64,000 nt of DNA, from contig CANHQR010000010.1 of assembly GCA_947462815.1 (NCBI GenBank), positions 1 to 64,000 on the forward strand. Direction: 5' to 3'. The notes beneath the pieces were generated by a model. The model saw only the letters and a program-made list of their open reading frames with translations, had not been told where the DNA came from and did not search any database. Position 1 is the stretch's first letter, and each line of letters opens with the position of its first letter. Shown in pieces: positions 1 through 64,000 of the stretch. The stretch is from Pseudobdellovibrionaceae bacterium. Lineage in GTDB: Bacteria > Bdellovibrionota > Bdellovibrionia > Bdellovibrionales > JAMPXM01. A program made the position numbers and the translations under genes.

Positions 1-93
1 AGATCATTCGACCTGGGTCTCACCTGACTCAGTTTCGTTCTTCGTGAGCGAGACGGGCCATTGACCCATCCAACACCCAACGAGATCCGTGAC

Positions 94-1749
94 TTAGACC
101 TGAGCTCCGTCCTGCTCCTCATCCCGCGACTTACGGCGAAGGAAAGTTGGAACATCGAGATTCTTAGGATCGAATGGTGAACGAACGATCTCGCTCGCGA
201 GACGGCGCGCCATCTCAAGAGAACTCTCTTGTTCCTCAACTTGCATCGCCAATTGTTCAGGCGGTAAGCCGCCCGTGCGTTTGGCCTGCGATTCGCGATA
301 CTGACGAACCTTCGCCAGCAGAAGATCGCGCGGCAAAGGCTTATCTCCAGAAGATGTGGGGGCTGCGGAACCATTCATGTTCACATCCAGACCGCTCTCT
401 TCGCGCGAGGGTGAAGCCGACAATTCAGGAACTGGCGACATCGCGGAAGCCGAGATGGGTGCAGAAGGCATCGCCGCAAAAGCGGTCGGCGCCGCATGGC
501 TCACAGGAGCCGCGTGCGCCTCGGGCAGCGCTGATGTCGGCGCCGTCGGCCATCCCGCATAACCAGCAGGGACTGACGGAGCCGGTTGCGGTGCGTAGGC
601 AGGCTGACCCATCGGCATCGAGTGTGTCGGTGCCGAGAAGTTCTGCGGAGTCACGGCATAACCAGGTTGTGGCGGATAGTTAGCCGGAGCCTGAGAAGGC
701 ATCACCATATGGGCCGACATTTGTGTGGAAACGCGAACCTGATGTTGAAGGGCCTGCATCTGCGCCATGTGCTCACCGGCCTGCAGAGACAAGGGATCTT
801 GACCGAAGCCCGTCGCGATGACCGTGATCTGGATTTCATCTCCCATCGACTCATCGATAACCGCACCGAAAATAACTTCAGCAGACTCATGCGCCGCCTC
901 GGTGATCAGCATGGTGGCTTCATCTACTTCGTGCATCAGCAAGTTGGCGCCCGTGATGTTGACGATGATGCCTGTGGCTCCATCAATCGAGATATTTTCC
1001 AAAAGCGGCGAGCTGATGGCCGCTGTTGCTGCTTCTACGGCGCGATTGTCGCCTTTGGCTCGGCCCGTACCCATGATCGCCATACCTTTCGAGGCCATGA
1101 CGGTACGAATGTCCGCGAAGTCGAGGTTGATGTAACCGCGGACGTTGATGAGATCCGAGATCCCTTTGACCGCGTGAAGCAAAACTTCGTCCGCACGTTT
1201 AAAGCTGTCCACTAATGTGGTGTTCGCACTGGAGATCGACAGCAACTTTTGATTGGGGATCACAATCAGCGTGTCGACGTTCTCGCGCAGCTCCTGAATA
1301 CCGTGATCGGCATTGCGCATTCGCTTCTTGCCTTCAAACAAGAAGGGTCGTGTGACGACACCGATGGTGAGCGCACCAAGTTCGCGCGCAATTTTGGCGA
1401 CGATGGGCGCTGCGCCTGTACCAGTTCCGCCGCCCATACCCGCGGTCACGAAGACCATGTCGGCGCCCTCGAGAGCTTCAACGATGTCGTTGTAAGACTC
1501 GATCGCCGCACGCTTACCGATCTCCGGATTGGCACCCGCGCCTAATCCTTTGGTCAGCTCGCTTCCCAATTGAATGCGCTTTTGCGCTTTATGAGCCGCG
1601 AGTACCTGTTTGTCGGTGTTCGCGATCACAAACTCGACGCCCTGTAAACCACCGTCGATCATCGTCGTGATGGCATTATTGCCGCCACCGCCGACGCCGA
1701 CCACTTTAATGTTGGCGCCGATATTGATGTTTTCTTCAAGTTCGAACAT
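94..1749 (-). CDS. ftsZ: Cell division protein FtsZ
   Basis: Tubulin-like GTPase that polymerises into the Z-ring at mid-cell. The GTP-binding signature GGGTGTG is at about residues 106-112, and the N-terminal GVGGGGNNA loop is at about 18-26. The core ends near residue 325 and is followed by a long Ala/Pro/Met/Gln-rich linker of roughly 180 residues. The conserved C-terminal tail (DVPTFLRRK) that binds FtsA follows. At 551 residues it is much longer than the usual 380-400, and all of the excess is linker. It is the last gene of the dcw cluster, 25 bases after ftsA, and ends in TAA. Identity is certain; only the linker is unusual. Confidence 0.98.
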
Positions 1750-1774
1750 GACCCCTCCGTTCGTACTGAACCGT

Positions 1775-3187
1775 TCAGCTCAAGGCGCCGTTGAAGAAGT
1801 CTTTCACCTTGCGAGCGACCTGATCCAAGGTCTCTCCCACAGAGAAATCTCCTTCGCGAGATGCTTGAGCGAGGCGTTGTTTTTCTTGTGTCGATAGATT
1901 CTCGATCCCGTAAATCAAAAGACCGACGCCTGTCGCGTACTCCGGCGAGCGCACCACATCCGTCAATCCGCCCATGCCCTCGGGGATTCCGCGGCGCACG
2001 GGTACTTCGCAAACAAACTCACCCATTTCCATAAGTCCTTCGAGAGAACTTCCGCCACCGGTGAGCACAAGGCCTGACCCAATCTGATCCGCTAGGCCCG
2101 AGCGGCGAATTTCCTGCCACAGTAACAGCACAGTTTCTTCAGCGCGTGGCTCAATGATTTCACAAAGATGTCGACGGAGAAGTGAGCGCGGCTTGCGCCC
2201 CCCCACACCCTCGACTTCGATGGTCTCATTTTCATCGACAAGGTCCGCGATGGCACAGCCGAACTTGCGCTTGACGATCTCGGCCGCTGACTGCGGCGTA
2301 CGCAGGCCCATCGCCACATCTTGTGTGAAGTGGGAACCGCCAACAGGCACTGTGGCCGTGTGGGCCACGGCCCCCTGAACATAGGTCACGATGTCGCACG
2401 TACCGCCGCCGATATCGACCACGCTCACGCCAAGTTTCATTTCGTCTTCGGACAAGACGGCTAGGCTCGAGGCCAACTGTTGCAAAACCATCCCGCGAAC
2501 TCGTAAGCCGGCCTTCTCACAACACTTGATGATGTTCTGCAAAGCCGTTTGCCCAGCCGTGATGATGTGCACATTCGCTTCTAATCGCACACCGCTCATG
2601 CCAATGGGATCAGAAATTCCGGCTTGCTCATCAATTTTATACTCGCGAGGCAGGACGTGGAGGACTTGTCGATCGGCGGGTACCGCGACGGCCTTGGCCG
2701 CCTCGATCACGCGAGCAATATCCTCGATTTTCACTTCTTTATTGCGGATCGCGATCATACCGCGCGAATCGAAAGACTTTACATGGGTGCCACCGACGGC
2801 GACCAAAACTTCCTCAATACGGTAGCCACTCATCAACTCGGCTTCTTCACGAGCCTTCGCAATGGCCTCGATGGTCGATTCAACATTGACGACCACACCC
2901 TGACGAATGCCGCTTGATGCAGCGCTTCCGACGCCGACAATTTCGATCTGCAAATCATTGGCCGTCAACAATGGGCCTGCACTGGGCGATGGTCGCACCA
3001 GCCCGACGACAACGCTCACTTTACTCGAGCCAATATCGAGACCCGCGAGAAGAATCTCACGGGACGCTGGGCGCTCGCGCAGCGAGCTGCGAACATTCAT
3101 GGAGCTGAGTGATGAGGTCGACGCTCCGCTGGTGGGGCGCGAAGTCGCTGTCGCATTGTGATCTAAGCCGCGCTCACTTGTCGTCAT
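1775..3187 (-). CDS. ftsA: Cell division protein FtsA
   Basis: Actin-fold ATPase that tethers FtsZ to the inner membrane and signals to the divisome. Visible motifs are the phosphate-1 loop DIGSSK (about residues 51-56), the phosphate-2 motif [10 protein letters not shown] near 240, and a C-terminal basic amphipathic helix ([11 protein letters not shown]) expected to bind membrane. The first 40 or so residues are a Ser/Thr/Arg-rich extension. The ATG is preceded by a G-rich stretch (gggggtt) that can serve as ribosome binding site. At 470 residues it is slightly longer than typical FtsA. It lies between ftsQ and ftsZ as in most dcw clusters. Confidence 0.97.
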
Positions 3188-3398
3188 CCATAACCCCCGG
3201 CCGTCGATCTCCCAAAAAAGACTCCCGGCACACTCATTCTTCAGAACCCAAGCACCGCGAATGCGAATTGGCCAAAAGGTCTGACCTCATGGGTTCGCCG
3301 GTCTTCACGGTCACCTGGCCTTGAGCTCGGAAACCGCCTGCTCAGCTGAAGCAGAAGTGGCTTCGCCCGACCTTGGGCGGAGCACCCTCGACTCAAGG

Positions 3399-4298
3399 CT
3401 ACGGTCGCTGCCGCGCCCTGACAACAACTTTCTTTGAAGAAGTCGCATCGATCACCGCAGCTCGTTTCGAGTTTTGGGAAAGATAGTTCAGCACATGACT
3501 CACGCGGCGAAGCTTGATGTCGATCTCTCCGCTTCCCAACAACACTTCCAATCGTGGCGATATGAGCACCAACGAGAATCCGTTTTCGCGAGTGAACTCG
3601 ATTTCGGCAATGTTGGAAACGCTGAGCACGCCTTGCTCCGGGAGCTCACGCAACATCTCGACAGCTTCAGATCGTTTCGTATTGTCTCTCAACAACACCT
3701 CGGATCTCAGAAACGGAACATCGGGCACGCTCTCGCCTGTCCAGATTGGAAGCAAGCTTCCGTCTTCCGCCAGAGGCCGAAAGCCTGCCTTTTCAACCAG
3801 CACGGCAACAGGACGACGAGGCGTGATCGACACCGTCACCCGATCAGGAAATTGACGACGAACTCTCGCTTCGTGAATCCAAGGATTTTCTTTCAACTTC
3901 GCGCTGACTTCGTCCAACGAAATTCGCCAAGGCACTTCACCCATAATTCCCCGAAGCGTTTCACCGATCGAGGCTTCAACCGACGTGGTCAGCTGCGCGG
4001 CCATTCGCGAATTGCCCATCCGCTCTGTCCACTCGACCGGTACTGCACGAACGCCAAACAAAGCCTTTTGATGAATGATGGACCAAACCACAGCACCCAA
4101 CATGGCGCTCGAGACGCCGGCCAAGATGCCCAGGCGCGCGAACTTCGCCCATCGAGGAGTCACCGCCGTATCATGGATTGAGTTCATCGGACTCGGTGTT
4201 GAGTACTCTTCCGAAGCCGTCGCGGCCTGAACTGAGTCGAGCCGCCCCTCTGATCTGGATTCGTTTTGGATGTCCACAGATCCGAGGCTAATGCGCAC
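3399..4298 (-). CDS. ftsQ: Cell division protein FtsQ (POTRA domain)
   Basis: Bitopic divisome protein connecting cytoplasmic and periplasmic division proteins. About 55 polar N-terminal residues precede one membrane segment (about residues 56-76). A POTRA-type domain follows (motifs NPWIHEARVRRQFPDRV and ITPRRPVAVL near 135-165), then the FtsQ/DivIB beta domain. The length of 299 residues is normal. The track start is GTG with only a weak ribosome site, so the true start could be slightly internal. It lies 211 bases upstream of ftsA, which leaves room for a promoter for ftsAZ. Confidence 0.9.
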   Translation of the reverse strand: MRISLGSVDIQNESRSEGRLDSVQAATASEEYSTPSPMNSIHDTAVTPRWAKFARLGILAGVSSAMLGAVVWSIIHQKALFGVRAVPVEWTERMGNSRMAAQLTTSVEASIGETLRGIMGEVPWRISLDEVSAKLKENPWIHEARVRRQFPDRVTVSITPRRPVAVLVEKAGFRPLAEDGSLLPIWTGESVPDVPFLRSEVLLRDNTKRSEAVEMLRELPEQGVLSVSNIAEIEFTRENGFSLVLISPRLEVLLGSGEIDIKLRRVSHVLNYLSQNSKRAAVIDATSSKKVVVRARQRP

Positions 4299-4339
4299 CT
4301 GACGTAAAGCCTAGAAACAGGCGTCGCGACAAAATGCGA

Positions 4340-4363
4340 ACTGGACCTCGACGGAGGTCCAGT
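4340..4363 (-). promoter_or_regulatory. Perfect 10-bp hairpin between small secreted protein gene and ftsQ
   Basis: A 10-base stem (ACTGGACCTC / GAGGTCCAGT) with a four-base loop lies between the stop of the Arg/Glu-rich protein gene and the ftsQ start, about 40 bases from ftsQ. There is no proper U-tract after it on the minus strand, only TTCGCATTTT. It could be a weak terminator, an attenuator or an mRNA-stability element. The stem is read directly; the function is inferred. Confidence 0.55.
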
Positions 4364-4425
4364 GTGAAAGGTGAGCGGTCGGCCAGGCTGAATCATGTCG
4401 ATCCGGATGAGGTCCTTTCCCTCAA

Positions 4426-4887
4426 TTACCTTTGGCGGCGATTCCTGCGCTGTTCGTGCCGAGCCTCTCTTGCATCTCGCTTTTCAGCACCCCAATCGCG
4501 ACGAGCCTGATGAGCCTCGTGCTTTTCCTTTTGCCAATCGCGACGGGCATCGCGAACGTCATCGCGAGCCGCAGCTCGCTCATCTCGACTCGCGCCCTCA
4601 CGGCGCAGATCGCGAACTTCTTTGGACTGTTCGCGAGCTTCTTTGGCCGCCTCAACTTGTTCTAGGTGCTGATCACGCCATTGCTGACGAGCCTCGCGAA
4701 CCTCTTCACGCTGTTGCACATGAGCCGGCGCTGCAGAAGTCGCGGTAGGCTCGGCGCGCGCATCCAGAGACAACCCGAAGAAGACCGTCGCCAGGAGCAA
4801 GAGAGTTGCTCGAGAGGTGCTTGCCACCGAAATGCATCGACGGCTCAACAATGTTTTAGAGCTTCGACGCGTCTTGATTTGAGACAT
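4426..4887 (-). CDS. Small exported Arg/Glu/Asp-rich protein of unknown function
   Basis: I do not recognise this family. I chose the ATG at 4887 because a strong ribosome site (GAGGAG) lies 6 bases upstream; the reading frame itself is open back to 4989. The 153-residue product begins with a basic stretch and a hydrophobic segment (LLLLATVFFGLSL) ending in DARA, which looks like a signal peptide cleaved near residue 43. The mature part is almost entirely charged (R, E, D, K, Q) with repeated ARRDW/AKEAREQ-like heptad patterns, probably a long coiled coil or helix in the periplasm. It sits between murB and ftsQ, where ddl is often found. Confidence 0.65.
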   Translation of the reverse strand: MSQIKTRRSSKTLLSRRCISVASTSRATLLLLATVFFGLSLDARAEPTATSAAPAHVQQREEVREARQQWRDQHLEQVEAAKEAREQSKEVRDLRREGASRDERAAARDDVRDARRDWQKEKHEAHQARRDWGAEKRDAREARHEQRRNRRQR

Positions 4888-5114
4888 ATTTCGCTCCTCG
4901 GCGCATGGATTGAGGACCCCGGATAAGTTTGGCTTAAGAACTTGGGATCGATTCCGCAGGGATCGCGGCACATGTCGCAGAAATCGCATCGGCAGATCGG
5001 ATTCCCGACTTAATGCCTGGATAAATGCGGGTCAGGAAAGGGAATTTTGACTCGGCTCTCAAGAACTGAACAAGACCTCAACTCGATACAAGGGCTCGAG
5101 ATCAAAGTGAGATT

Positions 5115-6029
5115 TCAGTGAGGCCATTCCCCCAGATAGACAACCTCCGTACGAAGTTGCACGCCAAACTGTTTCTGCACTTCGGCTTGCACATGGCGAA
5201 TCACCACGTCGAGATCTTGAGCTAACGAACCACCGACATTGACAATGAAGTTCGCGTGCTTCGGCGACACCTGCGCTCCGCCCACTCGATAGCCCTTCAA
5301 ACCTGCCGCCTCGATCAGTCGGCCCGCCTTGTCTCCTGGCGGATTGACGAACACACTGCCGCAAGATGGAAGATCCAAAGGCTGCTTGGTTAAACGCACT
5401 TGATTGGCCTTGCGAACTCGTTCGAGAACATCGTCTTGAGGTTCGAAGGGCCAAGCCAACTCCGCGCTCACGATGACTCCTGGTTGCCAGCCCCGACAAT
5501 GTCGATAGTCCCAATGTAAATCTTCTCGACGCTGAACCCGTTCTTGAATTTGTCCTTGCGACCAATCCCAAACTCGAATGGAACGCGTCAGCTCCACGAA
5601 CTCTCGGGGTCGTAGAGCCTCAGCGACCCCGGCGTTCATCACGATTCCGCCCCCTACGTCGCCCGGCAATCCCGCCAGAAATACGGCCGGCTCAAGTTTG
5701 TGCTTGAGAAAAACTTTGAGCAATTCCGCCTTGGAAGTACCGCTCAAAACATTCAGTCGCAACTCACCGTCGACAACTTGATTCTGAAGTTGAGCAAATC
5801 GACGGAGTCCAATCACAAGGCCGCGAACACCTGAATCGTGAATCAAAACATTGGTGCCGCCGCCTAAGATCTGAATCGATAAACCTTCACTCAAAGCCCA
5901 CTCGATGCCTTCCCGTAAATCGACTTCGCTTTGTGGCTCGAGGTAAAACTCAGCCGGACCACCGACCAACCATGAAGTCAGGGGCGCAAGCGACCAGTTT
6001 TCCTTGAGTCCCTGCGGCCTTAGACTCAT
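5115..6029 (-). CDS. murB: UDP-N-acetylenolpyruvoylglucosamine reductase MurB
   Basis: FAD- and NADPH-dependent reduction of UDP-GlcNAc-enolpyruvate to UDP-MurNAc in the cytoplasm. The FAD-binding segment shows GGGTNVLIHDSG (about residues 56-67) and the GLPGDVGGGIVMNAG region near 120-135. The catalytic Ser region is CGSVFVNP near 225, and a C-terminal Glu lies in RTEVVYLG. At 304 residues it matches the shorter MurB type. The start ATG overlaps the stop of murC by four bases, indicating translational coupling. Confidence 0.96.
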   Translation of the reverse strand: MSLRPQGLKENWSLAPLTSWLVGGPAEFYLEPQSEVDLREGIEWALSEGLSIQILGGGTNVLIHDSGVRGLVIGLRRFAQLQNQVVDGELRLNVLSGTSKAELLKVFLKHKLEPAVFLAGLPGDVGGGIVMNAGVAEALRPREFVELTRSIRVWDWSQGQIQERVQRREDLHWDYRHCRGWQPGVIVSAELAWPFEPQDDVLERVRKANQVRLTKQPLDLPSCGSVFVNPPGDKAGRLIEAAGLKGYRVGGAQVSPKHANFIVNVGGSLAQDLDVVIRHVQAEVQKQFGVQLRTEVVYLGEWPH

Positions 6030-7450
6030 GAGCGACTCAACTCTTCAAGAACAGCCGTGCCGAGTTTGTGAATGTCTCCCGCACCCAGCGTGAAAAGCGC
6101 ATCACCCGGCTTGAGCACGTTTGCTAAATCTTTTGCGTGTTGATTCAAGTTCGAGGACAAACCTGTTTTGGACTCGAGGCGCTCAACACCTTCGCGAGGC
6201 GCCCGGCCAGACGCTAAAACTCCTGATCGCATCGAGTCACTATCCACACCGGCCAAAGCATCTTCGCCAGCAGCATAAACGTCCGCAAGCCAGAGCTGGT
6301 CGGCCCGATTGAAGGAAGTCAGAAACTGATCCCAGCAAAGCTTGGTGCGCGTGTAGCGATGGGGCTGAAATGCGACAATTAAACGACGATGACCATGCCG
6401 CTCGCGATAGGCCTGCAGAACAGCTTCGATCTCTGTTGGGTGATGTCCATAGTCATCGTACACCAAGATGTTTCGCACTTCACCTTTGAGTTGGAATCGT
6501 CGATCCACACCGCGAAAGCGTTCGAGTCCACGCACACAAGTCGCAAAATCGATACCGGCCTCAAGGGCGGTTGCGATCGCCGCGGCCGCATTCAAAGCAT
6601 TATGACGACCCGGGACATTCAGCGTGATTCCACCGAGAAGCTGCCCATGTCGATACACCGAATAGGTGCCACGATCGCCTTCAAGGCGAAGGTCGCAGTC
6701 GTCGCGAAATCCATAGCGCAAAAGTCGCTTTCCAAAGTGCTCAAAGGTTTCTCGGATGCTCGCGTCGTCCCAGCAGACAACGGCCGCTCCATAGAACGGC
6801 ACTCGACCTGCAAACTCGAAGAAGGCTTGCTTGAGATGCTGAAATGTCCCGTAGTGATCCAAATGATCGTTATCGATATTGGTGACCAAGGCGATTTCCG
6901 GATTCAATCGCGAGAAACTTCCATCGCTCTCATCGGCCTCGGCGATCATCCACTCTCCATGACCGAGTTGCGCCGTGGATTTAATCAAATCGAGACGTCC
7001 ACCCACGACAATGGTGGGATTGGCCGCAGCCTCTAGAAAAATGGCCGCGATCATAGATGTCGTCGTTGTCTTACCATGCGAGCCACCAACGGCGATTCCC
7101 CGCTTCAATCGCATGATCTCGGCGAGAGACTCGGCACGTGGAATCAACGGCACACCCAATCGTCGAGCCTCCGCAAATTCCGGATTTGTGGGCTTCACCG
7201 CCGAGGAATACACCGCCACGTCGCAGTGATGCACATTCTCCGGCGAATGTCCGATGGCGACTTGAATTCCGAGTTCGCGCAGACGCAAAACGTTTGGATT
7301 CTCGCTCAAATCACTGCCCGACACCGAGCTTCCCATATTGTGAAGAAGTTCGGCCAAGCCGCACATGCCGATTCCGCCGATCCCAATAAAATGCACACGG
7401 GCGGCAAAGAGACTGCGCTGGTTTTTCGACGTGACTGAGGTCTGCGGCAT
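6026..7450 (-). CDS. murC: UDP-N-acetylmuramate--L-alanine ligase MurC
   Basis: ATP-dependent addition of L-Ala to UDP-MurNAc, the first peptide-stem step. The N-terminal Rossmann motif IGIGGIGMCGLA (about residues 22-33) and the Mur ligase P-loop GGSHGKTTTT (near 118) are present. The central YDDYGHHPTEI motif is typical of MurC. At 474 residues it has the normal length. It follows murG by 8 bases and overlaps murB by 4. An AAGAGA stretch precedes the ATG. Confidence 0.97.
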   Translation of the reverse strand: MPQTSVTSKNQRSLFAARVHFIGIGGIGMCGLAELLHNMGSSVSGSDLSENPNVLRLRELGIQVAIGHSPENVHHCDVAVYSSAVKPTNPEFAEARRLGVPLIPRAESLAEIMRLKRGIAVGGSHGKTTTTSMIAAIFLEAAANPTIVVGGRLDLIKSTAQLGHGEWMIAEADESDGSFSRLNPEIALVTNIDNDHLDHYGTFQHLKQAFFEFAGRVPFYGAAVVCWDDASIRETFEHFGKRLLRYGFRDDCDLRLEGDRGTYSVYRHGQLLGGITLNVPGRHNALNAAAAIATALEAGIDFATCVRGLERFRGVDRRFQLKGEVRNILVYDDYGHHPTEIEAVLQAYRERHGHRRLIVAFQPHRYTRTKLCWDQFLTSFNRADQLWLADVYAAGEDALAGVDSDSMRSGVLASGRAPREGVERLESKTGLSSNLNQHAKDLANVLKPGDALFTLGAGDIHKLGTAVLEELSRS

Positions 7451-7458
7451 AAGTCTCT

Positions 7459-8592
7459 TTATGTCTTGTCCGTTGGGTCCGAGTCACCCAAAACTTCGCT
7501 TGCAATTTTTCTCGCGGCATCGAATTCGGCAAATTTCAGCACAGCTTTTTCAATTTCAACCAGACTTTGCACGTCATCACGGAGCTTTTGAATCAACGAG
7601 GTCAATGTCGAAACTTTGAGATCGCGCTGCTCAATCATCATCGCAGCTCCCGCTTTGACAAGAACTTCGGCATTCTTTCTCTGATGATCGTCAGCGGCAG
7701 TGGGAAGCGGCACAAACACGGCGGCTTTACCGGCCGCCGCAATCTCCGCCACTGTCGAAGCTCCCGCCCGACAGACCACCACATCGGCCCAAGCGTATCG
7801 CTCATGCATATCATGAAGGTACTCATGACAAGTCAGCCGCGGATTGCCGAGCTCCCTATAAATCGGACTCACTGTAGGATGATCTAATCGTCCTGTCTGA
7901 TGAACCAGTTCCACACCATTCAGCCAAGAGCCACCGTCTCGAACGGCTTGGGCGACGACTTGATTGATAAATCGAGCGCCTTGGCTACCACCAAACACGA
8001 GGACGCGTAGCTCACCCGGCGCTCGAACGCGTGGAGAGCGTGGACGAATCTCTGCCCTGACCGGTAAACCCGTGGTGATGGCATCGGGTCGCTGCAATTG
8101 CGCGCGAGCTGCCTCAAAGACCACCAAAACCCTATCCACAATTCGAGCGAGCCATCGATTGGCCAGACCTGCGTGAGCATTGGGTTCCCAAATCAAGGTA
8201 CGAAAACCGCGAAGAGCGGCCACGGCTAGGAGCGGCCCCGAAGCAAATCCTCCCACGCCGAGCACAGCCTGAGGGCGAACGCTCGAAAGAATTTGCCAAG
8301 CTTTCACGAACGCGAGAGGTAGCCCCAAGAGTGTTTTGATCTGCGTCCATCGCCCAACACTCGCGTGCAACTTGCCGACTGGGATCAAATGCAGCGTAAA
8401 GCCTTCGCGAGGAATGATCTTTTCTTCAAGACCTCCGCGCGCACCGACAAACTCGACTTTCAAATTCGGGCGCGTGGCCAAGATCGCTCGAGCGATGGCG
8501 ACACCCGGGTAGATGTGTCCGCCGGTTCCACCACCCGCGATCAGGATCGGACGATCACTTTGAGAATTCATGAGCTGAGAATTCACCGGCAC
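7459..8592 (-). CDS. murG: UDP-GlcNAc:lipid I transferase MurG
   Basis: Glycosyltransferase (GT28) that converts lipid I to lipid II at the inner face of the membrane. The N-terminal glycine-rich loop GGGTGGHIYP starts near residue 20, and the C-terminal nucleotide-binding part shows VCRAGASTVAEIAAAGKA. The frame opens with GTG at 8592. A second GTG at 8586 with GAGG upstream, or the ATG at 8571, are alternative starts that would remove 2 to 7 residues. The normal MurG length is about 360. It lies between ftsW and murC. Confidence 0.96.
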   Translation of the reverse strand: MPVNSQLMNSQSDRPILIAGGGTGGHIYPGVAIARAILATRPNLKVEFVGARGGLEEKIIPREGFTLHLIPVGKLHASVGRWTQIKTLLGLPLAFVKAWQILSSVRPQAVLGVGGFASGPLLAVAALRGFRTLIWEPNAHAGLANRWLARIVDRVLVVFEAARAQLQRPDAITTGLPVRAEIRPRSPRVRAPGELRVLVFGGSQGARFINQVVAQAVRDGGSWLNGVELVHQTGRLDHPTVSPIYRELGNPRLTCHEYLHDMHERYAWADVVVCRAGASTVAEIAAAGKAAVFVPLPTAADDHQRKNAEVLVKAGAAMMIEQRDLKVSTLTSLIQKLRDDVQSLVEIEKAVLKFAEFDAARKIASEVLGDSDPTDKT

Positions 8593-8644
8593 CTCAAAGA
8601 CTGCCCGTTTGATCTGGCCATACTGCGCACTTCACTCAAGCCGC

Positions 8645-9841
8645 TCAGACTAACTCTGAGCGACGATAAGCGGTGCGATCCTGTCGCTCAAGATTCAAAA
8701 TCAATCCGAACAGAAGTCCTGACATCACTGCACTCGACCCACCATAAGACAGAAAGGGTAAGGTGAGGCCCTTGGTCGGCAGGAGCCCCATCGCGACGCC
8801 CATATTCACAAACACGCTCAAGCCAAACACGACGCCCAAACCCGTCGCGAGCGCACGCCGAAAAGTATCTTGAGCTCGAGCCGCTAATCTAAAGATTCGA
8901 AGGAGGACAAAACCGTAGAGAGCCAAGAGGGCCGCAACTCCCAGAAAACCGAGCTCCTCGCCCAAAACAGCCAAAGTGAAGTCAGTGTGCGCCTCAGGCA
9001 GGAAAAAGAGTTTCCCCTGCCCATCGCCCAAGCCTGTGCCGAGCAATCCCCCCGTTCGCATCGAAAGCATCGATTGAATCACTTGAAAGCCTTTGTCGTC
9101 GGCATTCGACCAAGGATCCAGGAAGGACAACACGCGATCTCGTCGGTAGGGAACTCGCATCACAAGGAGGTAGAAGGCGGGAACTGCAACTGAGGCGAGA
9201 AGTACCAACCATCTCTTTCTCAAACCAAAGACGAAGAGCATCACGCCGACCGTGCAAACCGCGATCGCAAAGGTTCCAAAATCCGGCTGTTTGAGCACCA
9301 GAAAGAGCGGCAAGGCCATAAATCCCAGCCAAGCCAAACCCTGACTGCTCCAATGTGCATGAGCTCCCGCAAGAGGCCAACGCCCTTGCCGAGCCAATGC
9401 CGCCGCGATCAGCAAAGGTAGCGCCACTTTGACAAGTTCGCTCGGCTCAAAAACAAAATTTCCTGGAAGCTGAATCCATCGCGCGGCTCCACCCGCTCGC
9501 ATGGAAATTCCAGGGACATAGGTCAGCGCCACCAGGCCCGCGGCCAATAACCAGAGCAGAGCTCCGAAACGCTCAATCCAGCGCCAAGGCGCCAAGGCCG
9601 TCACCACCATGATTCCCAGAGCGGGAATCGAAAACAAAAACTGCCGCCGCACATAGAAAAGGCCATCGCCTCTTGATTCGAACGCAAAGATATAGCTGCT
9701 CGTGTAAACCTGCACGACGCCTAAACCCAGCAGCATGAATGCCGCCAACCATAAGCCTGAGACGCGCGTTTCGGAGCCCACGACTTGCGACCCCCCGCCC
9801 TGAGGCCAACGCGCTAAACTCTCTAGATTCAATCGATTCAT
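8645..9841 (-). CDS. ftsW: SEDS glycosyltransferase FtsW
   Basis: Integral membrane peptidoglycan glycan polymerase for septal synthesis, partner of FtsI. There are about ten hydrophobic segments. The family motif FEPSELVKVALPLL lies near residue 130 and the C-terminal PFLSYGGSS motif near 365. At 398 residues it is typical. It is the first dcw gene after the interruption by the opposite-strand protease, so it probably has its own promoter in the 366-base space upstream, which it shares with the protease gene. Confidence 0.95.
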   Translation of the reverse strand: MNRLNLESLARWPQGGGSQVVGSETRVSGLWLAAFMLLGLGVVQVYTSSYIFAFESRGDGLFYVRRQFLFSIPALGIMVVTALAPWRWIERFGALLWLLAAGLVALTYVPGISMRAGGAARWIQLPGNFVFEPSELVKVALPLLIAAALARQGRWPLAGAHAHWSSQGLAWLGFMALPLFLVLKQPDFGTFAIAVCTVGVMLFVFGLRKRWLVLLASVAVPAFYLLVMRVPYRRDRVLSFLDPWSNADDKGFQVIQSMLSMRTGGLLGTGLGDGQGKLFFLPEAHTDFTLAVLGEELGFLGVAALLALYGFVLLRIFRLAARAQDTFRRALATGLGVVFGLSVFVNMGVAMGLLPTKGLTLPFLSYGGSSAVMSGLLFGLILNLERQDRTAYRRSELV

Positions 9842-10207
9842 CTCATTTCCTCTCGCATCCGAGCGACCTCACCAGCGTAGCGCTGAGCTCTCGCAAAGTG
9901 GACAAACCTCTTCATGGGAATGCGACTAAATCACCGAAGGCTCGACCAAAGGCGTGGGTCGTCACCACTGAGCCGAAGCTCGTCGCTCGAGGGTTATGCC
10001 CCTCATGGATTCGGCCTGAAGTGACTGCGGCCGCCAACTGATCGATTTTGACCATTGAGGCGAGGTCCACGAGCCAGCCTGAAATTTGCTATCCCCCATT
10101 GCTAAATCTTTTTGCGACCAAATCATTTCATGCATCGAGCTCATGCATCGAGCGGTACTTCCCGCTGCCAATCAGCCCCGGCGCCAACGGGATCGAGGAG
10201 TGGCCAA
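9842..10207. other. Divergent intergenic region between ftsW and the S1 protease
   Basis: These 366 bases must hold the promoters for ftsW-murGCB (leftward) and for the protease (rightward). I see no convincing -35/-10 pair. The only clear structure is a 13-base perfect tandem duplication at 10128-10153, listed separately. No supported gene lies here. Confidence 0.5.
10128..10153 (+). repeat. Perfect 13-bp tandem duplication upstream of protease gene
   Basis: Two abutting copies of TCATGCATCGAGC, each containing the palindrome ATGCAT, lie 55-80 bases before the protease ATG. The position suits an operator or a promoter-proximal binding site, but that role is inferred. Confidence 0.6.
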
Positions 10208-11317
10208 ATGTTCAACTCTCAACTGTCAGAAAATTCGACACTGCGGTTTTCTTCACTGCAACGCAACCTGCGCCGGTTCCTTTACTCCATCGGATCAACA
10301 GTTGTGTTTTTGAACTCGAACACCGCTTTGGCCATTATGGGCGACGCCATTCCGTCGGATCGAGAACCCCTGTTTGCCGGAGCTTGCCGGATCCATGTGA
10401 TGGAACGCGGTTTCGATGCACAAAATCGAGAGCAGCGCGTGAGCCTGGCGATGTGCACGGGAACTCTGATCGATGAAGAATCTTTTCCGGCTTCGCTTCG
10501 CTCGCAAGTTTCTCAAAACTCGACGGATAAGAACGCCGCTTCCCCCTCGAGATCTCGCTACCTACTCACCGCGGCCCACTGCGATCCTTCACTCTCGATT
10601 ACACCCAGCCCTAACGTCGCCACCCAGCTGCGCGAGCTCCGAAACTCTCGCCGAACGGCAATGGTGGACTGCCGTGGCTACAGCCAACAGGGCCAACCTC
10701 TTTCCTTTCGGTCGGAGGTCGCGGCTTTTTTCCGCAATCCCAATTGGCGAAATGGGGAGAACCCTACACTCGCCAATGCAGCTCGAGATCTTGGCGTTGT
10801 CCGCCTCGCTGAGCCAATTCCCATCGCTCCGGCTCACTTGCCCGAGGAGGGATCGTCGCGCAGCTTCATCAGCGGACATCTGACGCATTACTGTGCAGCC
10901 GCCGGCGTCGGTGAAGATCGATTCGGTCGAGTTGGGCGAATCAACATCGTGCGGATTCCCCGTGAACTTCCCGCTCGCATCGAAGCCGGACTCGTGAGCG
11001 CGCAAGACGTTCAGATGGCGTCTGACTTTCGCGGGTTCGAAGTGAAGCCTGGCGATTCCGGAGGTCCGATTTATTGCAATTCGAATGTCGATATGTCGCC
11101 ACCCACCATCTATGCCGTTCACTCGGTCACGATTCAGATGGGCGGTGCACTGGGTGCTCTTCTGGCGTCACGAGATCTTCGTATGACAGGGTTTAGCTCT
11201 GTTCTCGTGGAGCAAAACCTGCCTCTGATCGTGCGCGGCTTCAGGGCCGTGCAGCCCGAGGCCGAGCGCCCGAATCTCAGCATCGGCGACCGAGTTCGCC
11301 GTTTCTGGAGCAACTGA
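10208..11317 (+). CDS. Exported trypsin-like (S1 family) serine protease
   Basis: A secreted chymotrypsin-fold protease of 369 residues. I start at the ATG at 10208 because GAGGAG precedes it by 7 bases; the open frame extends further upstream without a good ribosome site. A basic n-region and hydrophobic core end in ALA at residue 42. The mature protein would then begin IMGD, close to the IVGG that activates trypsins. The triad is visible: His124 in TAAHC, Asp194 in ARDLGVVRL, and Ser284 in GDSGGP. The gene points against the dcw cluster and splits it between the FGE-like gene and ftsW. Target unknown; periplasmic or extracellular action is expected. Confidence 0.88.
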   Translation: MFNSQLSENSTLRFSSLQRNLRRFLYSIGSTVVFLNSNTALAIMGDAIPSDREPLFAGACRIHVMERGFDAQNREQRVSLAMCTGTLIDEESFPASLRSQVSQNSTDKNAASPSRSRYLLTAAHCDPSLSITPSPNVATQLRELRNSRRTAMVDCRGYSQQGQPLSFRSEVAAFFRNPNWRNGENPTLANAARDLGVVRLAEPIPIAPAHLPEEGSSRSFISGHLTHYCAAAGVGEDRFGRVGRINIVRIPRELPARIEAGLVSAQDVQMASDFRGFEVKPGDSGGPIYCNSNVDMSPPTIYAVHSVTIQMGGALGALLASRDLRMTGFSSVLVEQNLPLIVRGFRAVQPEAERPNLSIGDRVRRFWSN

Positions 11318-11453
11318 GATCAGCGGTCTGACGCTTGGGTGAGCTTCAACCTCTGAAATCCAAATCTGCGACGGCGAAATTTGTGAACGTGACCTCATGT
11401 CAACATAAACTCGCGTCAACATGAAATTTGCGGACAAGAAATTCGAGATCAAT

Positions 11454-11489
11454 CTCACGGTTGGGCTCACGGTTGGGCTCACGGTTGGG
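11454..11489. repeat. Three perfect 12-bp tandem repeats at the 3' end of the FGE-like gene
   Basis: Three copies of CTCACGGTTGGG follow each other without spacer. Read on the minus strand, each unit carries TGA in the frame of the FGE-like gene, so the reading frame meets three successive stops 12 bases apart. Confidence 0.8.
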
Positions 11490-12516
11490 TCGGCGCAGTT
11501 TCCGAACCCTGTTCGTGCGGTCTGAACACGCAACGAAACGAAATACCCGCGGGAGCGCACGCACCCGCAAAAGCGAGACTCAGCGAATAAATCCCGGCTC
11601 GCGAATCATTCAACCAAGATCCCCCGCGCATCGCAAACCCACCATGATCCAATTCGCCCGGCAAATATCGCCCCAGTCCATGCTCTCTCTTCAGATGTAA
11701 AGGCCGCAATGACTCCGGTGGCATGAGCGAGTCCGAAGAATGCGCGATCTCAACTTCATCAAAGTGTAACCAATCGCCTTCACGGAGACTATGCTGAGCC
11801 GATCGAGCGCGACTCTCACCTTTCACAACTCAGTCGACCCAGTGCCAATAGTTCCCGGAGAAATCCCATAACACCTCGCCGCTCGACAAAACAAAAGTCC
11901 GCCGCTGCTCCCAACCTTGTCCCGGAAGATCAGCCGCCGAATTGCCTGTTTGATCGTAAGGTTCGTTCAGATTTTCGATATTCAAAGCATGTCGAGGTGA
12001 ATCATCCGTATGGCCGCGTACAAACACCCCGACGCCCACGTCGCCTCCCGACCAGTTTTCCGGCTGAAGCTCCAGGTCCCTCGCGATGGTCATCCACTCC
12101 GGATTCGAAATCAGCGCATACCCCGGTCCGAGATTGCGACAAGCTTTTTGAGCGTGATGATGCATAAAGTTGGTGGCCGCACGCCCCTTGGGATCCGTAC
12201 CTAATCGAGCTCGATCACGGCGAGGTTCCCGCGTGTCAGACCGCGCGTGGAACCGCATCACACAAAAATCATGCTGAGTGCCCACATCCGGCCGCGCTCG
12301 AATCGCTACATAGCCTTCAGGGCACACGATCTTGGCTTCGGCGTGAAGTTCGCTGACGCCAACCTTCAGACCTTCGCTCCGCTTGAACTTGAACTGCACG
12401 GCCAACACGAAACTGACGGCAAAGGCGATCAAGCCGATCAAGATCCAAAGCGCACGGCGACGTCGCCGCGCATGAGACCACTCAGCCGACAAGCTCATCA
12501 TCGACAAGCTCGTCAT
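11479..12516 (-). pseudogene. FGE/SUMF1-like membrane-anchored protein, interrupted by in-frame TGA
   Basis: One continuous frame is broken by a single TGA at 11830-11832. The first part (228 residues) has one N-terminal membrane segment (about 24-42), then CPEGYVAI, GPGYALISNPEWMTIARD and WDFSGNYWHWVD. The second part (115 residues) continues in the same frame with RGGSWLNDSRAGIYSL and IGFRC-like ISFRCVFRP. Together these form the formylglycine-generating-enzyme (SUMF1) fold as seen in secreted proteins of Bdellovibrio relatives. In those relatives, as I recall, the sequence reads WVDW at the break, so the stop replaces a conserved Trp (TGG to TGA). The ATG overlaps murD by four bases, and a 15-base duplication covers the start (MTSLS/MMSLS). 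It could be a recent pseudogene, readthrough or a sequencing error. Confidence 0.75.
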
Positions 12517-13952
12517 CGAAACTTGGCGACGATTTCTTTGAAGTAATTCCCGCGCTCTTCGTAAGAATCGAACATATCAAAACTCGAAGCACCAGGACTC
12601 AACAACACGCAGTCGCCAATCCGAGACTTCTGATAAGCGATCAAAACCGCCTCCTCAAAAGTGCCAATCAAGAAGGTCTCTGAGTAATCACCGAGATCAC
12701 GGTTCATGCGCTCTTTGGCTTCGCCAACCAGAATCAAGGTCTTTACCTTGCGTTTCACCATTTCGCGAAGCGGCTCATAGGACAAATTTGTGTCTTTGCC
12801 ACCCATGATGAGAATCACGTTTTCGTCAAAGGCATCTAAGGCGCGCATCACGGCGTGAACATTGGTCGCCTTCGAGTCGTTGTAAAACTCAACGCCGCCC
12901 ACCCGACGCACATACTCCAGTCGGTGCGGCATGCCTCCATAAGTATCGATGACTTTTTGAATGTGCTCGCGCTTCGCGCCATGCTCGCGCGCCGCCAAGA
13001 TCGCCGCCATGATGTTGTCGATCGAGTGCTTACCCCGCATCTTCATATTCTTTACCGAGTAGTATTCGATCTCAGGTCCCGTCCGGACGCGAATTTCATC
13101 CTTGATACAAACAGCTCCACCGATCGTCATGATCTGCGGCTCAAGAGCCGGCTTGCGCGAAAAGTAGAAAATTCGACCGCGCTGAACAGCAGGATCACGG
13201 GCCAACTCCACAACCGCAGCGTCGTCTGCATTCAAAATGGATGTGGTGGCCTGATTGACGTTTTGGAAAATGCGGCGTTTGGCATTCACGTAGTCTTCCA
13301 TCGACTTGTAACGGTCTTGATGGTTCTCAGCTAAATTGGTGAACACGATATTCTGTGGGGTGAACCGATCACAGTGCTCAAGCTGAAAGCTGGAGACTTC
13401 CGCGACCACACAGTCAAACTTCTCGCCACGTTTTACAGCTCGCAGGTGCTCCACGAGAGGCTCACCGAAATTCCCACCCAGCCACGGTTGAAGGCCCGAC
13501 TCCTTCAAGAACATTTCCGTCAATTTGCAGGTCGTCGATTTACCATTCGTACCGGTGATTCCGATGATTGGCTTTTTGATAAACCAAGTCGCGAACTCAA
13601 ACTCTCCTGTAACTAGAACCCCGTTGAAGCGGGCGTACTCGAAAATCTTGAGATTAGGCGGAACACCGGGCGAGAGAATGATCACGTCTTGCTGCAAAAA
13701 AACCTTGGGAGAGTGACCACCCAGGTCCAACTGCACACCGAGGCCCTCAATCTGCTCAAGAGAAGAAGCCAATTCGGCCTTCGACTTGTGGTCAGAGATC
13801 GTCACTTGCGCTCCGCATTCCGTCAGAAAGTGAGCGAGGGAAACTCCGCATCGAGCCAGGCCGACGACAAGAACGCGTTTCCCTTGCAGATCTTGAAACT
13901 CGGACATCGGCGCCGCAGGTGCGGTAGGGGGTGTTTGAGGGGGTGTGGTCAT
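12513..13952 (-). CDS. murD: UDP-MurNAc-L-Ala--D-Glu ligase MurD
   Basis: ATP-dependent ligase adding D-Glu to UDP-MurNAc-L-Ala. The Mur P-loop GITGTNGKSTTCK is near residue 130, followed by the EVSSFQLE motif near 185. The C-terminal domain has FYNDSKATNVHAV and LLSPGASSFDMF. At 479 residues it is slightly long, partly from an N-terminal Pro/Thr-rich stretch of about 15 residues. It follows mraY in the usual order and is coupled to the broken FGE-like gene. Confidence 0.97.
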   Translation of the reverse strand: MTTPPQTPPTAPAAPMSEFQDLQGKRVLVVGLARCGVSLAHFLTECGAQVTISDHKSKAELASSLEQIEGLGVQLDLGGHSPKVFLQQDVIILSPGVPPNLKIFEYARFNGVLVTGEFEFATWFIKKPIIGITGTNGKSTTCKLTEMFLKESGLQPWLGGNFGEPLVEHLRAVKRGEKFDCVVAEVSSFQLEHCDRFTPQNIVFTNLAENHQDRYKSMEDYVNAKRRIFQNVNQATTSILNADDAAVVELARDPAVQRGRIFYFSRKPALEPQIMTIGGAVCIKDEIRVRTGPEIEYYSVKNMKMRGKHSIDNIMAAILAAREHGAKREHIQKVIDTYGGMPHRLEYVRRVGGVEFYNDSKATNVHAVMRALDAFDENVILIMGGKDTNLSYEPLREMVKRKVKTLILVGEAKERMNRDLGDYSETFLIGTFEEAVLIAYQKSRIGDCVLLSPGASSFDMFDSYEERGNYFKEIVAKFR

Positions 13953-14020
13953 GACTGCTTCTCCTTCATATCGACGAACATCGACAGCATTGCGAATTCA
14001 AAAGGTGCAAATTGCACCGC

Positions 14021-15097
14021 TTAGCGAAGCTTAAGTGTTGCCAAACTCAGAATCGCCAAGCAGATCGAAATGATCCAAAATCGGACGATGATTTTTGTTT
14101 CCGTAAGACCTTTGAGCTCGAAGTGATGGTGAATCGGAGCCATGCGGAATACGCGCTTGCCTGTGAGTTTGAAACTGATGACTTGTGTGATGACCGAAAG
14201 CGCCTCGACCACAAAGACACCGCCCAAGACCAACATCACCAATTCGTTCTTGGTGAGCACGGCCATGATGCCCAGGAATCCACCAATGGATAGCGAACCG
14301 ATGTCCCCCATGAAGACTTGTGCCGGAAAGGTATTGAACCAAAGAAAGCCAAGGCCTGCCGCCACCATGGCTCCGCAGAGCGGGACCAACTCTCCGGCGC
14401 CGGGGATGTGGGGAATCTGCAAATATCCCGCGATGGTCGCATGTCCCGCAACGTAAGCAAACACCCCAAGTGTCGCTGCGACGATGATGACCGGTACAAT
14501 CGCCAAGCCATCTAAACCGTCGGTCAGATTCACGGCGTTGGCACAGCCCGTCACGACGAGGGAAGCAAACAAAACATAGGCCCAACCGATATCGAAAGCT
14601 GCATTCTTAAAGAACGGCACACTCACGACGGTTGAGAAATCAAATTTCCAAATCAAAATCGCAACGACCAAGCCCGAAATGAGAAACTCACCTGCTAATC
14701 GAACTTTACCGGGTAAGCCTCTGGAGTTTTTCTTTTGGACCTTCAGCGAATCGTCCACGTAGCCGATGTATCCGAATCCCAAAGTCACAATCAGCGTCGC
14801 CCAAACCAAAGGATGCAGAATGTTCACCCACAGCACAGCGGGAATCATGAGCCCCATGAGAATCAGTCCACCGCCCATCGTCGGCGTGCCCGCTTTCTTC
14901 TTGTGAGTCTGAGGTCCGTCCTCTCGAATGGATTGTCCCACCTGACGATTGACAAGACCTTGGATGAAGCGCGGTCCAATCCATAAGCAGACAAAGAAGC
15001 CGGTAAAAAACGCGATGAAGGTGCGGAAGGTGATGTAACGAAAAACGTTGAGTGCGGAGAATGAATCGGAGGCCTGGTGAAGCCACTGGTAAAGCAT
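14021..15097 (-). CDS. mraY: Phospho-MurNAc-pentapeptide transferase MraY
   Basis: Integral membrane enzyme that transfers phospho-MurNAc-pentapeptide to undecaprenyl phosphate to make lipid I. There are about ten hydrophobic segments. Family signatures are GYVDDSLKV (near residue 110), the catalytic [10 protein letters not shown] (near 190) and the C-terminal [12 protein letters not shown]. The length of 358 residues is normal. A 216-base space separates it from murF, larger than elsewhere in the cluster. That space contains a short GCCGAA/TTCGGC hairpin at 15290-15307 just after murF. Confidence 0.97.
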
Positions 15098-15313
15098 GTT
15101 GTGTCGATCCCCCGGTGCGCATATTCGTGTTGTTCAAGTCGACGCGATCGTTGAAGTCTCTGTTGCTCGAGGCCTGAACGCCGCGTTTTGACTCTCACTC
15201 GTTTGAATCTCACTAAAAGGAAACTCGCAAAGGACTCGGATCGTTCTCGAACGCTGTTCCTTAACCGCAAGGTGAGCGCCGAACACGTTCGCCGAAAATT
15301 CATTCGGCCTTCG

Positions 15314-16828
15314 TCAGTGTTTGGAAAGTGGTTTCGTCGGATGCAGATCCGCCAAAAACTTTTCCAGCGCCACGCCTCGAGATCCCTTGAGCAAAACCAA
15401 GTCCCCGGGTCTTAGCATGCCGCGAAGATCAGCCGCAATAAAATTCTCATAAGTATTTGAAACAACAATATTATTCCGGAAGCCTTGAGCCCGCAACTCA
15501 GCCGCCACCAATTCAGCCGATGGACCCACAAAGTAAACGCCCGCCCAGGGGCCTTTAGCCACCTTCGCCGCCATCTCGCGATGCAGTTCGGCCGTGGCCT
15601 CGCCCAACTCGCGCATTTCGCCAAGAACGGCAAAGCGGCGTCCCACCGTGAGCGTCGCAAAATTATCGAGCGCCGCCTGCATACTTTCAGGATTCGCATT
15701 GTAGGCGTCGAACAAGGCCCGCGCCCCCGACTGAAGATCGACCCACTGATTACGCCCCCATGCGGTTTGACACCTCGGCAGAGCCGCCCAAATTTTTTCG
15801 GGAGTCATTCCTGCCGCCAATGCGAGGGCCGATGCCGCCATCAGATTCACAACGTTGTGTCGACCGAAGACGGGAACAACGGCCTCACCGGCAACTCCGC
15901 GAATGCTTCCACTGATCCGCAAACTCTGATCTGTGGCTTCGTCCACGGAGAAACTCACGTCACCTGCTTCATTGCCGTTTCTTCTCTCGGCAAAAGTAAT
16001 ACTGCGACGGCCCGGCTGCCCTGAAGGCACCAGAGGAACAAACTCCGCCATCATTTTTGCCGTATGCTCATTGTCGAGGTTGAAGATGAAGGTCGAGTTC
16101 GTCGGTGCATACTTATAAATCTCGGCCTTCGCCTGCGCCACGCCCTCCACGCTCCCCACACCCTCTAAATGTCCGCGGCCCACCATGGTGCAGACGACCA
16201 CATCGGCCTCGACGATCTCCGACAACCGCTTCAACTCACCTAAGTGATTCATACCCATTTCAACGATTGCGACTTCATGAGCATCATGAAGCGATAAGAG
16301 TGTAAACGGCACTCCCCAGTGATTATTAAAACTGCCTTTTGACCAATGCGTATTGAATTGCGAAGTGAGGATCGCGGCCGCGAACTCTTTCGTACTGGTT
16401 TTGCCATTCGTACCCGTGATCCCCAACACCAAGGCACGTCGCTGGCGACGCCAGTGCTGCGCCAACTTTTGCAAGGCCAGCAACGTATCACCACAGTGGA
16501 TAACGGCAAGGGGGCTGGAGCGTTTCTCAGCTATAAAGAGACGTTCCTCGTTCGTGAGATCGCGATGAACCAATAAACCGAGCGCACCACCTTCGATCGC
16601 GGCCTTGAGATGAGCATGGGCATCATGCACTTCGCCTTTGAGGGCAATGAAGAGCTGCCCCTGCAAGGGGTGGCGAGTGTCGGTGCCGATACCCGAGAAA
16701 ATAAGGTCCGAGGTCTGCGTGTCTGAAGCATCAACGACTGAATTCAATGGCCCGACGAACTCCAACCGTCCATCGATTGCGGCCGCCGCTTCTTGCGCAC
16801 CGAGTTTCCATAATTCCGCATCGGCCAT
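15314..16828 (-). CDS. murF: UDP-MurNAc-tripeptide--D-Ala-D-Ala ligase MurF
   Basis: Adds the D-Ala-D-Ala dipeptide to complete the UDP-MurNAc-pentapeptide. The Mur P-loop GITGTNGKTSTKE is near residue 136, and VEMGMNHLGELKRL, typical of MurF, is near 190. The NPESMQAAL segment is near 375. The length of 504 residues is slightly above the usual 450-480. It begins 9 bases after murE. D-Ala-D-Ala ligase itself is not in the window. Confidence 0.96.
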   Translation of the reverse strand: MADAELWKLGAQEAAAAIDGRLEFVGPLNSVVDASDTQTSDLIFSGIGTDTRHPLQGQLFIALKGEVHDAHAHLKAAIEGGALGLLVHRDLTNEERLFIAEKRSSPLAVIHCGDTLLALQKLAQHWRRQRRALVLGITGTNGKTSTKEFAAAILTSQFNTHWSKGSFNNHWGVPFTLLSLHDAHEVAIVEMGMNHLGELKRLSEIVEADVVVCTMVGRGHLEGVGSVEGVAQAKAEIYKYAPTNSTFIFNLDNEHTAKMMAEFVPLVPSGQPGRRSITFAERRNGNEAGDVSFSVDEATDQSLRISGSIRGVAGEAVVPVFGRHNVVNLMAASALALAAGMTPEKIWAALPRCQTAWGRNQWVDLQSGARALFDAYNANPESMQAALDNFATLTVGRRFAVLGEMRELGEATAELHREMAAKVAKGPWAGVYFVGPSAELVAAELRAQGFRNNIVVSNTYENFIAADLRGMLRPGDLVLLKGSRGVALEKFLADLHPTKPLSKH

Positions 16829-16837
16829 CTCTTCTCC

Positions 16838-18622
16838 TCAAGCCTCTTTACGGCTCTCTAACTCGCGCAACTCTTCGGTCGCAACCACCACATCGTCGAA
16901 TTCATACTTCACACCCGCAATTTCTTGAGTGCGCTCGTGGCCTTTGCCCGCGATGACCACCACATCTCCAGGTCGAGACTGGCTGAGGGCCCAACGAATC
17001 GCCGCTCGTCGATCGATCTCGCGATGCACCGGCGTTTGCGAGCTTCGGCCCCGATAAGCTTCATCGATAATCTGCTGTGGATCTTCGCTGCGAGGATTAT
17101 CGCTGGTCAACACCACCAAGTCTGAGGTTTCGCAGGCCGCTTTCATCATGAGCGGACGCTTGCCTCGATCGCGATCTCCACCGCAGCCAAAAACCAAGAT
17201 CAATCGAGGGCGTTGCGCGCCTGCGACTCGCGCGATCTGACCCATCACCGAGCGAATGGCGTCGTCGGTGTGGGCGTAATCGACAAACACATGTCTTCCT
17301 TCCCTGGAGGGCACGCGCTCGAGTCGACCGCGAGGGGCCCGAGCATTCCGCATGGCCTGGGCGATCGCGGAAAGATCCACTTGCGAGTGCTGACTTCGCT
17401 GAGCGGCGATCGCCACACCTAGGGCACCCATGGCATTGGCTAGGTTGTGGGCGCCCGGCAGCGGAAGATGCAACTCAATATTCCCAAAAGGCGTGTGCGC
17501 CAGCCAATCGGTCCCACGCAAATCAGCGCTCTGAATCTCCGCACGGAGTTCTCGGCCCAAACTCCAAAAATCGATGCCCATCGCAAGAGCCATCTCCCGC
17601 CATGGTTTTTCGCGCGCTGCGAGTTCTGCATCTTCGCCGTTCCAAATCGCCACACGATTCGCTTTCGACGACTGCGCCAACAGCTCACCGAAAAGACGCG
17701 CTTTCGCTGCAAAATAGCGATCCATATCGCCATGGTAGTCGAGGTGGTCACGAGTCAAATTCGTGATCACGGCAACGTCGGGCTCAACTCCATCCAGCCG
17801 CGACTGATCCAAAGCGTGACTGGAAGCCTCAAAGCTCACCGCTCGTGCACCGGACTCCACAAACTCGCGAAGCCGAGCTTGAAAGCCCGGAGCATCGGGT
17901 GTGGTCAGCGCACTCGGCCATACTTTCTGGCCGAGATGATGATCCACAGTCCCCATGACTCCGCAGGGCCAACCTAAATCTTGAAGCACCGACTCGATCA
18001 GATACGTAGACGTCGTTTTGCCATTGGTTCCTGTCACGGCTACAGCAAAAAGCTCGCGACTGGGCTCGCCTTGCAGAAGGGCCGAGCCCCAAGCCAATGC
18101 CCGTCGCGTGCTTCGCACCTGAAGCCAGGGGGTTCCGCGATCTTTCGCCCAACCAGCATTTGGCTCACGCTCAAAGATCACCGCTCCCGCGGCTTGTCTC
18201 TGCACCACATCGGGTATGAAATCGTGGCCGTCCGCCCGTTCGCCCTTCACTGCGACAAAGACACCGCCGGCTTGGACCTTTCGAGAATCGGCAGTGAGCC
18301 AATCCCTTTGCGTGGCAGCGAAGCTTTGTGCATCAAATTCGCTCCAAGTTTCAGGCGGAGAAATAGCGACAATTTCTGTCTGACCAAGACCTCTGGCAAA
18401 AACAGAGTTCGATGGCAGCGAAGTCGTACTTTGTGGATCTACGTCCGCGGTCGGCAGGTTGGAAGAGGAGTGAAATTTCGCCGCAGGCCTCACCGTTGCC
18501 TGAGGGACTGTTTGCGCTTTGGATCGCGTCTCGCGACTTAGGCGCCCAATCAGCTCCCGACGCCATTCACCCCAAGTTAATCTTGCCATCGCCGGAAGTT
18601 TCCCGCTGCTCCAGCAGCCCAT
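16838..18622 (-). CDS. murE: UDP-MurNAc-L-Ala-D-Glu--diaminopimelate ligase MurE
   Basis: Adds the third stem residue. The P-loop VTGTNGKTTSTYL lies near residue 195. The C-terminal DNPR motif (LTSDNPRSEDP) is the signature of enzymes using meso-diaminopimelate, so the peptidoglycan is probably of the Gram-negative DAP type. The frame opens with TTG at 18625 and ATG at 18622; another ATG at 18589 (MARLTWGEW) is an equally plausible start because none has a strong ribosome site. The N-terminus carries about 80 extra residues of low complexity before the usual MurE start, giving about 594 residues against a typical 490-500. Confidence 0.94.
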   Translation of the reverse strand: MGCWSSGKLPAMARLTWGEWRRELIGRLSRETRSKAQTVPQATVRPAAKFHSSSNLPTADVDPQSTTSLPSNSVFARGLGQTEIVAISPPETWSEFDAQSFAATQRDWLTADSRKVQAGGVFVAVKGERADGHDFIPDVVQRQAAGAVIFEREPNAGWAKDRGTPWLQVRSTRRALAWGSALLQGEPSRELFAVAVTGTNGKTTSTYLIESVLQDLGWPCGVMGTVDHHLGQKVWPSALTTPDAPGFQARLREFVESGARAVSFEASSHALDQSRLDGVEPDVAVITNLTRDHLDYHGDMDRYFAAKARLFGELLAQSSKANRVAIWNGEDAELAAREKPWREMALAMGIDFWSLGRELRAEIQSADLRGTDWLAHTPFGNIELHLPLPGAHNLANAMGALGVAIAAQRSQHSQVDLSAIAQAMRNARAPRGRLERVPSREGRHVFVDYAHTDDAIRSVMGQIARVAGAQRPRLILVFGCGGDRDRGKRPLMMKAACETSDLVVLTSDNPRSEDPQQIIDEAYRGRSSQTPVHREIDRRAAIRWALSQSRPGDVVVIAGKGHERTQEIAGVKYEFDDVVVATEELRELESRKEA

Positions 18623-18708
18623 CAAGTACTATTTAAAGAGGCGTCCCCAGATTCAAAAAGTGTCCCCAGAGAATCGACATATCTGCCGAGGCCCTAGGAT
18701 CAAGACCT

Positions 18709-20949
18709 CTAAAAGGACTCATGCGAATTCGATCGAGGTCGCTCTTTCGCGTCCGCGCCACGCAATTCACGCAGCAGCTTCACCTTCACTTTTCGTCCCG
18801 CGACCCAACTCTGCCCCGAGCTCGGCTGACTGCTGGCGACAAAGCCAGAGCCTTGAACCTCCAAGGCGCTCCAAGGAATTCCAGCGGCGACAAACTTATC
18901 CATGGCTTCACGAAGACTCAATCCCGCAACTTCGGGGATACGAATTTCACCATCCTCAGCCTCCACATCGCGACGAAGAGCTTCTTCGGCCGATGTACGC
19001 CAATCTTCCCAATCCGACGGAGCCACGACTTCGACCATGCCCCCCATGTTCAGAAGCGAGGTTCCCGCCGACGTGGTGAAATAAGCACGCCGTCGCTCTT
19101 CCGCCTTGCGCCTCGCCTCGGCGCGCTCTTCGCGCGTCCAAACGCCGTGCTCTTCGCGCCAGAGCTTCGCATCCGCCTCGGGATTGCGGGCCCGAGCCGC
19201 TGCATCCGGCCGCACCACATTTTTTGCGGTGATCATCACGGGTACCAGGCCCGCTTGTCGAACTGCAAATTGACCGATCCGCGCAAAGACAGGCGCCGCC
19301 ACGGCACTCGCGTAATACTCTTTTTTAGGACGATCGAGCGCGATGTAAATCACGAAGCGCGGATCATTCGCCGGCAAAAAGCCGCCGAAACTTGCAATGT
19401 AGGCCCCGGGCTCGTAGCCACGTCCGTCATCGGCAACTCGCTGAGCCGTTCCGGTCTTTCCAGCAACAGGGAAACCCGGCACGCGTGCTTTCCAACCGGT
19501 TCCCTCTTTGGCCGTGACACCCATCAACATCGCTCGCATTTTTCTGGCCGTCTCGTCCGACAAAACTCGACGAATAGTTTGCGATTGTCCCACCGCCACT
19601 TCTCCGTGCTCAGGATCGGACACGGCCTTCACGACGTAGGGCTTCTTGAGCCATCCCCCATTGGCAATCACCGCGTAGGCATTGGCAATCTGGAGAGCGG
19701 TTGCAGAAACTCCGTGTCCAAAGCTGACGTTCGCCAATAAATGATCCCGCCAAGGGAGCGGTTGTAGGACCCCTCGCGCTTCGCCCGGTAAATCCACACC
19801 CGAGCGTTCGGCAAAACCAAACTTCGTCATGATCTCGCGGAGCTTCGCATCGCCCAGGCGCAAAGCCAGTTTGGCGGAGATCACATTGCTGGAGTATGCC
19901 AACGCATCAGCCACCGAGATGATGCCCCACTTGTGCTCTGCATCCGCTTCGCGAATCACGCGATCGCCGACACGCAGCTGTCCGTTTTCGCCATCGACTT
20001 TACTATTAGGATCCACAAGTCCGGCTTCAATGGCTCCGGCGACCAGAAAAGTCTTCATCGTCGAACCCGGCTCAAATAGATCCGTGACCGCACGGTTGCG
20101 ACGAAGGCTCGCATTGGCTTTCGCTGCCGCGTTCGGATCGTAAGTCGGCAAACTGGCCAGAGCGAGAATCTCACTCGTTTGCGCATCCAGCACGACGCCG
20201 ACGCCAGCTTCGGCTTCATGCAGTTGCATCGCACGCGCAATTTCGGACTCGACCACGTACTGCAGATCTCGATCTATCGTCAGTCGCAGAGTTCCACCAT
20301 CGGGAGCTTGAGCGAAGACTTGTCCATTGACGACGAGCGGCCGACCTCGGGCATCGCGCTGAAGTGCGAGCTTTTTCTGCGTGGCCTCAAGCGCATCGTT
20401 GTACTTCATTTCAATACCTTCGAGACCATGTCCCTCGCGCCCGACAAAACCTAGGACTTGGGCCAGTAATCGCTGATTGGGATACATTCGCTTCGGCTCT
20501 TCGACGACACCCACGCCACGAAGTTTGAGCCGGGCGATCTTTTCCATGCTGTCGCGATCGATTTGCCGCTCAATCCAGAGAAAACGTTTGGGGCGCCGCG
20601 GATTGGAAGTCAGTTTCTTGACCAAGGCGTTCATCTCTTTGGGAGTTAACTTCAGGGCCGCACCAAGCTGCCGGGCCGTCTTGCGAGGCGCATCGATCAC
20701 GCTTGGATCTGCAAAAATCGACCAAGCACCGGTGGATGCCGCCAATTCGCGTCCCGCGCGATCGACAATGTCTCCCCGGCGCGCGCTGAGACTCACGCTG
20801 GTTTCGTACTGTCGGCGCTTGAGGGCCTCAAGGCGCTCATTGGGCGTCAATTGAATCCACGCCGCACGCAGTAGAAGCAACGTCCATAATGTCGTAAAAC
20901 CCATCACGACAATGAGGAGTCGAGTACGATTCTGAGATCCCTCACCCAT
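18709..20949 (-). CDS. ftsI: Septal peptidoglycan transpeptidase FtsI (class B PBP) with C-terminal PASTA domain
   Basis: Penicillin-binding protein 3 type DD-transpeptidase that cross-links septal peptidoglycan with FtsW. An N-terminal membrane anchor lies at about residues 8-28, followed by the PBP dimerisation domain. The transpeptidase has the active-site STMK (about 295), SSN (about 351) and KTGTAQ (about 497). A PASTA domain near residues 670-735 (IPEVAGLSLREAMDKF) is unlike E. coli FtsI but common in Gram-positive, delta-proteobacterial and Bdellovibrio-type enzymes. The length is 746 residues. It lies 26 bases after ftsL. The stretch to murE (83 bases) contains two GTCCCCAGA copies of unknown meaning. 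Confidence 0.95.
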   Translation of the reverse strand: MGEGSQNRTRLLIVVMGFTTLWTLLLLRAAWIQLTPNERLEALKRRQYETSVSLSARRGDIVDRAGRELAASTGAWSIFADPSVIDAPRKTARQLGAALKLTPKEMNALVKKLTSNPRRPKRFLWIERQIDRDSMEKIARLKLRGVGVVEEPKRMYPNQRLLAQVLGFVGREGHGLEGIEMKYNDALEATQKKLALQRDARGRPLVVNGQVFAQAPDGGTLRLTIDRDLQYVVESEIARAMQLHEAEAGVGVVLDAQTSEILALASLPTYDPNAAAKANASLRRNRAVTDLFEPGSTMKTFLVAGAIEAGLVDPNSKVDGENGQLRVGDRVIREADAEHKWGIISVADALAYSSNVISAKLALRLGDAKLREIMTKFGFAERSGVDLPGEARGVLQPLPWRDHLLANVSFGHGVSATALQIANAYAVIANGGWLKKPYVVKAVSDPEHGEVAVGQSQTIRRVLSDETARKMRAMLMGVTAKEGTGWKARVPGFPVAGKTGTAQRVADDGRGYEPGAYIASFGGFLPANDPRFVIYIALDRPKKEYYASAVAAPVFARIGQFAVRQAGLVPVMITAKNVVRPDAAARARNPEADAKLWREEHGVWTREERAEARRKAEERRRAYFTTSAGTSLLNMGGMVEVVAPSDWEDWRTSAEEALRRDVEAEDGEIRIPEVAGLSLREAMDKFVAAGIPWSALEVQGSGFVASSQPSSGQSWVAGRKVKVKLLRELRGADAKERPRSNSHESF

Positions 20950-20975
20950 GGCTCATCTCTTCCTGAAATCTGAGG

Positions 20976-21398
20976 CTATTGCTCAAGTGCCACTCCGTTT
21001 TCCGTCATCTGAATAATTTCGCCCTGCTGAGGCCGACGCAAAGTGAGTTGACGCCCTGCCATCGCCTCAAGCCGCTCTGGTCCCATGGCCCTCGCCAGAG
21101 CCAAGTTCAAGCCGCGTTCCTCGTCACGCCATCGCCGTTCTTCTTTAGCCAGCTGAACAATCGCATAGCCCAACCGACGAACTTCCATTTTAGCCAAGGC
21201 CATAGCGAACAATCCACCTGTGATCACGGCCAACGAAATGAAGGGAGCCAAGTCCGCAAAACGAAGTCCTTGCCAAACCTGAGGTTCGCTTTGGCGAGCC
21301 GACCAGTGGACCGGCGAAGGACTTTCGGCAAATGGTGGACTGTCAAACGCGGCACCATCGCGCTCGCGATCGATCTGACGAATAACTTTGCGATTCAT
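20976..21398 (-). CDS. ftsL: FtsL-like divisome protein
   Basis: A 140-residue bitopic protein with about 45 cytoplasmic residues, one membrane segment (about 47-66, PFISLAVITGGLFAMALA) and a periplasmic coiled-coil-like stretch. This is the FtsL layout. Sequence in this family is poorly conserved, so the call rests mainly on size, topology and its place between rsmH and ftsI. Its ATG overlaps the rsmH stop by four bases. Confidence 0.8.
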   Translation of the reverse strand: MNRKVIRQIDRERDGAAFDSPPFAESPSPVHWSARQSEPQVWQGLRFADLAPFISLAVITGGLFAMALAKMEVRRLGYAIVQLAKEERRWRDEERGLNLALARAMGPERLEAMAGRQLTLRRPQQGEIIQMTENGVALEQ

Positions 21399-22483
21399 TC
21401 CTCTTCACCTCGATCATCCTGATCTTCACGAAATTTCGGGGGAGCCAGATGCGCGTATTTATTGCCTCGACTCTTTCGCTCTCCCGGAGCGAATCGTCGA
21501 AAACACCGAAGCTTTGCACTTCGCGATCTTGGATTCTGTTTTTGTTCGAGGTCACTCGGCGAGGTCGCCTTTCGACGAACATTTTCCCCGCAAGCCTCTT
21601 CGGATTCTTCGAGTTTTCGAAAGCTCTGTTTGACGATACGATCTTCAAGCGAATGAAAGCTCAAGACGGTTAAACGACCCTTGGGACCCAAGTTCGCAAT
21701 GGCCTCGGGCAAAAAGTCTTCGATTGCCTTAAGCTCACCATTGACCGCCAAGCGCAAACCCATGAAGTACAAAGTCGCGGGATGATGGCCCTTCTTGTGC
21801 CAACCATCGACACGTTCTATCAATTGCGCGAGCTGCAGAGTTCGTTCAAAGCGACGTGTTTTTCGATCATGTACAATCGCGCGCGCCACTTTATAGGGAC
21901 GCTGGACTTCTCCTAGGTCGCGAAAGAGTTCGACGAGCTCTTCCTCGCTCAACTCATTCACGAAGTCGGCCGCGGTGCGCCGCTTTGAGAGCGGATCCAT
22001 GCGCATATCCAGGGGCCCATCTTGATAGAAGGAAAAACCTCGCTCCGCTTCGTCGAGTTGCGGACTCGATACGCCCAAGTCCACCATCATGAAATCAAAC
22101 CCAATAAAGCTTTCGCCTATTTCTGCCCGCAGGGCCTCCATCACTTTCGGCAGATTGGCAAAGTTCGTATGATGGAGCATCAGCCGGTGCTCAGAAATTT
22201 CCTTCGCGAAACTCGACTCGGCCGCGCGATGGGCAGCCGGATCCAAATCGCATGCGACCAATTTCAATTGAGGATGTTTCTCGAGGAGCGCGCGCGCATG
22301 CCCTCCACGGCCAAACGTTCCATCAAAGGCCCAATGCAAAGGCCTCTGCAGTTCATCGCTCACCTCCTGCGCCTGCTCGAGGATTTCGTGCAACATCACA
22401 GGAACATGCGACAAGGCTTTCGCCGCGATCGAAGTCGACGACGAAGATTGAGTCTGTACAGAGCGGTCAGATGGATCTGACAA
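21395..22483 (-). CDS. rsmH: 16S rRNA (cytosine1402-N4)-methyltransferase RsmH
   Basis: SAM-dependent methyltransferase that modifies C1402 of 16S rRNA; formerly MraW. HVPVMLHEIL is near residue 27, the SAM motif FGRGGHARALLE near 57 and LVACDLDP near 73. DFMMVDLGVSSPQLDEAERGF is near 130 and the C-terminal SFHSLEDRIVK near 275. At 362 residues it is slightly longer than usual because of the N-terminus. It is the first gene of this dcw cluster. Normally mraZ lies upstream; here there is none in the 650 bases before it. Confidence 0.96.
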   Translation of the reverse strand: MSDPSDRSVQTQSSSSTSIAAKALSHVPVMLHEILEQAQEVSDELQRPLHWAFDGTFGRGGHARALLEKHPQLKLVACDLDPAAHRAAESSFAKEISEHRLMLHHTNFANLPKVMEALRAEIGESFIGFDFMMVDLGVSSPQLDEAERGFSFYQDGPLDMRMDPLSKRRTAADFVNELSEEELVELFRDLGEVQRPYKVARAIVHDRKTRRFERTLQLAQLIERVDGWHKKGHHPATLYFMGLRLAVNGELKAIEDFLPEAIANLGPKGRLTVLSFHSLEDRIVKQSFRKLEESEEACGENVRRKATSPSDLEQKQNPRSRSAKLRCFRRFAPGERKSRGNKYAHLAPPKFREDQDDRGEEE

Positions 22484-22527
22484 GGCCTCACCTTGGGTTA
22501 AAAAATTCAGCCAATGGTCCTCGCGAA

Positions 22528-22545
22528 GTTTCGCAATTGCGAAAC
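22528..22545. promoter_or_regulatory. Perfect 18-bp palindrome upstream of rsmH, candidate operator
   Basis: GTTTCGCAATTGCGAAAC is its own reverse complement and lies 45-62 bases before the rsmH start. Its half-site TTGCGAAAC resembles the TTGTGAAAT core of the three nearby 15-base motifs. A dimeric transcription factor site is the simplest reading; the protein is unknown. Confidence 0.65.
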
Positions 22546-22583
22546 CTTCTCGTCCAAAGTCTATCGGACATACTTAGAATGCG

Positions 22584-22598
22584 ACTTTGTGAAATGGG
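22584..22598 (+). promoter_or_regulatory. Copy 1 (plus orientation) of ACTTTGTGAAATGGG motif
   Basis: A single plus-strand copy of the motif that occurs twice in tandem on the minus strand about 180 bases away. It lies about 40 bases upstream of the palindrome, so it could be part of the same control region. Confidence 0.5.
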
Positions 22599-22762
22599 GT
22601 GAAAGGCCAGTTCCGCGGTCTTTCTCTGGTCTATTTCTTAGGGTCTATTTCCTCTGGCTTTCGGGGCGGCGGCCCTCATGATCACAACGTTAGGCCGCCG
22701 TATGCCCCTCGACCTTGGGCGAGTGGGTGCCGAACCCTCCAGTCTGCCCGATTTTGGCCTCT

Positions 22763-22800
22763 GGCCCATTTCACAAAGTACGGCCCATCTCACAAAGTAC
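22763..22800 (-). repeat. Two tandem 19-bp units containing the ACTTTGTGARATGGG motif
   Basis: Two abutting 19-base units differ at one base (AAATGGG versus AGATGGG on the minus strand). Each has the core ACTTTGTGARATGGG, identical or nearly so to the plus-strand copy at 22584. The TGGG part recalls the TGGG repeats bound by MraZ upstream of other dcw clusters, but the 19-base period differs from the 10-base period known in E. coli. Confidence 0.6.
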
Positions 22801-23135
22801 GGTCTGAAGCTGTCAGGAACCTCCCGTCGAACAGTTTTCATTCTCTCGGTTCGTCAGTCTGACATGAGAGGATTCTCCCTCTCGATTTAATTTGAGTTCG
22901 CAGAGACATCCCTATGACTGAAGCGGTCGATCAAGGACCGGAGTTAAAAAAGCGGTTTGGGCCTGCTCAACTTGTGTGCTAGCATAAGAAGAGCTGAGCT
23001 TTTTCAACACGTTAGGATATTAAGCCCCCCACCTCAGTCGAGCAATCTGTGGGCCGATGCGATCCTAACGAGCGGCCATGAACCGCAATACGCCGAGATC
23101 GTGCCGACATCGGAAGAGAGGAGAGGCGGCAAAGC

Positions 23136-24260
23136 ATGGCTGACGAACAGTTTTCCGAACGCAACACCTTTCCATCCGAAGCCAACACTCAGACTCCGGC
23201 CCAAGAGGCTTCGCTCGATCCCACTCGCCAAGTCAGCTGTCCGGCGTGTGGCTTTTTGCAGCCTGAAGATCTCTATTGCGCCAGCTGCGGGAAGAGCCTC
23301 AGGAAGTTGGCAAAGACCCAAAGAATCTGGTGGCAAAATCCGATGGTGTGGGTGGGAACGATCGTGATCCTCGGAGTCGGCACCTGGTTCGGTCTTGATT
23401 CAGCTCGGCAGACAGCCTCTCAGAGCTCCGAAGGCGACGTATCGATCTTTCGAAACGCCACTCAACGCGCCAAGCTTCTTAAAGCCGAAGGCGATGGTTC
23501 AGAAAACGCGAGACGGGTGGCGCAAGATCGTCGGGAAAGATTCAGCTCTCCAAGCTCAGCGTCATCGGAATCGCTCAACTCTGACTCAATGACCGAAGAA
23601 CTTGTCGAACCGAACCCTGTCGACGCCATGGGCGCTTCGGGAGAGAATTTTGGCGGAGGCCGCGTCGGCAACCTAACTGACTCTGCATCGAACGACCCGA
23701 CTCTCGCTCCGCCATCAAAAACATCAAACAAAGCAGCAAACGCGACAAAATCTCGCGTATCGGCAGCCCCCGAGCCTTCCGGTGCAAGCGCCCTCAGCAC
23801 GGCTCAACCGATACAACTTCACCTTGTCGCGGCCCAGGTTCCAGCCGAGTGGCTGGCTTCCATCGGTGTCTCTACACCCGGCTTCCATCGCGCACCTGGC
23901 CTCGAAAAGATTCTTCGCTCGCAGCGACAGGGCTTGCGGGTGCTGAGTGTTCACTCTGAGAGTTTGACAGCTGCCGTCTCCGTCGAGGCCAGTACGACCG
24001 AGAACTTCAGTCTGGATTTGAATGGCCAAGGGCGATTTGACATTGTCTTGCAAGCCTATGCTCCCGACACAAAGCAAATTGAAGTCGTCATGAGCTCAGC
24101 AAAGCACCGTACGGATCGCTCTCCGGCCTCTCTGCCGCCTCAACAGAACGTGCTCGAAATTGATCGCGAGGCCATGCAGGACAGCGGCTGGGTGTTGGTG
24201 AGCGGTGCTCAGGATCCGGTCGTGCTGATTTTTGCTCGATCCAGCTCGCGAAAGCCTTGA
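23136..24260 (+). CDS. Zinc-ribbon membrane protein of unknown function
   Basis: A 374-residue protein with a four-cysteine zinc ribbon (Cys35, Cys38, Cys48, Cys51 in CPACGF...CASCGK) and one membrane segment at about residues 69-90 (PMVWVGTIVILGVGTWFGL). A Ser/Ala/Asn-rich linker follows to about 225, and then a beta-rich globular C-terminal domain that I do not recognise. The topology suggests a cytoplasmic ribbon and a periplasmic C-terminal part. The ribosome site is AGAGGAGAGG before the ATG. It stands alone, divergent from the dcw cluster. Confidence 0.85.
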   Translation: MADEQFSERNTFPSEANTQTPAQEASLDPTRQVSCPACGFLQPEDLYCASCGKSLRKLAKTQRIWWQNPMVWVGTIVILGVGTWFGLDSARQTASQSSEGDVSIFRNATQRAKLLKAEGDGSENARRVAQDRRERFSSPSSASSESLNSDSMTEELVEPNPVDAMGASGENFGGGRVGNLTDSASNDPTLAPPSKTSNKAANATKSRVSAAPEPSGASALSTAQPIQLHLVAAQVPAEWLASIGVSTPGFHRAPGLEKILRSQRQGLRVLSVHSESLTAAVSVEASTTENFSLDLNGQGRFDIVLQAYAPDTKQIEVVMSSAKHRTDRSPASLPPQQNVLEIDREAMQDSGWVLVSGAQDPVVLIFARSSSRKP

Positions 24261-24325
24261 AAACTCGAGCCCTTGATCAGCTTTGACGTTGACCTCAGCT
24301 GAGCACACAGCTACCTGATGACCGC

Positions 24326-25117
24326 ATGAGCGCGTTTGTGGCTGAACTCGAACATCATTACGGCCCCCAAGTTCATATCGCTCAGGATCCGTCGCTCTCC
24401 GCATGGTTGGCGCGGCTTTGCACGCCGGAATGCCGACAACCCGAGATCAACGATCTGGTGGAGCGCTTGTATGCAGCCCTCGCGCAGAGCTTTGCCTCTC
24501 GTGAGCTGCCTCGCGAACGGATTTCAATTCCCACGCGCATGACGACCCTCCATCCCGAACAAAGACTCACCACAGAAGTGATCGCGGCACGTACGCGAGT
24601 CGTCACAGTCAACTTGGCCCGGGCTGGAACTTTTCCCAGCCATGTCTGCCATCACATGTTCAATCAGTTGCTGGATCCCGACTCTTGCCGACAAGATCAT
24701 ATTCTCGCGTCGCGAATGACCGATGACCGAGAACAGGTCACAGGTGTGCATCTGGGAAGTGCGAAAATTGGCGGCGAGATCGACGGAGCCTACGTCGTCG
24801 TGCCAGACCCCATGGGCGCAACAGGCAATACCATTGTTTCTGCGCTGGACCATTACAAAGAGCGCGTCGGCGGACGGGCAGCGAAATATGCTGCACTCCA
24901 CCTCATTGTCACGCCGGAGTACCTCAAGCGCGTGACGCAAGCGCATCCTGACTTGATCGTCTACGCTCTTCGGCTAGATCGCGGGCTCTCCCCTGCGGAA
25001 GTCCTGAAATGCAAACCGGGCGAGCGCTGGTCCGAAGAGCGAGGTCTTAACGACAAACAATACATCGTGCCAGGAGGCGGTGGATTCGGTGAGATTATGA
25101 ATAACTCCTGGGTTTGA
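24326..25117 (+). CDS. Uracil phosphoribosyltransferase-like PRTase
   Basis: Probable salvage enzyme joining uracil and PRPP to give UMP. The PRPP loop is PDPMGATGNTI (near residue 160), matching the DPM-x-ATG loop of UPRTase. The C-terminal DKQYIVPGGGGFGE (near 245) replaces the usual YIVPGLGDAGDR uracil-binding segment. The N-terminal RAGTFPSHV segment is also shifted from the standard RAG motif region. At 263 residues it is about 50 longer than Upp. I place it in a divergent UPRTase branch, so uracil specificity is likely but not proved. It is followed after 115 bases by hpt, which supports a nucleobase-salvage role. Confidence 0.8.
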   Translation: MSAFVAELEHHYGPQVHIAQDPSLSAWLARLCTPECRQPEINDLVERLYAALAQSFASRELPRERISIPTRMTTLHPEQRLTTEVIAARTRVVTVNLARAGTFPSHVCHHMFNQLLDPDSCRQDHILASRMTDDREQVTGVHLGSAKIGGEIDGAYVVVPDPMGATGNTIVSALDHYKERVGGRAAKYAALHLIVTPEYLKRVTQAHPDLIVYALRLDRGLSPAEVLKCKPGERWSEERGLNDKQYIVPGGGGFGEIMNNSWV

Positions 25118-25232
25118 TCTGAAAATCGATCCGGTGTTTGTTTTGGGATTCGGTTATCGAGAACAATGAAATGGAAAACTCGACGCGAAGAGCGTGTCGG
25201 CAAGTTCAGCGGGAACTTTTGCGGAGGCGAAC

Positions 25233-25775
25233 ATGGCACCACTGAAGCACAACAAGTTGATCGACCAACAAAAGATCGCCAAGCGGGTTCAGGAGCTCGG
25301 ACGCGAAATCACCGCTTTTATCGAACGCGAGAAGCTTCAGGATGAACTGATCGCCGTCTGCGTTCTGAAGGGCTCATTTGTCTTCTTCTCTGATCTGGTG
25401 CGCGCCATCGACGCGGATTTGGCGACTGAGTTTCTCGGTGTCGCCTCCTACGGCGACGGCATGAAGTCGAGTGGCGAAGTGAAAGTGACTTTGGATCTCA
25501 CCAGCTCGATTGAGGGAAGAACTGTTTTACTGATCGAAGACATCGTCGATACGGGATTGACCATGGATTTCTTGATCAAGACCCTTCAGGCCCGAAAGCC
25601 GAAGCGGATTCTAACCTGCACACTTCTTCTCAAGCCATCAGCTTTGAAAACTGATTTCAAAGCCGATTATGTCGGCTTTGAAATTCCCAATGATTTTGTC
25701 ATTGGTTATGGGTTGGATTATCAGGGCTTTTACCGAAATCTGCCCTATATCGCCCAAGTGCAAAGCTTGAACTGA
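25233..25775 (+). CDS. hpt: Hypoxanthine phosphoribosyltransferase
   Basis: Purine salvage: hypoxanthine or guanine plus PRPP gives IMP or GMP. The start at 25233 is preceded by GGAGG; the open frame extends 13 codons further without a good site. The 180-residue product has VCVLKGSFVFFSDL, the PRPP loop LIEDIVDTGLTM near residue 100 and DYVGFEIPNDFVIGYGLDY near 150. All are diagnostic of Hpt. It shares direction and purpose with the preceding UPRTase-like gene. Confidence 0.95.
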   Translation: MAPLKHNKLIDQQKIAKRVQELGREITAFIEREKLQDELIAVCVLKGSFVFFSDLVRAIDADLATEFLGVASYGDGMKSSGEVKVTLDLTSSIEGRTVLLIEDIVDTGLTMDFLIKTLQARKPKRILTCTLLLKPSALKTDFKADYVGFEIPNDFVIGYGLDYQGFYRNLPYIAQVQSLN

Positions 25776-25782
25776 ATCATTC

Positions 25783-25808
25783 GCCGGACGCTCCCATCAG
25801 AGTCCGGC
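25783..25808. terminator. Hairpin at the convergent end of hpt and the amidotransferase gene
   Basis: A seven-base stem GCCGGAC / GTCCGGC with a 12-base loop sits where the two genes meet and overlaps the last codons of the amidotransferase. There is no U-tract, so it may be a factor-assisted bidirectional terminator only. Confidence 0.35.
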
Positions 25809-26477
25809 AGACTTGAACATTTGGTGTAAGAGACGATCGAGCCAAGCCTGCTGGGCCGGGAGGTACTTCAAGCCCTCCCGGAGTTGCGGAGACCTCTGCA
25901 CAAAGGGGCCCTCCGGCGGCTGATCGGGATCCAGCATAAGGGCTTCGACCCACGAAGCTTCGGTCTCTGGATGAAACTGAGTTCCGACAACTCGATCTGA
26001 CATACGGAAAGCCTGATTTTCGGTGATAGAATTCGTCGCAATTCGACGGGCCTGCGGAGGCAAGTCAAACGTGTCGCGATGCCACTGAAAGACGAAGAGC
26101 TCTTGGTCGCCCAAATACTCATCGCGCACCGACACCTTTTGCCACCCGTTCTCCCAATGGGAATGCACTCGAACCTTTGCGCCCTGACTTCGGGCGATGA
26201 GCTGTGCTCCAAGACACAGCCCGAGCACGACGCGATCAGCTTGAATCGCTTCTGCAAGAAGCTGTTTTTCATCTCGAAGCCATGGCCATCGGATCTCATC
26301 GTCGCAGTTCATTGGGCCGCCCAAAGAAATCAACGCATCAAACTCACTCAGCCGCGGCAAGGGGGAGCCCAAGTCCAAATCATAAACTCGAACGATATGT
26401 CCTTGCTCCTCCGCCCAACTTTGGACGCGACCGGGAGGGGTACCTCGACTGTGTCTCAGGATCACAACTCTCGCCAT
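25797..26477 (-). CDS. Class I glutamine amidotransferase-like protein
   Basis: A free-standing GATase1 domain of 226 residues, of the GMP synthase/YfeJ-like type. The nucleophile Cys88 is in GLCLGAQ, and His169 and Glu171 are in FHPETE, so the triad is complete. SLGGPMN near residue 51 is the oxyanion-side loop. Such proteins hydrolyse glutamine or related gamma-glutamyl compounds. No synthetase partner is adjacent, so the real substrate is open. It is convergent with hpt. Confidence 0.85.
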   Translation of the reverse strand: MARVVILRHSRGTPPGRVQSWAEEQGHIVRVYDLDLGSPLPRLSEFDALISLGGPMNCDDEIRWPWLRDEKQLLAEAIQADRVVLGLCLGAQLIARSQGAKVRVHSHWENGWQKVSVRDEYLGDQELFVFQWHRDTFDLPPQARRIATNSITENQAFRMSDRVVGTQFHPETEASWVEALMLDPDQPPEGPFVQRSPQLREGLKYLPAQQAWLDRLLHQMFKSAGL

Positions 26478-26691
26478 AGGTCGAGATCATTAAACCTCGG
26501 TAACAATCTGACAAGATGATCCTCACTTAAGGGGCGACGGCAACGCCAAAATCTGAATCTTCACCCGAGCTCCACAATCCGACGAACTCCGCTCTAGCTG
26601 CTGCTTCGAGGCTCAAGATTGTGGCAAGTCCTCGACATGCCCAGAAAACTTCTAACCAGCTTGCCGGCGGGAGTTTAGACTGAAAGTCGAT

Positions 26692-28743
26692 ATGTTGAAG
26701 GTGGTGGTACTCTCAAATGATAATCGCGCAGCCCAGCAGCTACGGGCCTGGTTGCGCGAGCTGCCTGACGACCCCTGGGTGGATTCGTTCCCCAGTATTG
26801 AGGCCTTCGAGAAGGCTTACGAACAACCCTTACGTGAAATCACCGGTTCCAATGCCACCGAGGGAATGGATGCCAACAAAGCTCGAGAGTTTTTGGCCTC
26901 CGCCGTGCCGATTCGATTGTTGATTGTCGACTTGGATCTCATGGGCGCCAAAACACTCGAGTGGCTCAAACAGACGAAACAAAGGCTTGGCGAACTTGGA
27001 CACTCTTCAGAAAAAGTGCAAATGCGGACTCTGCTTGTGGGGTACGACGAACCGAACTCAAGCTACGAGCGCTTCCAAAGCGACCACATCGATGACCTCA
27101 TTCTAAAGCCCTTCGATCAGGCTCTGTTTCAGCAAAAGGTTGAACTGCTCTTTTCGGATAATCCCGACCTCAATCCGAGCTTTCTCTACCGAACCAAGGC
27201 AGAAGGCTTTGTCGAAATCGGCAAAGATGCCATCATCGATGAACTATCTGAATCCGCACTTTCGATTCGAAACCCTCGTCCGCTCGCGGAAGGTGTCTAC
27301 GCACTGATTCATTCGCGGGCCTTTAGTACACGCGGCTCACCAAGTGGTCGAATCATTGGTCGCGCCTACGCCTCCGTGCGACACCCTCAAATTGAGAATC
27401 AATGGCTGGTTCGGTTTTCCCTTTTTGGAATCGCGCCCGAGCAGCTCGCTGAAATTCGGCGCTTCATCATCAATCGAAAAATGCCCTCACCTAAAGGTCG
27501 CTCTCGTCCAATCGCCAAGAGGCCTCTCAGTGCATCCAAATATAAGTTACCTCCAAGACATCGTTTCGCTGTCGTCGAAATGAATCGAACATCGCTGAAG
27601 CAAGTGGCCAACACGATTGAGGAAAACTTTGAACGCGTGGAAGTGACACGCTTTCAAAACTATACGCGCTTTCTCTCAGCCTTCGCCAAACGCAGCCACG
27701 GCGCGATGGATCTCTCAAGCCTTGTCGTCGCTGCCGAAGGACTCGCTCTGCCTCGTCAGAAAACACTCCTTTACCTGAATTTAGCCACGCGAGCCATCGA
27801 GCGCTTTGATCTCGACATCGAACGCGGCAGTAGCTTTTTTGGTCGTAGTATCGGCGACTGGCTCGATCGAAGAATTGATTTTCGCGAACAAATTTTGAGC
27901 GCCGACCGTGACGACTGGGACGAGTTCATCACCTACTCAATGTCTGGGGGCGAGAGTAACGTTGGATTACGGGTGCTCCACGCGGATGGCCAGATGTCCT
28001 ACATCGAGGCCAACTGTAAACGCGCCCGCAGCCCAGGTGGTGAAGGCCACGAGTTGCAACTTGATCTGCGCGAGATCGATCATTTAGCTTGGCTCAAGCT
28101 GAACAAAACATCTCACGCGCAAAGCTCAACGGACGAACTGCGTTTTGAAGCCATCTTCATCGACGCTTCATTCGTGCGCGGCGATCAAACCGCATGGCTC
28201 GACGGTCTCCACGAAACCATGCGCCAGGCCGGCGTGATCGCGAGCGGACAACCTCTGCCGCGCATCTTTCTCATGGCCGACGAAACCTCGGAGCTCCAAC
28301 CCAACGCCTTCATGCACCGAGGCTTTTCGGATTTTTTCTTCAAGCCTATTGACCGAAAGCAGGTCGTGCAAAAGCTTGCGGCATTGGTGCCGGCGCTGCT
28401 ACGCCCAGCCGACGCCGAACCTCCTGTGTTTGTTCCGTGCGAGATTACGGTTCAACTGTGCAAAACAGCGCCGATGGAAGAACTCTCCGAGTACGGGCTC
28501 ACCGTGATGCATCCCACGCCGATTCGGCCCAAATCATTTATGCGTTTTTTCTCACCGCTTTTTTCAGGCTCGGCGGATGGCGTGATCGGGCGGTGCACCG
28601 CCAGCCTCCCCTCTCGAAAAGAGGGGGTCGGCTATCGATGTCTTTTTGTTTTCTTTGGAGCCAGCGATGAGCTCCACAAAGAGATACGCAACTGGATTCG
28701 CGATGACTACATCCATAAAAAAGAAGTTCAGGGCGGCAGCTGA
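26692..28743 (+). CDS. Receiver/PilZ multidomain regulatory protein
   Basis: A cytoplasmic 683-residue protein with two receiver-like and two PilZ-like parts, read from sequence pattern only. Residues 1-160 resemble a receiver, with Asp in LLIVDLDLMG and Lys in LILKPFD. Residues 180-275 resemble PilZ. At 289-333 a second receiver-like N-terminal half begins (HRFAVVEMN). It seems to be resumed at about 483 (FEAIFIDASF, then FFFKPIDRK near 548), and the stretch between looks PAS-like. Residues 583-683 form a second PilZ-like domain (EELSEYGLTV, YRCLFVFFG). No output enzyme or DNA-binding domain is seen. Role: probably c-di-GMP-linked signalling. The ribosome site is poor. Confidence 0.75.
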   Translation: MLKVVVLSNDNRAAQQLRAWLRELPDDPWVDSFPSIEAFEKAYEQPLREITGSNATEGMDANKAREFLASAVPIRLLIVDLDLMGAKTLEWLKQTKQRLGELGHSSEKVQMRTLLVGYDEPNSSYERFQSDHIDDLILKPFDQALFQQKVELLFSDNPDLNPSFLYRTKAEGFVEIGKDAIIDELSESALSIRNPRPLAEGVYALIHSRAFSTRGSPSGRIIGRAYASVRHPQIENQWLVRFSLFGIAPEQLAEIRRFIINRKMPSPKGRSRPIAKRPLSASKYKLPPRHRFAVVEMNRTSLKQVANTIEENFERVEVTRFQNYTRFLSAFAKRSHGAMDLSSLVVAAEGLALPRQKTLLYLNLATRAIERFDLDIERGSSFFGRSIGDWLDRRIDFREQILSADRDDWDEFITYSMSGGESNVGLRVLHADGQMSYIEANCKRARSPGGEGHELQLDLREIDHLAWLKLNKTSHAQSSTDELRFEAIFIDASFVRGDQTAWLDGLHETMRQAGVIASGQPLPRIFLMADETSELQPNAFMHRGFSDFFFKPIDRKQVVQKLAALVPALLRPADAEPPVFVPCEITVQLCKTAPMEELSEYGLTVMHPTPIRPKSFMRFFSPLFSGSADGVIGRCTASLPSRKEGVGYRCLFVFFGASDELHKEIRNWIRDDYIHKKEVQGGS

Positions 28744-28746
28744 CCC

Positions 28747-30702
28747 TTACGAAGCCTTCATTAAGCTCTTGGTCCAACGCGCGATCGAGTTGAGTGAGCT
28801 TGTATCGGCATCTTGGAAGGCCACGCCATAACGCTTCTTCTCTTCGCTCCAGACGACTTTGCCGCTGACGGTGATCTCTTCGCGACCATCGGGGCTCTTG
28901 ATGACCATCGCCACCACGCCGCCATTGTCGAGCCATGCATCGGTGTTCACTTGGGCTCCGCCCATTGAGATCGATGAAACGCTGCCGACAAGCTCTCGAT
29001 CACCCACACAGAGCTTGACCTCCGAAGCGATTTGATAGCGAGGGAATCGTCGACGGTAAGTCTCTGAATTTCGATGTCGCAAGCGCATCGCGATCAACAC
29101 CGGAGCGAGCATCAACAACAGCACACCGAAAAAGCTGAGCTGCTTCATGCCATCGCCTGAGCCCGGTCCCGAGAAATCACTGCGCATAGCTTTTACGAGA
29201 CCGCAGCCTGCCGCCTGAGCTTCAGCCGCGGGCGCTCGTTGTGCAGAAGCCTGCGAACTCGGCTGCGATGAGCTGGCGACTGCGCTCTTCGCCGCCTGCA
29301 CCGAGTTATACGCGTTCATGCGGGACTGAGTGGTTGTCTTTGATGTGAGGCTCGCAACCGGAACTGCTCCACTGAATACGAGTTCGCGGACTTGGTAAGC
29401 CGTCAGATTCGGGTTTTCGCGCAGAATCAAAGCCGAGAGTCCTGCGACGAATGGAGTGGCCATCGATGTACCCGATGATCGCCCGTAAGAATTGTACGGG
29501 TAGGTGCTGTAGATACCAGATCCGGGAGCACCGACATGAACTGTTTTGGCGCCGTAGTTCGAGAAGCTGGCGAGATTATCTATATCCGTCGTCGCCGCAA
29601 CTGAGATCAACCCGGGGATCGGATAGCTGGCGGGATAAGTGGGAGACTGATCGTTGTTATTAGCGGAGTTACCGGCAGCCGCCACCAAGACCACTTTATT
29701 GTTGTATGCGTAGTTGAGAGCTTCAACCAATGAATTGGAGTATCCGCCCCCGCCCCAAGAATTGTTAATCACCTTCGCGCCATTGTTGACCGCGTAGTAT
29801 ATGGCCTTCACCGCATCCGAAGTTGTACCCATGCCGTTGGAGTCCAAGAACTTGAGCGGCATGATCCGAATACGCGCTGGAGACATCGGGTAGGCCGAAA
29901 TATTTTGGGTCGCTCCCAAAACAATACCCGCCACATGCGTTCCATGGCCATCATCGTCCATAGGGTTGTTGCTATTGTAAGCGAAATTCCAGCCGCGAAT
30001 GTCGTCCACAAAACCATTGCCGTCGTCGTCAACACCATTGTTCGCGATTTCACGCGAATTCACCCACATAGCTCCTGAGTCCGCGAACACGGCGTGATTG
30101 TAGTCGACGCCTGTATCCACAACCGCAACGACAATCGTCGTGCCGGATGCCGACGCCGCTTCCCAAGCTTGAGGGAACTGCACCGGTGCGTTGCTTTGAG
30201 TGAAACTGGATGTAGCGACACTGCTCGATGAGTTGGCCGCGGCGCGAACCTCGGCCATGCTCATCGCTTCGCCATCTTCGGTGTCATCGGGCCGTCGAAG
30301 GATATAGTTGGGCTCCACATACTCCACGTCGGGATCCGCTTGCATCTGTTGAATCACAGCCTCGACGGGACGTGCATCATTCACCTTAAAGTGATGCATG
30401 TTGAGCCCCGCCCAAGATCCTTTATGAGCCAGACCACCTTCACTGACCGCCTTACCGAGAAAAGCTTGGGACTTGAGCGACTTTCCTGAACCCTTCAGCT
30501 TCACGATAATTTCACCAGGAACGGCTTCCGTCGTGACTTGCGCTGAAGCCAAAGAGGCAGCACTCATCGCGACACAGCCGAGAGCGGCCCACAACACGGA
30601 CTTGATCGAAGAGGTCGTTCGAGCGCCGGGCGCAGGGTGCCCCGTGTGCGAGGGCTGAGCAACTTTGACTTTTGCCTTGCTGATACGTGCAATGGCGCTC
30701 AT
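28747..30702 (-). CDS. Subtilisin-like protease with membrane segment and cytoplasmic PilZ domain
   Basis: A 651-residue exported S8 peptidase. A long n-region and hydrophobic stretch end in ASAQ near residue 55. A short inhibitor-I9-like propeptide (VPGEIIVKLKG ... VEYVEPNY) follows. The catalytic domain has Asp about 198 (VVDTGVDYNH), His about 253 (GHGTHVAG) and Ser about 413 (SGTSMATP). After an Ala/Ser/Gln-rich linker comes one membrane segment (about 520-540, FFGVLLLMLAPVLIAM). A PilZ domain follows, with RRFPR near 552 and SISMGG near 580, where the usual Asp/Asn is Ser. The expected topology is protease in the periplasm and PilZ in the cytoplasm. The ribosome site GGAGG is 5 bases before ATG. 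It is convergent with the receiver/PilZ gene, with only three bases between. Confidence 0.9.
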   Translation of the reverse strand: MSAIARISKAKVKVAQPSHTGHPAPGARTTSSIKSVLWAALGCVAMSAASLASAQVTTEAVPGEIIVKLKGSGKSLKSQAFLGKAVSEGGLAHKGSWAGLNMHHFKVNDARPVEAVIQQMQADPDVEYVEPNYILRRPDDTEDGEAMSMAEVRAAANSSSSVATSSFTQSNAPVQFPQAWEAASASGTTIVVAVVDTGVDYNHAVFADSGAMWVNSREIANNGVDDDGNGFVDDIRGWNFAYNSNNPMDDDGHGTHVAGIVLGATQNISAYPMSPARIRIMPLKFLDSNGMGTTSDAVKAIYYAVNNGAKVINNSWGGGGYSNSLVEALNYAYNNKVVLVAAAGNSANNNDQSPTYPASYPIPGLISVAATTDIDNLASFSNYGAKTVHVGAPGSGIYSTYPYNSYGRSSGTSMATPFVAGLSALILRENPNLTAYQVRELVFSGAVPVASLTSKTTTQSRMNAYNSVQAAKSAVASSSQPSSQASAQRAPAAEAQAAGCGLVKAMRSDFSGPGSGDGMKQLSFFGVLLLMLAPVLIAMRLRHRNSETYRRRFPRYQIASEVKLCVGDRELVGSVSSISMGGAQVNTDAWLDNGGVVAMVIKSPDGREEITVSGKVVWSEEKKRYGVAFQDADTSSLNSIARWTKSLMKAS

Positions 30703-31057
30703 GAAGCCTCCAAAAACGTGCGGCTTGAGTTCGAAACGAACCCCATCCCTTGCTTTATCGGCACGCCCAAGGTCCGGGCTTGAGTGAAGATTTTGACCCC
30801 ACTCCTCTTCCGCAACCGCAGCACGATAAGTCCTTGAACTGTCTCAAATTGAAACGCTCAGCTCGATTTCGGTCGATCTTGACGACAAGAGCCTGGTGCG
30901 GATTTTGGGCACTCGACAAACGCGAAAGCGGCACTTTTTTGAGTTTGTTTCATCCCGGGACAAATTGATCGGCACACCACAGGTCCAAGCTCTTGGCATT
31001 GGCATTGAACCTTTAATCAGATCGATAGAACTCACTCGCTCATCGAAGGAGAGTTGT
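30703..31057. other. Divergent intergenic region upstream of the subtilase and the lipoprotein
   Basis: These 355 bases must hold promoters for both flanking genes. A TTGACG occurs near 30877 but has no good -10 at the proper distance. No gene or strong structure is apparent. Confidence 0.4.
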
Positions 31058-31864
31058 ATGAACATGCATCACTCAGAACCACGGCCGCACCGTCCGTCGA
31101 GCTCGCGATCGCAGGTCGGCTCCATGGCGTTGGCTCTGTTCGCGACGCTGTTCCTATCTTTGAGCGTGATCGCATGTTCGAAGAGCGGCGGCGGCGATGT
31201 CGCAACGACTCCCCCCCCCGGCGGCCCAACAGGCACCGGTGTGGTCGCGACCCAATGCCAAATCGGACAGATCTACAACGCACAGTATGGTTGCTTGTAT
31301 CAACAAGGTTGTACGCAACCGAATTATGGCTGGGTTCCCGGTCAAGGTATGTGTGTGCCCGGAACGTTGATCACTGTCGACCAGGTGCACGGTGCCGGCT
31401 ACGGCATCAACTTCAAAGGCTCTTTGGGAGTGAGCAACCGCGATGCATTCGGACGCATGCTGCAGTATGCGGGGCTATGCAACCCCTACTGGGTTGGATG
31501 GAACTGGGGCGACGCCAACTGCAACACTTGGAGCAACTCGGCTTTCATGCACCTCAATATTATCTCGGGCCAACCCGCCGGTAACTTTACAATCGGTGCA
31601 GGTACGAGCAACGCCGATGCGTACAATCCATTCTATGGTGCGCTGGTTCCCGGCGCTCGCGCTCTGATCCTCAATCAACGAGCCAAGCTGTATGACTACA
31701 ACAACACACAGGGAATGTATGTCGAAGGCGTCGACTATGCCGGCACGCCGGTGAGCCTGCGCGGGATCGTCGAAGTGGGTCGTCCTGAATCGAGCTACCA
31801 ATTTGACATCACGCTTTACTATCAAGGCACAGCGATTGCGCGCGGAACACTCCGACGCTATTAA
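31058..31864 (+). CDS. Lipoprotein of unknown function
   Basis: A 268-residue lipoprotein. I start at the ATG at 31058, which has AAGGAGAG upstream. A hydrophobic signal (MALALFATLFLSLSVIAC) ends in the lipobox VIAC near residue 40, followed by a Ser/Gly/Pro-rich linker. The next part is Cys- and aromatic-rich (QCQIGQIYNAQYGCLYQQGC), as seen in several Bdellovibrio lipoproteins. The C-terminal half is beta-rich and ends in ARGTLRRY. I do not know a function. It is followed after six bases by yacG, so the two may share a transcript. Confidence 0.8.
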   Translation: MNMHHSEPRPHRPSSSRSQVGSMALALFATLFLSLSVIACSKSGGGDVATTPPPGGPTGTGVVATQCQIGQIYNAQYGCLYQQGCTQPNYGWVPGQGMCVPGTLITVDQVHGAGYGINFKGSLGVSNRDAFGRMLQYAGLCNPYWVGWNWGDANCNTWSNSAFMHLNIISGQPAGNFTIGAGTSNADAYNPFYGALVPGARALILNQRAKLYDYNNTQGMYVEGVDYAGTPVSLRGIVEVGRPESSYQFDITLYYQGTAIARGTLRRY

Positions 31865-31870
31865 TCGGAC

Positions 31871-32221
31871 ATGAGCCGAAAAGACGCCGACGCGAACCCA
31901 ACGGATCCCCATAATACCGGTGCTGAAAGCGCCGGCACCCTCACACGCTTGGTCCGCTGCCCAGCCTGCGGTAAGTCGACCGAGTTCTCGCCAAGAAATC
32001 CAGCGCGACCCTTTTGCTCTCAGCGATGCCGAGATTATGACCTCGGCAATTGGGCAACGGAGCGCTACAACCTTGCAACACCCTTGGATGCGGCCGTCGC
32101 CGATGTCTTGCGCTCGATTGGAGAATCCATGGAGCCTGACGAATTGCAGGCGCTGATCGAGTCGCCCGATCAAAGCGAATCGACGGACGCCAAAAATTCG
32201 AATCGAAGTCCGATAGAATGA
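31871..32221 (+). CDS. yacG: Zinc-finger DNA gyrase inhibitor YacG family
   Basis: A small zinc protein that in E. coli binds GyrB and inhibits gyrase. The four zinc ligands are Cys30, Cys33, Cys49 and Cys53 (CPACGK ... FCSQRC). They are followed by RDYDLGNWATERY, the most conserved YacG segment. At 116 residues it is longer than the E. coli protein (65) because of both tails. A gyrase role is inferred from the family. The spacing to the HU gene is 257 bases. Confidence 0.88.
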   Translation: MSRKDADANPTDPHNTGAESAGTLTRLVRCPACGKSTEFSPRNPARPFCSQRCRDYDLGNWATERYNLATPLDAAVADVLRSIGESMEPDELQALIESPDQSESTDAKNSNRSPIE

Positions 32222-32478
32222 AGGCTTTCAAGCCTCCAAGATTGTTAAGCACACGCAACAGCCCTTTGAGTTTTTCAAGAATAATTTGCGAATTTATTTG
32301 ACGCACGAGCGGACGCTGTCGTTCGATTCACCTAAAAAGCGGGATGTGCACGAGAAAGCGCGGTTCAGGTCTTATAGCGGGCAATTCGTTTTTGAGCGGT
32401 GTTCGAAGTCGAAAGCTCAGACTGCAACGAGATTCAACAGATTGAGGAACAACAACGAGATCCACAACAGGAGGCAAG

Positions 32479-32751
32479 ATGAACAAAGCAGAACTGATCG
32501 AAATGATCGCAAAAGAGTGCAGCTTGACGAAGGCGCAAACTGAGCGCGTTCTCGACGTCACAATGGAAACTATCAAAAAGACCGTGAAGAAGGGCGACGA
32601 AGTGAAACTCGTTGGCTTTGGCACGTTCACAAAAGCCAAGCGCAAGGCGCGCATGGGTCGCAATCCGCAAACAGGAAAAGCGATCAAAATCCCGGCAACT
32701 TCCTATCCGAAGTTCCGCCCGGGTGCAGAGTTCAAGGACATCGTTCGCTAA
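32479..32751 (+). CDS. hup: HU family DNA-binding protein
   Basis: A 90-residue nucleoid protein that bends DNA as a dimer. It shows the family start MNKAELIEMIA, VGFGTFTKAKRKAR, the DNA-arm GRNPQTGKAIKIPA and the end PKFRPGAEFKDIV. An AGGAGG ribosome site lies 6 bases before the ATG. It has its own leader of 257 bases and a strong terminator, so it is probably monocistronic. IHF subunits are similar, but the arm sequence and length fit HU better. Confidence 0.95.
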   Translation: MNKAELIEMIAKECSLTKAQTERVLDVTMETIKKTVKKGDEVKLVGFGTFTKAKRKARMGRNPQTGKAIKIPATSYPKFRPGAEFKDIVR

Positions 32752-32790
32752 GGCGACACATTCAGCATCTGAATTGTCAGAGTTGAATGG

Positions 32791-32824
32791 AAAAACGGCC
32801 ATGCTCAACATGGCCGTTTTTTTA
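32791..32824 (+). terminator. Rho-independent terminator after the HU gene
   Basis: A 12-base stem (AAAACGGCCATG / CATGGCCGTTTT) with loop CTCAA runs into a T-run. The A-run on the left makes it usable on the minus strand also, against the convergent PilZ gene. Confidence 0.92.
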
Positions 32825-33040
32825 TGCCCGAATTCGTAATCTCCACTAACGGGTGGATGTTGCGCCGGCACGAGAGTCCCTGATCTCAGATCGATCGCCT
32901 CGATTCAGCTTCTGACGAGCGCTCAATACGTGCTCATCGCTTTCTCGAGCGCGCTGATCCGAGCACTGCACCAGAGCATTTCGATCCTCTCCACAGCTCA
33001 GTTGAGTCTGTCTGAATTTGTGCACCATGTTCACCGCACG

Positions 33041-33694
33041 TCAGGGATTGGTTCCGACGTAGTTGGGATCGCGACAATTCCGCAGTTGCTGGCGCAAGAG
33101 TGGACCGACGACACGAAAACGATCTCGAGCTTCGCGCGCCGAAAGTGCGAGTTTGGCTTCTAGCTCAATGAGTCCGAGATCAAAGACATCCATTTGCACG
33201 CGAACGACCTTCAAAAAATCCCCCGGCAACGGATCCTCGATTCGAAATCCCGAGATCGAAACATCCACAGTTGTCGTGACGAACTCACGTAAACCATCAA
33301 TCAACACCACGGGCTGTTGGTATTTGACGCGATCATCTCGACGCCGATCCGCGCCGTCTTTGGAGCCCGTCAATCCCGTCAAGATCGGCGAAGACTGCGA
33401 CAAATTAGAGATCTGACTCATGTCCGACTTCGAAGAAATTCGTAGACCCGATCCATGCGCTTCAGTCTCTTCCGATACCGATTCCTCAACGGTTTTCAAT
33501 GGAGCACCGCGCTTGCGAGCGCTTAAATCCAAATCCTTAGCCCGAGGCGCCGCCGGCTGCACAGTGACGGCCTCGGTCGGTGCCGGAGGCGGCAAATCGG
33601 CGCGAAGACTCTGCGGCTGATAGGCGAGAAAGGGCGTCCACTTCTTTAGAACTGAGTTACAATACTGAAAGTCGCTTCGAAATGCGGGAGGCAA
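33041..33694 (-). CDS. PilZ domain protein
   Basis: A 217-residue cytoplasmic protein with a disordered Pro/Ala/Ser-rich N-terminal half and a PilZ domain from about 115. Both c-di-GMP motifs are intact: RRRDDR at 117-122 and DVSISG at 144-149. A C-terminal basic tail follows. The frame opens with TTG at 33694 and no clear ribosome site, so the start is uncertain. It is likely a c-di-GMP receptor; the target is unknown. It is convergent with the HU gene and divergent from pfkA. Confidence 0.82.
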   Translation of the reverse strand: MPPAFRSDFQYCNSVLKKWTPFLAYQPQSLRADLPPPAPTEAVTVQPAAPRAKDLDLSARKRGAPLKTVEESVSEETEAHGSGLRISSKSDMSQISNLSQSSPILTGLTGSKDGADRRRDDRVKYQQPVVLIDGLREFVTTTVDVSISGFRIEDPLPGDFLKVVRVQMDVFDLGLIELEAKLALSAREARDRFRVVGPLLRQQLRNCRDPNYVGTNP

Positions 33695-33988
33695 TATTTA
33701 ACATATCAGGTCGAGAACCTGAACACGATAAGGTCCTAAGCGAAGTCGATCTGAGTTTCTGAATAGATAAAACGTCTTAGTTCTCTCCTCTCTTTATCGG
33801 ATCGATGGGGAGCAAGCTTTTGCCGGCACTTTGCTGTTTCCCCGACCTTCGCCTGGCTCCCGAAAATTTCTGGACCTAAGCCTCGTGGAGTTCCATTTGA
33901 ATTCTGCAGCCTCTTCGCAAGGACGAAGCTTTCTTGATGGCCTGACATTGATCGACCGCAGAGATTCCTGAAGCTATCCTGAGAGCCT

Positions 33989-35023
33989 ATGAATCAGAAC
34001 CGCGATCCTCTCGAGCACTTGGACCGATTTGCACCGCTTGGACAACCTGCGATCGTTAATCGTATCGGCGTGCTCACCAGTGGCGGCGACGCGCCCGGCA
34101 TGAATGCGGCCATTCGCGCCGTGGTTCGTTCGGCGCTCAACCACCGCATGGAAATCATAGGAATTCGTCACGGCTATCGCGGACTCCTGCAAAAAGAAGT
34201 TCAAACTTTGGATTCAGGAAGCGTCGGCAATTTACTCCAGCGCGGTGGGACTTTTCTCAAGACGGCGCGCGTGCCCGAGTTTCTCCAAGCGCCCGTGCGG
34301 ACACGCGCCGCGCAGAGCTTCCGCGAACTCCAACTCGACGCCCTCGTCTGCATCGGTGGCGATGGAACCTTCACAGGCGCACATCTGCTATGGACAGAGC
34401 ACCACGTACCCGTGATCGGAATACCCGCCACAATAGACAATGACCTTTACGGAACTGAAAGCACCATCGGCTTTGACAGTGCCGTGAATACCGCCGTGCA
34501 AGCCATCGATCGAATTCGTGACACAGCGGATTCTCACGAACGACTATTCGTCGTCGAAGTCATGGGGCGTGACTCGGGCTTCATCGCTCTGGAAACAGGA
34601 TTAGCATGCGGAGCCGAGGAAATCTTCTTCTCCGATAGTTCGGTGACGGTCGATCAGGCCATCGAGCACATTCGACGCGGACAAAAGCGCGGCAAATTGA
34701 GCTCGATCCTCATCACCGCCGAGGGGCGAAAACCAGGTCGCGCTTATGATCTCGCCGATCAGTTACAAAAGAAAGCGGGCCTCGAAGCTAAAGTTTGTAT
34801 TCTGGGACACACGCAACGCGGAGGAGCGCCCAGTGCCTTTGATCGCGTGCTAGCAGCTCGCATGGGCGCTTCGGCGGTGGAGGCACTCAAGCGAGGATAT
34901 TGTGATGCTATGATGTCTTGGTCGCGGGGGCGCATCGAAGCGGTCGCTCTGACGCAGGTCCTCGCGCATCGCAAGAAACCGCCGGAAGAGTGGGTTAAAT
35001 TAGCGCAAACGCTGAGCTCTTGA
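33989..35023 (+). CDS. pfkA: ATP-dependent 6-phosphofructokinase
   Basis: Glycolytic phosphorylation of fructose 6-phosphate. GVLTSGGDAPGMNAAIRAVV lies near residue 27, the ATP loop CIGGDGTFTGA near 117, and the catalytic ATIDNDLYGTE with FGFDSAVNTA-like FDSAVNTA near 145. VVEVMGRDSGFIAL is near 190 and LGHTQRGGAPSAFDR near 270. At 344 residues it is slightly longer than the E. coli enzyme, mainly at the N-terminus. It stands alone; 190 bases separate it from the liv operon. Confidence 0.96.
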   Translation: MNQNRDPLEHLDRFAPLGQPAIVNRIGVLTSGGDAPGMNAAIRAVVRSALNHRMEIIGIRHGYRGLLQKEVQTLDSGSVGNLLQRGGTFLKTARVPEFLQAPVRTRAAQSFRELQLDALVCIGGDGTFTGAHLLWTEHHVPVIGIPATIDNDLYGTESTIGFDSAVNTAVQAIDRIRDTADSHERLFVVEVMGRDSGFIALETGLACGAEEIFFSDSSVTVDQAIEHIRRGQKRGKLSSILITAEGRKPGRAYDLADQLQKKAGLEAKVCILGHTQRGGAPSAFDRVLAARMGASAVEALKRGYCDAMMSWSRGRIEAVALTQVLAHRKKPPEEWVKLAQTLSS

Positions 35024-35213
35024 TCGGCTCTCGACGCGGCGCTTGTTTGACGTGACGATGCGAATTTCGCTAGGTTTTTGACTCAACCAATTGCGGCGTG
35101 AGCCGCGCTCGAGGCCCAGACTGCACCACCAGACTGCATCGAGCGTTTTCCGTTCAGTTTTAGAAGCGGCTCGACCGTTTCGTCACAGCTCAGTTTGTTG
35201 CTAAGGAGGCCTC

Positions 35214-36413
35214 TTGCTTCAGCCTAAATCCTCGACTCTACGTTCAGTGTTCTCGACTCGCTCGCGTTTGGCACTCTTCGCTTTCGCGGCCTTCGGCGCG
35301 ACGATGAATTTGCAACTTGCCGGCTGCACCAAGAAAAACGCTCAACCCAGTAACGTGATCAAGATCGGCGAATACGGTTCCTTCACGGGTTCAGAGGCGA
35401 CCTTTGGTGTTTCAACCAATGAGGGCTTGAAACTCGCGATCAAAGAGAAGAACGCAGCAGGCGGGATCAAAGGCAAAAAAATCGAACTGATTTCCTATGA
35501 CAATCAAGGCAAGCCCGAAGAGGCGCGCGCCATGGTTCAGCGCCTGATCACGCAAGACCAAGTGCTCGCGGTGATCGGTGAGGTCGCCTCGACTCGTTCT
35601 TTGGCTGCCGCTCCTGTCGCTCAACAGTATAAAGTCCCGATGATTTCGCCTTCGTCGACCAACCCTCAAGTGACGGAGATCGGCGATTATATCTTTCGAG
35701 TTTGCTTCATCGATCCCTTTCAAGGTTTGGTGATGGCCAAGTTCGCACGCGAGAATCTGAAAAAGTCGAAAGTGGCGATTCTCAAGGACGTCAAATCCGA
35801 CTATTCGACTGGCCTCTCCGACGTATTTGAACGCGAGTTCAAAGCTATGGGAGGAGAAATTGTGGGCATCGAGTCGTACGCCTCGGGCGATACCGACTTC
35901 AAAGCTCAGCTCACGCAAATCAAGGGCAAAAAACCTGAAGCCATCTTCGTGCCCGGCTACTACACCGAGGTCGGGATGATCGCTCGACAGGCACGCCAGC
36001 TGGGCCTCAAGGATGTCCCACTCCTTGGAGGCGACGGATGGGATTCCGACAAACTATGGGAAATCGGCGGCGAAGCCATCAAAGGCAGCTATTTCTCGAA
36101 CCACTACACCACCGAGAGTGACAATCCGAAGGTCATCGAATTCATCAAGCGCTACCGCGAAGAGTACAAAGGTAAAACGCCCGACGGACTCGCAGCGCTT
36201 GGCTATGATGCCGGTCAGATTCTCATGGCGGCGATGGAGCGCGCTCCGGAACTCACGCCCAAAGCCATCCGCGATGAAATCGCCAAGACCAAAGACTTTG
36301 CGGGCGTGACCGGTCAGATCTCAATCAACGAACAGCGGAATGCGACGAAGTCCGCTGTGGTCGTGCAAGTGGCCGACAAGGTGAACCGCTTCATCACCAC
36401 GATCACTCCTTAA
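35214..36413 (+). CDS. Branched-chain amino acid ABC transporter substrate-binding lipoprotein (LivJ/LivK type)
   Basis: Periplasmic receptor feeding the following permease. The TTG start has an excellent AAGGAGG ribosome site 3-4 bases upstream. A signal sequence ends in lipobox LAGC (about residue 37), so it is membrane-anchored. The body shows IKIGEYGSFTGSEATFG, a typical type-I Peripla_BP_6 start, and MISPSSTNPQVTE near 143. The length of 399 residues fits the family. Leu/Ile/Val is the default ligand, but related proteins bind amides or urea. Confidence 0.93.
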   Translation: MLQPKSSTLRSVFSTRSRLALFAFAAFGATMNLQLAGCTKKNAQPSNVIKIGEYGSFTGSEATFGVSTNEGLKLAIKEKNAAGGIKGKKIELISYDNQGKPEEARAMVQRLITQDQVLAVIGEVASTRSLAAAPVAQQYKVPMISPSSTNPQVTEIGDYIFRVCFIDPFQGLVMAKFARENLKKSKVAILKDVKSDYSTGLSDVFEREFKAMGGEIVGIESYASGDTDFKAQLTQIKGKKPEAIFVPGYYTEVGMIARQARQLGLKDVPLLGGDGWDSDKLWEIGGEAIKGSYFSNHYTTESDNPKVIEFIKRYREEYKGKTPDGLAALGYDAGQILMAAMERAPELTPKAIRDEIAKTKDFAGVTGQISINEQRNATKSAVVVQVADKVNRFITTITP

Positions 36414-36558
36414 GTCTCGACGGCGAGCTGTTGGGGCAGGAAGTTTTCTCTGGGAACTCAATGCCCAATGATCTGAGCCGCTCGCCTATTGCCTTGACCG
36501 AATTCCCCGTGGCGTTAGAATTAGTTTTCGACTTGTAACGACACCGGGAGCGGCAGCT

Positions 36559-37473
36559 TTGGAAGCTTCTCAGCAAGAGTTCTTGCAACACCTCTTGAAC
36601 GGTGTGACCCTCGGCAGCATCTATGCCTTGATCGCCCTTGGCTACACGATGGTCTACGGCATTCTTCAGCTGATCAATTTTGCGCACAGCGAAGTCTACA
36701 TGATGGGTGCATTTGCAGCGTACTACACAGGTCGCACTCTGCAGCTTGATCAATCGCCCGGGATCTTGTCTTTCCTGATTTTGTTGATCGCGGCCATCGT
36801 GGCTTGTTCAGTTTTGGGACTCACAATTGAGCGGCTTGCCTATCGACCTCTTCGCAAAGCTCCAAAACTCAATATTTTGATCACAGCCATCGGCGTTAGC
36901 CTACTCCTACAATACTCAGCGCAGGTCATATTTGGCGCTGAACCGAAACTTTTCCCCGAAGTGATCGCCGATCGAACACTGTTCACCGTGGCCGAGGTCG
37001 AAGTACGAACTCTTGATATCACGATTTTCCTCGTCGGCACCTTGGCTATGGGCGGTCTGCATTTTTTGATCCATCAAACTCGCCTGGGTATGGCGATGCG
37101 GGCCGTGAGCGTGAATGGTCCGGTGGCTTCGCTCATGGGAATCAACGTCGACCGCATCATCATGTGGACGTTTGTGGTGGGTTCTTCGCTCGCCGCAGTG
37201 GGCTCCGTATTAGTCGGATTGAAGTATCCAAAGATTGACCCTCTCATGGGTATGCTCATCGGCATCAAAGCTTTCGTTGCGGCTGTGCTCGGGGGAATCG
37301 GCTCGTTACCTGGCGCCATGCTGGGAGGGATCTTTTTGGGACTCTCGGAAGAAATGGTGGTCGCCTACCTCTCGAGCACCTATCGCGATGCACTCGCCTT
37401 TGGAATTTTAATCGTGGTCCTACTCTTTAGACCCGCAGGCCTGATGGGTACACCGGTCAAGGAGAAGGTCTGA
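36559..37473 (+). CDS. livH: Branched-chain amino acid ABC permease LivH
   Basis: Inner-membrane permease subunit of 304 residues with about eight hydrophobic segments. Family motifs are FLQHLLNGVTLGSIYALIALGYTMVYGIL at the N-terminus and GIKAFVAAVLGGIGSLPGAMLGG near 235. The start is TTG with GGGAGCGG upstream. It follows the binding protein after 145 bases. Confidence 0.95.
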   Translation: MEASQQEFLQHLLNGVTLGSIYALIALGYTMVYGILQLINFAHSEVYMMGAFAAYYTGRTLQLDQSPGILSFLILLIAAIVACSVLGLTIERLAYRPLRKAPKLNILITAIGVSLLLQYSAQVIFGAEPKLFPEVIADRTLFTVAEVEVRTLDITIFLVGTLAMGGLHFLIHQTRLGMAMRAVSVNGPVASLMGINVDRIIMWTFVVGSSLAAVGSVLVGLKYPKIDPLMGMLIGIKAFVAAVLGGIGSLPGAMLGGIFLGLSEEMVVAYLSSTYRDALAFGILIVVLLFRPAGLMGTPVKEKV

Positions 37474-37498
37474 TGGGTTCCTCGCGGAGACTCAGCCG

Positions 37499-38593
37499 AT
37501 GACGGATCAACGCGCGCGAGGCCTTTTTTATCGCAGCCTACCTTCGCCGTTTCTCGCGACGGTGGCCTTGGTCCTCGTCGGCTTGATCATCGAAAACTCC
37601 ACCAATGCTTACACACAAGATGTGGTACTCTGGATTTTCACCAATATCATTCTTGCGGTAAGCTTGAATCTCGTCTCCGGGTTCACGGGCCAATTCTCCC
37701 TCGGACATGCAGGCTTCATGGCTGTTGGCGCCTACCTCTCGGCTTGGTGTTCTCTGCGACCCGAATTTCAAGCACTTCCGGACCCTCTGCGCTTCACCTT
37801 GTTGCCTGCCATAGGAGGACTAGGAGCTGCTGCAGCTGGATACATTGTGGGATTGCCCTCGTTACGCTTGCGCGGCGACTACCTCGCGATCGTCACGTTG
37901 GGCTTTGGTGAAATCATTCGCGTGACTTTGCTGAACACCGAGGCGGTGGGCGGAGCTCGCGGCCTCAATCGAATTCCCGCTACCGAAGGTTGGTTGGAGA
38001 TTGGCCTGTCCCCCTATCTAGCTCAGTTTTCGATCGCGAGCTTTTGGACTGTACTGACGATCACAGCGCTATGGCGGATCGTTCATTCACAAAAGGGACG
38101 CATCTTCTTGAGTGTTCGTGAGGACGAAATCGCCGCTGAAGCCATGGGCGTGAATGTGACACAAGCGAAGGTTCGAGCCTTTGTGATTTCGGCGTTTTTT
38201 GCAGGCGTCGGCGGCTCGCTATTCGCCCACTCGGTCAAATATTTGAGTCCAGCGACCTTCAGTTTCACCAAGAGTGTAGACATCATTATCATGATCGTAT
38301 TGGGAGGAATGGGTAGCTTTACTGGTTCGGTGATCGCCGCCATTTTTATCACCTTGATTCCCGAATTTGTGCTTCGCCCTGTGCAAGAGATCACGAAAGT
38401 CGATCTCCGCATGGTGATTTACTCTCTGATCCTGATTCTCTTCATGATCATGCGACCTGCGGGTCTTCTCGGCACAAGGGAGTGGAACGATTTTGCTTGG
38501 GTAAAACGACTACAGCTCATCCTTTCACGGCTCTTGAATCGTGAGGCGAAAGATGATTCGTCGAACACCCCTTCGCCAAGCGAGGTTTCTTGA
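37499..38593 (+). CDS. livM: Branched-chain amino acid ABC permease LivM
   Basis: Second permease subunit, 364 residues, with about nine hydrophobic segments. NLVSGFTGQFSLGHAGFMAVGAY near residue 57 and the IVLGGMGSFTGSVIAA loop near 265 are diagnostic. It lies 25 bases after livH, and its stop overlaps the livG start by four bases. Confidence 0.95.
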   Translation: MTDQRARGLFYRSLPSPFLATVALVLVGLIIENSTNAYTQDVVLWIFTNIILAVSLNLVSGFTGQFSLGHAGFMAVGAYLSAWCSLRPEFQALPDPLRFTLLPAIGGLGAAAAGYIVGLPSLRLRGDYLAIVTLGFGEIIRVTLLNTEAVGGARGLNRIPATEGWLEIGLSPYLAQFSIASFWTVLTITALWRIVHSQKGRIFLSVREDEIAAEAMGVNVTQAKVRAFVISAFFAGVGGSLFAHSVKYLSPATFSFTKSVDIIIMIVLGGMGSFTGSVIAAIFITLIPEFVLRPVQEITKVDLRMVIYSLILILFMIMRPAGLLGTREWNDFAWVKRLQLILSRLLNREAKDDSSNTPSPSEVS

Positions 38594-39384
38594 TGAACGA
38601 CGAAATTCTTCTCGAGGCCAAAAAGGTCGGGATGGAGTTCGGCGGTCTTAAGGCCGTGGATGGTTTTGATTTGCAGCTTCGTCGCGGCGAACTGGTCGGT
38701 CTCATCGGGCCAAACGGGGCAGGTAAAACCACCTGTTTCAATTGCTTAACTGGTGTGTACAAGCCGACGTCGGGAGAGGTCATCATTCGCGGCGTGAATA
38801 TCCGCGGGCTGAAAACCTACGAAGTCTCACGATTGGGAATGACGCGAACATTTCAAAACATTCGCCTCTTCAAAGAGCTCAGCGTGCTCGATAATGTCAT
38901 CGTCGCAGGCCTGCAGCACGCTCGCCAAACGGTGATGGACGATGTTCTTCGGCACCCACGTCACTACGTCGAAGAAGCTCGAATGCGCGAACGAGCGCTT
39001 GAGCTCTTGCGAATATTTAAACTGGATATCAAGTCAGATCAGCCCAGCTCATCGCTCCCTTATGGCGAGCAGCGCCGGCTTGAGATTGTCCGCGCTCTGG
39101 CGACAGAGCCGCGGATCATCCTACTCGACGAGCCTGCTGCGGGAATGAACGACAAAGAGACGGAAGATCTCATGCATCTCATCGCACAGATTCGTCGTGA
39201 TTTCCGCCTCACGGTTCTTTTGATTGAACATGATATGCGATTGGTGATGGGAATCTGCGAACGCATCGTCGTGCTCGATCACGGCTGCATCATCTCGCAA
39301 GGTACTCCTGCCAACATCAAGAGTGATCCAGCCGTCATCGCCGCCTACCTAGGTGTCGATGAAAAGTCGGCGGAGGTCACATGA
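38590..39384 (+). CDS. livG: Branched-chain amino acid ABC ATPase LivG
   Basis: Cytoplasmic ATPase of 264 residues. Walker A is GPNGAGKTT near residue 40. The Q-loop part TRTFQNIRLFKEL, the signature LPYGEQRRLEI near 158 and Walker B IILLDEPAAGMN near 175 are present. The degenerate signature (LPYGEQ for LSGGQ) is normal for LivG. It overlaps both livM and livF by four bases. Confidence 0.95.
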   Translation: MMNDEILLEAKKVGMEFGGLKAVDGFDLQLRRGELVGLIGPNGAGKTTCFNCLTGVYKPTSGEVIIRGVNIRGLKTYEVSRLGMTRTFQNIRLFKELSVLDNVIVAGLQHARQTVMDDVLRHPRHYVEEARMRERALELLRIFKLDIKSDQPSSSLPYGEQRRLEIVRALATEPRIILLDEPAAGMNDKETEDLMHLIAQIRRDFRLTVLLIEHDMRLVMGICERIVVLDHGCIISQGTPANIKSDPAVIAAYLGVDEKSAEVT

Positions 39385-40112
39385 ACGAAGTGCTACTCAA
39401 AGCTGAGGATTTACGTGTTCGCTATGGTGGCATTCTCGCGCTTAAAGGCGTCAGCTTCGAGGTTCGCCGGGGCGAAATCGTTTCTTTGATTGGAGCCAAT
39501 GGCGCCGGCAAGACCACCACGCTGCGAGCGATTTCGGGGCTGGTCAGCTTTGAAGGTCGCGTCGAGTTCACGGATAAGAACAAAAAAACACAGAATCTCG
39601 GACAAGTTGCAAAGCACAACATCGTGCGGTTGGGACTCGCCCATTCCCCTGAGGGAAGAGGCGTGTTCCCAAATCTGAGCGTACGCGAAAATTTGATTCT
39701 GGGAGCTTACCACCGCGTTGATCATGAGGAGATTCAGAAGGACTTAGATCATTGCTACGAGTTGTTCCCGCGACTCAAAGAACGTTTGAAGCAGAAGGCG
39801 GGTACGCTCTCCGGCGGCGAGCAACAGATGTTGGCCATTAGTCGAGCTTTGATGGCCAAGCCCTCACTGCTCGTTCTCGATGAACCCAGCCTGGGTCTTG
39901 CTCCACTGATTGTGGCGCAGATCTTTTCGATCATTCAAAAAGTGAATCAAGAAGGCGTCACCATCTTGTTAGTTGAACAGAATGCGAAAATGGCTCTCAA
40001 GGTGTCTCATCGAGCGTATGTGGTTGAGACGGGCCTGATCACCCTCGAGGGTCGTGGGCGCGATTTACTTAACGATGAACGTATCATAGCGAGCTATCTC
40101 GGCGGCCACTGA
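39381..40112 (+). CDS. livF: Branched-chain amino acid ABC ATPase LivF
   Basis: Second ATPase, 243 residues. Walker A is GANGAGKTT near residue 37. SPEGRGVFPNLSVRENL, the signature LSGGEQQMLAI near 144 and Walker B LLVLDEPSLGLAP near 165 follow. All are typical of LivF. It is the last gene of the transporter operon. Confidence 0.95.
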   Translation: MNEVLLKAEDLRVRYGGILALKGVSFEVRRGEIVSLIGANGAGKTTTLRAISGLVSFEGRVEFTDKNKKTQNLGQVAKHNIVRLGLAHSPEGRGVFPNLSVRENLILGAYHRVDHEEIQKDLDHCYELFPRLKERLKQKAGTLSGGEQQMLAISRALMAKPSLLVLDEPSLGLAPLIVAQIFSIIQKVNQEGVTILLVEQNAKMALKVSHRAYVVETGLITLEGRGRDLLNDERIIASYLGGH

Positions 40113-40199
40113 GAGCCGCTGAAGCCACTCAGACCCGCTGAGTCTCTTTGGGCACAGCCCGTATTGACGCGAACAACGGCGACTTCGGATAATTAAAGT

Positions 40200-41396
40200 A
40201 TGACCTCCTCAAAGCCGCGAATCTCTCGTCGACAACTGATCACCGCAGGTGCGATCGGCTTAGCCGGTGCCGCCATAGGTGGCACCTACGTCCTGCAGAA
40301 GGGCTGGCAAAGTCTCAAACGACGACGGGTTTCTTCGCATCTGGGCGTGCTCCAAGGAGGCGTTTATCATGTGGTGCGCGCAGATGGCCAGAAGCTCATG
40401 GGTGTCATTCGATTTGATTTAGATCATCCCAAGTTTGAACATCACAAACTCTCAGTTCCGACCCACACGATTGAACCTCATCCTCTTGAAGCACGTCTTG
40501 GCGTTGCCGCAATGAAAGATGGTCAGGTCATTTCACTTTTCGATTGGGATTCGGGCAGCGAGCTTTGTGTCGATTTTTTGAAAGATGGAGCCTTCTTTCA
40601 CGGACACACCGCCTTCACGACGGATGGGCGATACTTAATTGCGAGCGGATGGCGTAAACCTGATGTCGCATTGGCTCATGTGTACGAAACCGAAGACTTT
40701 CGCCTCGTCGATCGATTTGAGATTCCCCGGGGAGCTACACACGACCTCATTCATCATCAAGGCGACGAATTCATTCTCGTTCACCGCCGCGTGCGCGATG
40801 CCGAAGCTGTGCAGAAAGCTCTTGCCGCAGGCGAGATCGATCCAAGTTGGAGCTCGCTGTCAATTTGGAATTGGAAGACGCGCGACGTGCGTTTCGTGGG
40901 TTATGATCGACTGCGCGAGCAAAACTACACACACTTGCACAAGGCCCAAGATGGGCTCGTCTACCTGCTCACCAATGAGAGATCTGAGTCTGGCGTGAAT
41001 GGATTCGGAAAAGGCTCTGTAGAAGTCTTTGATTCGGTAAAAAATGAAGTTCGAAATGTTATCCCTGTCGGATACTTGGGCGTTGAAACAGAACTGCAAA
41101 GTCATGCGACGACCTTGGATGCTGATGTGCTTTGGGTCACAATTCCGGATCGAGGCGAGGTACTTCTCTGGGACGCGAGGAAGCTTGAGCTGATTTCACG
41201 AATTCGAGAGCCTCTGATCAAGCCGACATCCGTGCAGCTCAGCAAAAACGGCGAATTGATGATTGTGGGAGATTCTGGGCGATTTTATGCCTTTGAACCC
41301 CGAACGGGGCGCCGTCTCGAGAAAGTGGACATGCATTGGCCTCAGTTCTCAACTGAAGGCGTCTTTTGCCGGCACACTCGCATGGCCCTCATTTGA
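40200..41396 (+). CDS. Tat-exported DUF1513-like beta-propeller protein
   Basis: A 398-residue protein with a twin-arginine signal (SRRQLITAG, then the hydrophobic AIGLAGAAIGG). It is therefore likely exported folded by Tat. The body has repeated short beta-strand patterns with GHTAFTTDGRYLIASG near residue 140, as in DUF1513 and other seven-bladed propellers. In other bacteria DUF1513 genes sit beside iron-uptake lipoproteins; here the neighbour is the liv operon, so no role follows from context. The family call is moderate. Confidence 0.7.
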   Translation: MTSSKPRISRRQLITAGAIGLAGAAIGGTYVLQKGWQSLKRRRVSSHLGVLQGGVYHVVRADGQKLMGVIRFDLDHPKFEHHKLSVPTHTIEPHPLEARLGVAAMKDGQVISLFDWDSGSELCVDFLKDGAFFHGHTAFTTDGRYLIASGWRKPDVALAHVYETEDFRLVDRFEIPRGATHDLIHHQGDEFILVHRRVRDAEAVQKALAAGEIDPSWSSLSIWNWKTRDVRFVGYDRLREQNYTHLHKAQDGLVYLLTNERSESGVNGFGKGSVEVFDSVKNEVRNVIPVGYLGVETELQSHATTLDADVLWVTIPDRGEVLLWDARKLELISRIREPLIKPTSVQLSKNGELMIVGDSGRFYAFEPRTGRRLEKVDMHWPQFSTEGVFCRHTRMALI

Positions 41397-41596
41397 GGAG
41401 GGGCGGAGTCCTACGAGGAAACTTCCGTCACATGTCAAACGCTGCATCCGTCTTCATCGCAAGCGAAGAAGAGTACTCATCGCGACTCATGACTTAGCAC
41501 CTCGCCGCTGACCAGGCGACGGACCCCGCATCGTTACGATGAGGGATCGGATTTCCGCAGTAAGGCCAATACCCTACCGCGGAAGCTCAAGTTCTA

Positions 41597-42883
41597 TTAG
41601 CGCTTCAGCTGAATCACTTCGTTGAGCAACTCATCTGTTGTCGTGATGGTTTTTGCGTTCGCCTGGAAGCCGCGCTGGTTCTGGATCAGGTTAACGAACT
41701 CTGTCGCCAAGTCCACTGTTGAACGTTCCAAGGATTTCGCAAACACCTGTCCCCGACCCGCCATGCGAGCCTTACCGATCGATGCGGCTCCGGAGTCACG
41801 CGATTCTTTCAATCGGTTGTTACCCACCTTGAAGAGCGCCTCAGGGTTTTCGAACTTCGCGAGTGCAATCTGCGCTAGATCTTGCGCTTGACCGTTTGTG
41901 TAAAGAGCTGTGAGCACACCCTCGTCATTGAACGAGAGGCTCGTGATCGTGCCGGCCGCAGCACCATCTTGACGCCATGAGATCAAGTCCGAGTCCTTGC
42001 CATACTGTTTGGTACCGTTCAGTCCCTTGCCCTTGTCTGTCGTGATCGAATCACCGAAGTCAATTTTGATTTGCTGGTTCTGTAGGGCTCCGCCATTGAA
42101 GTTGAAGGCCTGCTTGGTGATCGTTTCTGTGTCGAGCTTACCATCGACTGTGAACGTCAGTTTCGCTGTCATCACCTCGGCGAGCTTGCCCGGTGTACCA
42201 CCCGTGACTTCTTTGCCATCAACCATACCCCGAACATCCCACTGACGATCGGCCGACTTGTTAAAGAACAACGTCATCAGATGCTTGTTACCTTGTGAGT
42301 CGAAGACTTCGACGCCCGTTGAGTAGTTTGAAGTTGCGTACGGATCTTCAGGGTTAAAGACCTTGCCGGCCTCAACGCGTGAGTCCAAATTCAAATCCAG
42401 AGCGATCTCGGTTGTTCCCTTCGCGGGAATCAAAGCGCGAGGAAAACGAATATCTGCCAGCTTATTAATGATCTCGCCTTTTTCGTTGGCTTCAAATCCC
42501 TGTACGCGTTGACCATCGTTGGAAACGAGGAAACCTTCGCGATCAAATTTGAAAGAACCATCACGAGTGACGGATTCACCATCTGTCCCGCGAAGCACGA
42601 AGTAACCGTCGCCTGAGATTGCCAAGTCGGTGGCTTTTTCTGTTGCGTCAATATTACCTTGCGAGAGGATCGGGTTTACGGCTCCAATCTTCACACCTCG
42701 TCCGATCTGGTTACCGCCCAAGATCCCTTTTAGGTTTTTTGAAATGATGTCTTGGAACTCCGCGCGGCTCGCCTTGAAGCCGACGGTGTTGGCGTTTGCA
42801 ATGTTGTCACCGATGACGCCTAGAGCTTCGCCTTGAGCCGTCAAACCGGACACGCCTGTATACAGTGAAGAAAGAATACCCAT
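41597..42883 (-). CDS. flgE: Flagellar hook protein FlgE
   Basis: Structural subunit of the hook, exported by the flagellar type III system. The N-terminal rod/hook motif (SLYTGVSGLTAQ ... DNIANANTVGFKASRAEF) and the C-terminal one (FVNLIQNQRGFQANAKTI ... LNEVIQLKR) are present with a FlgE D2 domain between. The length of 428 residues is normal. It is preceded by AGGAGGGG and by an 8-bp hairpin. It is the last gene of the minus-strand flagellar cluster, 233 bases after the small flagellar operon protein gene. Confidence 0.96.
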   Translation of the reverse strand: MGILSSLYTGVSGLTAQGEALGVIGDNIANANTVGFKASRAEFQDIISKNLKGILGGNQIGRGVKIGAVNPILSQGNIDATEKATDLAISGDGYFVLRGTDGESVTRDGSFKFDREGFLVSNDGQRVQGFEANEKGEIINKLADIRFPRALIPAKGTTEIALDLNLDSRVEAGKVFNPEDPYATSNYSTGVEVFDSQGNKHLMTLFFNKSADRQWDVRGMVDGKEVTGGTPGKLAEVMTAKLTFTVDGKLDTETITKQAFNFNGGALQNQQIKIDFGDSITTDKGKGLNGTKQYGKDSDLISWRQDGAAAGTITSLSFNDEGVLTALYTNGQAQDLAQIALAKFENPEALFKVGNNRLKESRDSGAASIGKARMAGRGQVFAKSLERSTVDLATEFVNLIQNQRGFQANAKTITTTDELLNEVIQLKR

Positions 42884-42905
42884 AAACCCCTCCTAGGTCG
42901 TTTGT

Positions 42906-42926
42906 GGATTGGCTTCCTGCCAATCC
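42906..42926 (-). promoter_or_regulatory. 8-bp hairpin in the flgE leader
   Basis: GGATTGGC / GCCAATCC with a five-base loop, about 10 bases upstream of the flgE ribosome site. It could be the 3' part of a terminator for the upstream genes or a leader structure that controls flgE translation. It is read directly; the role is inferred. Confidence 0.5.
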
Positions 42927-43116
42927 GGTCAATTCCGCAAGCCTCAGTCATTCGGCCGCGGGGAGGGCTTCTCGATCGCAGGTCGCGCGATTCGAGACCA
43001 GCCCGTTTTCTCTATTTTGCTCTCGTCGAAAGTCGTACGACGTGAACTTCGCGTTATTGAATAGGGTAGCTGAATTGAATCAGCTCGTTTCTAAAATACT
43101 CCGTCATGGAGAACGA

Positions 43117-43572
43117 TCAGATCACCACAGTGCTGTCGATATTCGTGAACACATTTTCACGCATCGCCGCACGATCCATGACCGTTACAACTGTGTTATT
43201 TTTCACACTGACGATGAGAGCATTGTCTCCCGCTAACACCAGAGTGTCTTTGGCTCCTTTCCCCGCCGCTTTTGCGACAGCCGCTTCGATGTTCTTCATC
43301 ATATCGGGGGCAAATTGGATGCCCCGTGACTTCATTCGATCTACAGCGTGACCCGACCACTTCAGACCACCCGCCGCATGCGCTGTCGTGGGCGCCTGCA
43401 AAGGATTCGTGGCCGCGGGTGCGGACTGAGAGGCCCGCGCTAAAGCTTCACGAAAATCCGCCCTGAGTTTATCCTGCGTGCCAACACTGTTCCCGGAACG
43501 AAGTTCGCCATCGACTCGACCAATCGAGTCAGCGCGAATCGCCGAATTCATTGCGACACTCAAGTCACTCAC
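43117..43572 (-). CDS. Flagellar operon protein (TIGR02530 type)
   Basis: A 151-residue protein with a disordered N-terminal half. The conserved C-terminal domain contains WSGHAVDRMKSRGI, then LAGDNALIVSVKNNTVVTVMDR. This matches the small protein found next to flgD and flgE in many clusters, whose exact role is unclear. Its start overlaps the flgD stop by four bases. Confidence 0.85.
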   Translation of the reverse strand: MSDLSVAMNSAIRADSIGRVDGELRSGNSVGTQDKLRADFREALARASQSAPAATNPLQAPTTAHAAGGLKWSGHAVDRMKSRGIQFAPDMMKNIEAAVAKAAGKGAKDTLVLAGDNALIVSVKNNTVVTVMDRAAMRENVFTNIDSTVVI

Positions 43573-44576
43573 TTAAGCTCCTTACCCAACTTTGCAAACA
43601 ACTCACCTTCCATCGGGATCTGATCCAAATTCATGGGCTGAGCCCCCGCCTCTTCAGCCGCGGGAATAAAAGTCTTCTCGATCTTCGGCCCGGTTCGCTG
43701 AGCTTGTGGCATGGCTAAACGTGGATCCTGCTGGGTCACGCCCAAAGGGGTTGAGGGGGTCATCGCCTCCATGCCAGCATCTTCAATCTTTTTAATATCG
43801 GAAAGACGAATAGGCTGTCCGTTGACCAGCATCATCGGGCCCTGAGGCGTAAAGTTGACGCCTGTGATTCGACCCTCAAATGCACTATTGGCAAAGATCT
43901 TCTTCCCGGTCGCGTCCTTGGCCTGAATCTGCACCTTGTATTCACCCGCGCGGGCCGGCAATCCATCATCCATGATTCCATTCCACTTGATGAGGTTTTC
44001 GCCCTTTTTCATACCGCCAGTCTCGATCGTGCGCACAATCTTGTCTTGCGCGTCTTTGATTTCGACTTTGATCTCAGCTGCATCGGCCGCCAATGTGAAA
44101 TTGTAACCGTGTTCCGTATCACCGGCCACACGCGATATTTTCGATGAATCGCCACTGACTTTTTTGCCAATGAACTGCAAGGCCGCAAAGTTTCCTTGTC
44201 CACCTTGAGCTTTAGCCAAACCTTCAATCGACGTATTAATATTGTGCAATTGCTCGAGAGAAGAAAACTGAGCCAACTGTGCCGCCATTTCATGGGATTT
44301 CAGCGGATTGGTTGGGTCCTGGTTCTTCATCTGTGCCAACATCATCTTAAAGAAAGCATCCTTATCGAGCTGATCATTGCCCACCGCCCGAACTTTTTTT
44401 GACGGATCGACCCAATTCGGATCGACCAACTTATTGAGCAAGTCTCCCACCGGCTGCTGCGAACCATTGCTCGATGCCGCCGTGGTATTGTTCTTAGGGC
44501 CTTGATCGCGAGGTGCCGCATTTTGCTCGGCCGATGACCAAGTCTGCGTTCCTCTCTGGATATTCATCACTGCCAT
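43569..44576 (-). CDS. flgD: Flagellar hook assembly scaffold FlgD
   Basis: Caps the growing hook and is discarded later. The N-terminal FlgD segment DPTNPLKSHEMAAQLAQFSSLEQL is near residue 90. A FlgD Ig/Tudor-like part (IKWNGIMDDGLPARAGEYKVQI region) is near 195-220. At 335 residues it is longer than the usual 220-240 because of a Pro-rich C-terminal tail of about 80 residues. It lies 25 bases after fliK. Confidence 0.93.
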   Translation of the reverse strand: MAVMNIQRGTQTWSSAEQNAAPRDQGPKNNTTAASSNGSQQPVGDLLNKLVDPNWVDPSKKVRAVGNDQLDKDAFFKMMLAQMKNQDPTNPLKSHEMAAQLAQFSSLEQLHNINTSIEGLAKAQGGQGNFAALQFIGKKVSGDSSKISRVAGDTEHGYNFTLAADAAEIKVEIKDAQDKIVRTIETGGMKKGENLIKWNGIMDDGLPARAGEYKVQIQAKDATGKKIFANSAFEGRITGVNFTPQGPMMLVNGQPIRLSDIKKIEDAGMEAMTPSTPLGVTQQDPRLAMPQAQRTGPKIEKTFIPAAEEAGAQPMNLDQIPMEGELFAKLGKELK

Positions 44577-44601
44577 TTCAAGTCCCCAATCTCAACAATC
44601 A

Positions 44602-46629
44602 TTAAGCTACGAGATCCAAACGTCGTGATGCACTCGCGGCTCGCGCCGATGAACTTGCAGACACGACGGCATCAGCTGTCGGTGCATCCGCGACCCGACT
44701 TGGTCGATATTCTCGCCATCCTCGATTCTCACCCAAGCTCTGATGAAAACCCTGACGACCCTCGCGGAACTGACCCATAAAGTTCTGGGCCATTTGTCGA
44801 GCTTGATCGCGTTGTGATTCCTGCTGCTGCTGTTCAAATCGTTGCTTGGCGAGGTCCGTACCAACTTCGATCTTCATCGCATCAACGTGCAGCTTGTTTT
44901 GTGCTAAGCCTGAACGCAGCTCATCGAGACTGCCTTCGATCGCCTTCTTGGCGCTATCGCTTTCCGTTAACATTTGAATTTGAACTTGTCCGTTCTCAAC
45001 TTTGACCTTGAGGTGAACCTCTCCCAAGCCCTCAGGACGGAGCTGCATCTTCATCTCGCCGCCGCCCTGATTGACCAGGAGCTGAGCCTGACGCATTAAC
45101 TCAGGACCGTTACTGCGCTGTTCACTTGTGTTGGTGGCCAACATGCCACCCGTTGTTCCAAGAGCTGTAGCCAATTTTTCAGACGAATTACTCTTAACCT
45201 GCAGAGTATCAGAGAACTCTCTACCAATTGAATCACTTGCGCCGCGACCACCAACATCCCAGCTCTGATCGATGCTCACGTCGCGGCCCTGAGAGTCTTG
45301 ACCAGAAGAATTCGAGTCGCGGTTCTCGGAGCTGCTGGCCAACCCCGCCATAGCCGAAAGACCTAAGGTCGACGCCAAGGCGGTGGCGTCACCGACGCCA
45401 TTGCCCGACTCGCTACTCGAGCTCATGGTCGGTGACATTTCGGGTATGGAGTTCTGAGATCGCAACTTCAACATTTCGGTCATTAAATCAGAAGTCACCG
45501 CGGGTCGCGTGGCGATTGGATTTGAAGTTGGGCTCGCAACGTTCGATGCCTGAAGCTCACTCGCCATTTCGGCGACTTTGAGATCGGCACCCTGACTTGC
45601 CCCCACACCTCCCGCAGCGGCCATGCCCATCATTAATCGATCAAGATATGCCTGGTTGGCCTCATCTTTTGCCAACACCCCTTGATTCGATGCTCGGCCC
45701 GATAACGGACCTGACATTCGCTGGGGTTGTGAGAAGGCGGCATTGAGGTCACTAATCGATGATTCCAGTTGCTGAGCCGCCATTTCCCGACGAGAAATCA
45801 CATCGAGGGCGACGAGCCCAGCCGCACCTGCAAGCTTTTCTTGCAGCATGCTTTCGCCGGTCTTGACCAGCATCTCGCGATAGAGTCGCTCGGCTCGAGG
45901 AATTTGTGCAGGCTCAAGCCCCAGGTTCTGGATCACTTGCTTTGCCGTTTGATCAGGGCTTGCGGTCAATTCAGCTTCGGAGAGCTGAGTGTAAGCCTTG
46001 ACCATCTGTTCAGGCTCGACTCCGAATTCACGATTCATCACGATCATGAATTCGCGCATGGCTTCAGCCCGCAACTCCGTCTCATCCTCGCTGAGCTCGG
46101 ACATTTTGGAGACAACCTCTTCGACCGCTCTCTCAAACTCCGGAGACACCTCGGAGGCTGAGTTGGGAGATCCTAAGTAAGGCGACACTTTAGCTATACC
46201 GATCTCATCTCGACGTAACGGAGAAGCCAAAGGCGCGTCATCTTGAGCGGTCGGCGGCTTTACATTCGATTTTGAAGACGGAGACGGCCTCAACGAAGAC
46301 GCGATGTCGTGAGGACGCCGAGAGCGGCTGGCATCGCCCGTCTCACGCTGTGGACTGGAGTTTCGACTGCTGTCCTCACTCTGACGACGCAAGCTCGAAG
46401 CGAAATCTTGCTCTTTCGGTTTTGCTTTTTCAGGAGAACGACCGGCGAATAACGGGGACTCTGCACGAGATGTCGGGAGCTGGCCGGCCAAAGGCTGCCG
46501 CTCTCGCGATGTCGGGCCAACGCGATCGGCGCTACCCGCATTCATCAGTTGTGCATTGAGTCCACCTACAACCACTCTTGCCTCCGCGAACATCCTATTC
46601 GCTTGCAAACTCTCTGAGACATCTCTCAC
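44602..46629 (-). CDS. fliK: Flagellar hook-length control protein FliK
   Basis: Molecular ruler and substrate-specificity switch. It has 675 residues, mostly disordered Ser/Asn/Gln-rich sequence. A conserved C-terminal Flg_hook domain (LRPEGLGEVHLKVKVENGQVQIQ, region near 545-620) follows. The frame starts at GTG 46629; an ATG at 46593 (MFAEAR) with AATAGG upstream is equally possible. Greater length than E. coli FliK (about 400) is common outside enterics. It sits between the MotE-like gene and flgD. Confidence 0.9.
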   Translation of the reverse strand: MRDVSESLQANRMFAEARVVVGGLNAQLMNAGSADRVGPTSRERQPLAGQLPTSRAESPLFAGRSPEKAKPKEQDFASSLRRQSEDSSRNSSPQRETGDASRSRRPHDIASSLRPSPSSKSNVKPPTAQDDAPLASPLRRDEIGIAKVSPYLGSPNSASEVSPEFERAVEEVVSKMSELSEDETELRAEAMREFMIVMNREFGVEPEQMVKAYTQLSEAELTASPDQTAKQVIQNLGLEPAQIPRAERLYREMLVKTGESMLQEKLAGAAGLVALDVISRREMAAQQLESSISDLNAAFSQPQRMSGPLSGRASNQGVLAKDEANQAYLDRLMMGMAAAGGVGASQGADLKVAEMASELQASNVASPTSNPIATRPAVTSDLMTEMLKLRSQNSIPEMSPTMSSSSESGNGVGDATALASTLGLSAMAGLASSSENRDSNSSGQDSQGRDVSIDQSWDVGGRGASDSIGREFSDTLQVKSNSSEKLATALGTTGGMLATNTSEQRSNGPELMRQAQLLVNQGGGEMKMQLRPEGLGEVHLKVKVENGQVQIQMLTESDSAKKAIEGSLDELRSGLAQNKLHVDAMKIEVGTDLAKQRFEQQQQESQRDQARQMAQNFMGQFREGRQGFHQSLGENRGWREYRPSRVADAPTADAVVSASSSARAASASRRLDLVA

Positions 46630-46673
46630 ATCGCCAGCTCACCGTCCTGGTCAGCTGATCGACTCTCTTCATC

Positions 46674-47819
46674 TCACTCAGCGGCTGCCGGCTTTCTTTC
46701 GCCGCCCAGCTCACGTTCTGTCTGCCCAACCGCTCGATAGCCGGTGAGCATTTCTGAAAGGGCCTTGGCCTTTTCAGAGGACATCATATTTAAGATGTCC
46801 GCTGCATTTTTTTTCTTCATCCGATCGAGAACCGCAACAGCTAAGTCTTCGTTCAGATTCTCAATCACCTTCGCCGCTTGGCTCGGTTTCATGTTGGAGT
46901 AGAAATCAACAAGCTTCGCCACCTTCTCCTGATCCTGGACCACTCTTTCCTTCAGAGTTTCCGAGATTTCGGCGCGCATGGCCTCTAACTTTTTGATCTT
47001 CTGATCCAACTCACCTTTTTGTCTTTGCAATTCCTCTTCCAACTTTGCGAGCTCGGCCTCGCGGCGGTCCAGCGCCTCTTTCCGTTCGTTTAACTTCTCG
47101 AAAAAACTCAGTTCCTCTTCTGTCCACTGTCGAACGTCGAGCTTCTTTTTCGTGTTGGTATTGGCATTTGTTGAATTGGTATCGACCGACGCCTGGGTAG
47201 AATTTGCCGAGCTGGATCCACCCGAAGAGGCAGAACTTGCCGATGCGGCAGCCTTTTCCGTCGAGTCGACCGCGCTTTGCGCGGCCGGCGTCTTCGCATC
47301 TGCCGCTTGAGCAAAACCGAAGACACCAATTTGAATTCGAGACAATTGCCCCTGGATTCGAGACCAAGACTGGCCGAATTCGCTGCTCAGGACCTTATTG
47401 CGCAACTCGTCGAGATCCGCAGCCGCCTCGGGATACAGTTGAGTCGTGGCCACACCCGCGCTAGCCGCCATCAACGCCGCCGCCGAAAGCATCGCAGCAA
47501 AGCGAGGAATAGACCGCACTGAAGCCCGGCCGCCAACTCGTCCGCCCATTTGGTTTTCCAGGCCGCGCCCGGCGCGCCTTCGCTTGGACTTCTGCGCGAT
47601 TGCCAACTTGAGACGCTCCTCGGGAGACGACCGCTTTCGGCTGACTTCTTCAGATCGAACTCGGTTTGCGGCTGCACCCTTCGTTTCCCGAGATCGAAGC
47701 TCGGCGAGAACCATTTCTTCCGCCGGAGCCATTGTCGAAGAAATCGAGTCGCGACGATCGCCGTCGGTGGCTCCAGAGTTGAGCTTCGCCTTCAAGAAAA
47801 ACTTTTGATATCCGTCCAT
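46674..47819 (-). CDS. MotE-like protein with MgtE_N-type C-terminal domain
   Basis: A 381-residue protein. A basic cytoplasmic N-terminus of about 100 residues precedes one membrane segment (about 105-125). A Ser/Asn-rich linker and a strong coiled coil (about 225-290, repeated EELQRQKGELDQKIKKLEAM) follow. The C-terminal domain has NMKPSQAAKVIENLNEDLAVAVLDRMKKKNAADILN. This is the MotE/COG3334 layout. In Sinorhizobium MotE is a chaperone for the motor protein MotC; the family is broad. It lies between fliJ and fliK. Confidence 0.85.
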   Translation of the reverse strand: MDGYQKFFLKAKLNSGATDGDRRDSISSTMAPAEEMVLAELRSRETKGAAANRVRSEEVSRKRSSPEERLKLAIAQKSKRRRAGRGLENQMGGRVGGRASVRSIPRFAAMLSAAALMAASAGVATTQLYPEAAADLDELRNKVLSSEFGQSWSRIQGQLSRIQIGVFGFAQAADAKTPAAQSAVDSTEKAAASASSASSGGSSSANSTQASVDTNSTNANTNTKKKLDVRQWTEEELSFFEKLNERKEALDRREAELAKLEEELQRQKGELDQKIKKLEAMRAEISETLKERVVQDQEKVAKLVDFYSNMKPSQAAKVIENLNEDLAVAVLDRMKKKNAADILNMMSSEKAKALSEMLTGYRAVGQTERELGGERKPAAAE

Positions 47820-47839
47820 GGATACTTCCTAACTTCCTT

Positions 47840-48382
47840 CTATTTTCCCGCGGCTTTTCGTAGGACCGCAAGACCAGAGTTTTTTCCGCTCTGGCCTCTT
47901 GCACTTTCGCCAGCCGTCGATCGAGCGCCGAGCTTGAAACGCCCATGTCTCATAATACTCAGATCTTCAACTTCAAGACGTTCAGCCCGCTCGATCTTCA
48001 ACAAGTACTCTTCAAGTCGACGCTCCCGAATTTTTTCTAAGGCACGACGCTCCTGAGCACGTTGAGCCAGTACATCTTGATATCTTTCTTCTTCGCTCTT
48101 GAGCTCACGAACTCGGATCCGCTGACGCTCGATTCGAACACGTTGGCCGTCGAGGAATTGATCCATGGCCTGAAGTGTAGCCGCGGCTTGACCCAGAATA
48201 CTCGAGCCATAGCGAGATTGAAGCTGTCGTGACCGCGCCTCATCGAGCTCTTGATACAGCGACTCCAGACCACGCATGGCTTCCTGGGTCCGAGCCTGAG
48301 CCAAGATCCAATCTCGTCGCGCCTCTTCCTCGGTTCTGCGTCGATGAGCCAAGACTTTCTCAAGTGAAAACCGAAACTTCAT
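47840..48382 (-). CDS. fliJ: Flagellar export chaperone/stalk protein FliJ
   Basis: A 180-residue, almost wholly helical protein that acts as the central stalk of the FliHI ATPase. It starts MKFRFSLEKVLAHRRRTEEEARRDW, the typical FliJ opening, followed by an antiparallel coiled coil. The last 35 residues are basic. It overlaps the fliI stop by four bases. Confidence 0.9.
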   Translation of the reverse strand: MKFRFSLEKVLAHRRRTEEEARRDWILAQARTQEAMRGLESLYQELDEARSRQLQSRYGSSILGQAAATLQAMDQFLDGQRVRIERQRIRVRELKSEEERYQDVLAQRAQERRALEKIRERRLEEYLLKIERAERLEVEDLSIMRHGRFKLGARSTAGESARGQSGKNSGLAVLRKAAGK

Positions 48383-49755
48383 GCGCGGCCTCGGCCGGAA
48401 TTAAGAATCTGCACCATCCGCCGAGCACAGTCTTCGATTCCTGTTGCGTCTTCGATGTCCTGCTTCAGAAATCCCTCAATTGCGGAATGCAAGCGAATCG
48501 CTTCGTCGATTTTTGGATTGCTTCCGCTTCGATAGGCACCAATGTTGATCAGGTCTTCGGCCTCTCGATAGACTGCGATCATTTCGCGCATCTGTTTGGC
48601 TAAATCCATGAATTCGCGAGGAACGATGTTTCGCATGACCCGGCTCGTACTGGGTAAAACGTCAATTGCAGGGAAATGTCCGCGTGCCGCAAGTTTACGA
48701 TCGAGCACAATATGACCATCGACAATAGAACGAACAGCATCACCCAAGACGTCGTTCATATCATCACCTTCCACGAGAACAGTGTACAAACCTGTGATGC
48801 TGCCACCGTTTCGAAACGAACCGGCCCGCTCAAGAAGCTTCGGCAGCTGGGCAAATACACTCGGTGTGTAACCTTTGGATGCAGGCGGCTCACCCGCCGC
48901 GAGTCCTACCTCGCGTTGGGCCATCGCAAAGCGGGTGACGGAATCCATCATCAACAGTACGTGCTGCCCTCGGCCGGCAAAGTATTCCGCGATTGCTGTT
49001 GCCACAAAGGCACCTCGCATACGAACCAAAGGACTCGTATCGCTCGTGGCACAGACCACCACGCTTCTCGCCAAACCCTCTGGCCCGAGAATCTCTTCAA
49101 TGAACTCTTTCACTTCACGGCCACGCTCACCGATCATCGCGATGACGTTGACATCGGCATTTGATGATCTGGCCATCATACCCATCAGCACAGACTTGCC
49201 GACTCCAGAGCCGGCCATGATGCCAATACGCTGACCGCGTCCAACAGTAACTAGAGAATTAATGGCTCGTACACCGAGGTCCGAGATCTCGCGAATGGGT
49301 TCTCGATCCAAAGGGTTGACCGCGGAATTGTAGATCGAAATTTCTTCCTCAGCCTCGATGGGTCCACGCCCGTCAAGTGGTGTACCGCTGCCGTCAAGTA
49401 CCCGACCCAACAGCGTGTCACCCACCGTAATCGTCGCCGTACTGCTTTGGAGCACAAGTCGACTGCCCAGACCCACGCCGCGCATTTCACCGAGCGGCAT
49501 AAGAATCACATCGCGATCACGAAAGCCCACGACCTCGGCTAAGAATGACTCTCGCTTTGATCCAGGATAAACACGGCAGGTCGATCCAACGGCAGCACCC
49601 GGGAGAAAGCCGAGCATCATCGGACCGACCACTTGGGTGACCTTACCCGATTCCTGAGTGACCTGTGTTCGATGCACAGCCGTCACGTAGCGCTCGAGAT
49701 CAAGCCCAAGCTCTTCATGAAGCTCGGGCGCCAATTGCGGCCAAGCTTCACTCAT
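48379..49755 (-). CDS. fliI: Flagellar export ATPase FliI
   Basis: F1-type ATPase powering type III export. Walker A is GSGVGKSVLMG near residue 182. MIGERGREVKEFIEE is near 205, Walker B LLMMDSVTRFAMAQREVGLA near 265, and the FliI/YscN signature PPASKGYTPSVFAQLPKLLERAG follows. The length of 458 residues is normal. It overlaps fliH by eight bases and fliJ by four. Confidence 0.97.
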   Translation of the reverse strand: MSEAWPQLAPELHEELGLDLERYVTAVHRTQVTQESGKVTQVVGPMMLGFLPGAAVGSTCRVYPGSKRESFLAEVVGFRDRDVILMPLGEMRGVGLGSRLVLQSSTATITVGDTLLGRVLDGSGTPLDGRGPIEAEEEISIYNSAVNPLDREPIREISDLGVRAINSLVTVGRGQRIGIMAGSGVGKSVLMGMMARSSNADVNVIAMIGERGREVKEFIEEILGPEGLARSVVVCATSDTSPLVRMRGAFVATAIAEYFAGRGQHVLLMMDSVTRFAMAQREVGLAAGEPPASKGYTPSVFAQLPKLLERAGSFRNGGSITGLYTVLVEGDDMNDVLGDAVRSIVDGHIVLDRKLAARGHFPAIDVLPSTSRVMRNIVPREFMDLAKQMREMIAVYREAEDLINIGAYRSGSNPKIDEAIRLHSAIEGFLKQDIEDATGIEDCARRMVQILNSGRGRA

Positions 49756-50557
49756 TTTCGCCCTTTACTTCATGCTGATCTGAGGTTTTCGGGAGTCGAT
49801 CCTTGAGCGAGTTCCACATTCTCTCCACCCGCATCTGCACGCTGGCGTCAACCTGGCCAAAATTGGTCTCCACAATGCAACCGCCATCCGCAACATCTCG
49901 TGAGGCTTCGAGCTTCGCCTTTTTGATGAACTCGAACTCTTTCGGCAGCTCTCTGCCCACTTTGGCTTTGCAATCCTCAACAAACGCATAGTCTCGCTCC
50001 GACAAACGTATGGTCAGAGTTTCTTCCTGCGAGGCCTCGGCCGCTGCCGCAAGAATCACCGGCATAATTCGCTGGGGATTCTCTTCAACTTCATCCATCA
50101 TTAGGCGGCGTGCGATTTCAAAAGCCATCCGCACGAGTTGCGACTCGTGCGAGCGTACAAGATTCTCTTTGATGCTTTCGAGATGCGCGACACAGAGATC
50201 TAAACCTCTGAGCCGATCATCGAGTTCCTTGAGTTTCTCGCGATAGGCACTCTCTCGGCCTTCGTCTCGACCCAGATCATAACCTTGGGCGTAGGCTTCT
50301 TCTTGGAGAGCCTTTAATCGAGTCAGAGCCTCGACTTCCACCCGCTCAGAAAGTGACTGTCGCTCAAGTTCCGCGATCCCACTCGTCTGCGAAACCACCC
50401 GATCAATATGAAAATCGGGATTCTCTTGATTGGACTGAAACTTCACGAATGCGTGAGCCGCTTTTCCCGCGTAAAAGGGAAACTGTCGCGGGCTGTAGCT
50501 CACCACCCGCTGTTCAGCTTCATCTTTATCGAGCACGGAACGATTCGGTACTGCCAT
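49748..50557 (-). CDS. fliH: Flagellar assembly protein FliH
   Basis: Regulator of FliI and peripheral stalk, 269 residues. There is a central coiled coil (about 75-130, ALQEEAYAQGYDLGRDEGRESAYREKL region). The C-terminal domain shows LVRMAFEIARRLMMDEVEENPQ and DVADGGCIVETNFGQVDASVQMRVERM, typical of FliH/YscL. It lies 47 bases after fliG. Confidence 0.92.
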   Translation of the reverse strand: MAVPNRSVLDKDEAEQRVVSYSPRQFPFYAGKAAHAFVKFQSNQENPDFHIDRVVSQTSGIAELERQSLSERVEVEALTRLKALQEEAYAQGYDLGRDEGRESAYREKLKELDDRLRGLDLCVAHLESIKENLVRSHESQLVRMAFEIARRLMMDEVEENPQRIMPVILAAAAEASQEETLTIRLSERDYAFVEDCKAKVGRELPKEFEFIKKAKLEASRDVADGGCIVETNFGQVDASVQMRVERMWNSLKDRLPKTSDQHEVKGENE

Positions 50558-50604
50558 TCAAGCCTCTTTCAGAACACAAGGTCGGATCAATTCAGTTCAC
50601 AAAT

Positions 50605-51654
50605 TTAGACCATCGCATCTTCGGAACCGCCGCGTGCAATCAAGATGCGGCCTTCGGCTTCGAGGCGTCGAGCCACGTTGACGATTTCGACCTGCGCCGA
50701 TTCGACGTCCGACAAACGCGAGGGGCCCAGGTTGGCCAAATCGTCTTTGAGCAATTGAGCCGCACGTTGCGAGATATTTTTGAAGATTTTGTTGCGAATC
50801 TCTTCGTTGGCTGTCTTGAGTGCCAAGAGTAACTTGTCGTTGGGCACTTCCTTAAGCAAAGTCTGAATGCCCTTGTCGTCGATCTTGATGATATCTTCAA
50901 AGACAAACATCAACTTGCGAATTTCCTCGGCAAGAATCGGGTCTTTTTCTTCGATGCGGGCCATAATGGCTTTTTCAGTGTTTTTATCCATGACGTTGAG
51001 CATTTCCGCAACCGGCTGAACGCCACCGAGTGCCGCAGACTCGGTCGTGCCGACATTGGAAAGCTCTTCTTTCAGTACACGATCGACTTCGCGAATCAGC
51101 TCAGGAGCGACATGCTCGAGAGCGGCCATACGAAGCACGACCTCAGCCTGAAAGGGCTCAGGTAGGCGCTTGAGGACTTCGCCCTTTTTTTCCGGCTCAA
51201 GATGAGCCAAGATCACCGACACAGTCTGAGGATGTTCGTTCACCAGGAAGTTCGCCAAGGACTTCGCGTCGACAGCTTCAAGGGATTCTAGCTGTGGTCT
51301 CTGACTCGAGGCCACGCTCAAGTGACCCAGCACATCTCGAGCGCGCTCTTCGCCCAAAGCATCGACCACGGTCTCTTTTGATGAGACCTTATCCGAAAAG
51401 ATATAGTCTTCGGATTCACTGACCAGCTCATAGTACTCTTCCAAAACTTTTTTAGTCACATGAATCGGTACGATTCGATACTTGTTCATGACGGTCAGAA
51501 GCTTTCGAATATCGGCGTCTTCCATGCGCTTGAGTAGAACTTTGGCCGCATTCGGACCCAGGTAGTTGACGAGAATAGCAGCTTTTTCGAAGCCACGTAG
51601 CTGCGTGTAGTCGATGGCCTCCGGCTTACTCAGTCGAATTGATGCTCCTGACAT
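50605..51654 (-). CDS. fliG: Flagellar motor switch protein FliG
   Basis: Rotor protein of 349 residues that contacts the stator. The middle domain shows EHPQTVSVILAHLEPEKKGEVLKRLP near 140-165. The C-terminal domain carries the torque-helix charges in IRKLMFVFEDIIKIDDKGIQTLLKEV near 240-265. The length is normal. It starts one base after the fliF stop, so the two are coupled. Confidence 0.97.
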   Translation of the reverse strand: MSGASIRLSKPEAIDYTQLRGFEKAAILVNYLGPNAAKVLLKRMEDADIRKLLTVMNKYRIVPIHVTKKVLEEYYELVSESEDYIFSDKVSSKETVVDALGEERARDVLGHLSVASSQRPQLESLEAVDAKSLANFLVNEHPQTVSVILAHLEPEKKGEVLKRLPEPFQAEVVLRMAALEHVAPELIREVDRVLKEELSNVGTTESAALGGVQPVAEMLNVMDKNTEKAIMARIEEKDPILAEEIRKLMFVFEDIIKIDDKGIQTLLKEVPNDKLLLALKTANEEIRNKIFKNISQRAAQLLKDDLANLGPSRLSDVESAQVEIVNVARRLEAEGRILIARGGSEDAMV

Positions 51655-51655
51655 C

Positions 51656-53305
51656 TCAACTATCCTTTCTCACGAGCCATAAACTGAAGGCGCCTGCTGC
51701 CTTCTCTTCATCTTTTTCCATCATCGCCATAATTCGCTCGCGCAGGAGCTCGGATTCAGCCTTATCGGGATCGAGGGACTCTTCAAGAATGGGCAATGCG
51801 CTGGTCATGCCCGGCAAACTGTTGTCGACGCTCTGAAGCTCTTCAAGCTCTTCAATAGTTCGCGGCAAAAGATCGTCAACGGTATCTTGGAAAGAATCGG
51901 TAACCCAGCGCATGAACGGTCGCACCACCATGAAGAAAAATACTCCCATGACTCCAGCGAGTACAACCCAGCGCAAGAGTGAATTGAGAATCTTCTTCCG
52001 CTCCAACGTTGTCATCCAGCGCTCAGCTTCGGAGAAATCTTCTTTTTCAAAGCGCATTGTTTCAATTTTCACTGAGTCACCACGGGCCTCGTTAAAGCCT
52101 ACAGCGTTCTTAACGATGGCTTCGAATTTCGCGATCTCCTCGGGTGTTCGGGGCTGCCATTCTTCCTGCTCATCACCTTGATCGTTCTTTTTGATCGACG
52201 TGACACCGTCGACGATGACCGAGATCGTCAGGCGCTCAAGAGAACCGGCATTTTCTTGAATATTGCGAACAGTTTTCGGAACAACATAGTTCTGGGTCTT
52301 TTGTTCCTTCTGGATCGTTTGATTGAATCCGACTTGTCCTCCGTCTTGAGCACCAGGAACATTGGCCCGGGCGCCCCCGACGCCTCCGGCATTCGTGCGG
52401 TTGCCGTCAAGTCGTTCTTCATCCGACTGAGACGACACCAAGGCCGCCTTGTCGGGATCGACGGTCTCTTCAGTTGTTGACGTCTTGCGATGATTCAGTT
52501 GGGCATTCACTCGCGCGACAACTTTGCCCTGTCCAACAACTTTACTGAGAATGGTCTCCACACGACCGGCGAGATCTGTTTCCATCTTCGCTTTGTGCTC
52601 CGACAACTCCGCATCAGCGCCTGAGACAGAGCCCGACTTTCGCGACAAGAGTTTTCCGCGCGTGTCGACCACAGTAACTTTGTCGGCATCAAGACCTTCA
52701 ACACCACTTGCAACCAAGTGGGTGATTCCACGCACCTGATCATCTGAAAGTGATTTTCCGGGATGTAACTCGACAACGACAGAAGCCGTCGCCTCGCCAC
52801 CCTCTTCTAGGAAGGTTTTCTTTGGCGGAAGAGCCAACATGACCTTGGAGCGTTTGACCGCATCGAGAGTGTTGATGGCGCGCATGAGTTCACCCTGAAG
52901 GGCGCGCTGAAAGTTCACTCGCTGCGCGTAAGTCGAAGTTCCGAAGTCTTGCTTATCGAAGACCTCAAGGCCAATTGAGCCCACCTTTGCAGACCCAATC
53001 TCCGCCATCAGAGCCATTTGTGTCGAATGAAGCAACTCTTGCGGCACCACAATTGTCTTGCCACCATCTTGAACCCGAAAGGGAATATTTTTCTGCTGAA
53101 GCTTATCGACCACGATCGCTGTTTGGTCGGAAGGAATGTTGGTCAGAACCGGCGCCCAATCCGCAGACGACATACTGAGCGTGATCATGCCGACCGTGAT
53201 TGCGACAATCGCTGTTGCGGCAAGAATCGACATTCGCTTCGTGGGGGTCAAACCACGATAAAATTCTCGGAACTGATTGAGTATGTTGCGAATCAGTGCG
53301 TCCAC
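51656..53305 (-). CDS. fliF: Flagellar MS-ring protein FliF
   Basis: Membrane ring protein, 549 residues. Two membrane segments lie at about 25-45 and 448-468. Between them is the YscJ-like domain (IPFRVQDGGKTIVVP, RALQGELMRAINTLDAV, KVMLALPPKKTF). The cytoplasmic C-terminus binds FliG. It follows fliE by 22 bases. Confidence 0.97.
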   Translation of the reverse strand: MDALIRNILNQFREFYRGLTPTKRMSILAATAIVAITVGMITLSMSSADWAPVLTNIPSDQTAIVVDKLQQKNIPFRVQDGGKTIVVPQELLHSTQMALMAEIGSAKVGSIGLEVFDKQDFGTSTYAQRVNFQRALQGELMRAINTLDAVKRSKVMLALPPKKTFLEEGGEATASVVVELHPGKSLSDDQVRGITHLVASGVEGLDADKVTVVDTRGKLLSRKSGSVSGADAELSEHKAKMETDLAGRVETILSKVVGQGKVVARVNAQLNHRKTSTTEETVDPDKAALVSSQSDEERLDGNRTNAGGVGGARANVPGAQDGGQVGFNQTIQKEQKTQNYVVPKTVRNIQENAGSLERLTISVIVDGVTSIKKNDQGDEQEEWQPRTPEEIAKFEAIVKNAVGFNEARGDSVKIETMRFEKEDFSEAERWMTTLERKKILNSLLRWVVLAGVMGVFFFMVVRPFMRWVTDSFQDTVDDLLPRTIEELEELQSVDNSLPGMTSALPILEESLDPDKAESELLRERIMAMMEKDEEKAAGAFSLWLVRKDS

Positions 53306-53327
53306 ATTACCCCTCGGCGCTCAGCGC

Positions 53328-53702
53328 TCAGACCTGCATCTTCATGATTTCTTGGTAAGCATCGACAATTTTGTTTCGAACTTGAGTCATCAATCTCAAG
53401 GCGATGTCGGCTTTTTCCACAGACATCATCACATCAGTAATGTTGGTGGTTTGGCCTGTTGCCAAGTCTTCGGCTTTGCGATTGGCCTCAACCTGCAACG
53501 CATTCGTTTCTTGGATGGCATCGCGCAGAACGTTCGCAAAAGAGCCGCCATCAATCTTTCCGTTGGCTCCGGTCGGCGCGATGCCGGCCGAGGAGGGGGA
53601 GCTTGAACCCATGGCGGGTGAGAGATCGCCCTGCCGAACTTCACTCGCCGTGCGGCCAGTGTTGAGAAGATTTTGCCCCTGTCGGATCGTTAACCCATCC
53701 AT
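53328..53702 (-). CDS. fliE: Flagellar hook-basal body protein FliE
   Basis: Rod-MS-ring adaptor, 124 residues. The family pattern is in the C-terminal half (SFANVLRDAIQETNALQVEANRKAEDLATG, DVMMSVEKADIALRLMTQVRNKIVDAYQEIMKM). It normally follows flgC directly; here a 621-base gap intervenes. Confidence 0.93.
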   Translation of the reverse strand: MDGLTIRQGQNLLNTGRTASEVRQGDLSPAMGSSSPSSAGIAPTGANGKIDGGSFANVLRDAIQETNALQVEANRKAEDLATGQTTNITDVMMSVEKADIALRLMTQVRNKIVDAYQEIMKMQV

Positions 53703-54323
53703 GGTTCCGTCCTGTTCACTTTTTGGCGACCCTTCTGGTCCCCATTTTTCTTGCCTATCCCGATCTCATTCGTGCGGGCACTTGGTGCCTATGCTGAAAG
53801 GATTCTTCTCCAAAAATCCTTGGGCTTTCTTTATCTTATCGCGTCTCTCTCAAGTCGCGAGCACTTCGAAGTCTAGTCCCGCTCCCCCACTCAAGATTCT
53901 TTTCCGTGCGAAACGTGAGATCCCAATTGAGTTTCATATCCCAAAGATCGCTACCTCTGGCCCGCCCTTTGGACCGCTCTTTATGAGGGTTGCAAAGACC
54001 AATCCAAGGACCAAAGTTCCTAGACCTCGGCCCAGTAATTTCGCTACGGAACTCGCCAAACTCTGTTAAAGCCCTCGCCTTCATCTCCATTCAACCTTGA
54101 GATCTCATCGACCGACGATGTTCTGACACAATTCCAGATCGATTGGGTTCACCTCCCGTCAACAATCTGCCAGATCAGGGGTCTCGAAAGGGGCTCACGG
54201 CGAGCACAAGCTGAAAACTACACCACTATAATTGTGGTCGGCTTTCCGAGCCGAAGGATCAGCAATTCGAAAGGGATCCGGTTATTCTCAAATTTCAAAA
54301 TGCATTCTCAAATGCGCTTCGAA
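53703..54323. other. Non-coding gap splitting flgBC from fliE
   Basis: These 621 bases carry no ORF that looks real on either strand. At the flgC side is a six-base hairpin (54238-54254). I found no sigma-54 (GG-N10-GC) or sigma-28 element that I would defend. The gap may hold a separate promoter for fliE onwards, a small RNA or the remains of a gene. Confidence 0.5.
54238..54254 (-). terminator. Small hairpin downstream of flgC
   Basis: TCGGCT / AGCCGA with a five-base loop lies about 70 bases after the flgC stop and has no T-run. It is a weak candidate for termination of the flgBC transcript. Confidence 0.25.
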
Positions 54324-54761
54324 TTATCGGCCGAGCTCAAGCGAAGTCATTGCCATATCTTTGGTCGCATTCATTGCGGCTACGTTCGCCTCGTAAGCTC
54401 GGGTGGCCTGAATCATATTGGCCATTTCCTCCATCAAATTGATGTTCGGATAGGCCACATAACCATTTTCATCGGCATCTACATGATCCGGTTCATACTT
54501 CAAGATGGGTGCACGACGATCGACCGCGACATCTGTCACCTGAACACGTTGAATTTCCTTCTCCGGAGTTGTGGTCAGAATCTCTCCAAAGCTTTTGGCG
54601 TCTGGAATCGCCTCAAGGATCACTTCTTTGCGACGATAAGGCCCGCCCTCAACAGTTCGAGTGGTGTTGATATTCGCAATATTGGAGGAGATCGTGTTCA
54701 TGCGAGTCCGCTGAGCGGCCATACCACTCGAACTCACTCGCATTCCCGTGAGAATATCCAT
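54324..54761 (-). CDS. flgC: Flagellar proximal rod protein FlgC
   Basis: Rod subunit of 145 residues. The N-terminal motif is SSGMAAQRTRMNTISSNIANINTTRT, and the C-terminal part is YPNINLMEEMANMIQATRAYEANVAAMNATKDM. Both are diagnostic. It starts 13 bases after flgB. Confidence 0.97.
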   Translation of the reverse strand: MDILTGMRVSSSGMAAQRTRMNTISSNIANINTTRTVEGGPYRRKEVILEAIPDAKSFGEILTTTPEKEIQRVQVTDVAVDRRAPILKYEPDHVDADENGYVAYPNINLMEEMANMIQATRAYEANVAAMNATKDMAMTSLELGR

Positions 54762-54774
54762 CTAACCCTCCTGC

Positions 54775-55191
54775 TTATCGACCATCATTCGCGGCATACT
54801 TAAGCGCCGCGAGCTTCTTGTTGATGAGCTGAATAGCCGCTTTGTACATGATTGAGTTTTCCGCGAGACTCGCCATCTCGCGTTCGACGTTCACCGTATT
54901 GCCATCCAAACCCACCGGCTCTGCGTCCGGATTCTCAAATACATCGGCTTGAGTTCGCGAAATCGCCCCAGGACCGGTTGCAAAGTGACCGGTTTCCACA
55001 GCCGTTGGCTCGGCACCCGAGGTCTCTGTGCGGATGGCTCGTGCTAAGGAGTCTTCAAACTCAAGTTTCTTTGCTTGATAACCCGGAGTATCAGCATTCG
55101 CCACATTGGAAGAGATTACGTTATGCCGCATCTGCCGAAAGTTCGCTGCAGCACCCAGAGCACGGGTGGTACGATCAAAGAGATCCGACAT
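54775..55191 (-). CDS. flgB: Flagellar proximal rod protein FlgB
   Basis: Rod subunit of 138 residues. The motif FRQMRHNVISSNVANADTPGYQAKKLEFEDSL is at the N-terminus, and NTVNVEREMASLAENSIMYKAAIQLINKKLAALK at the C-terminus. Its start lies inside the end of the sigma-54 activator gene (17-base overlap), so it is translated from the same transcript. Confidence 0.97.
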   Translation of the reverse strand: MSDLFDRTTRALGAAANFRQMRHNVISSNVANADTPGYQAKKLEFEDSLARAIRTETSGAEPTAVETGHFATGPGAISRTQADVFENPDAEPVGLDGNTVNVEREMASLAENSIMYKAAIQLINKKLAALKYAANDGR

Positions 55192-56218
55192 GCCGAGCCT
55201 CGCTTTCTGACGGATTCATCCATCCGTACTCATGCAACTTATTGCGAAGAGTTCGCACCGAAAGACCTAACAAAGCCGCCGCCTTCGTACGGTTGAACCG
55301 AGTATGCTCGAGAGTTCGACGAATTAACTCTCGCTCCGCCTCAGCCACGCTCATTCCCACCTTAATGGGAACTATACCCAATTCAGATGCAGGATTTGCC
55401 ACAACACTTGATGATTTTCGATCGACTTGGGCTTTGAGACTGGCATCCACCGCGGCCTTGAACGGCAATTCCTGAGACTCGATGATTTGACCCGCGTGGA
55501 AGAGTACAACTCTTTCGATAACGTTTTCGAGCTCTCGAACATTGCCCGGCCAATGCCAAGCCAAGAGCTTATCAATCGCTGCATCCGACCACTGCGGTTT
55601 CACCCGGTTCGCTCTTTGCGAAAAGAGATCCGTAAACAAGTGCACCAAGTGAATCACGTCGTCCGGACGCTCTCTCAGTGGCGGAATCTGCATGGGGACC
55701 ACATTCAGTCGATAGTACAAGTCTTCACGGAACTTTCCGTCGGACACCAACTGAGCAAGATCGCGATTCGCCGTGGCGATGATGCGCACGTCCACATGCA
55801 AGCTCTCTTGTCCACCAACTCTTTCGATTTCGCCTTCCTGAAGGACGCGAAGAAGCTTGGCCTGGAGATCTAAGGGCATCTCGCTCACTTCATCCAAAAG
55901 AAGAGTGCTATGGTGGGCCAACTCAAACTTGCCGAGCTTGCGCTGATGCGCACCGGTAAAGGATCCTTTCTCGTGTCCAAAGAGTTCGCTTTCCAGCAGA
56001 CCTGCCGGTACGGCCGCGCAATTGATCGCCGCCATTTTACGACTTCGTCGCTGGCTCTTATGGTGAATGTAGCGAGCCAGCAGCTCCTTACCTGTACCCG
56101 ACTCGCCGAGAATCAATACCGATGCGCGACTCGTGGCCACTGTATCACAAGCCGCAAGAATCCGCTGCATCAGCGGGTTAACCGTGCGTAAGCCTCGATC
56201 CTGATCTTGAGCCTTCAC
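55175..56218 (-). CDS. Sigma-54-dependent transcriptional activator without receiver domain
   Basis: AAA+ activator of flagellar promoters, FlrC/FlgR/AtoC type. I use the GTG at 56218 because AGGAGG lies 7 bases upstream; the open frame runs back to 56323. The product has 347 residues. A short N-terminus without receiver precedes the AAA+ domain, with Walker A GESGTGKELLARYIH near 34 and the sigma-54 loop GSFTGA near 91 (usually GAFTGA). LLLDEVSEMPLDLQAKLLRVLQ follows, and a C-terminal Fis-type helix-turn-helix (NRTKAAALLGLSVRTLRNKL) ends the protein. It heads the flgB-flgC unit. Which flagellar promoters it controls is not shown by the sequence. Confidence 0.9.
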   Translation of the reverse strand: MKAQDQDRGLRTVNPLMQRILAACDTVATSRASVLILGESGTGKELLARYIHHKSQRRSRKMAAINCAAVPAGLLESELFGHEKGSFTGAHQRKLGKFELAHHSTLLLDEVSEMPLDLQAKLLRVLQEGEIERVGGQESLHVDVRIIATANRDLAQLVSDGKFREDLYYRLNVVPMQIPPLRERPDDVIHLVHLFTDLFSQRANRVKPQWSDAAIDKLLAWHWPGNVRELENVIERVVLFHAGQIIESQELPFKAAVDASLKAQVDRKSSSVVANPASELGIVPIKVGMSVAEAERELIRRTLEHTRFNRTKAAALLGLSVRTLRNKLHEYGWMNPSESEARHVGSL

Positions 56219-56255
56219 CGTCGACCTCCTGTCAACAGCATCAATAGCATGCGAG

Positions 56256-59200
56256 TTACCGTAGTCCTTCGGCGGCCGGAATACGGTCGATGTACTTCTT
56301 GTAATCCTCTCGCCAGCGCGCACTCGTCATCTGCTCCGCGGCGAGTTGAGACCAAATATTCTTGCTGTCTTTGGGAAGCGACATCCATGTCTCTTCCGCC
56401 TGCTTGAGATCACCTAACTCAAAATGAATTCTTCCCAATCGGTAACGAACCGAATCATAACCACCGCGTGAAGCATCGGCATTCGCGATGTTCATATCTA
56501 AAAGAGACTCATAAGCTGCGACAGCCTCACGACGCTTACCTCGCTTCAACAAGACTTCAGCTTGAGTCTCGAGGACCTTTGCTTTCAAAGACTCATCTTG
56601 TGAGGTCTTTGCCACACTCCAGGCACGCGTCGAACTCTCCTCGGCTCTCTTCCAATCCTTCGCCCGCATCGACAACTCGGTCTCGCGAAGATGCAACTGA
56701 GCCATTTCGCGCGCCACTTGCTCCGGAGACTTCGCTTCTTGAGAAAGGCGACTGGCCATTTGTGAAAGATAGTTTCGAGCCAAGTCGACTTGTCCTCGCG
56801 CCTCAGCCGTCGCCGCCGCCAACTCAGCTCGCTCGGCTTGTTCGGGTGCCGGCAGAGAGGCCGGAGCGCGCAAGTTCTTTAAGTGAGACTCCGCCGCCAT
56901 GAAGTCTCGGTCTTGCGCGGCTGTTGCGGCAAGACGCAGACGGAGACGATCGGCGGATGGTGTCTTTTCGAATGGATCGGAAGGCTTGGCCTTGCCGCGC
57001 TTCTCGATAGACGCGAGGGTCTCTGAATAGTGCTTTTGAGCTTCATTGAACACGCCGGCCTTTTCGTACGCTGAAGCAACATAAAAAGGAAGATCCAACC
57101 GGTCGGTCGATTTCAGCCAACCATCACGATTTGCCGAATATGTGCGAAGAGCCTGAATGAAGTCACCGTCACGAACCTGACGTCCAACCTTTTCGACGAT
57201 GTTGTGCACGATCCTCGATTTGATGAGGTCCAGCTTACGGCTTTGGGAATTGAGTCGGTAAAAATCATCCAAGCTCTTTACTGCTAAATCAAATTCACCG
57301 CGATTTGTGAGAGCATCCGCTGCGGTGATGATTCGAAATTCGGGCATCAAAGGGAGATCTTCATTTCGTTTGGCGATCTCATCGATCTCACGAATAGCAT
57401 CTTTAAGTTCCTTTTCTTTCATCTTAGGCATTCGACCTAAGAGGACGCGCATTCGAGCGATATCGGCACCCGGAGTCGAGCGAAATCTGAAGTAGCTTTC
57501 AAAAAAAGCACCTGTAACTCGCGGATCATCGGCTCCCACTAAGCTCTCGATCAGTTCGCCGATTCGGGTCATCGCGAAACCACCGTGCTTGTGCTGAGGA
57601 AACTTCTGCAGAAACTTCCGATAGGAATCAATTGCATCGACATGCCGATCCATACGGAACTGGGCCTCGGCGAGATTGTAGAATGCGTTTGGAAATCGAC
57701 CCGTCGCTTCGGGATAAGACTCAATCGCTCGCTGATAGGCGGTCATCGAGTCTGCATAAGAAGCATTGTTCAATTGTGCTTGTCGGAACAACACGTCTCC
57801 CCGACGAAAAGCCGCTTCAGCTCGATCACGAGGATTCTTGGCGTTCTTTTCAACGTCGTTCAGCTCTTTCAGAGCATCATCCCAGCGATTCAAGAACAAG
57901 TAAGCTCGGGCAATTGAGAGCTTCACCTGCCCGGCCTGATTGGATTCCGGGCGCAGCCGCACAAAGCGCTGAAATGTCTTGAGCGCATTCATGGGATCGC
58001 CGCGCTCGAGATAAGAGTATCCCATCAACAACAGAGTTCGCTCGGTCATCGGCGACTTCGGGTATTTCTCAGCCAAAGTTCCATAAAGGCCCATCGCTGA
58101 CTCAAAATCCGTGTCGTGGCGATTGCCTTCTTTCATCGAGATTTTGTTATCGGTTTTACTCTTTCGCTCCGAGGCCCACAGATCGTAATGTGTATCCGCC
58201 ATCAAATACCGAATCAGTTCATCGTACTCCGAACGCGGATACTTCCTGAGAAACTCTTGACCGGTTTTGAGCAGTAGAGCCTGGCGTTTTTTCTCAAACA
58301 GCGTTAACAACAGACGAGCTTCGGCGTTTTCGGCTCCGGACTGAGGGCGGATCTCATAAATTGGCGGACGCTTCAACAAGGCTTGAAGTTTCGGAAATCC
58401 TAGTTCTAACATGGGAAACGGAATTCGAATCAGGGCGCGTGATTCATCTTGAGCTGAGGCCTTGATTTCGCCGGGTCGGACGAGGAAGCGTTTGAACTCG
58501 GGGTCGCCACCGTCGAAGATGCCGCGCTCGAAGTCTGATCTCGAGACCACTTTCTCTGCGAGAGAAATCTCATCGAGAGCTTCTTTGCCTACAGCTTGGC
58601 GAGTCTCAACTTGTCCCGATTTGGTGACAATCACAAAATCAGCGCTGGCGGGCTCGCGACTCGAATCCTCATCCTCTTCAGCATCTTCTTTGGGACTTGC
58701 GTTCGGACCTGCAGAAGCCTGGCGAGCCGGCTTGGCTTCCGAGATAGACTTGATTTCAGAAGGGGACTTTTTCTCAGGAAGCTGATTGATCTCGCTGCGA
58801 TTCGACTGCAACGTCGGAGCTTGAGCAGGACTACTGGCCAACTTCGCTGCTGTCTCGCTGGGGAAAAAGTCAACGATCAAGCGTCGAGGCGAGTCTGAGA
58901 CATATTCGAAAAACTCAACCTTGGGGCTTGCCGCCCAGCGAATCTCGACACCACCATCAACCGCGCCGCGATCAATGCCGATCAATTTCACTTGGGGGTC
59001 TTGAAGGTTTTGTAGCCGCCGAGCGGCAGCTTCCGACAAAGATGGCAGCCGAAGAACTACGCCCTGAGGATCACGGCTGAGTTTGTAGCGATCAGCCCCA
59101 GCGCCCTCGAACTCAAAGTGAGTTGCATCGCCGATTCGAGAAAACTCAACATTGATTTCACTTGCAAATGCAGCCGATGAGATTCCCACGGCGGCGAGCA

Positions 59201-59306
59201 AAGAACCCGCCGCAAAATTTTTAAGCGCAATTCGAATGAATGCGACGACCGACGACGAGCTGAATTTGAACCGGTTGAAATGGTTTGCGAACTTTCTATT
59301 CAACAT
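56256..59306 (-). CDS. Large exported AMIN/TPR-repeat protein
   Basis: A 1016-residue protein. A signal peptide ends near residue 48 (GISSAAFAS). The N-terminal beta domain (about 50-150, VEFSRIGDATHFEFEG ... LIVDFFPSE) resembles AMIN, a peptidoglycan- or cell-wall-targeting fold. A charged linker follows, and from about 380 to the end there are many TPR-like helical repeats (SYLERGDPMNALKTFQRFVRLRP, NLAEAQFRMDRHVDAIDSYRKFLQKFP). It is probably a periplasmic scaffold. It lies 37 bases before the sigma-54 activator and is likely co-transcribed with it, which suggests a flagellar or envelope assembly role. I do not recognise a named homologue. Confidence 0.85.
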   Translation of the reverse strand: MLNRKFANHFNRFKFSSSSVVAFIRIALKNFAAGSLLAAVGISSAAFASEINVEFSRIGDATHFEFEGAGADRYKLSRDPQGVVLRLPSLSEAAARRLQNLQDPQVKLIGIDRGAVDGGVEIRWAASPKVEFFEYVSDSPRRLIVDFFPSETAAKLASSPAQAPTLQSNRSEINQLPEKKSPSEIKSISEAKPARQASAGPNASPKEDAEEDEDSSREPASADFVIVTKSGQVETRQAVGKEALDEISLAEKVVSRSDFERGIFDGGDPEFKRFLVRPGEIKASAQDESRALIRIPFPMLELGFPKLQALLKRPPIYEIRPQSGAENAEARLLLTLFEKKRQALLLKTGQEFLRKYPRSEYDELIRYLMADTHYDLWASERKSKTDNKISMKEGNRHDTDFESAMGLYGTLAEKYPKSPMTERTLLLMGYSYLERGDPMNALKTFQRFVRLRPESNQAGQVKLSIARAYLFLNRWDDALKELNDVEKNAKNPRDRAEAAFRRGDVLFRQAQLNNASYADSMTAYQRAIESYPEATGRFPNAFYNLAEAQFRMDRHVDAIDSYRKFLQKFPQHKHGGFAMTRIGELIESLVGADDPRVTGAFFESYFRFRSTPGADIARMRVLLGRMPKMKEKELKDAIREIDEIAKRNEDLPLMPEFRIITAADALTNRGEFDLAVKSLDDFYRLNSQSRKLDLIKSRIVHNIVEKVGRQVRDGDFIQALRTYSANRDGWLKSTDRLDLPFYVASAYEKAGVFNEAQKHYSETLASIEKRGKAKPSDPFEKTPSADRLRLRLAATAAQDRDFMAAESHLKNLRAPASLPAPEQAERAELAAATAEARGQVDLARNYLSQMASRLSQEAKSPEQVAREMAQLHLRETELSMRAKDWKRAEESSTRAWSVAKTSQDESLKAKVLETQAEVLLKRGKRREAVAAYESLLDMNIANADASRGGYDSVRYRLGRIHFELGDLKQAEETWMSLPKDSKNIWSQLAAEQMTSARWREDYKKYIDRIPAAEGLR

Positions 59307-60024
59307 CTGGCTCTCTCGTCCCTCTTGTTATCGCCTTTCGAGGCGTCGAATCTTTGGCCATCAAATCTCTGGGGCCATCAAATCTCTGGGGCCATCAAAT
59401 CTCTGGGGCCATCGAATGTCTGCTCATCGACTTTCTCGTCTCGGCGATCTAAGTCTCGACTTTTCTCGCGTAGGCACTCATGGCCTAGGCATTCATGAAA
59501 CCGATTTTCAAAACTCAAACTCGACTCTCGACCAGCTGCTTCGAACATTTGAATTCAACTTCCAGGACCTTCACCCAACCTCTGTTAAGGCATTCAAGGA
59601 CAGTGCCACGACTTCGATGATTCAAGTCGCAAGTAACCCGGCTCGTTGCCATGTGACCCGACTTAGATCGAGCGAAATGGTCTGCTCCAAGGACAAATTC
59701 CTGACAGGCCTCTTTGCTCTTTGACGGCCTAACCTCTGATGCGGCGGGGCCAACAGTCTCTACGAAGTGATCGTCCTAACCTCGACACACTTCGACGAGA
59801 GCCCTGTCGCCAGCCGCGCCACGACATTCGTTCTCCACCTAAGTCGAGTAGGGTGCTCTTCGTCCGGCATGGACCAAAGTTGGAATTTTAGGCAGACAGA
59901 CACTCGGTCACTTAGTTGAAGAATTGAAAATTCCGAAGAGAAATAGCCAGCTTCCCCGCCCGTTTCGGTGTAAGAGGTTGGTCCAACGACTCCCGAGATC
60001 AACGACTTGAATGGACAGCATGAG
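59307..60024. other. Non-coding divergent region with a 17-bp tandem array
   Basis: These 718 bases separate the TPR protein gene from the Mla lipoprotein gene. Frames in it (for example 59152-59724 on plus) show no family and overlap the TPR gene in antisense. The only clear structure is the tandem array at 59356-59422. No promoter was assigned. Confidence 0.5.
59356..59422. repeat. 17-bp tandem repeat array
   Basis: Three perfect units of GGCCATCAAATCTCTGG (59356-59372, 59373-59389, 59390-59406) and a fourth degenerate unit (GGCCATCGAATGTCTG). There is no spacer, so this is not CRISPR. It lies 50-116 bases upstream of the TPR protein ATG, in its presumed promoter region. Confidence 0.85.
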
Positions 60025-60612
60025 ATGAGCCAAAGCCAAAACGATCTATCGCAGATTGCGAACTCCGAATCGCGCGTGAGCCATGCCGACAAGCTGCGAG
60101 CTCGAATGAATCCTTCACTCCTTGCTCAAGCTGCTCTCGCGCTGACAATGCTCGTCATCGGCAGCGCCTGCGTCTCGGTTAAGATCGGCGATGGCCAAGC
60201 CAAGCGATCCGAAGGGGTTCAATTTGCAGCTCCTGCAGATTCGGGTTATCAGAAGCTCGAAACGCCACGAGCTGATGCCGCTTGGAAGAATACCAAGAAC
60301 GGCAACACCATCGCCTATCAATCTGCATGTGGCGAATCTTCTGAGGCACCCTTAGAAAGCGTTGCCCAAGAACTGCTTGGCGCATTTGATTCGAGCGTCG
60401 AGCCTCAATTGCAGCGACGCCCATTTGACGGACGTGAGGCGATTGACCTTGAGGCCGACGGCAAAGTTGATGGCGTCGCCACTCGCATGAGGGCCGTTCT
60501 CTATCGAAAAAACGGCTGCAGCTATGTGTTGACTCAAATCGGCCGCACGCAGGGTCATGCCGCTGATCGCGAAATTTTTGAAAAGTTCACTCGTAGCTTC
60601 AGAGCGCCCTAA
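60025..60612 (+). CDS. Lipoprotein heading the mlaEFD operon
   Basis: A 195-residue protein starting at ATG 60025; the frame also offers TTG 60007 and ATG 60106 (MNPSLL). A hydrophobic stretch (LLAQAALALTMLVIGSAC) ends in a Cys, giving a probable lipoprotein. The rest contains DAAWKNTKNGNTIAYQSACGES and a beta-rich body with GCSYVLTQIGR. Its stop codon TAA shares its last base with the mlaE start (TAATG), so it is coupled to the transporter. It may be a periplasmic or outer-membrane partner of the Mla system; this is inferred from position only. Confidence 0.8.
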   Translation: MSQSQNDLSQIANSESRVSHADKLRARMNPSLLAQAALALTMLVIGSACVSVKIGDGQAKRSEGVQFAAPADSGYQKLETPRADAAWKNTKNGNTIAYQSACGESSEAPLESVAQELLGAFDSSVEPQLQRRPFDGREAIDLEADGKVDGVATRMRAVLYRKNGCSYVLTQIGRTQGHAADREIFEKFTRSFRAP

Positions 60613-61412
60613 TGAGTACCCTCGTCATCGCCATCTCTGACCGAATCTCTCGACGTTTCGGAAATCTATTCCGAATGTTTGGCGGTGCATGGCTTTTGTT
60701 CGTACAAAGCTGCCGAGACCTCTTCACTCGGCCCCGCTATCCTCGCCTCGTGATTGACCAATTGTACTCCATAGGCGTCGAATCTTCAGCCCTGCTCCTC
60801 GTCACGGCAGGCTTCAGCGGTATGGTCATGGCTCTACAGTTCGGCCTGGGCCTTGAAAAGTTTGGGGGCAAGCTGTACGTCCCCAAAATTGTTTCTCTCT
60901 CGATTGTACGCGAAATCTCGCCCGTCTTCTGCTCGCTGATGTTTGCCGCCCGAGTCGGCGCGGGAATCGCTTCGGAAATCGCATCGATGGTTGTCACTCA
61001 GCAGATTGACGCGATTCGCGTGCTGGGCACATCACCTATCAAGCGCATCGTCATTCCGCGAATTCTGGCCTGCTTGATTGCTCTTCCCTTGCTCTGTGTT
61101 TTGGGAAACTTTGTCGGCATCATCGGGGCGGGAATTGTCGGCGTCACGGAGCTGGGACTGGATGCCACGTTTTTCTATCAAAAGGTTTTAGAAACTGTTT
61201 CGCTGGTCGACTTTCTCACGGGATTCTTAAAGACCTTTTTCTTTGCGCTGTTTATCTCCCTCACCGCCTGCCACTTCGGGCTGACTGTTCAAGGCGGAAC
61301 CCAAGGCGTAGGGCGCGCGACCACTCTCGCAGTGGTGATTTCTTCGATCTCAGTGCTCATTAGCGACTACTTCTTGACCAAACTCTTCTACGTTTTGCTG
61401 GAGAAACCATGA
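60612..61412 (+). CDS. mlaE: Phospholipid ABC transporter permease MlaE
   Basis: Inner-membrane permease, 266 residues. Family marks are GFSGMVMALQFGLGLEKFGG near residue 75, VREISPVFCSLMFAARVGAGIASEIASM near 100-125 and IDAIRVLGTSPIKRIVIPRILA near 135-155. About five hydrophobic segments are seen. It overlaps the mlaF start by four bases. Confidence 0.96.
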   Translation: MSTLVIAISDRISRRFGNLFRMFGGAWLLFVQSCRDLFTRPRYPRLVIDQLYSIGVESSALLLVTAGFSGMVMALQFGLGLEKFGGKLYVPKIVSLSIVREISPVFCSLMFAARVGAGIASEIASMVVTQQIDAIRVLGTSPIKRIVIPRILACLIALPLLCVLGNFVGIIGAGIVGVTELGLDATFFYQKVLETVSLVDFLTGFLKTFFFALFISLTACHFGLTVQGGTQGVGRATTLAVVISSISVLISDYFLTKLFYVLLEKP

Positions 61413-62161
61413 ACGCCTGGGCCGCGACCACCGACATCGCCGTCCGATTTCGAGGCTTCAAAAAGTCGTTTGGCACCAAAGTGGTACATCGCGATGTCAG
61501 CTTCGATGTACGTCGAGGCGAATGCCTGGGGCTACTCGGCGGATCCGGCGCAGGTAAGTCCGTAATTCTTCGAAGTCTCGTAGGCCTGGAAAAACCGGAT
61601 GCTGGAGAAGTGTGGGTCGAAAACGAAAACATTTCTCAGTACAACGAGCAAAGCCTGATCGATATTCGTCGTAAAGTGGCCTACGTCTTTCAAAACGGCG
61701 CACTGTTCGACTCCATGTCCGTCTACGATAACCTGGCCTATGCTCTGCGTGAACACACTCGACTCACACACGATGAGATCAAAAAGCGCGTGCTGGACAC
61801 ACTCCAAGAGTTTGGTTTAGCCGGCAACGAGAAGCTCTTTCCTTCGAATCTCTCGGGCGGGATGCAGAAGCGGGTGGGTCTCGCACGTAGTATTATTTTG
61901 CAGCCGAGTATTGTTCTCTACGACGAACCGACTGCGGGTCTCGATCCTTATAATACAAGACGGATCTGCGACATGATGCTCAGGTTGAAGGCGAAGGGCG
62001 CCACCGCCATCTTCGTGACTCACGATATGCCAGCCGCATTTTCGGTTTGCGATCGAATCGCAGTATTGAAGGATGGAAAGATTCACGCCATCGGCACTCG
62101 AGAAGAAATTGAACGCCAAGATCCCTGGGTTGCGAAGTTCATTCAAGGGGAGGAGCTTTAA
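61409..62161 (+). CDS. mlaF: Phospholipid ABC transporter ATPase MlaF
   Basis: Cytoplasmic ATPase of 250 residues. Walker A is GGSGAGKSV near residue 46. VFQNGALFDSMSVYDN is near 92, the signature LSGGMQKRVGLAR near 150, and Walker B IVLYDEPTAGLDPYN near 170. It matches MlaF closely. It shares one base with mlaD (TAATG). Confidence 0.97.
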   Translation: MNAWAATTDIAVRFRGFKKSFGTKVVHRDVSFDVRRGECLGLLGGSGAGKSVILRSLVGLEKPDAGEVWVENENISQYNEQSLIDIRRKVAYVFQNGALFDSMSVYDNLAYALREHTRLTHDEIKKRVLDTLQEFGLAGNEKLFPSNLSGGMQKRVGLARSIILQPSIVLYDEPTAGLDPYNTRRICDMMLRLKAKGATAIFVTHDMPAAFSVCDRIAVLKDGKIHAIGTREEIERQDPWVAKFIQGEEL

Positions 62162-62976
62162 TGGAATCCCAAGTTTCCCGCCAACAACTGAAAGTGGGCG
62201 TTTTTGTTGCGCTCGGATTAATCTTCAGTGCGATCACCATTATCTTACTCGGTGGCGATCGCGTGAGCTTCTCACGAGACTTCTTGCTCAAAACCAAATT
62301 CAGCGAAGTGCAGGGTCTTTTTCCCGGGTCCGTGGTTTCACTGGCCGGCCTACGTGTCGGCAACATCAAGTCGATCGAAATGGCGGACGATCACAAGATG
62401 AATGTTATCCTGCGCATCAGTCCCGAATTTTCACATCGGATGACCGAGGGCCTGTTGGCGGAAATCAAAACCCAAGGTGCATTGGGTGATAAGTACATCT
62501 ATCTGAAACCCGGGCAAGTGGGTGGTCGCGCCCTGCAGAGCGGTGAAGATATTCCGGTCGATGAAACCGACTTCATGCGCTTACTGACAGATCGGCAAGA
62601 CGGAATGGCGCGAGCTGTTGATCTTGTCAAAGAGCTCCACATTCTCGTGGCCTCACTGAATCAAGAGGGCAAAACGGCCAAGACCATGGCGAACATGGCG
62701 GACGCGTCCGAAAGGCTCAAAAGCACTCTCGCTAAACTCGACTCTATCCTCGGCAAAGTCGATGGGCAAATTCCTCAGGATCAGAAACTCCAAAAGGCAC
62801 TCGTCTCTTTAGCCAATGTCATGGAGAAAATCGACAAGGGACAAGGAACCCTCGGCCAACTCATCAATGATCCCGTGGTCCACCAGCAACTGAAGACAAT
62901 GCTCGGCGGCACCAATCGAAAGAAGTTTGCTAAAGACCTCGCACGCGAGGCCATTCAGACTGAGTCCGGCGAATAG
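62161..62976 (+). CDS. mlaD: MCE-domain lipid-binding protein MlaD
   Basis: Membrane-anchored periplasmic lipid carrier, 271 residues. One membrane segment lies at about 11-31. The MCE domain is at about 37-122 (FSEVQGLFPGSVVSLAGLRVGNIKSI, GALGDKYIYLKPG), followed by a helical C-terminal region. The longer C-terminal helix compared with E. coli MlaD (183 residues) is common outside enterics. It is the last gene of the lipoprotein-mlaEFD operon, apart from a possible small ORF at 63000. Confidence 0.95.
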   Translation: MESQVSRQQLKVGVFVALGLIFSAITIILLGGDRVSFSRDFLLKTKFSEVQGLFPGSVVSLAGLRVGNIKSIEMADDHKMNVILRISPEFSHRMTEGLLAEIKTQGALGDKYIYLKPGQVGGRALQSGEDIPVDETDFMRLLTDRQDGMARAVDLVKELHILVASLNQEGKTAKTMANMADASERLKSTLAKLDSILGKVDGQIPQDQKLQKALVSLANVMEKIDKGQGTLGQLINDPVVHQQLKTMLGGTNRKKFAKDLAREAIQTESGE

Positions 62977-62999
62977 ACCCAAAGTTCTTAGGAGAACTT

Positions 63000-63110
63000 A
63001 TGGCCGAACCCTTGGCCAAAAAACGCCATGACCGCGGTTTTGATTCTCGACTGGGATTGGTAACCTCAAACGTATCAAGTCACAAACTTGATCTCTCGAC
63101 ACCAATTTGA
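63000..63110 (+). CDS. Possible 36-residue small protein after mlaD
   Basis: ATG at 63000 with TAGGAG six bases upstream opens a 36-codon frame ending TGA (starts MAEPLAKKRHDRGF). It begins 23 bases after the mlaD stop and overlaps the 3' end of the convergent DUF721 gene by 36 bases. The ribosome site is better than that of many genes here. There is no recognisable domain, so it may be chance. Confidence 0.35.
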   Translation: MAEPLAKKRHDRGFDSRLGLVTSNVSSHKLDLSTPI

Positions 63111-63695
63111 GCCGATCGCCGCGTTGATCTTCTGCCTCAATTCGGCCTCAATGAATCTCAATTCCTGAATCCACGTCGGATGCGCGACTTGTACAAACAG
63201 CACGCCTCGATCGTAACGCTGAGGCCTCGATACTTTGGCCAAACGACCGCCGACGACTTTCTCCCACTGAACATCGAGCCGTAGGCGAAGAAACCCATCG
63301 GCTAAAGGAGTTTTGGACTGCGCCATCAGAGCTCGTAAGAGATCCTGTGCTGTGGCCACAGTCTCCTCACCCTTCGCGCGCCGGAAATAGGTGCGGTCGT
63401 CATCGTCGTACTCGCGCCGAACCCAAGTCCCATCCGGGCCCATCATCAATCGACCCTTGGGCTTTTTGGTTTTGAGATCGGCTAAGGGCGGCTGAGGCTT
63501 GGCTACGGGTAAATGCTCCGGACTCGCATCCCGAGCGACATCGCGAGCTTGAGACTTGCGACCGATGACCTTTGGGTCGGCCACTGAAGCGTCCACTGAA
63601 GCGACCACTGAAGCAGCCACTGAATCGACCTTTGAGTCGCCCTTTTGGTCATGAAGTTCGCCAGGCTGATGATCCGGTCGACCCTTTTTACTCAT
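63075..63695 (-). CDS. DUF721/DciA-like protein
   Basis: A 206-residue protein starting at ATG 63695 (MSKKGRP); the frame is open 12 codons further. The N-terminal half is low-complexity, with a Ser-Val-Ala repeat encoded by 12-base DNA repeats. The C-terminal domain (about 120-206) has VQWEKVVGGRLAKVSRPQRYDRGVLFVQVAHPTWIQELRFIEAELRQKIN. This is the DUF721 pattern of DciA, which loads the replicative helicase DnaB in most bacteria lacking DnaC. The role in replication is from family knowledge. It is divergent from trmFO. Confidence 0.82.
   Translation of the reverse strand: MSKKGRPDHQPGELHDQKGDSKVDSVAASVVASVDASVADPKVIGRKSQARDVARDASPEHLPVAKPQPPLADLKTKKPKGRLMMGPDGTWVRREYDDDDRTYFRRAKGEETVATAQDLLRALMAQSKTPLADGFLRLRLDVQWEKVVGGRLAKVSRPQRYDRGVLFVQVAHPTWIQELRFIEAELRQKINAAIGSNWCREIKFVT
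63569..63640. repeat. Degenerate 12-bp tandem repeats inside the DUF721 gene
   Basis: Four near-perfect units of CCACTGAAGCGN (63581-63628) are flanked by one degenerate unit on each side. They encode the low-complexity Val/Ser/Ala stretch in the N-terminal part. The 12-base period keeps the frame when the copy number changes. Confidence 0.75.
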
Positions 63696-63748
63696 AGGAA
63701 AAGCGCTACAGGACAGCGCTGAAAAAGTCATTTGTGCCGCCTCGCTTC

Positions 63749-64000
63749 ATGCCTGGAGAGACTGAATTTTGGTCGACTTCAAGCGGTCAAAGCTCTATCC
63801 CCTCTGGGATGCCTTCAGAATTGTCCCCAGGATTGTCCTCAAATCGACGCCCCTTTTCAGGCTCTCCACCTCGGATCACAGTTGTTGGTGCCGGACTCGC
63901 GGGCACGGAATGCGCCCTGCAGCTCGCGGACCGAGGTCACCTCGTCACCTTGATCGAAATGCGCGGCATGGAGTCCACCCCGGCCCACAAAACCGCCGAT
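63749..64000 (+). CDS. trmFO: tRNA (uracil-5-)-methyltransferase TrmFO, N-terminal part (cut by window edge)
   Basis: Folate/FAD-dependent enzyme making 5-methyluridine at position 54 of tRNA. Eighty-four codons lie in the window. After a Ser/Pro-rich N-terminus of about 45 residues comes the FAD dinucleotide motif [38 protein letters not shown] follows, the diagnostic TrmFO start (EMRP..TPAH). The frame is open to the last base. The start could be ATG 63749 or 63809; neither has a good ribosome site. The extension before the FAD motif is unusually long if 63749 is used. Confidence 0.9.

What the first reader, a model, noticed from the sequence alone, without database searches (positions are those of the whole stretch)
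26692..28743. Doubled receiver-PilZ protein with a receiver apparently split by a PAS-like insert
The protein reads as receiver, PilZ, then a second receiver whose first half (from about residue 289) and second half (from about 483) seem separated by roughly 150 residues with a PAS-like pattern, then a second PilZ. Conserved Asp and Lys are visible in both receivers. Domain insertion inside a receiver would be new to me, and the duplication suggests two linked phospho/c-di-GMP switches without a catalytic output.
Basis: inference. Interest (0 to 1): 0.6.

Follow-up and report, generated by a model that had tools for sequence, protein, structure and literature searches.

The report
Sensor domain nested inside a receiver
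In an order of bacteria that includes predatory Bdellovibrio, a widespread regulatory protein carries a sensor-type (PAS) domain built into the middle of another signalling domain (a receiver), an arrangement we did not find described and which could show how such receivers are switched without the usual chemistry.

Summary
The 683-residue protein (26692-28743, +) is receiver, PilZ-like, receiver interrupted by a PAS-fold domain, PilZ-like. The interrupted receiver is shown three ways. The 287-residue part modelled alone (pLDDT 87.8, pTM 0.85) superposes on whole PhoP and PhoB receivers, 116-117 of 121 residues, across the insert (Z 12.1-12.3). Its two halves, joined, align without a break to 28 ordinary receivers of the same genome (E 6e-12) and to the first receiver (E 1e-22). 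Seven of 54 surveyed relatives lack the insert. The insert (core 355-473) matches PAS-B structures (Z 13.2).

The family is largely confined to one order of Bdellovibrionota (105 of 126 genomes at least 80% complete). The insert is ancient in receiver 2, lost in Bdellovibrio-like relatives, and present in receiver 1 of one lineage.

Both receivers keep Asp and Lys but lack the acidic pair and the Ser/Thr. The PilZ domains lack the c-di-GMP motif RxxxR (2 of 131 domains; 11 of 12 control PilZ domains have it). Most likely the PAS domain is a sensor that shifts a largely phosphorylation-independent receiver/PilZ scaffold. This is inference; no experiment exists.

The parts
26692..28743 (+). whole gene, 683 aa, stop included
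26692..27171 (+). receiver 1 (residues 1-160), with a loop of about 27 residues at the site where receiver 2 carries the PAS domain
   Evidence: VIA-align Z up to 14.9 to receivers; profile E 1.9e-11 to 28 ordinary receivers of the genome
26929..26931 (+). D80, phospho-acceptor position of receiver 1
27106..27108 (+). K139, conserved Lys position of receiver 1
27187..27477 (+). PilZ-like domain 1 (residues 166-262), no RxxxR, ELSESA in place of [D/N]xSxxG
27556..27690 (+). receiver 2, first part (289-333): beta1 290-295, alpha1 299-312, beta2 316-321, alpha2 324-332
27691..28140 (+). insert (334-483) between alpha2 and beta3 of receiver 2
27754..28110 (+). PAS-fold core of the insert (355-473)
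   Evidence: Z 13.2-13.7 to Drosophila AHR PAS-B; profile hits to PAS chains; Pfam PAS_3 in 7 of 17 members
28141..28401 (+). receiver 2, second part (484-570): beta3 487-491 to alpha5 555-565
28162..28164 (+). D491, phospho-acceptor position of receiver 2
28342..28344 (+). K551, conserved Lys position of receiver 2
28426..28740 (+). PilZ-like domain 2 (579-683), ELSEYG, no N-terminal RxxxR
28666..28734 (+). C-terminal helix (659-681) with R666, W668, R670, Y673, K677 invariant in 21 of 21 aligned proteins

Best explanation
A cytoplasmic signalling scaffold made of two ancient receiver-PilZ units. In the second unit a PAS domain is built into the loop between alpha2 and beta3 of the receiver. 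SHOWN (computed): the receiver folds as one domain around the insert; the insert has a PAS fold; the two units are duplicates; the insert is old and was later lost in some relatives; the c-di-GMP motif is missing. INFERRED: the PAS domain, the fastest-evolving part, senses a small molecule or a protein partner. A change in it moves alpha2/beta3 of the receiver next to the Asp site, so the receiver is switched through the insert, with phosphorylation absent or auxiliary. The change passes to PilZ domain 2, whose strictly conserved C-terminal helix binds an unknown effector protein. Unit 1 is a regulatory or dimerising partner.
For: Composite receiver: model pTM 0.85; VIA-align spans the insert (1mvo Z 12.3, rmsd 2.9, 116 aligned, model 3..284; 2jba_B Z 12.1, rmsd 2.7, 117 aligned; 2qzj_A Z 12.1, rmsd 3.0, 117 aligned); seamless profile alignments. 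Relatives without the insert: 7 of 54 second units, nested among insert-bearing ones in the tree. PAS fold. PAS is the least conserved domain in 12 of 12 relatives compared, e.g. L002: REC1 50, PilZ1 60, REC2 47, PAS 31, PilZ2 68%, as expected of an input domain. Canonical switch residues incomplete. C-terminal helix residues invariant in 21 of 21. PMC12632262 (sections 4, 16, 20 read) reports that alpha2, the beta3-alpha3 loop and alpha3 differ in pseudo-receivers and that ligands often act there; the insert sits beside them.
Against: No experiment. D80/K139 and D491/K551 are kept in 11 of 11 same-family orthologues, which suggests that phosphorylation still matters in this family. The PAS insert shows no conserved cofactor residue: of 17 aligned rows only E411 reaches 90%, so no ligand can be named. 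Bdellovibrio-like relatives manage without it. The PilZ assignment of the window's own two domains rests on relatives: neither the whole protein nor domain 1 alone hits Pfam PilZ.
Confidence: 0.5

Rival explanations
1. Receiver 2 is still a phosphorylated receiver. The PAS domain is a docking or tuning module that chooses the partner kinase or changes the life of the phosphoryl group.
For: D and K kept in both receivers of 11 of 11 same-family orthologues. PMC12632262 section 20 notes that loss at DD, T or K need not abolish phosphorylation.
Against: Acidic pair and Ser/Thr not canonical in either receiver; over the family only 22 of 54 second and 17 of 65 first receivers keep both D and K. 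No histidine kinase found among the ten neighbouring genes scanned.
Confidence: 0.25
2. The PAS domain is only a dimerisation or spacer element tolerated in a loop; it senses nothing.
For: It diverges fastest, has no conserved pocket residue, and was lost in Bdellovibrio-like relatives. The loop is known to tolerate inserts: disordered ones in fungal receivers (PMC8510515, passages).
Against: Kept in 47 of 54 second units over several families of the order, with the same fold recognisable by profile in a distant family (E 1.3e-10), and present also at the same site in receiver 1 of one lineage.
Confidence: 0.2
3. The PilZ domains bind c-di-GMP in a non-canonical way and the protein is a c-di-GMP receptor.
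For: An RxxxR occurs in the C-terminal helix of 44 of 54 second-unit PilZ domains (R666-R670 in the window), and xSxxG-like residues remain.
Against: N-terminal RxxxR in 2 of 131 and [D/N]xSxxG in 3 of 131 family domains. A C-terminal RxxxR also occurs in 4 of 12 control PilZ domains.
Confidence: 0.07
4. There is no nested domain: 289-333 and 484-570 belong to two different domains that flank a PAS domain.
For: Pfam sees only the second part.
Against: Structure match and seamless profiles across the insert; contiguous natural relatives.
Confidence: 0.02

Closest known systems
Response-regulator receiver domain (Pfam PF00072), pseudo-receiver subset
   Same: Fold and element order of both receivers; Asp and Lys present
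   Different: Acidic pair and Ser/Thr not canonical; a PAS domain is inserted between alpha2 and beta3 of receiver 2. PMC12632262 (section 20 read) lists covalent modification, multimeric state and ligand binding as direct ways to regulate pseudo-receivers; an inserted sensor is not among them
Fungal hybrid-kinase receivers with inserts in the alpha2-beta3 loop (PMC8510515, passages read)
   Same: Same loop carries an insert
   Different: There the inserts are predicted disordered and counted from 10 residues up; here it is a folded PAS domain with about 120 core residues
PAS domains (Pfam PAS_3 PF08447; PAS-B of AHR/ARNT by structure)
   Same: Fold; weak sequence match
   Different: Usually found before or between other domains (general knowledge); here inside another domain; no known cofactor motif seen
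PilZ domain (PF07238)
   Same: Weak profile similarity, strands followed by a C-terminal helix
   Different: c-di-GMP motif lost in nearly all members
Engineered LOV/PAS insertions into host proteins (recalled, from no call)
   Same: A PAS-class domain placed in a surface loop to steer the host domain
   Different: Those are made in the laboratory; this one is natural and old

Membership tests
Receiver domain (PF00072) | (beta-alpha)5 fold | tested here: met
   Receiver 1 Z up to 14.9 (rmsd 2.5, 119 aligned); receiver 2 Z 12.1-12.3, rmsd 2.7-3.0, 116-117 aligned across the insert
Receiver domain (PF00072) | sequence similarity to ordinary receivers | tested here: met
   E 1.9e-11 and 6.1e-12 against 28 receivers of the genome; Pfam below cut-off: 18.6 of 30.2 bits
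Receiver domain (PF00072) | all five active-site residues (DD, D, T/S, K) | tested here: not met
   DD = S8 N9 and E296 M297; T/S = V116 and M528; D and K present. A one-residue shift could make D10 the metal ligand
PAS domain | PAS fold | tested here: met
   Z 13.2 to 7vna, rmsd 2.7, 112 aligned; Foldseek best E 2.9e-6, 4gs9_B
PAS domain | sequence match to a PAS profile | tested here: inconclusive
   PAS_3 in 7 of 17 members, best 6.1e-5; window itself 0.19; insert profile hits PAS chains at E 0.0053-0.34
PAS domain | bound cofactor or ligand | not testable with these tools
   no conserved pocket residue seen
PilZ domain (PF07238) | sequence match to PilZ | tested here: inconclusive
   7 of 31 members hit PF07238 at E<=1, best 2.7e-6; window domain 1 none; profile against 12 PilZ of the genome 1.9e-4 to 6.4e-4, mismatched controls 0.16-0.54; no PDB hit by sequence profile
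PilZ domain (PF07238) | beta-barrel fold | tested here: inconclusive
   strands and C-terminal helix in a fitting order; no PilZ-only model was made, and receivers and PAS fill the fold-search lists
c-di-GMP-binding PilZ | N-terminal RxxxR and [D/N]xSxxG | tested here: not met
   RxxxR 2 of 131, [D/N]xSxxG 3 of 131; controls 11 of 12 and 6 of 12

The most novel reading that the evidence does not exclude
A natural, order-wide signalling design in which a PAS sensor sits inside a receiver and replaces phosphorylation as its switch: a further direct way to control a (pseudo-)receiver beside those listed in the 2025 review. The PAS module was either ancestral to both units or copied from receiver 2 to receiver 1 in one lineage, and was deleted in Bdellovibrio-like relatives, leaving natural with/without pairs for the test.
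Probability: 0.4. Interest if true: 0.75.

Novelty: new variant of a known kind. Interest (0 to 1): 0.6.

Why it matters
How pseudo-receivers are switched is described as a mystery in a 2025 review (PMC12632262, abstract). Here nature offers receivers with and without a nested sensor at one fixed site, in close enough relatives to compare. If the PAS domain steers the receiver, it shows that the alpha2-beta3 loop is an allosteric entry point, which is useful for understanding pseudo-receivers and for building switches. It also adds a large regulatory family, for which we found no Pfam or NCBIfam model of its own, to an order that includes predatory bacteria.

Tried and rejected
Two tandem domains instead of a nested one: rejected (structure and seamless profiles).

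c-di-GMP receptor by the usual motif: rejected by motif counts. A possible substitute RxxxR in the C-terminal helix was considered; it also occurs in 4 of 12 control domains, so it is weak.

Pfam on the single window protein: nearly blind. Sequence search of the PDB with the single protein: nothing useful. NCBIfam: no family for the window protein; among the 21 relatives 7 member-to-family matches, all to response-regulator-type models, best 0.00091.

Gene neighbourhood as a clue to function: order is kept in close relatives (hpt-type phosphoribosyltransferase, glutamine amidotransferase, subtilase-PilZ) but differs in other families; no partner kinase or obvious target found. Plasmids: no match.

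Literature: ten searches found no report of a folded domain inserted in a receiver; the library is open-access papers only and I saw listings, so absence is not proof. PMC13114784, a survey of domain insertions, has no occurrence of 'receiver', 'response reg', 'CheY' or 'PAS' in its main text.

Rows dropped or relabelled: of 135 units 131 entered the tree (duplicates or short rows left out). L081 was relabelled by hand as a second unit with insert because its first PilZ domain was not detected. The first-unit insert of L019 is Ala/Pro-rich rather than PAS-like and was left uncounted in the tree; one search lists it as inserted by length. The tree is a quick one with 55 of 128 inner branches open; the second units fall in two groups, so only the single groups of first units and of single-unit proteins are well supported.

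Full report
WHAT WAS CHECKED. The gene is an intact 683-codon frame, 26692-28743 on the + strand. A whole-genome search of 59 genomes (the window's own included) found matches in 47; ten same-family orthologues of 690-714 residues (L002-L011, lengths) match at 34-48% identity. The collection scan returned 21 relatives from 36 candidate stretches, all titled Bdellovibrionota, Bdellovibrionales, Bdellovibrionaceae, Pseudobdellovibrionaceae or Bdellovibrio. In the order, 105 of 126 genomes at least 80% complete match at E <= 1e-10. In a phylum-wide set 130 of 368 match: by the listing 117 are in the same order, 2 in the class and 11 elsewhere in the phylum, these 13 only at E 7.8e-18 or weaker. 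No plasmid record matches.

STRUCTURE. The full chain was predicted from 21 sequences: mean pLDDT 84.7, pTM 0.81. Receiver 2 with its insert (286-572), from 17 sequences, gave pLDDT 87.8 and pTM 0.85. In that model beta1, alpha1, beta2 and alpha2 come first, then the insert, then beta3 to alpha5. VIA-align rows for receivers span model residues 3-286 while aligning only 116-117 residues of 121-residue receivers, so they bridge the insert: 1mvo Z 12.3, rmsd 2.9; 2jba_B Z 12.1, rmsd 2.7; 2qzj_A Z 12.1, rmsd 3.0. These are 3 of the 50 rows shown; the others are PAS or LOV domains. The insert aligns with PAS-B domains: 7vna Z 13.2, rmsd 2.7, 112 aligned; Foldseek best E 2.9e-6. Receiver 1 reaches Z 14.9 (rmsd 2.5, 119 aligned).

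SEQUENCE PROFILES WITH CONTROLS. Receiver 1 against joined receiver 2: E 1.3e-22, 128 columns. PilZ 1 against PilZ 2: E 1e-28. Inserts of receiver 1 (five-row set, one of them Ala/Pro-rich) against those of receiver 2: E 7.7e-8. Against 28 ordinary receivers of the same genome: receiver 1 E 1.9e-11, joined receiver 2 E 6.1e-12. PilZ 1 and 2 against 12 PilZ domains of the genome: 3.7e-4 and 6.4e-4; the combined set 1.9e-4. Mismatched pairs gave 0.036-0.54 and, in a further set, 0.008-0.49. The insert profile alone finds PAS chains in the PDB as its top hits (E 0.0053-0.34; one non-PAS chain at 1.4). A receiver profile made of naturally contiguous domains finds mostly response regulators, E from 0.0012, next to a few chance hits including a designed protein at 0.0011 and a hemocyanin at 0.004. 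Pfam PAS_3 hits 7 of 17 inserts, best 6.1e-5; Pfam PilZ hits 7 of 31 domains, best 2.7e-6.

EVOLUTION. Units from the loci of all calls to that point were found with four home-made profiles. Of 54 second units, 47 carry the insert by length and 7 do not (L022, L027, L030, L088, L102-L104). Of 65 first units, 7 have a long insert; in L019 it is Ala/Pro-rich, leaving 6 candidates (L015, L016, L028, L029, L072, L075), all inside one group of the tree. Eleven single-unit proteins have none. In the tree of 131 units first units form one group (support 95), single-unit proteins another (98), and the insert needs at least 7 changes. The seven insert-free second units lie among insert-bearing ones, so there the insert was most likely lost. 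Inserts of the distant family f9, which the home-made PAS profile mostly missed, still match it by profile comparison (E 1.3e-10). Some second units (for example L025, L111, L112) were counted as inserted by length. Whether the first-unit inserts are ancestral or copied is open. In this genome a paralogue (L081, 819 residues) has PAS matches before the second halves of both receivers.

ACTIVE-SITE RESIDUES. Receiver 1: S8 N9 for the acidic pair, D80, V116 for Ser/Thr, K139. Receiver 2: E296 M297, D491, M528, K551. D and K are both present in 11 of 11 orthologues L001-L011 in each unit, but in only 17 of 65 first and 22 of 54 second units overall. A shift of one residue at beta1 of receiver 1 (D10 is nearly invariant) cannot be excluded.

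c-di-GMP. RxxxR at the start of the PilZ domain: 0 of 66 first-unit (this count includes L081), 1 of 54 second-unit, 1 of 11 single-unit domains; controls 11 of 12. [D/N]xSxxG: 0, 1 and 2; controls 6 of 12.

MECHANISM. The PAS domain is the least conserved part in 12 of 12 relatives compared, as input domains often are (general knowledge). The C-terminal helix is the most strictly kept: R666, W668, R670, Y673 and K677 are invariant in 21 of 21. The simplest reading is input at the PAS domain, transmission through receiver 2, output at PilZ 2. The direction of signal, ligand and effector are inferred, not shown. PMC12632262 (abstract, passages and sections 4, 16, 20 read) says that pseudo-receiver mechanisms remain unknown in general and that alpha2, the beta3-alpha3 loop and alpha3 have gained importance in them; the insert adjoins these.

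NOVELTY. Fungal receivers have disordered inserts in the same loop (PMC8510515, passages). Ten searches of an open-access library found no folded insert in a receiver. PilZ proteins in B. bacteriovorus HD100 are counted at 15 in PMC3271064 (passages); whether this family is among them was not checked. PMC6428892 (passages) concerns another Bdellovibrio receiver protein and does not mention PilZ. Hence a new variant of a known kind.

Noticed in passing
28747-30702 (-): Convergent neighbour: subtilisin-like protease (PF00082, E 1.1e-52) with a C-terminal stretch that reads as a membrane segment and an ordinary PilZ domain with RxxxR (PF07238, E 1.1e-16). The combination is already in print for B. 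bacteriovorus (NP_969350.1, PMC2605481, passages). It neighbours this gene in the window and L031-L034, and lies one gene away in L040.
   Followed up: partly
33149-33349 (-): A further PilZ match over the Pfam cut-off (29 bits) in a 218-residue frame.
   Followed up: no
L081 (genome contig C86), about 893-3349: Paralogue of 819 residues with PAS matches in front of both receiver second halves; only its last PilZ domain was detected.
   Followed up: partly
L021, L023, L026, L083, L114-L120: Short proteins of about 220-293 residues with one receiver-PilZ unit and no insert; they form one group in the tree.
   Followed up: partly
28666-28734 (+): RxxxR in the C-terminal helix of PilZ 2, present in 44 of 54 second units; meaning unknown.
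   Followed up: partly
30896-31864 (+): Frame of 322 residues without a Pfam match at E 0.01, with relatives at the same place in L031, L032 and L034.
   Followed up: no
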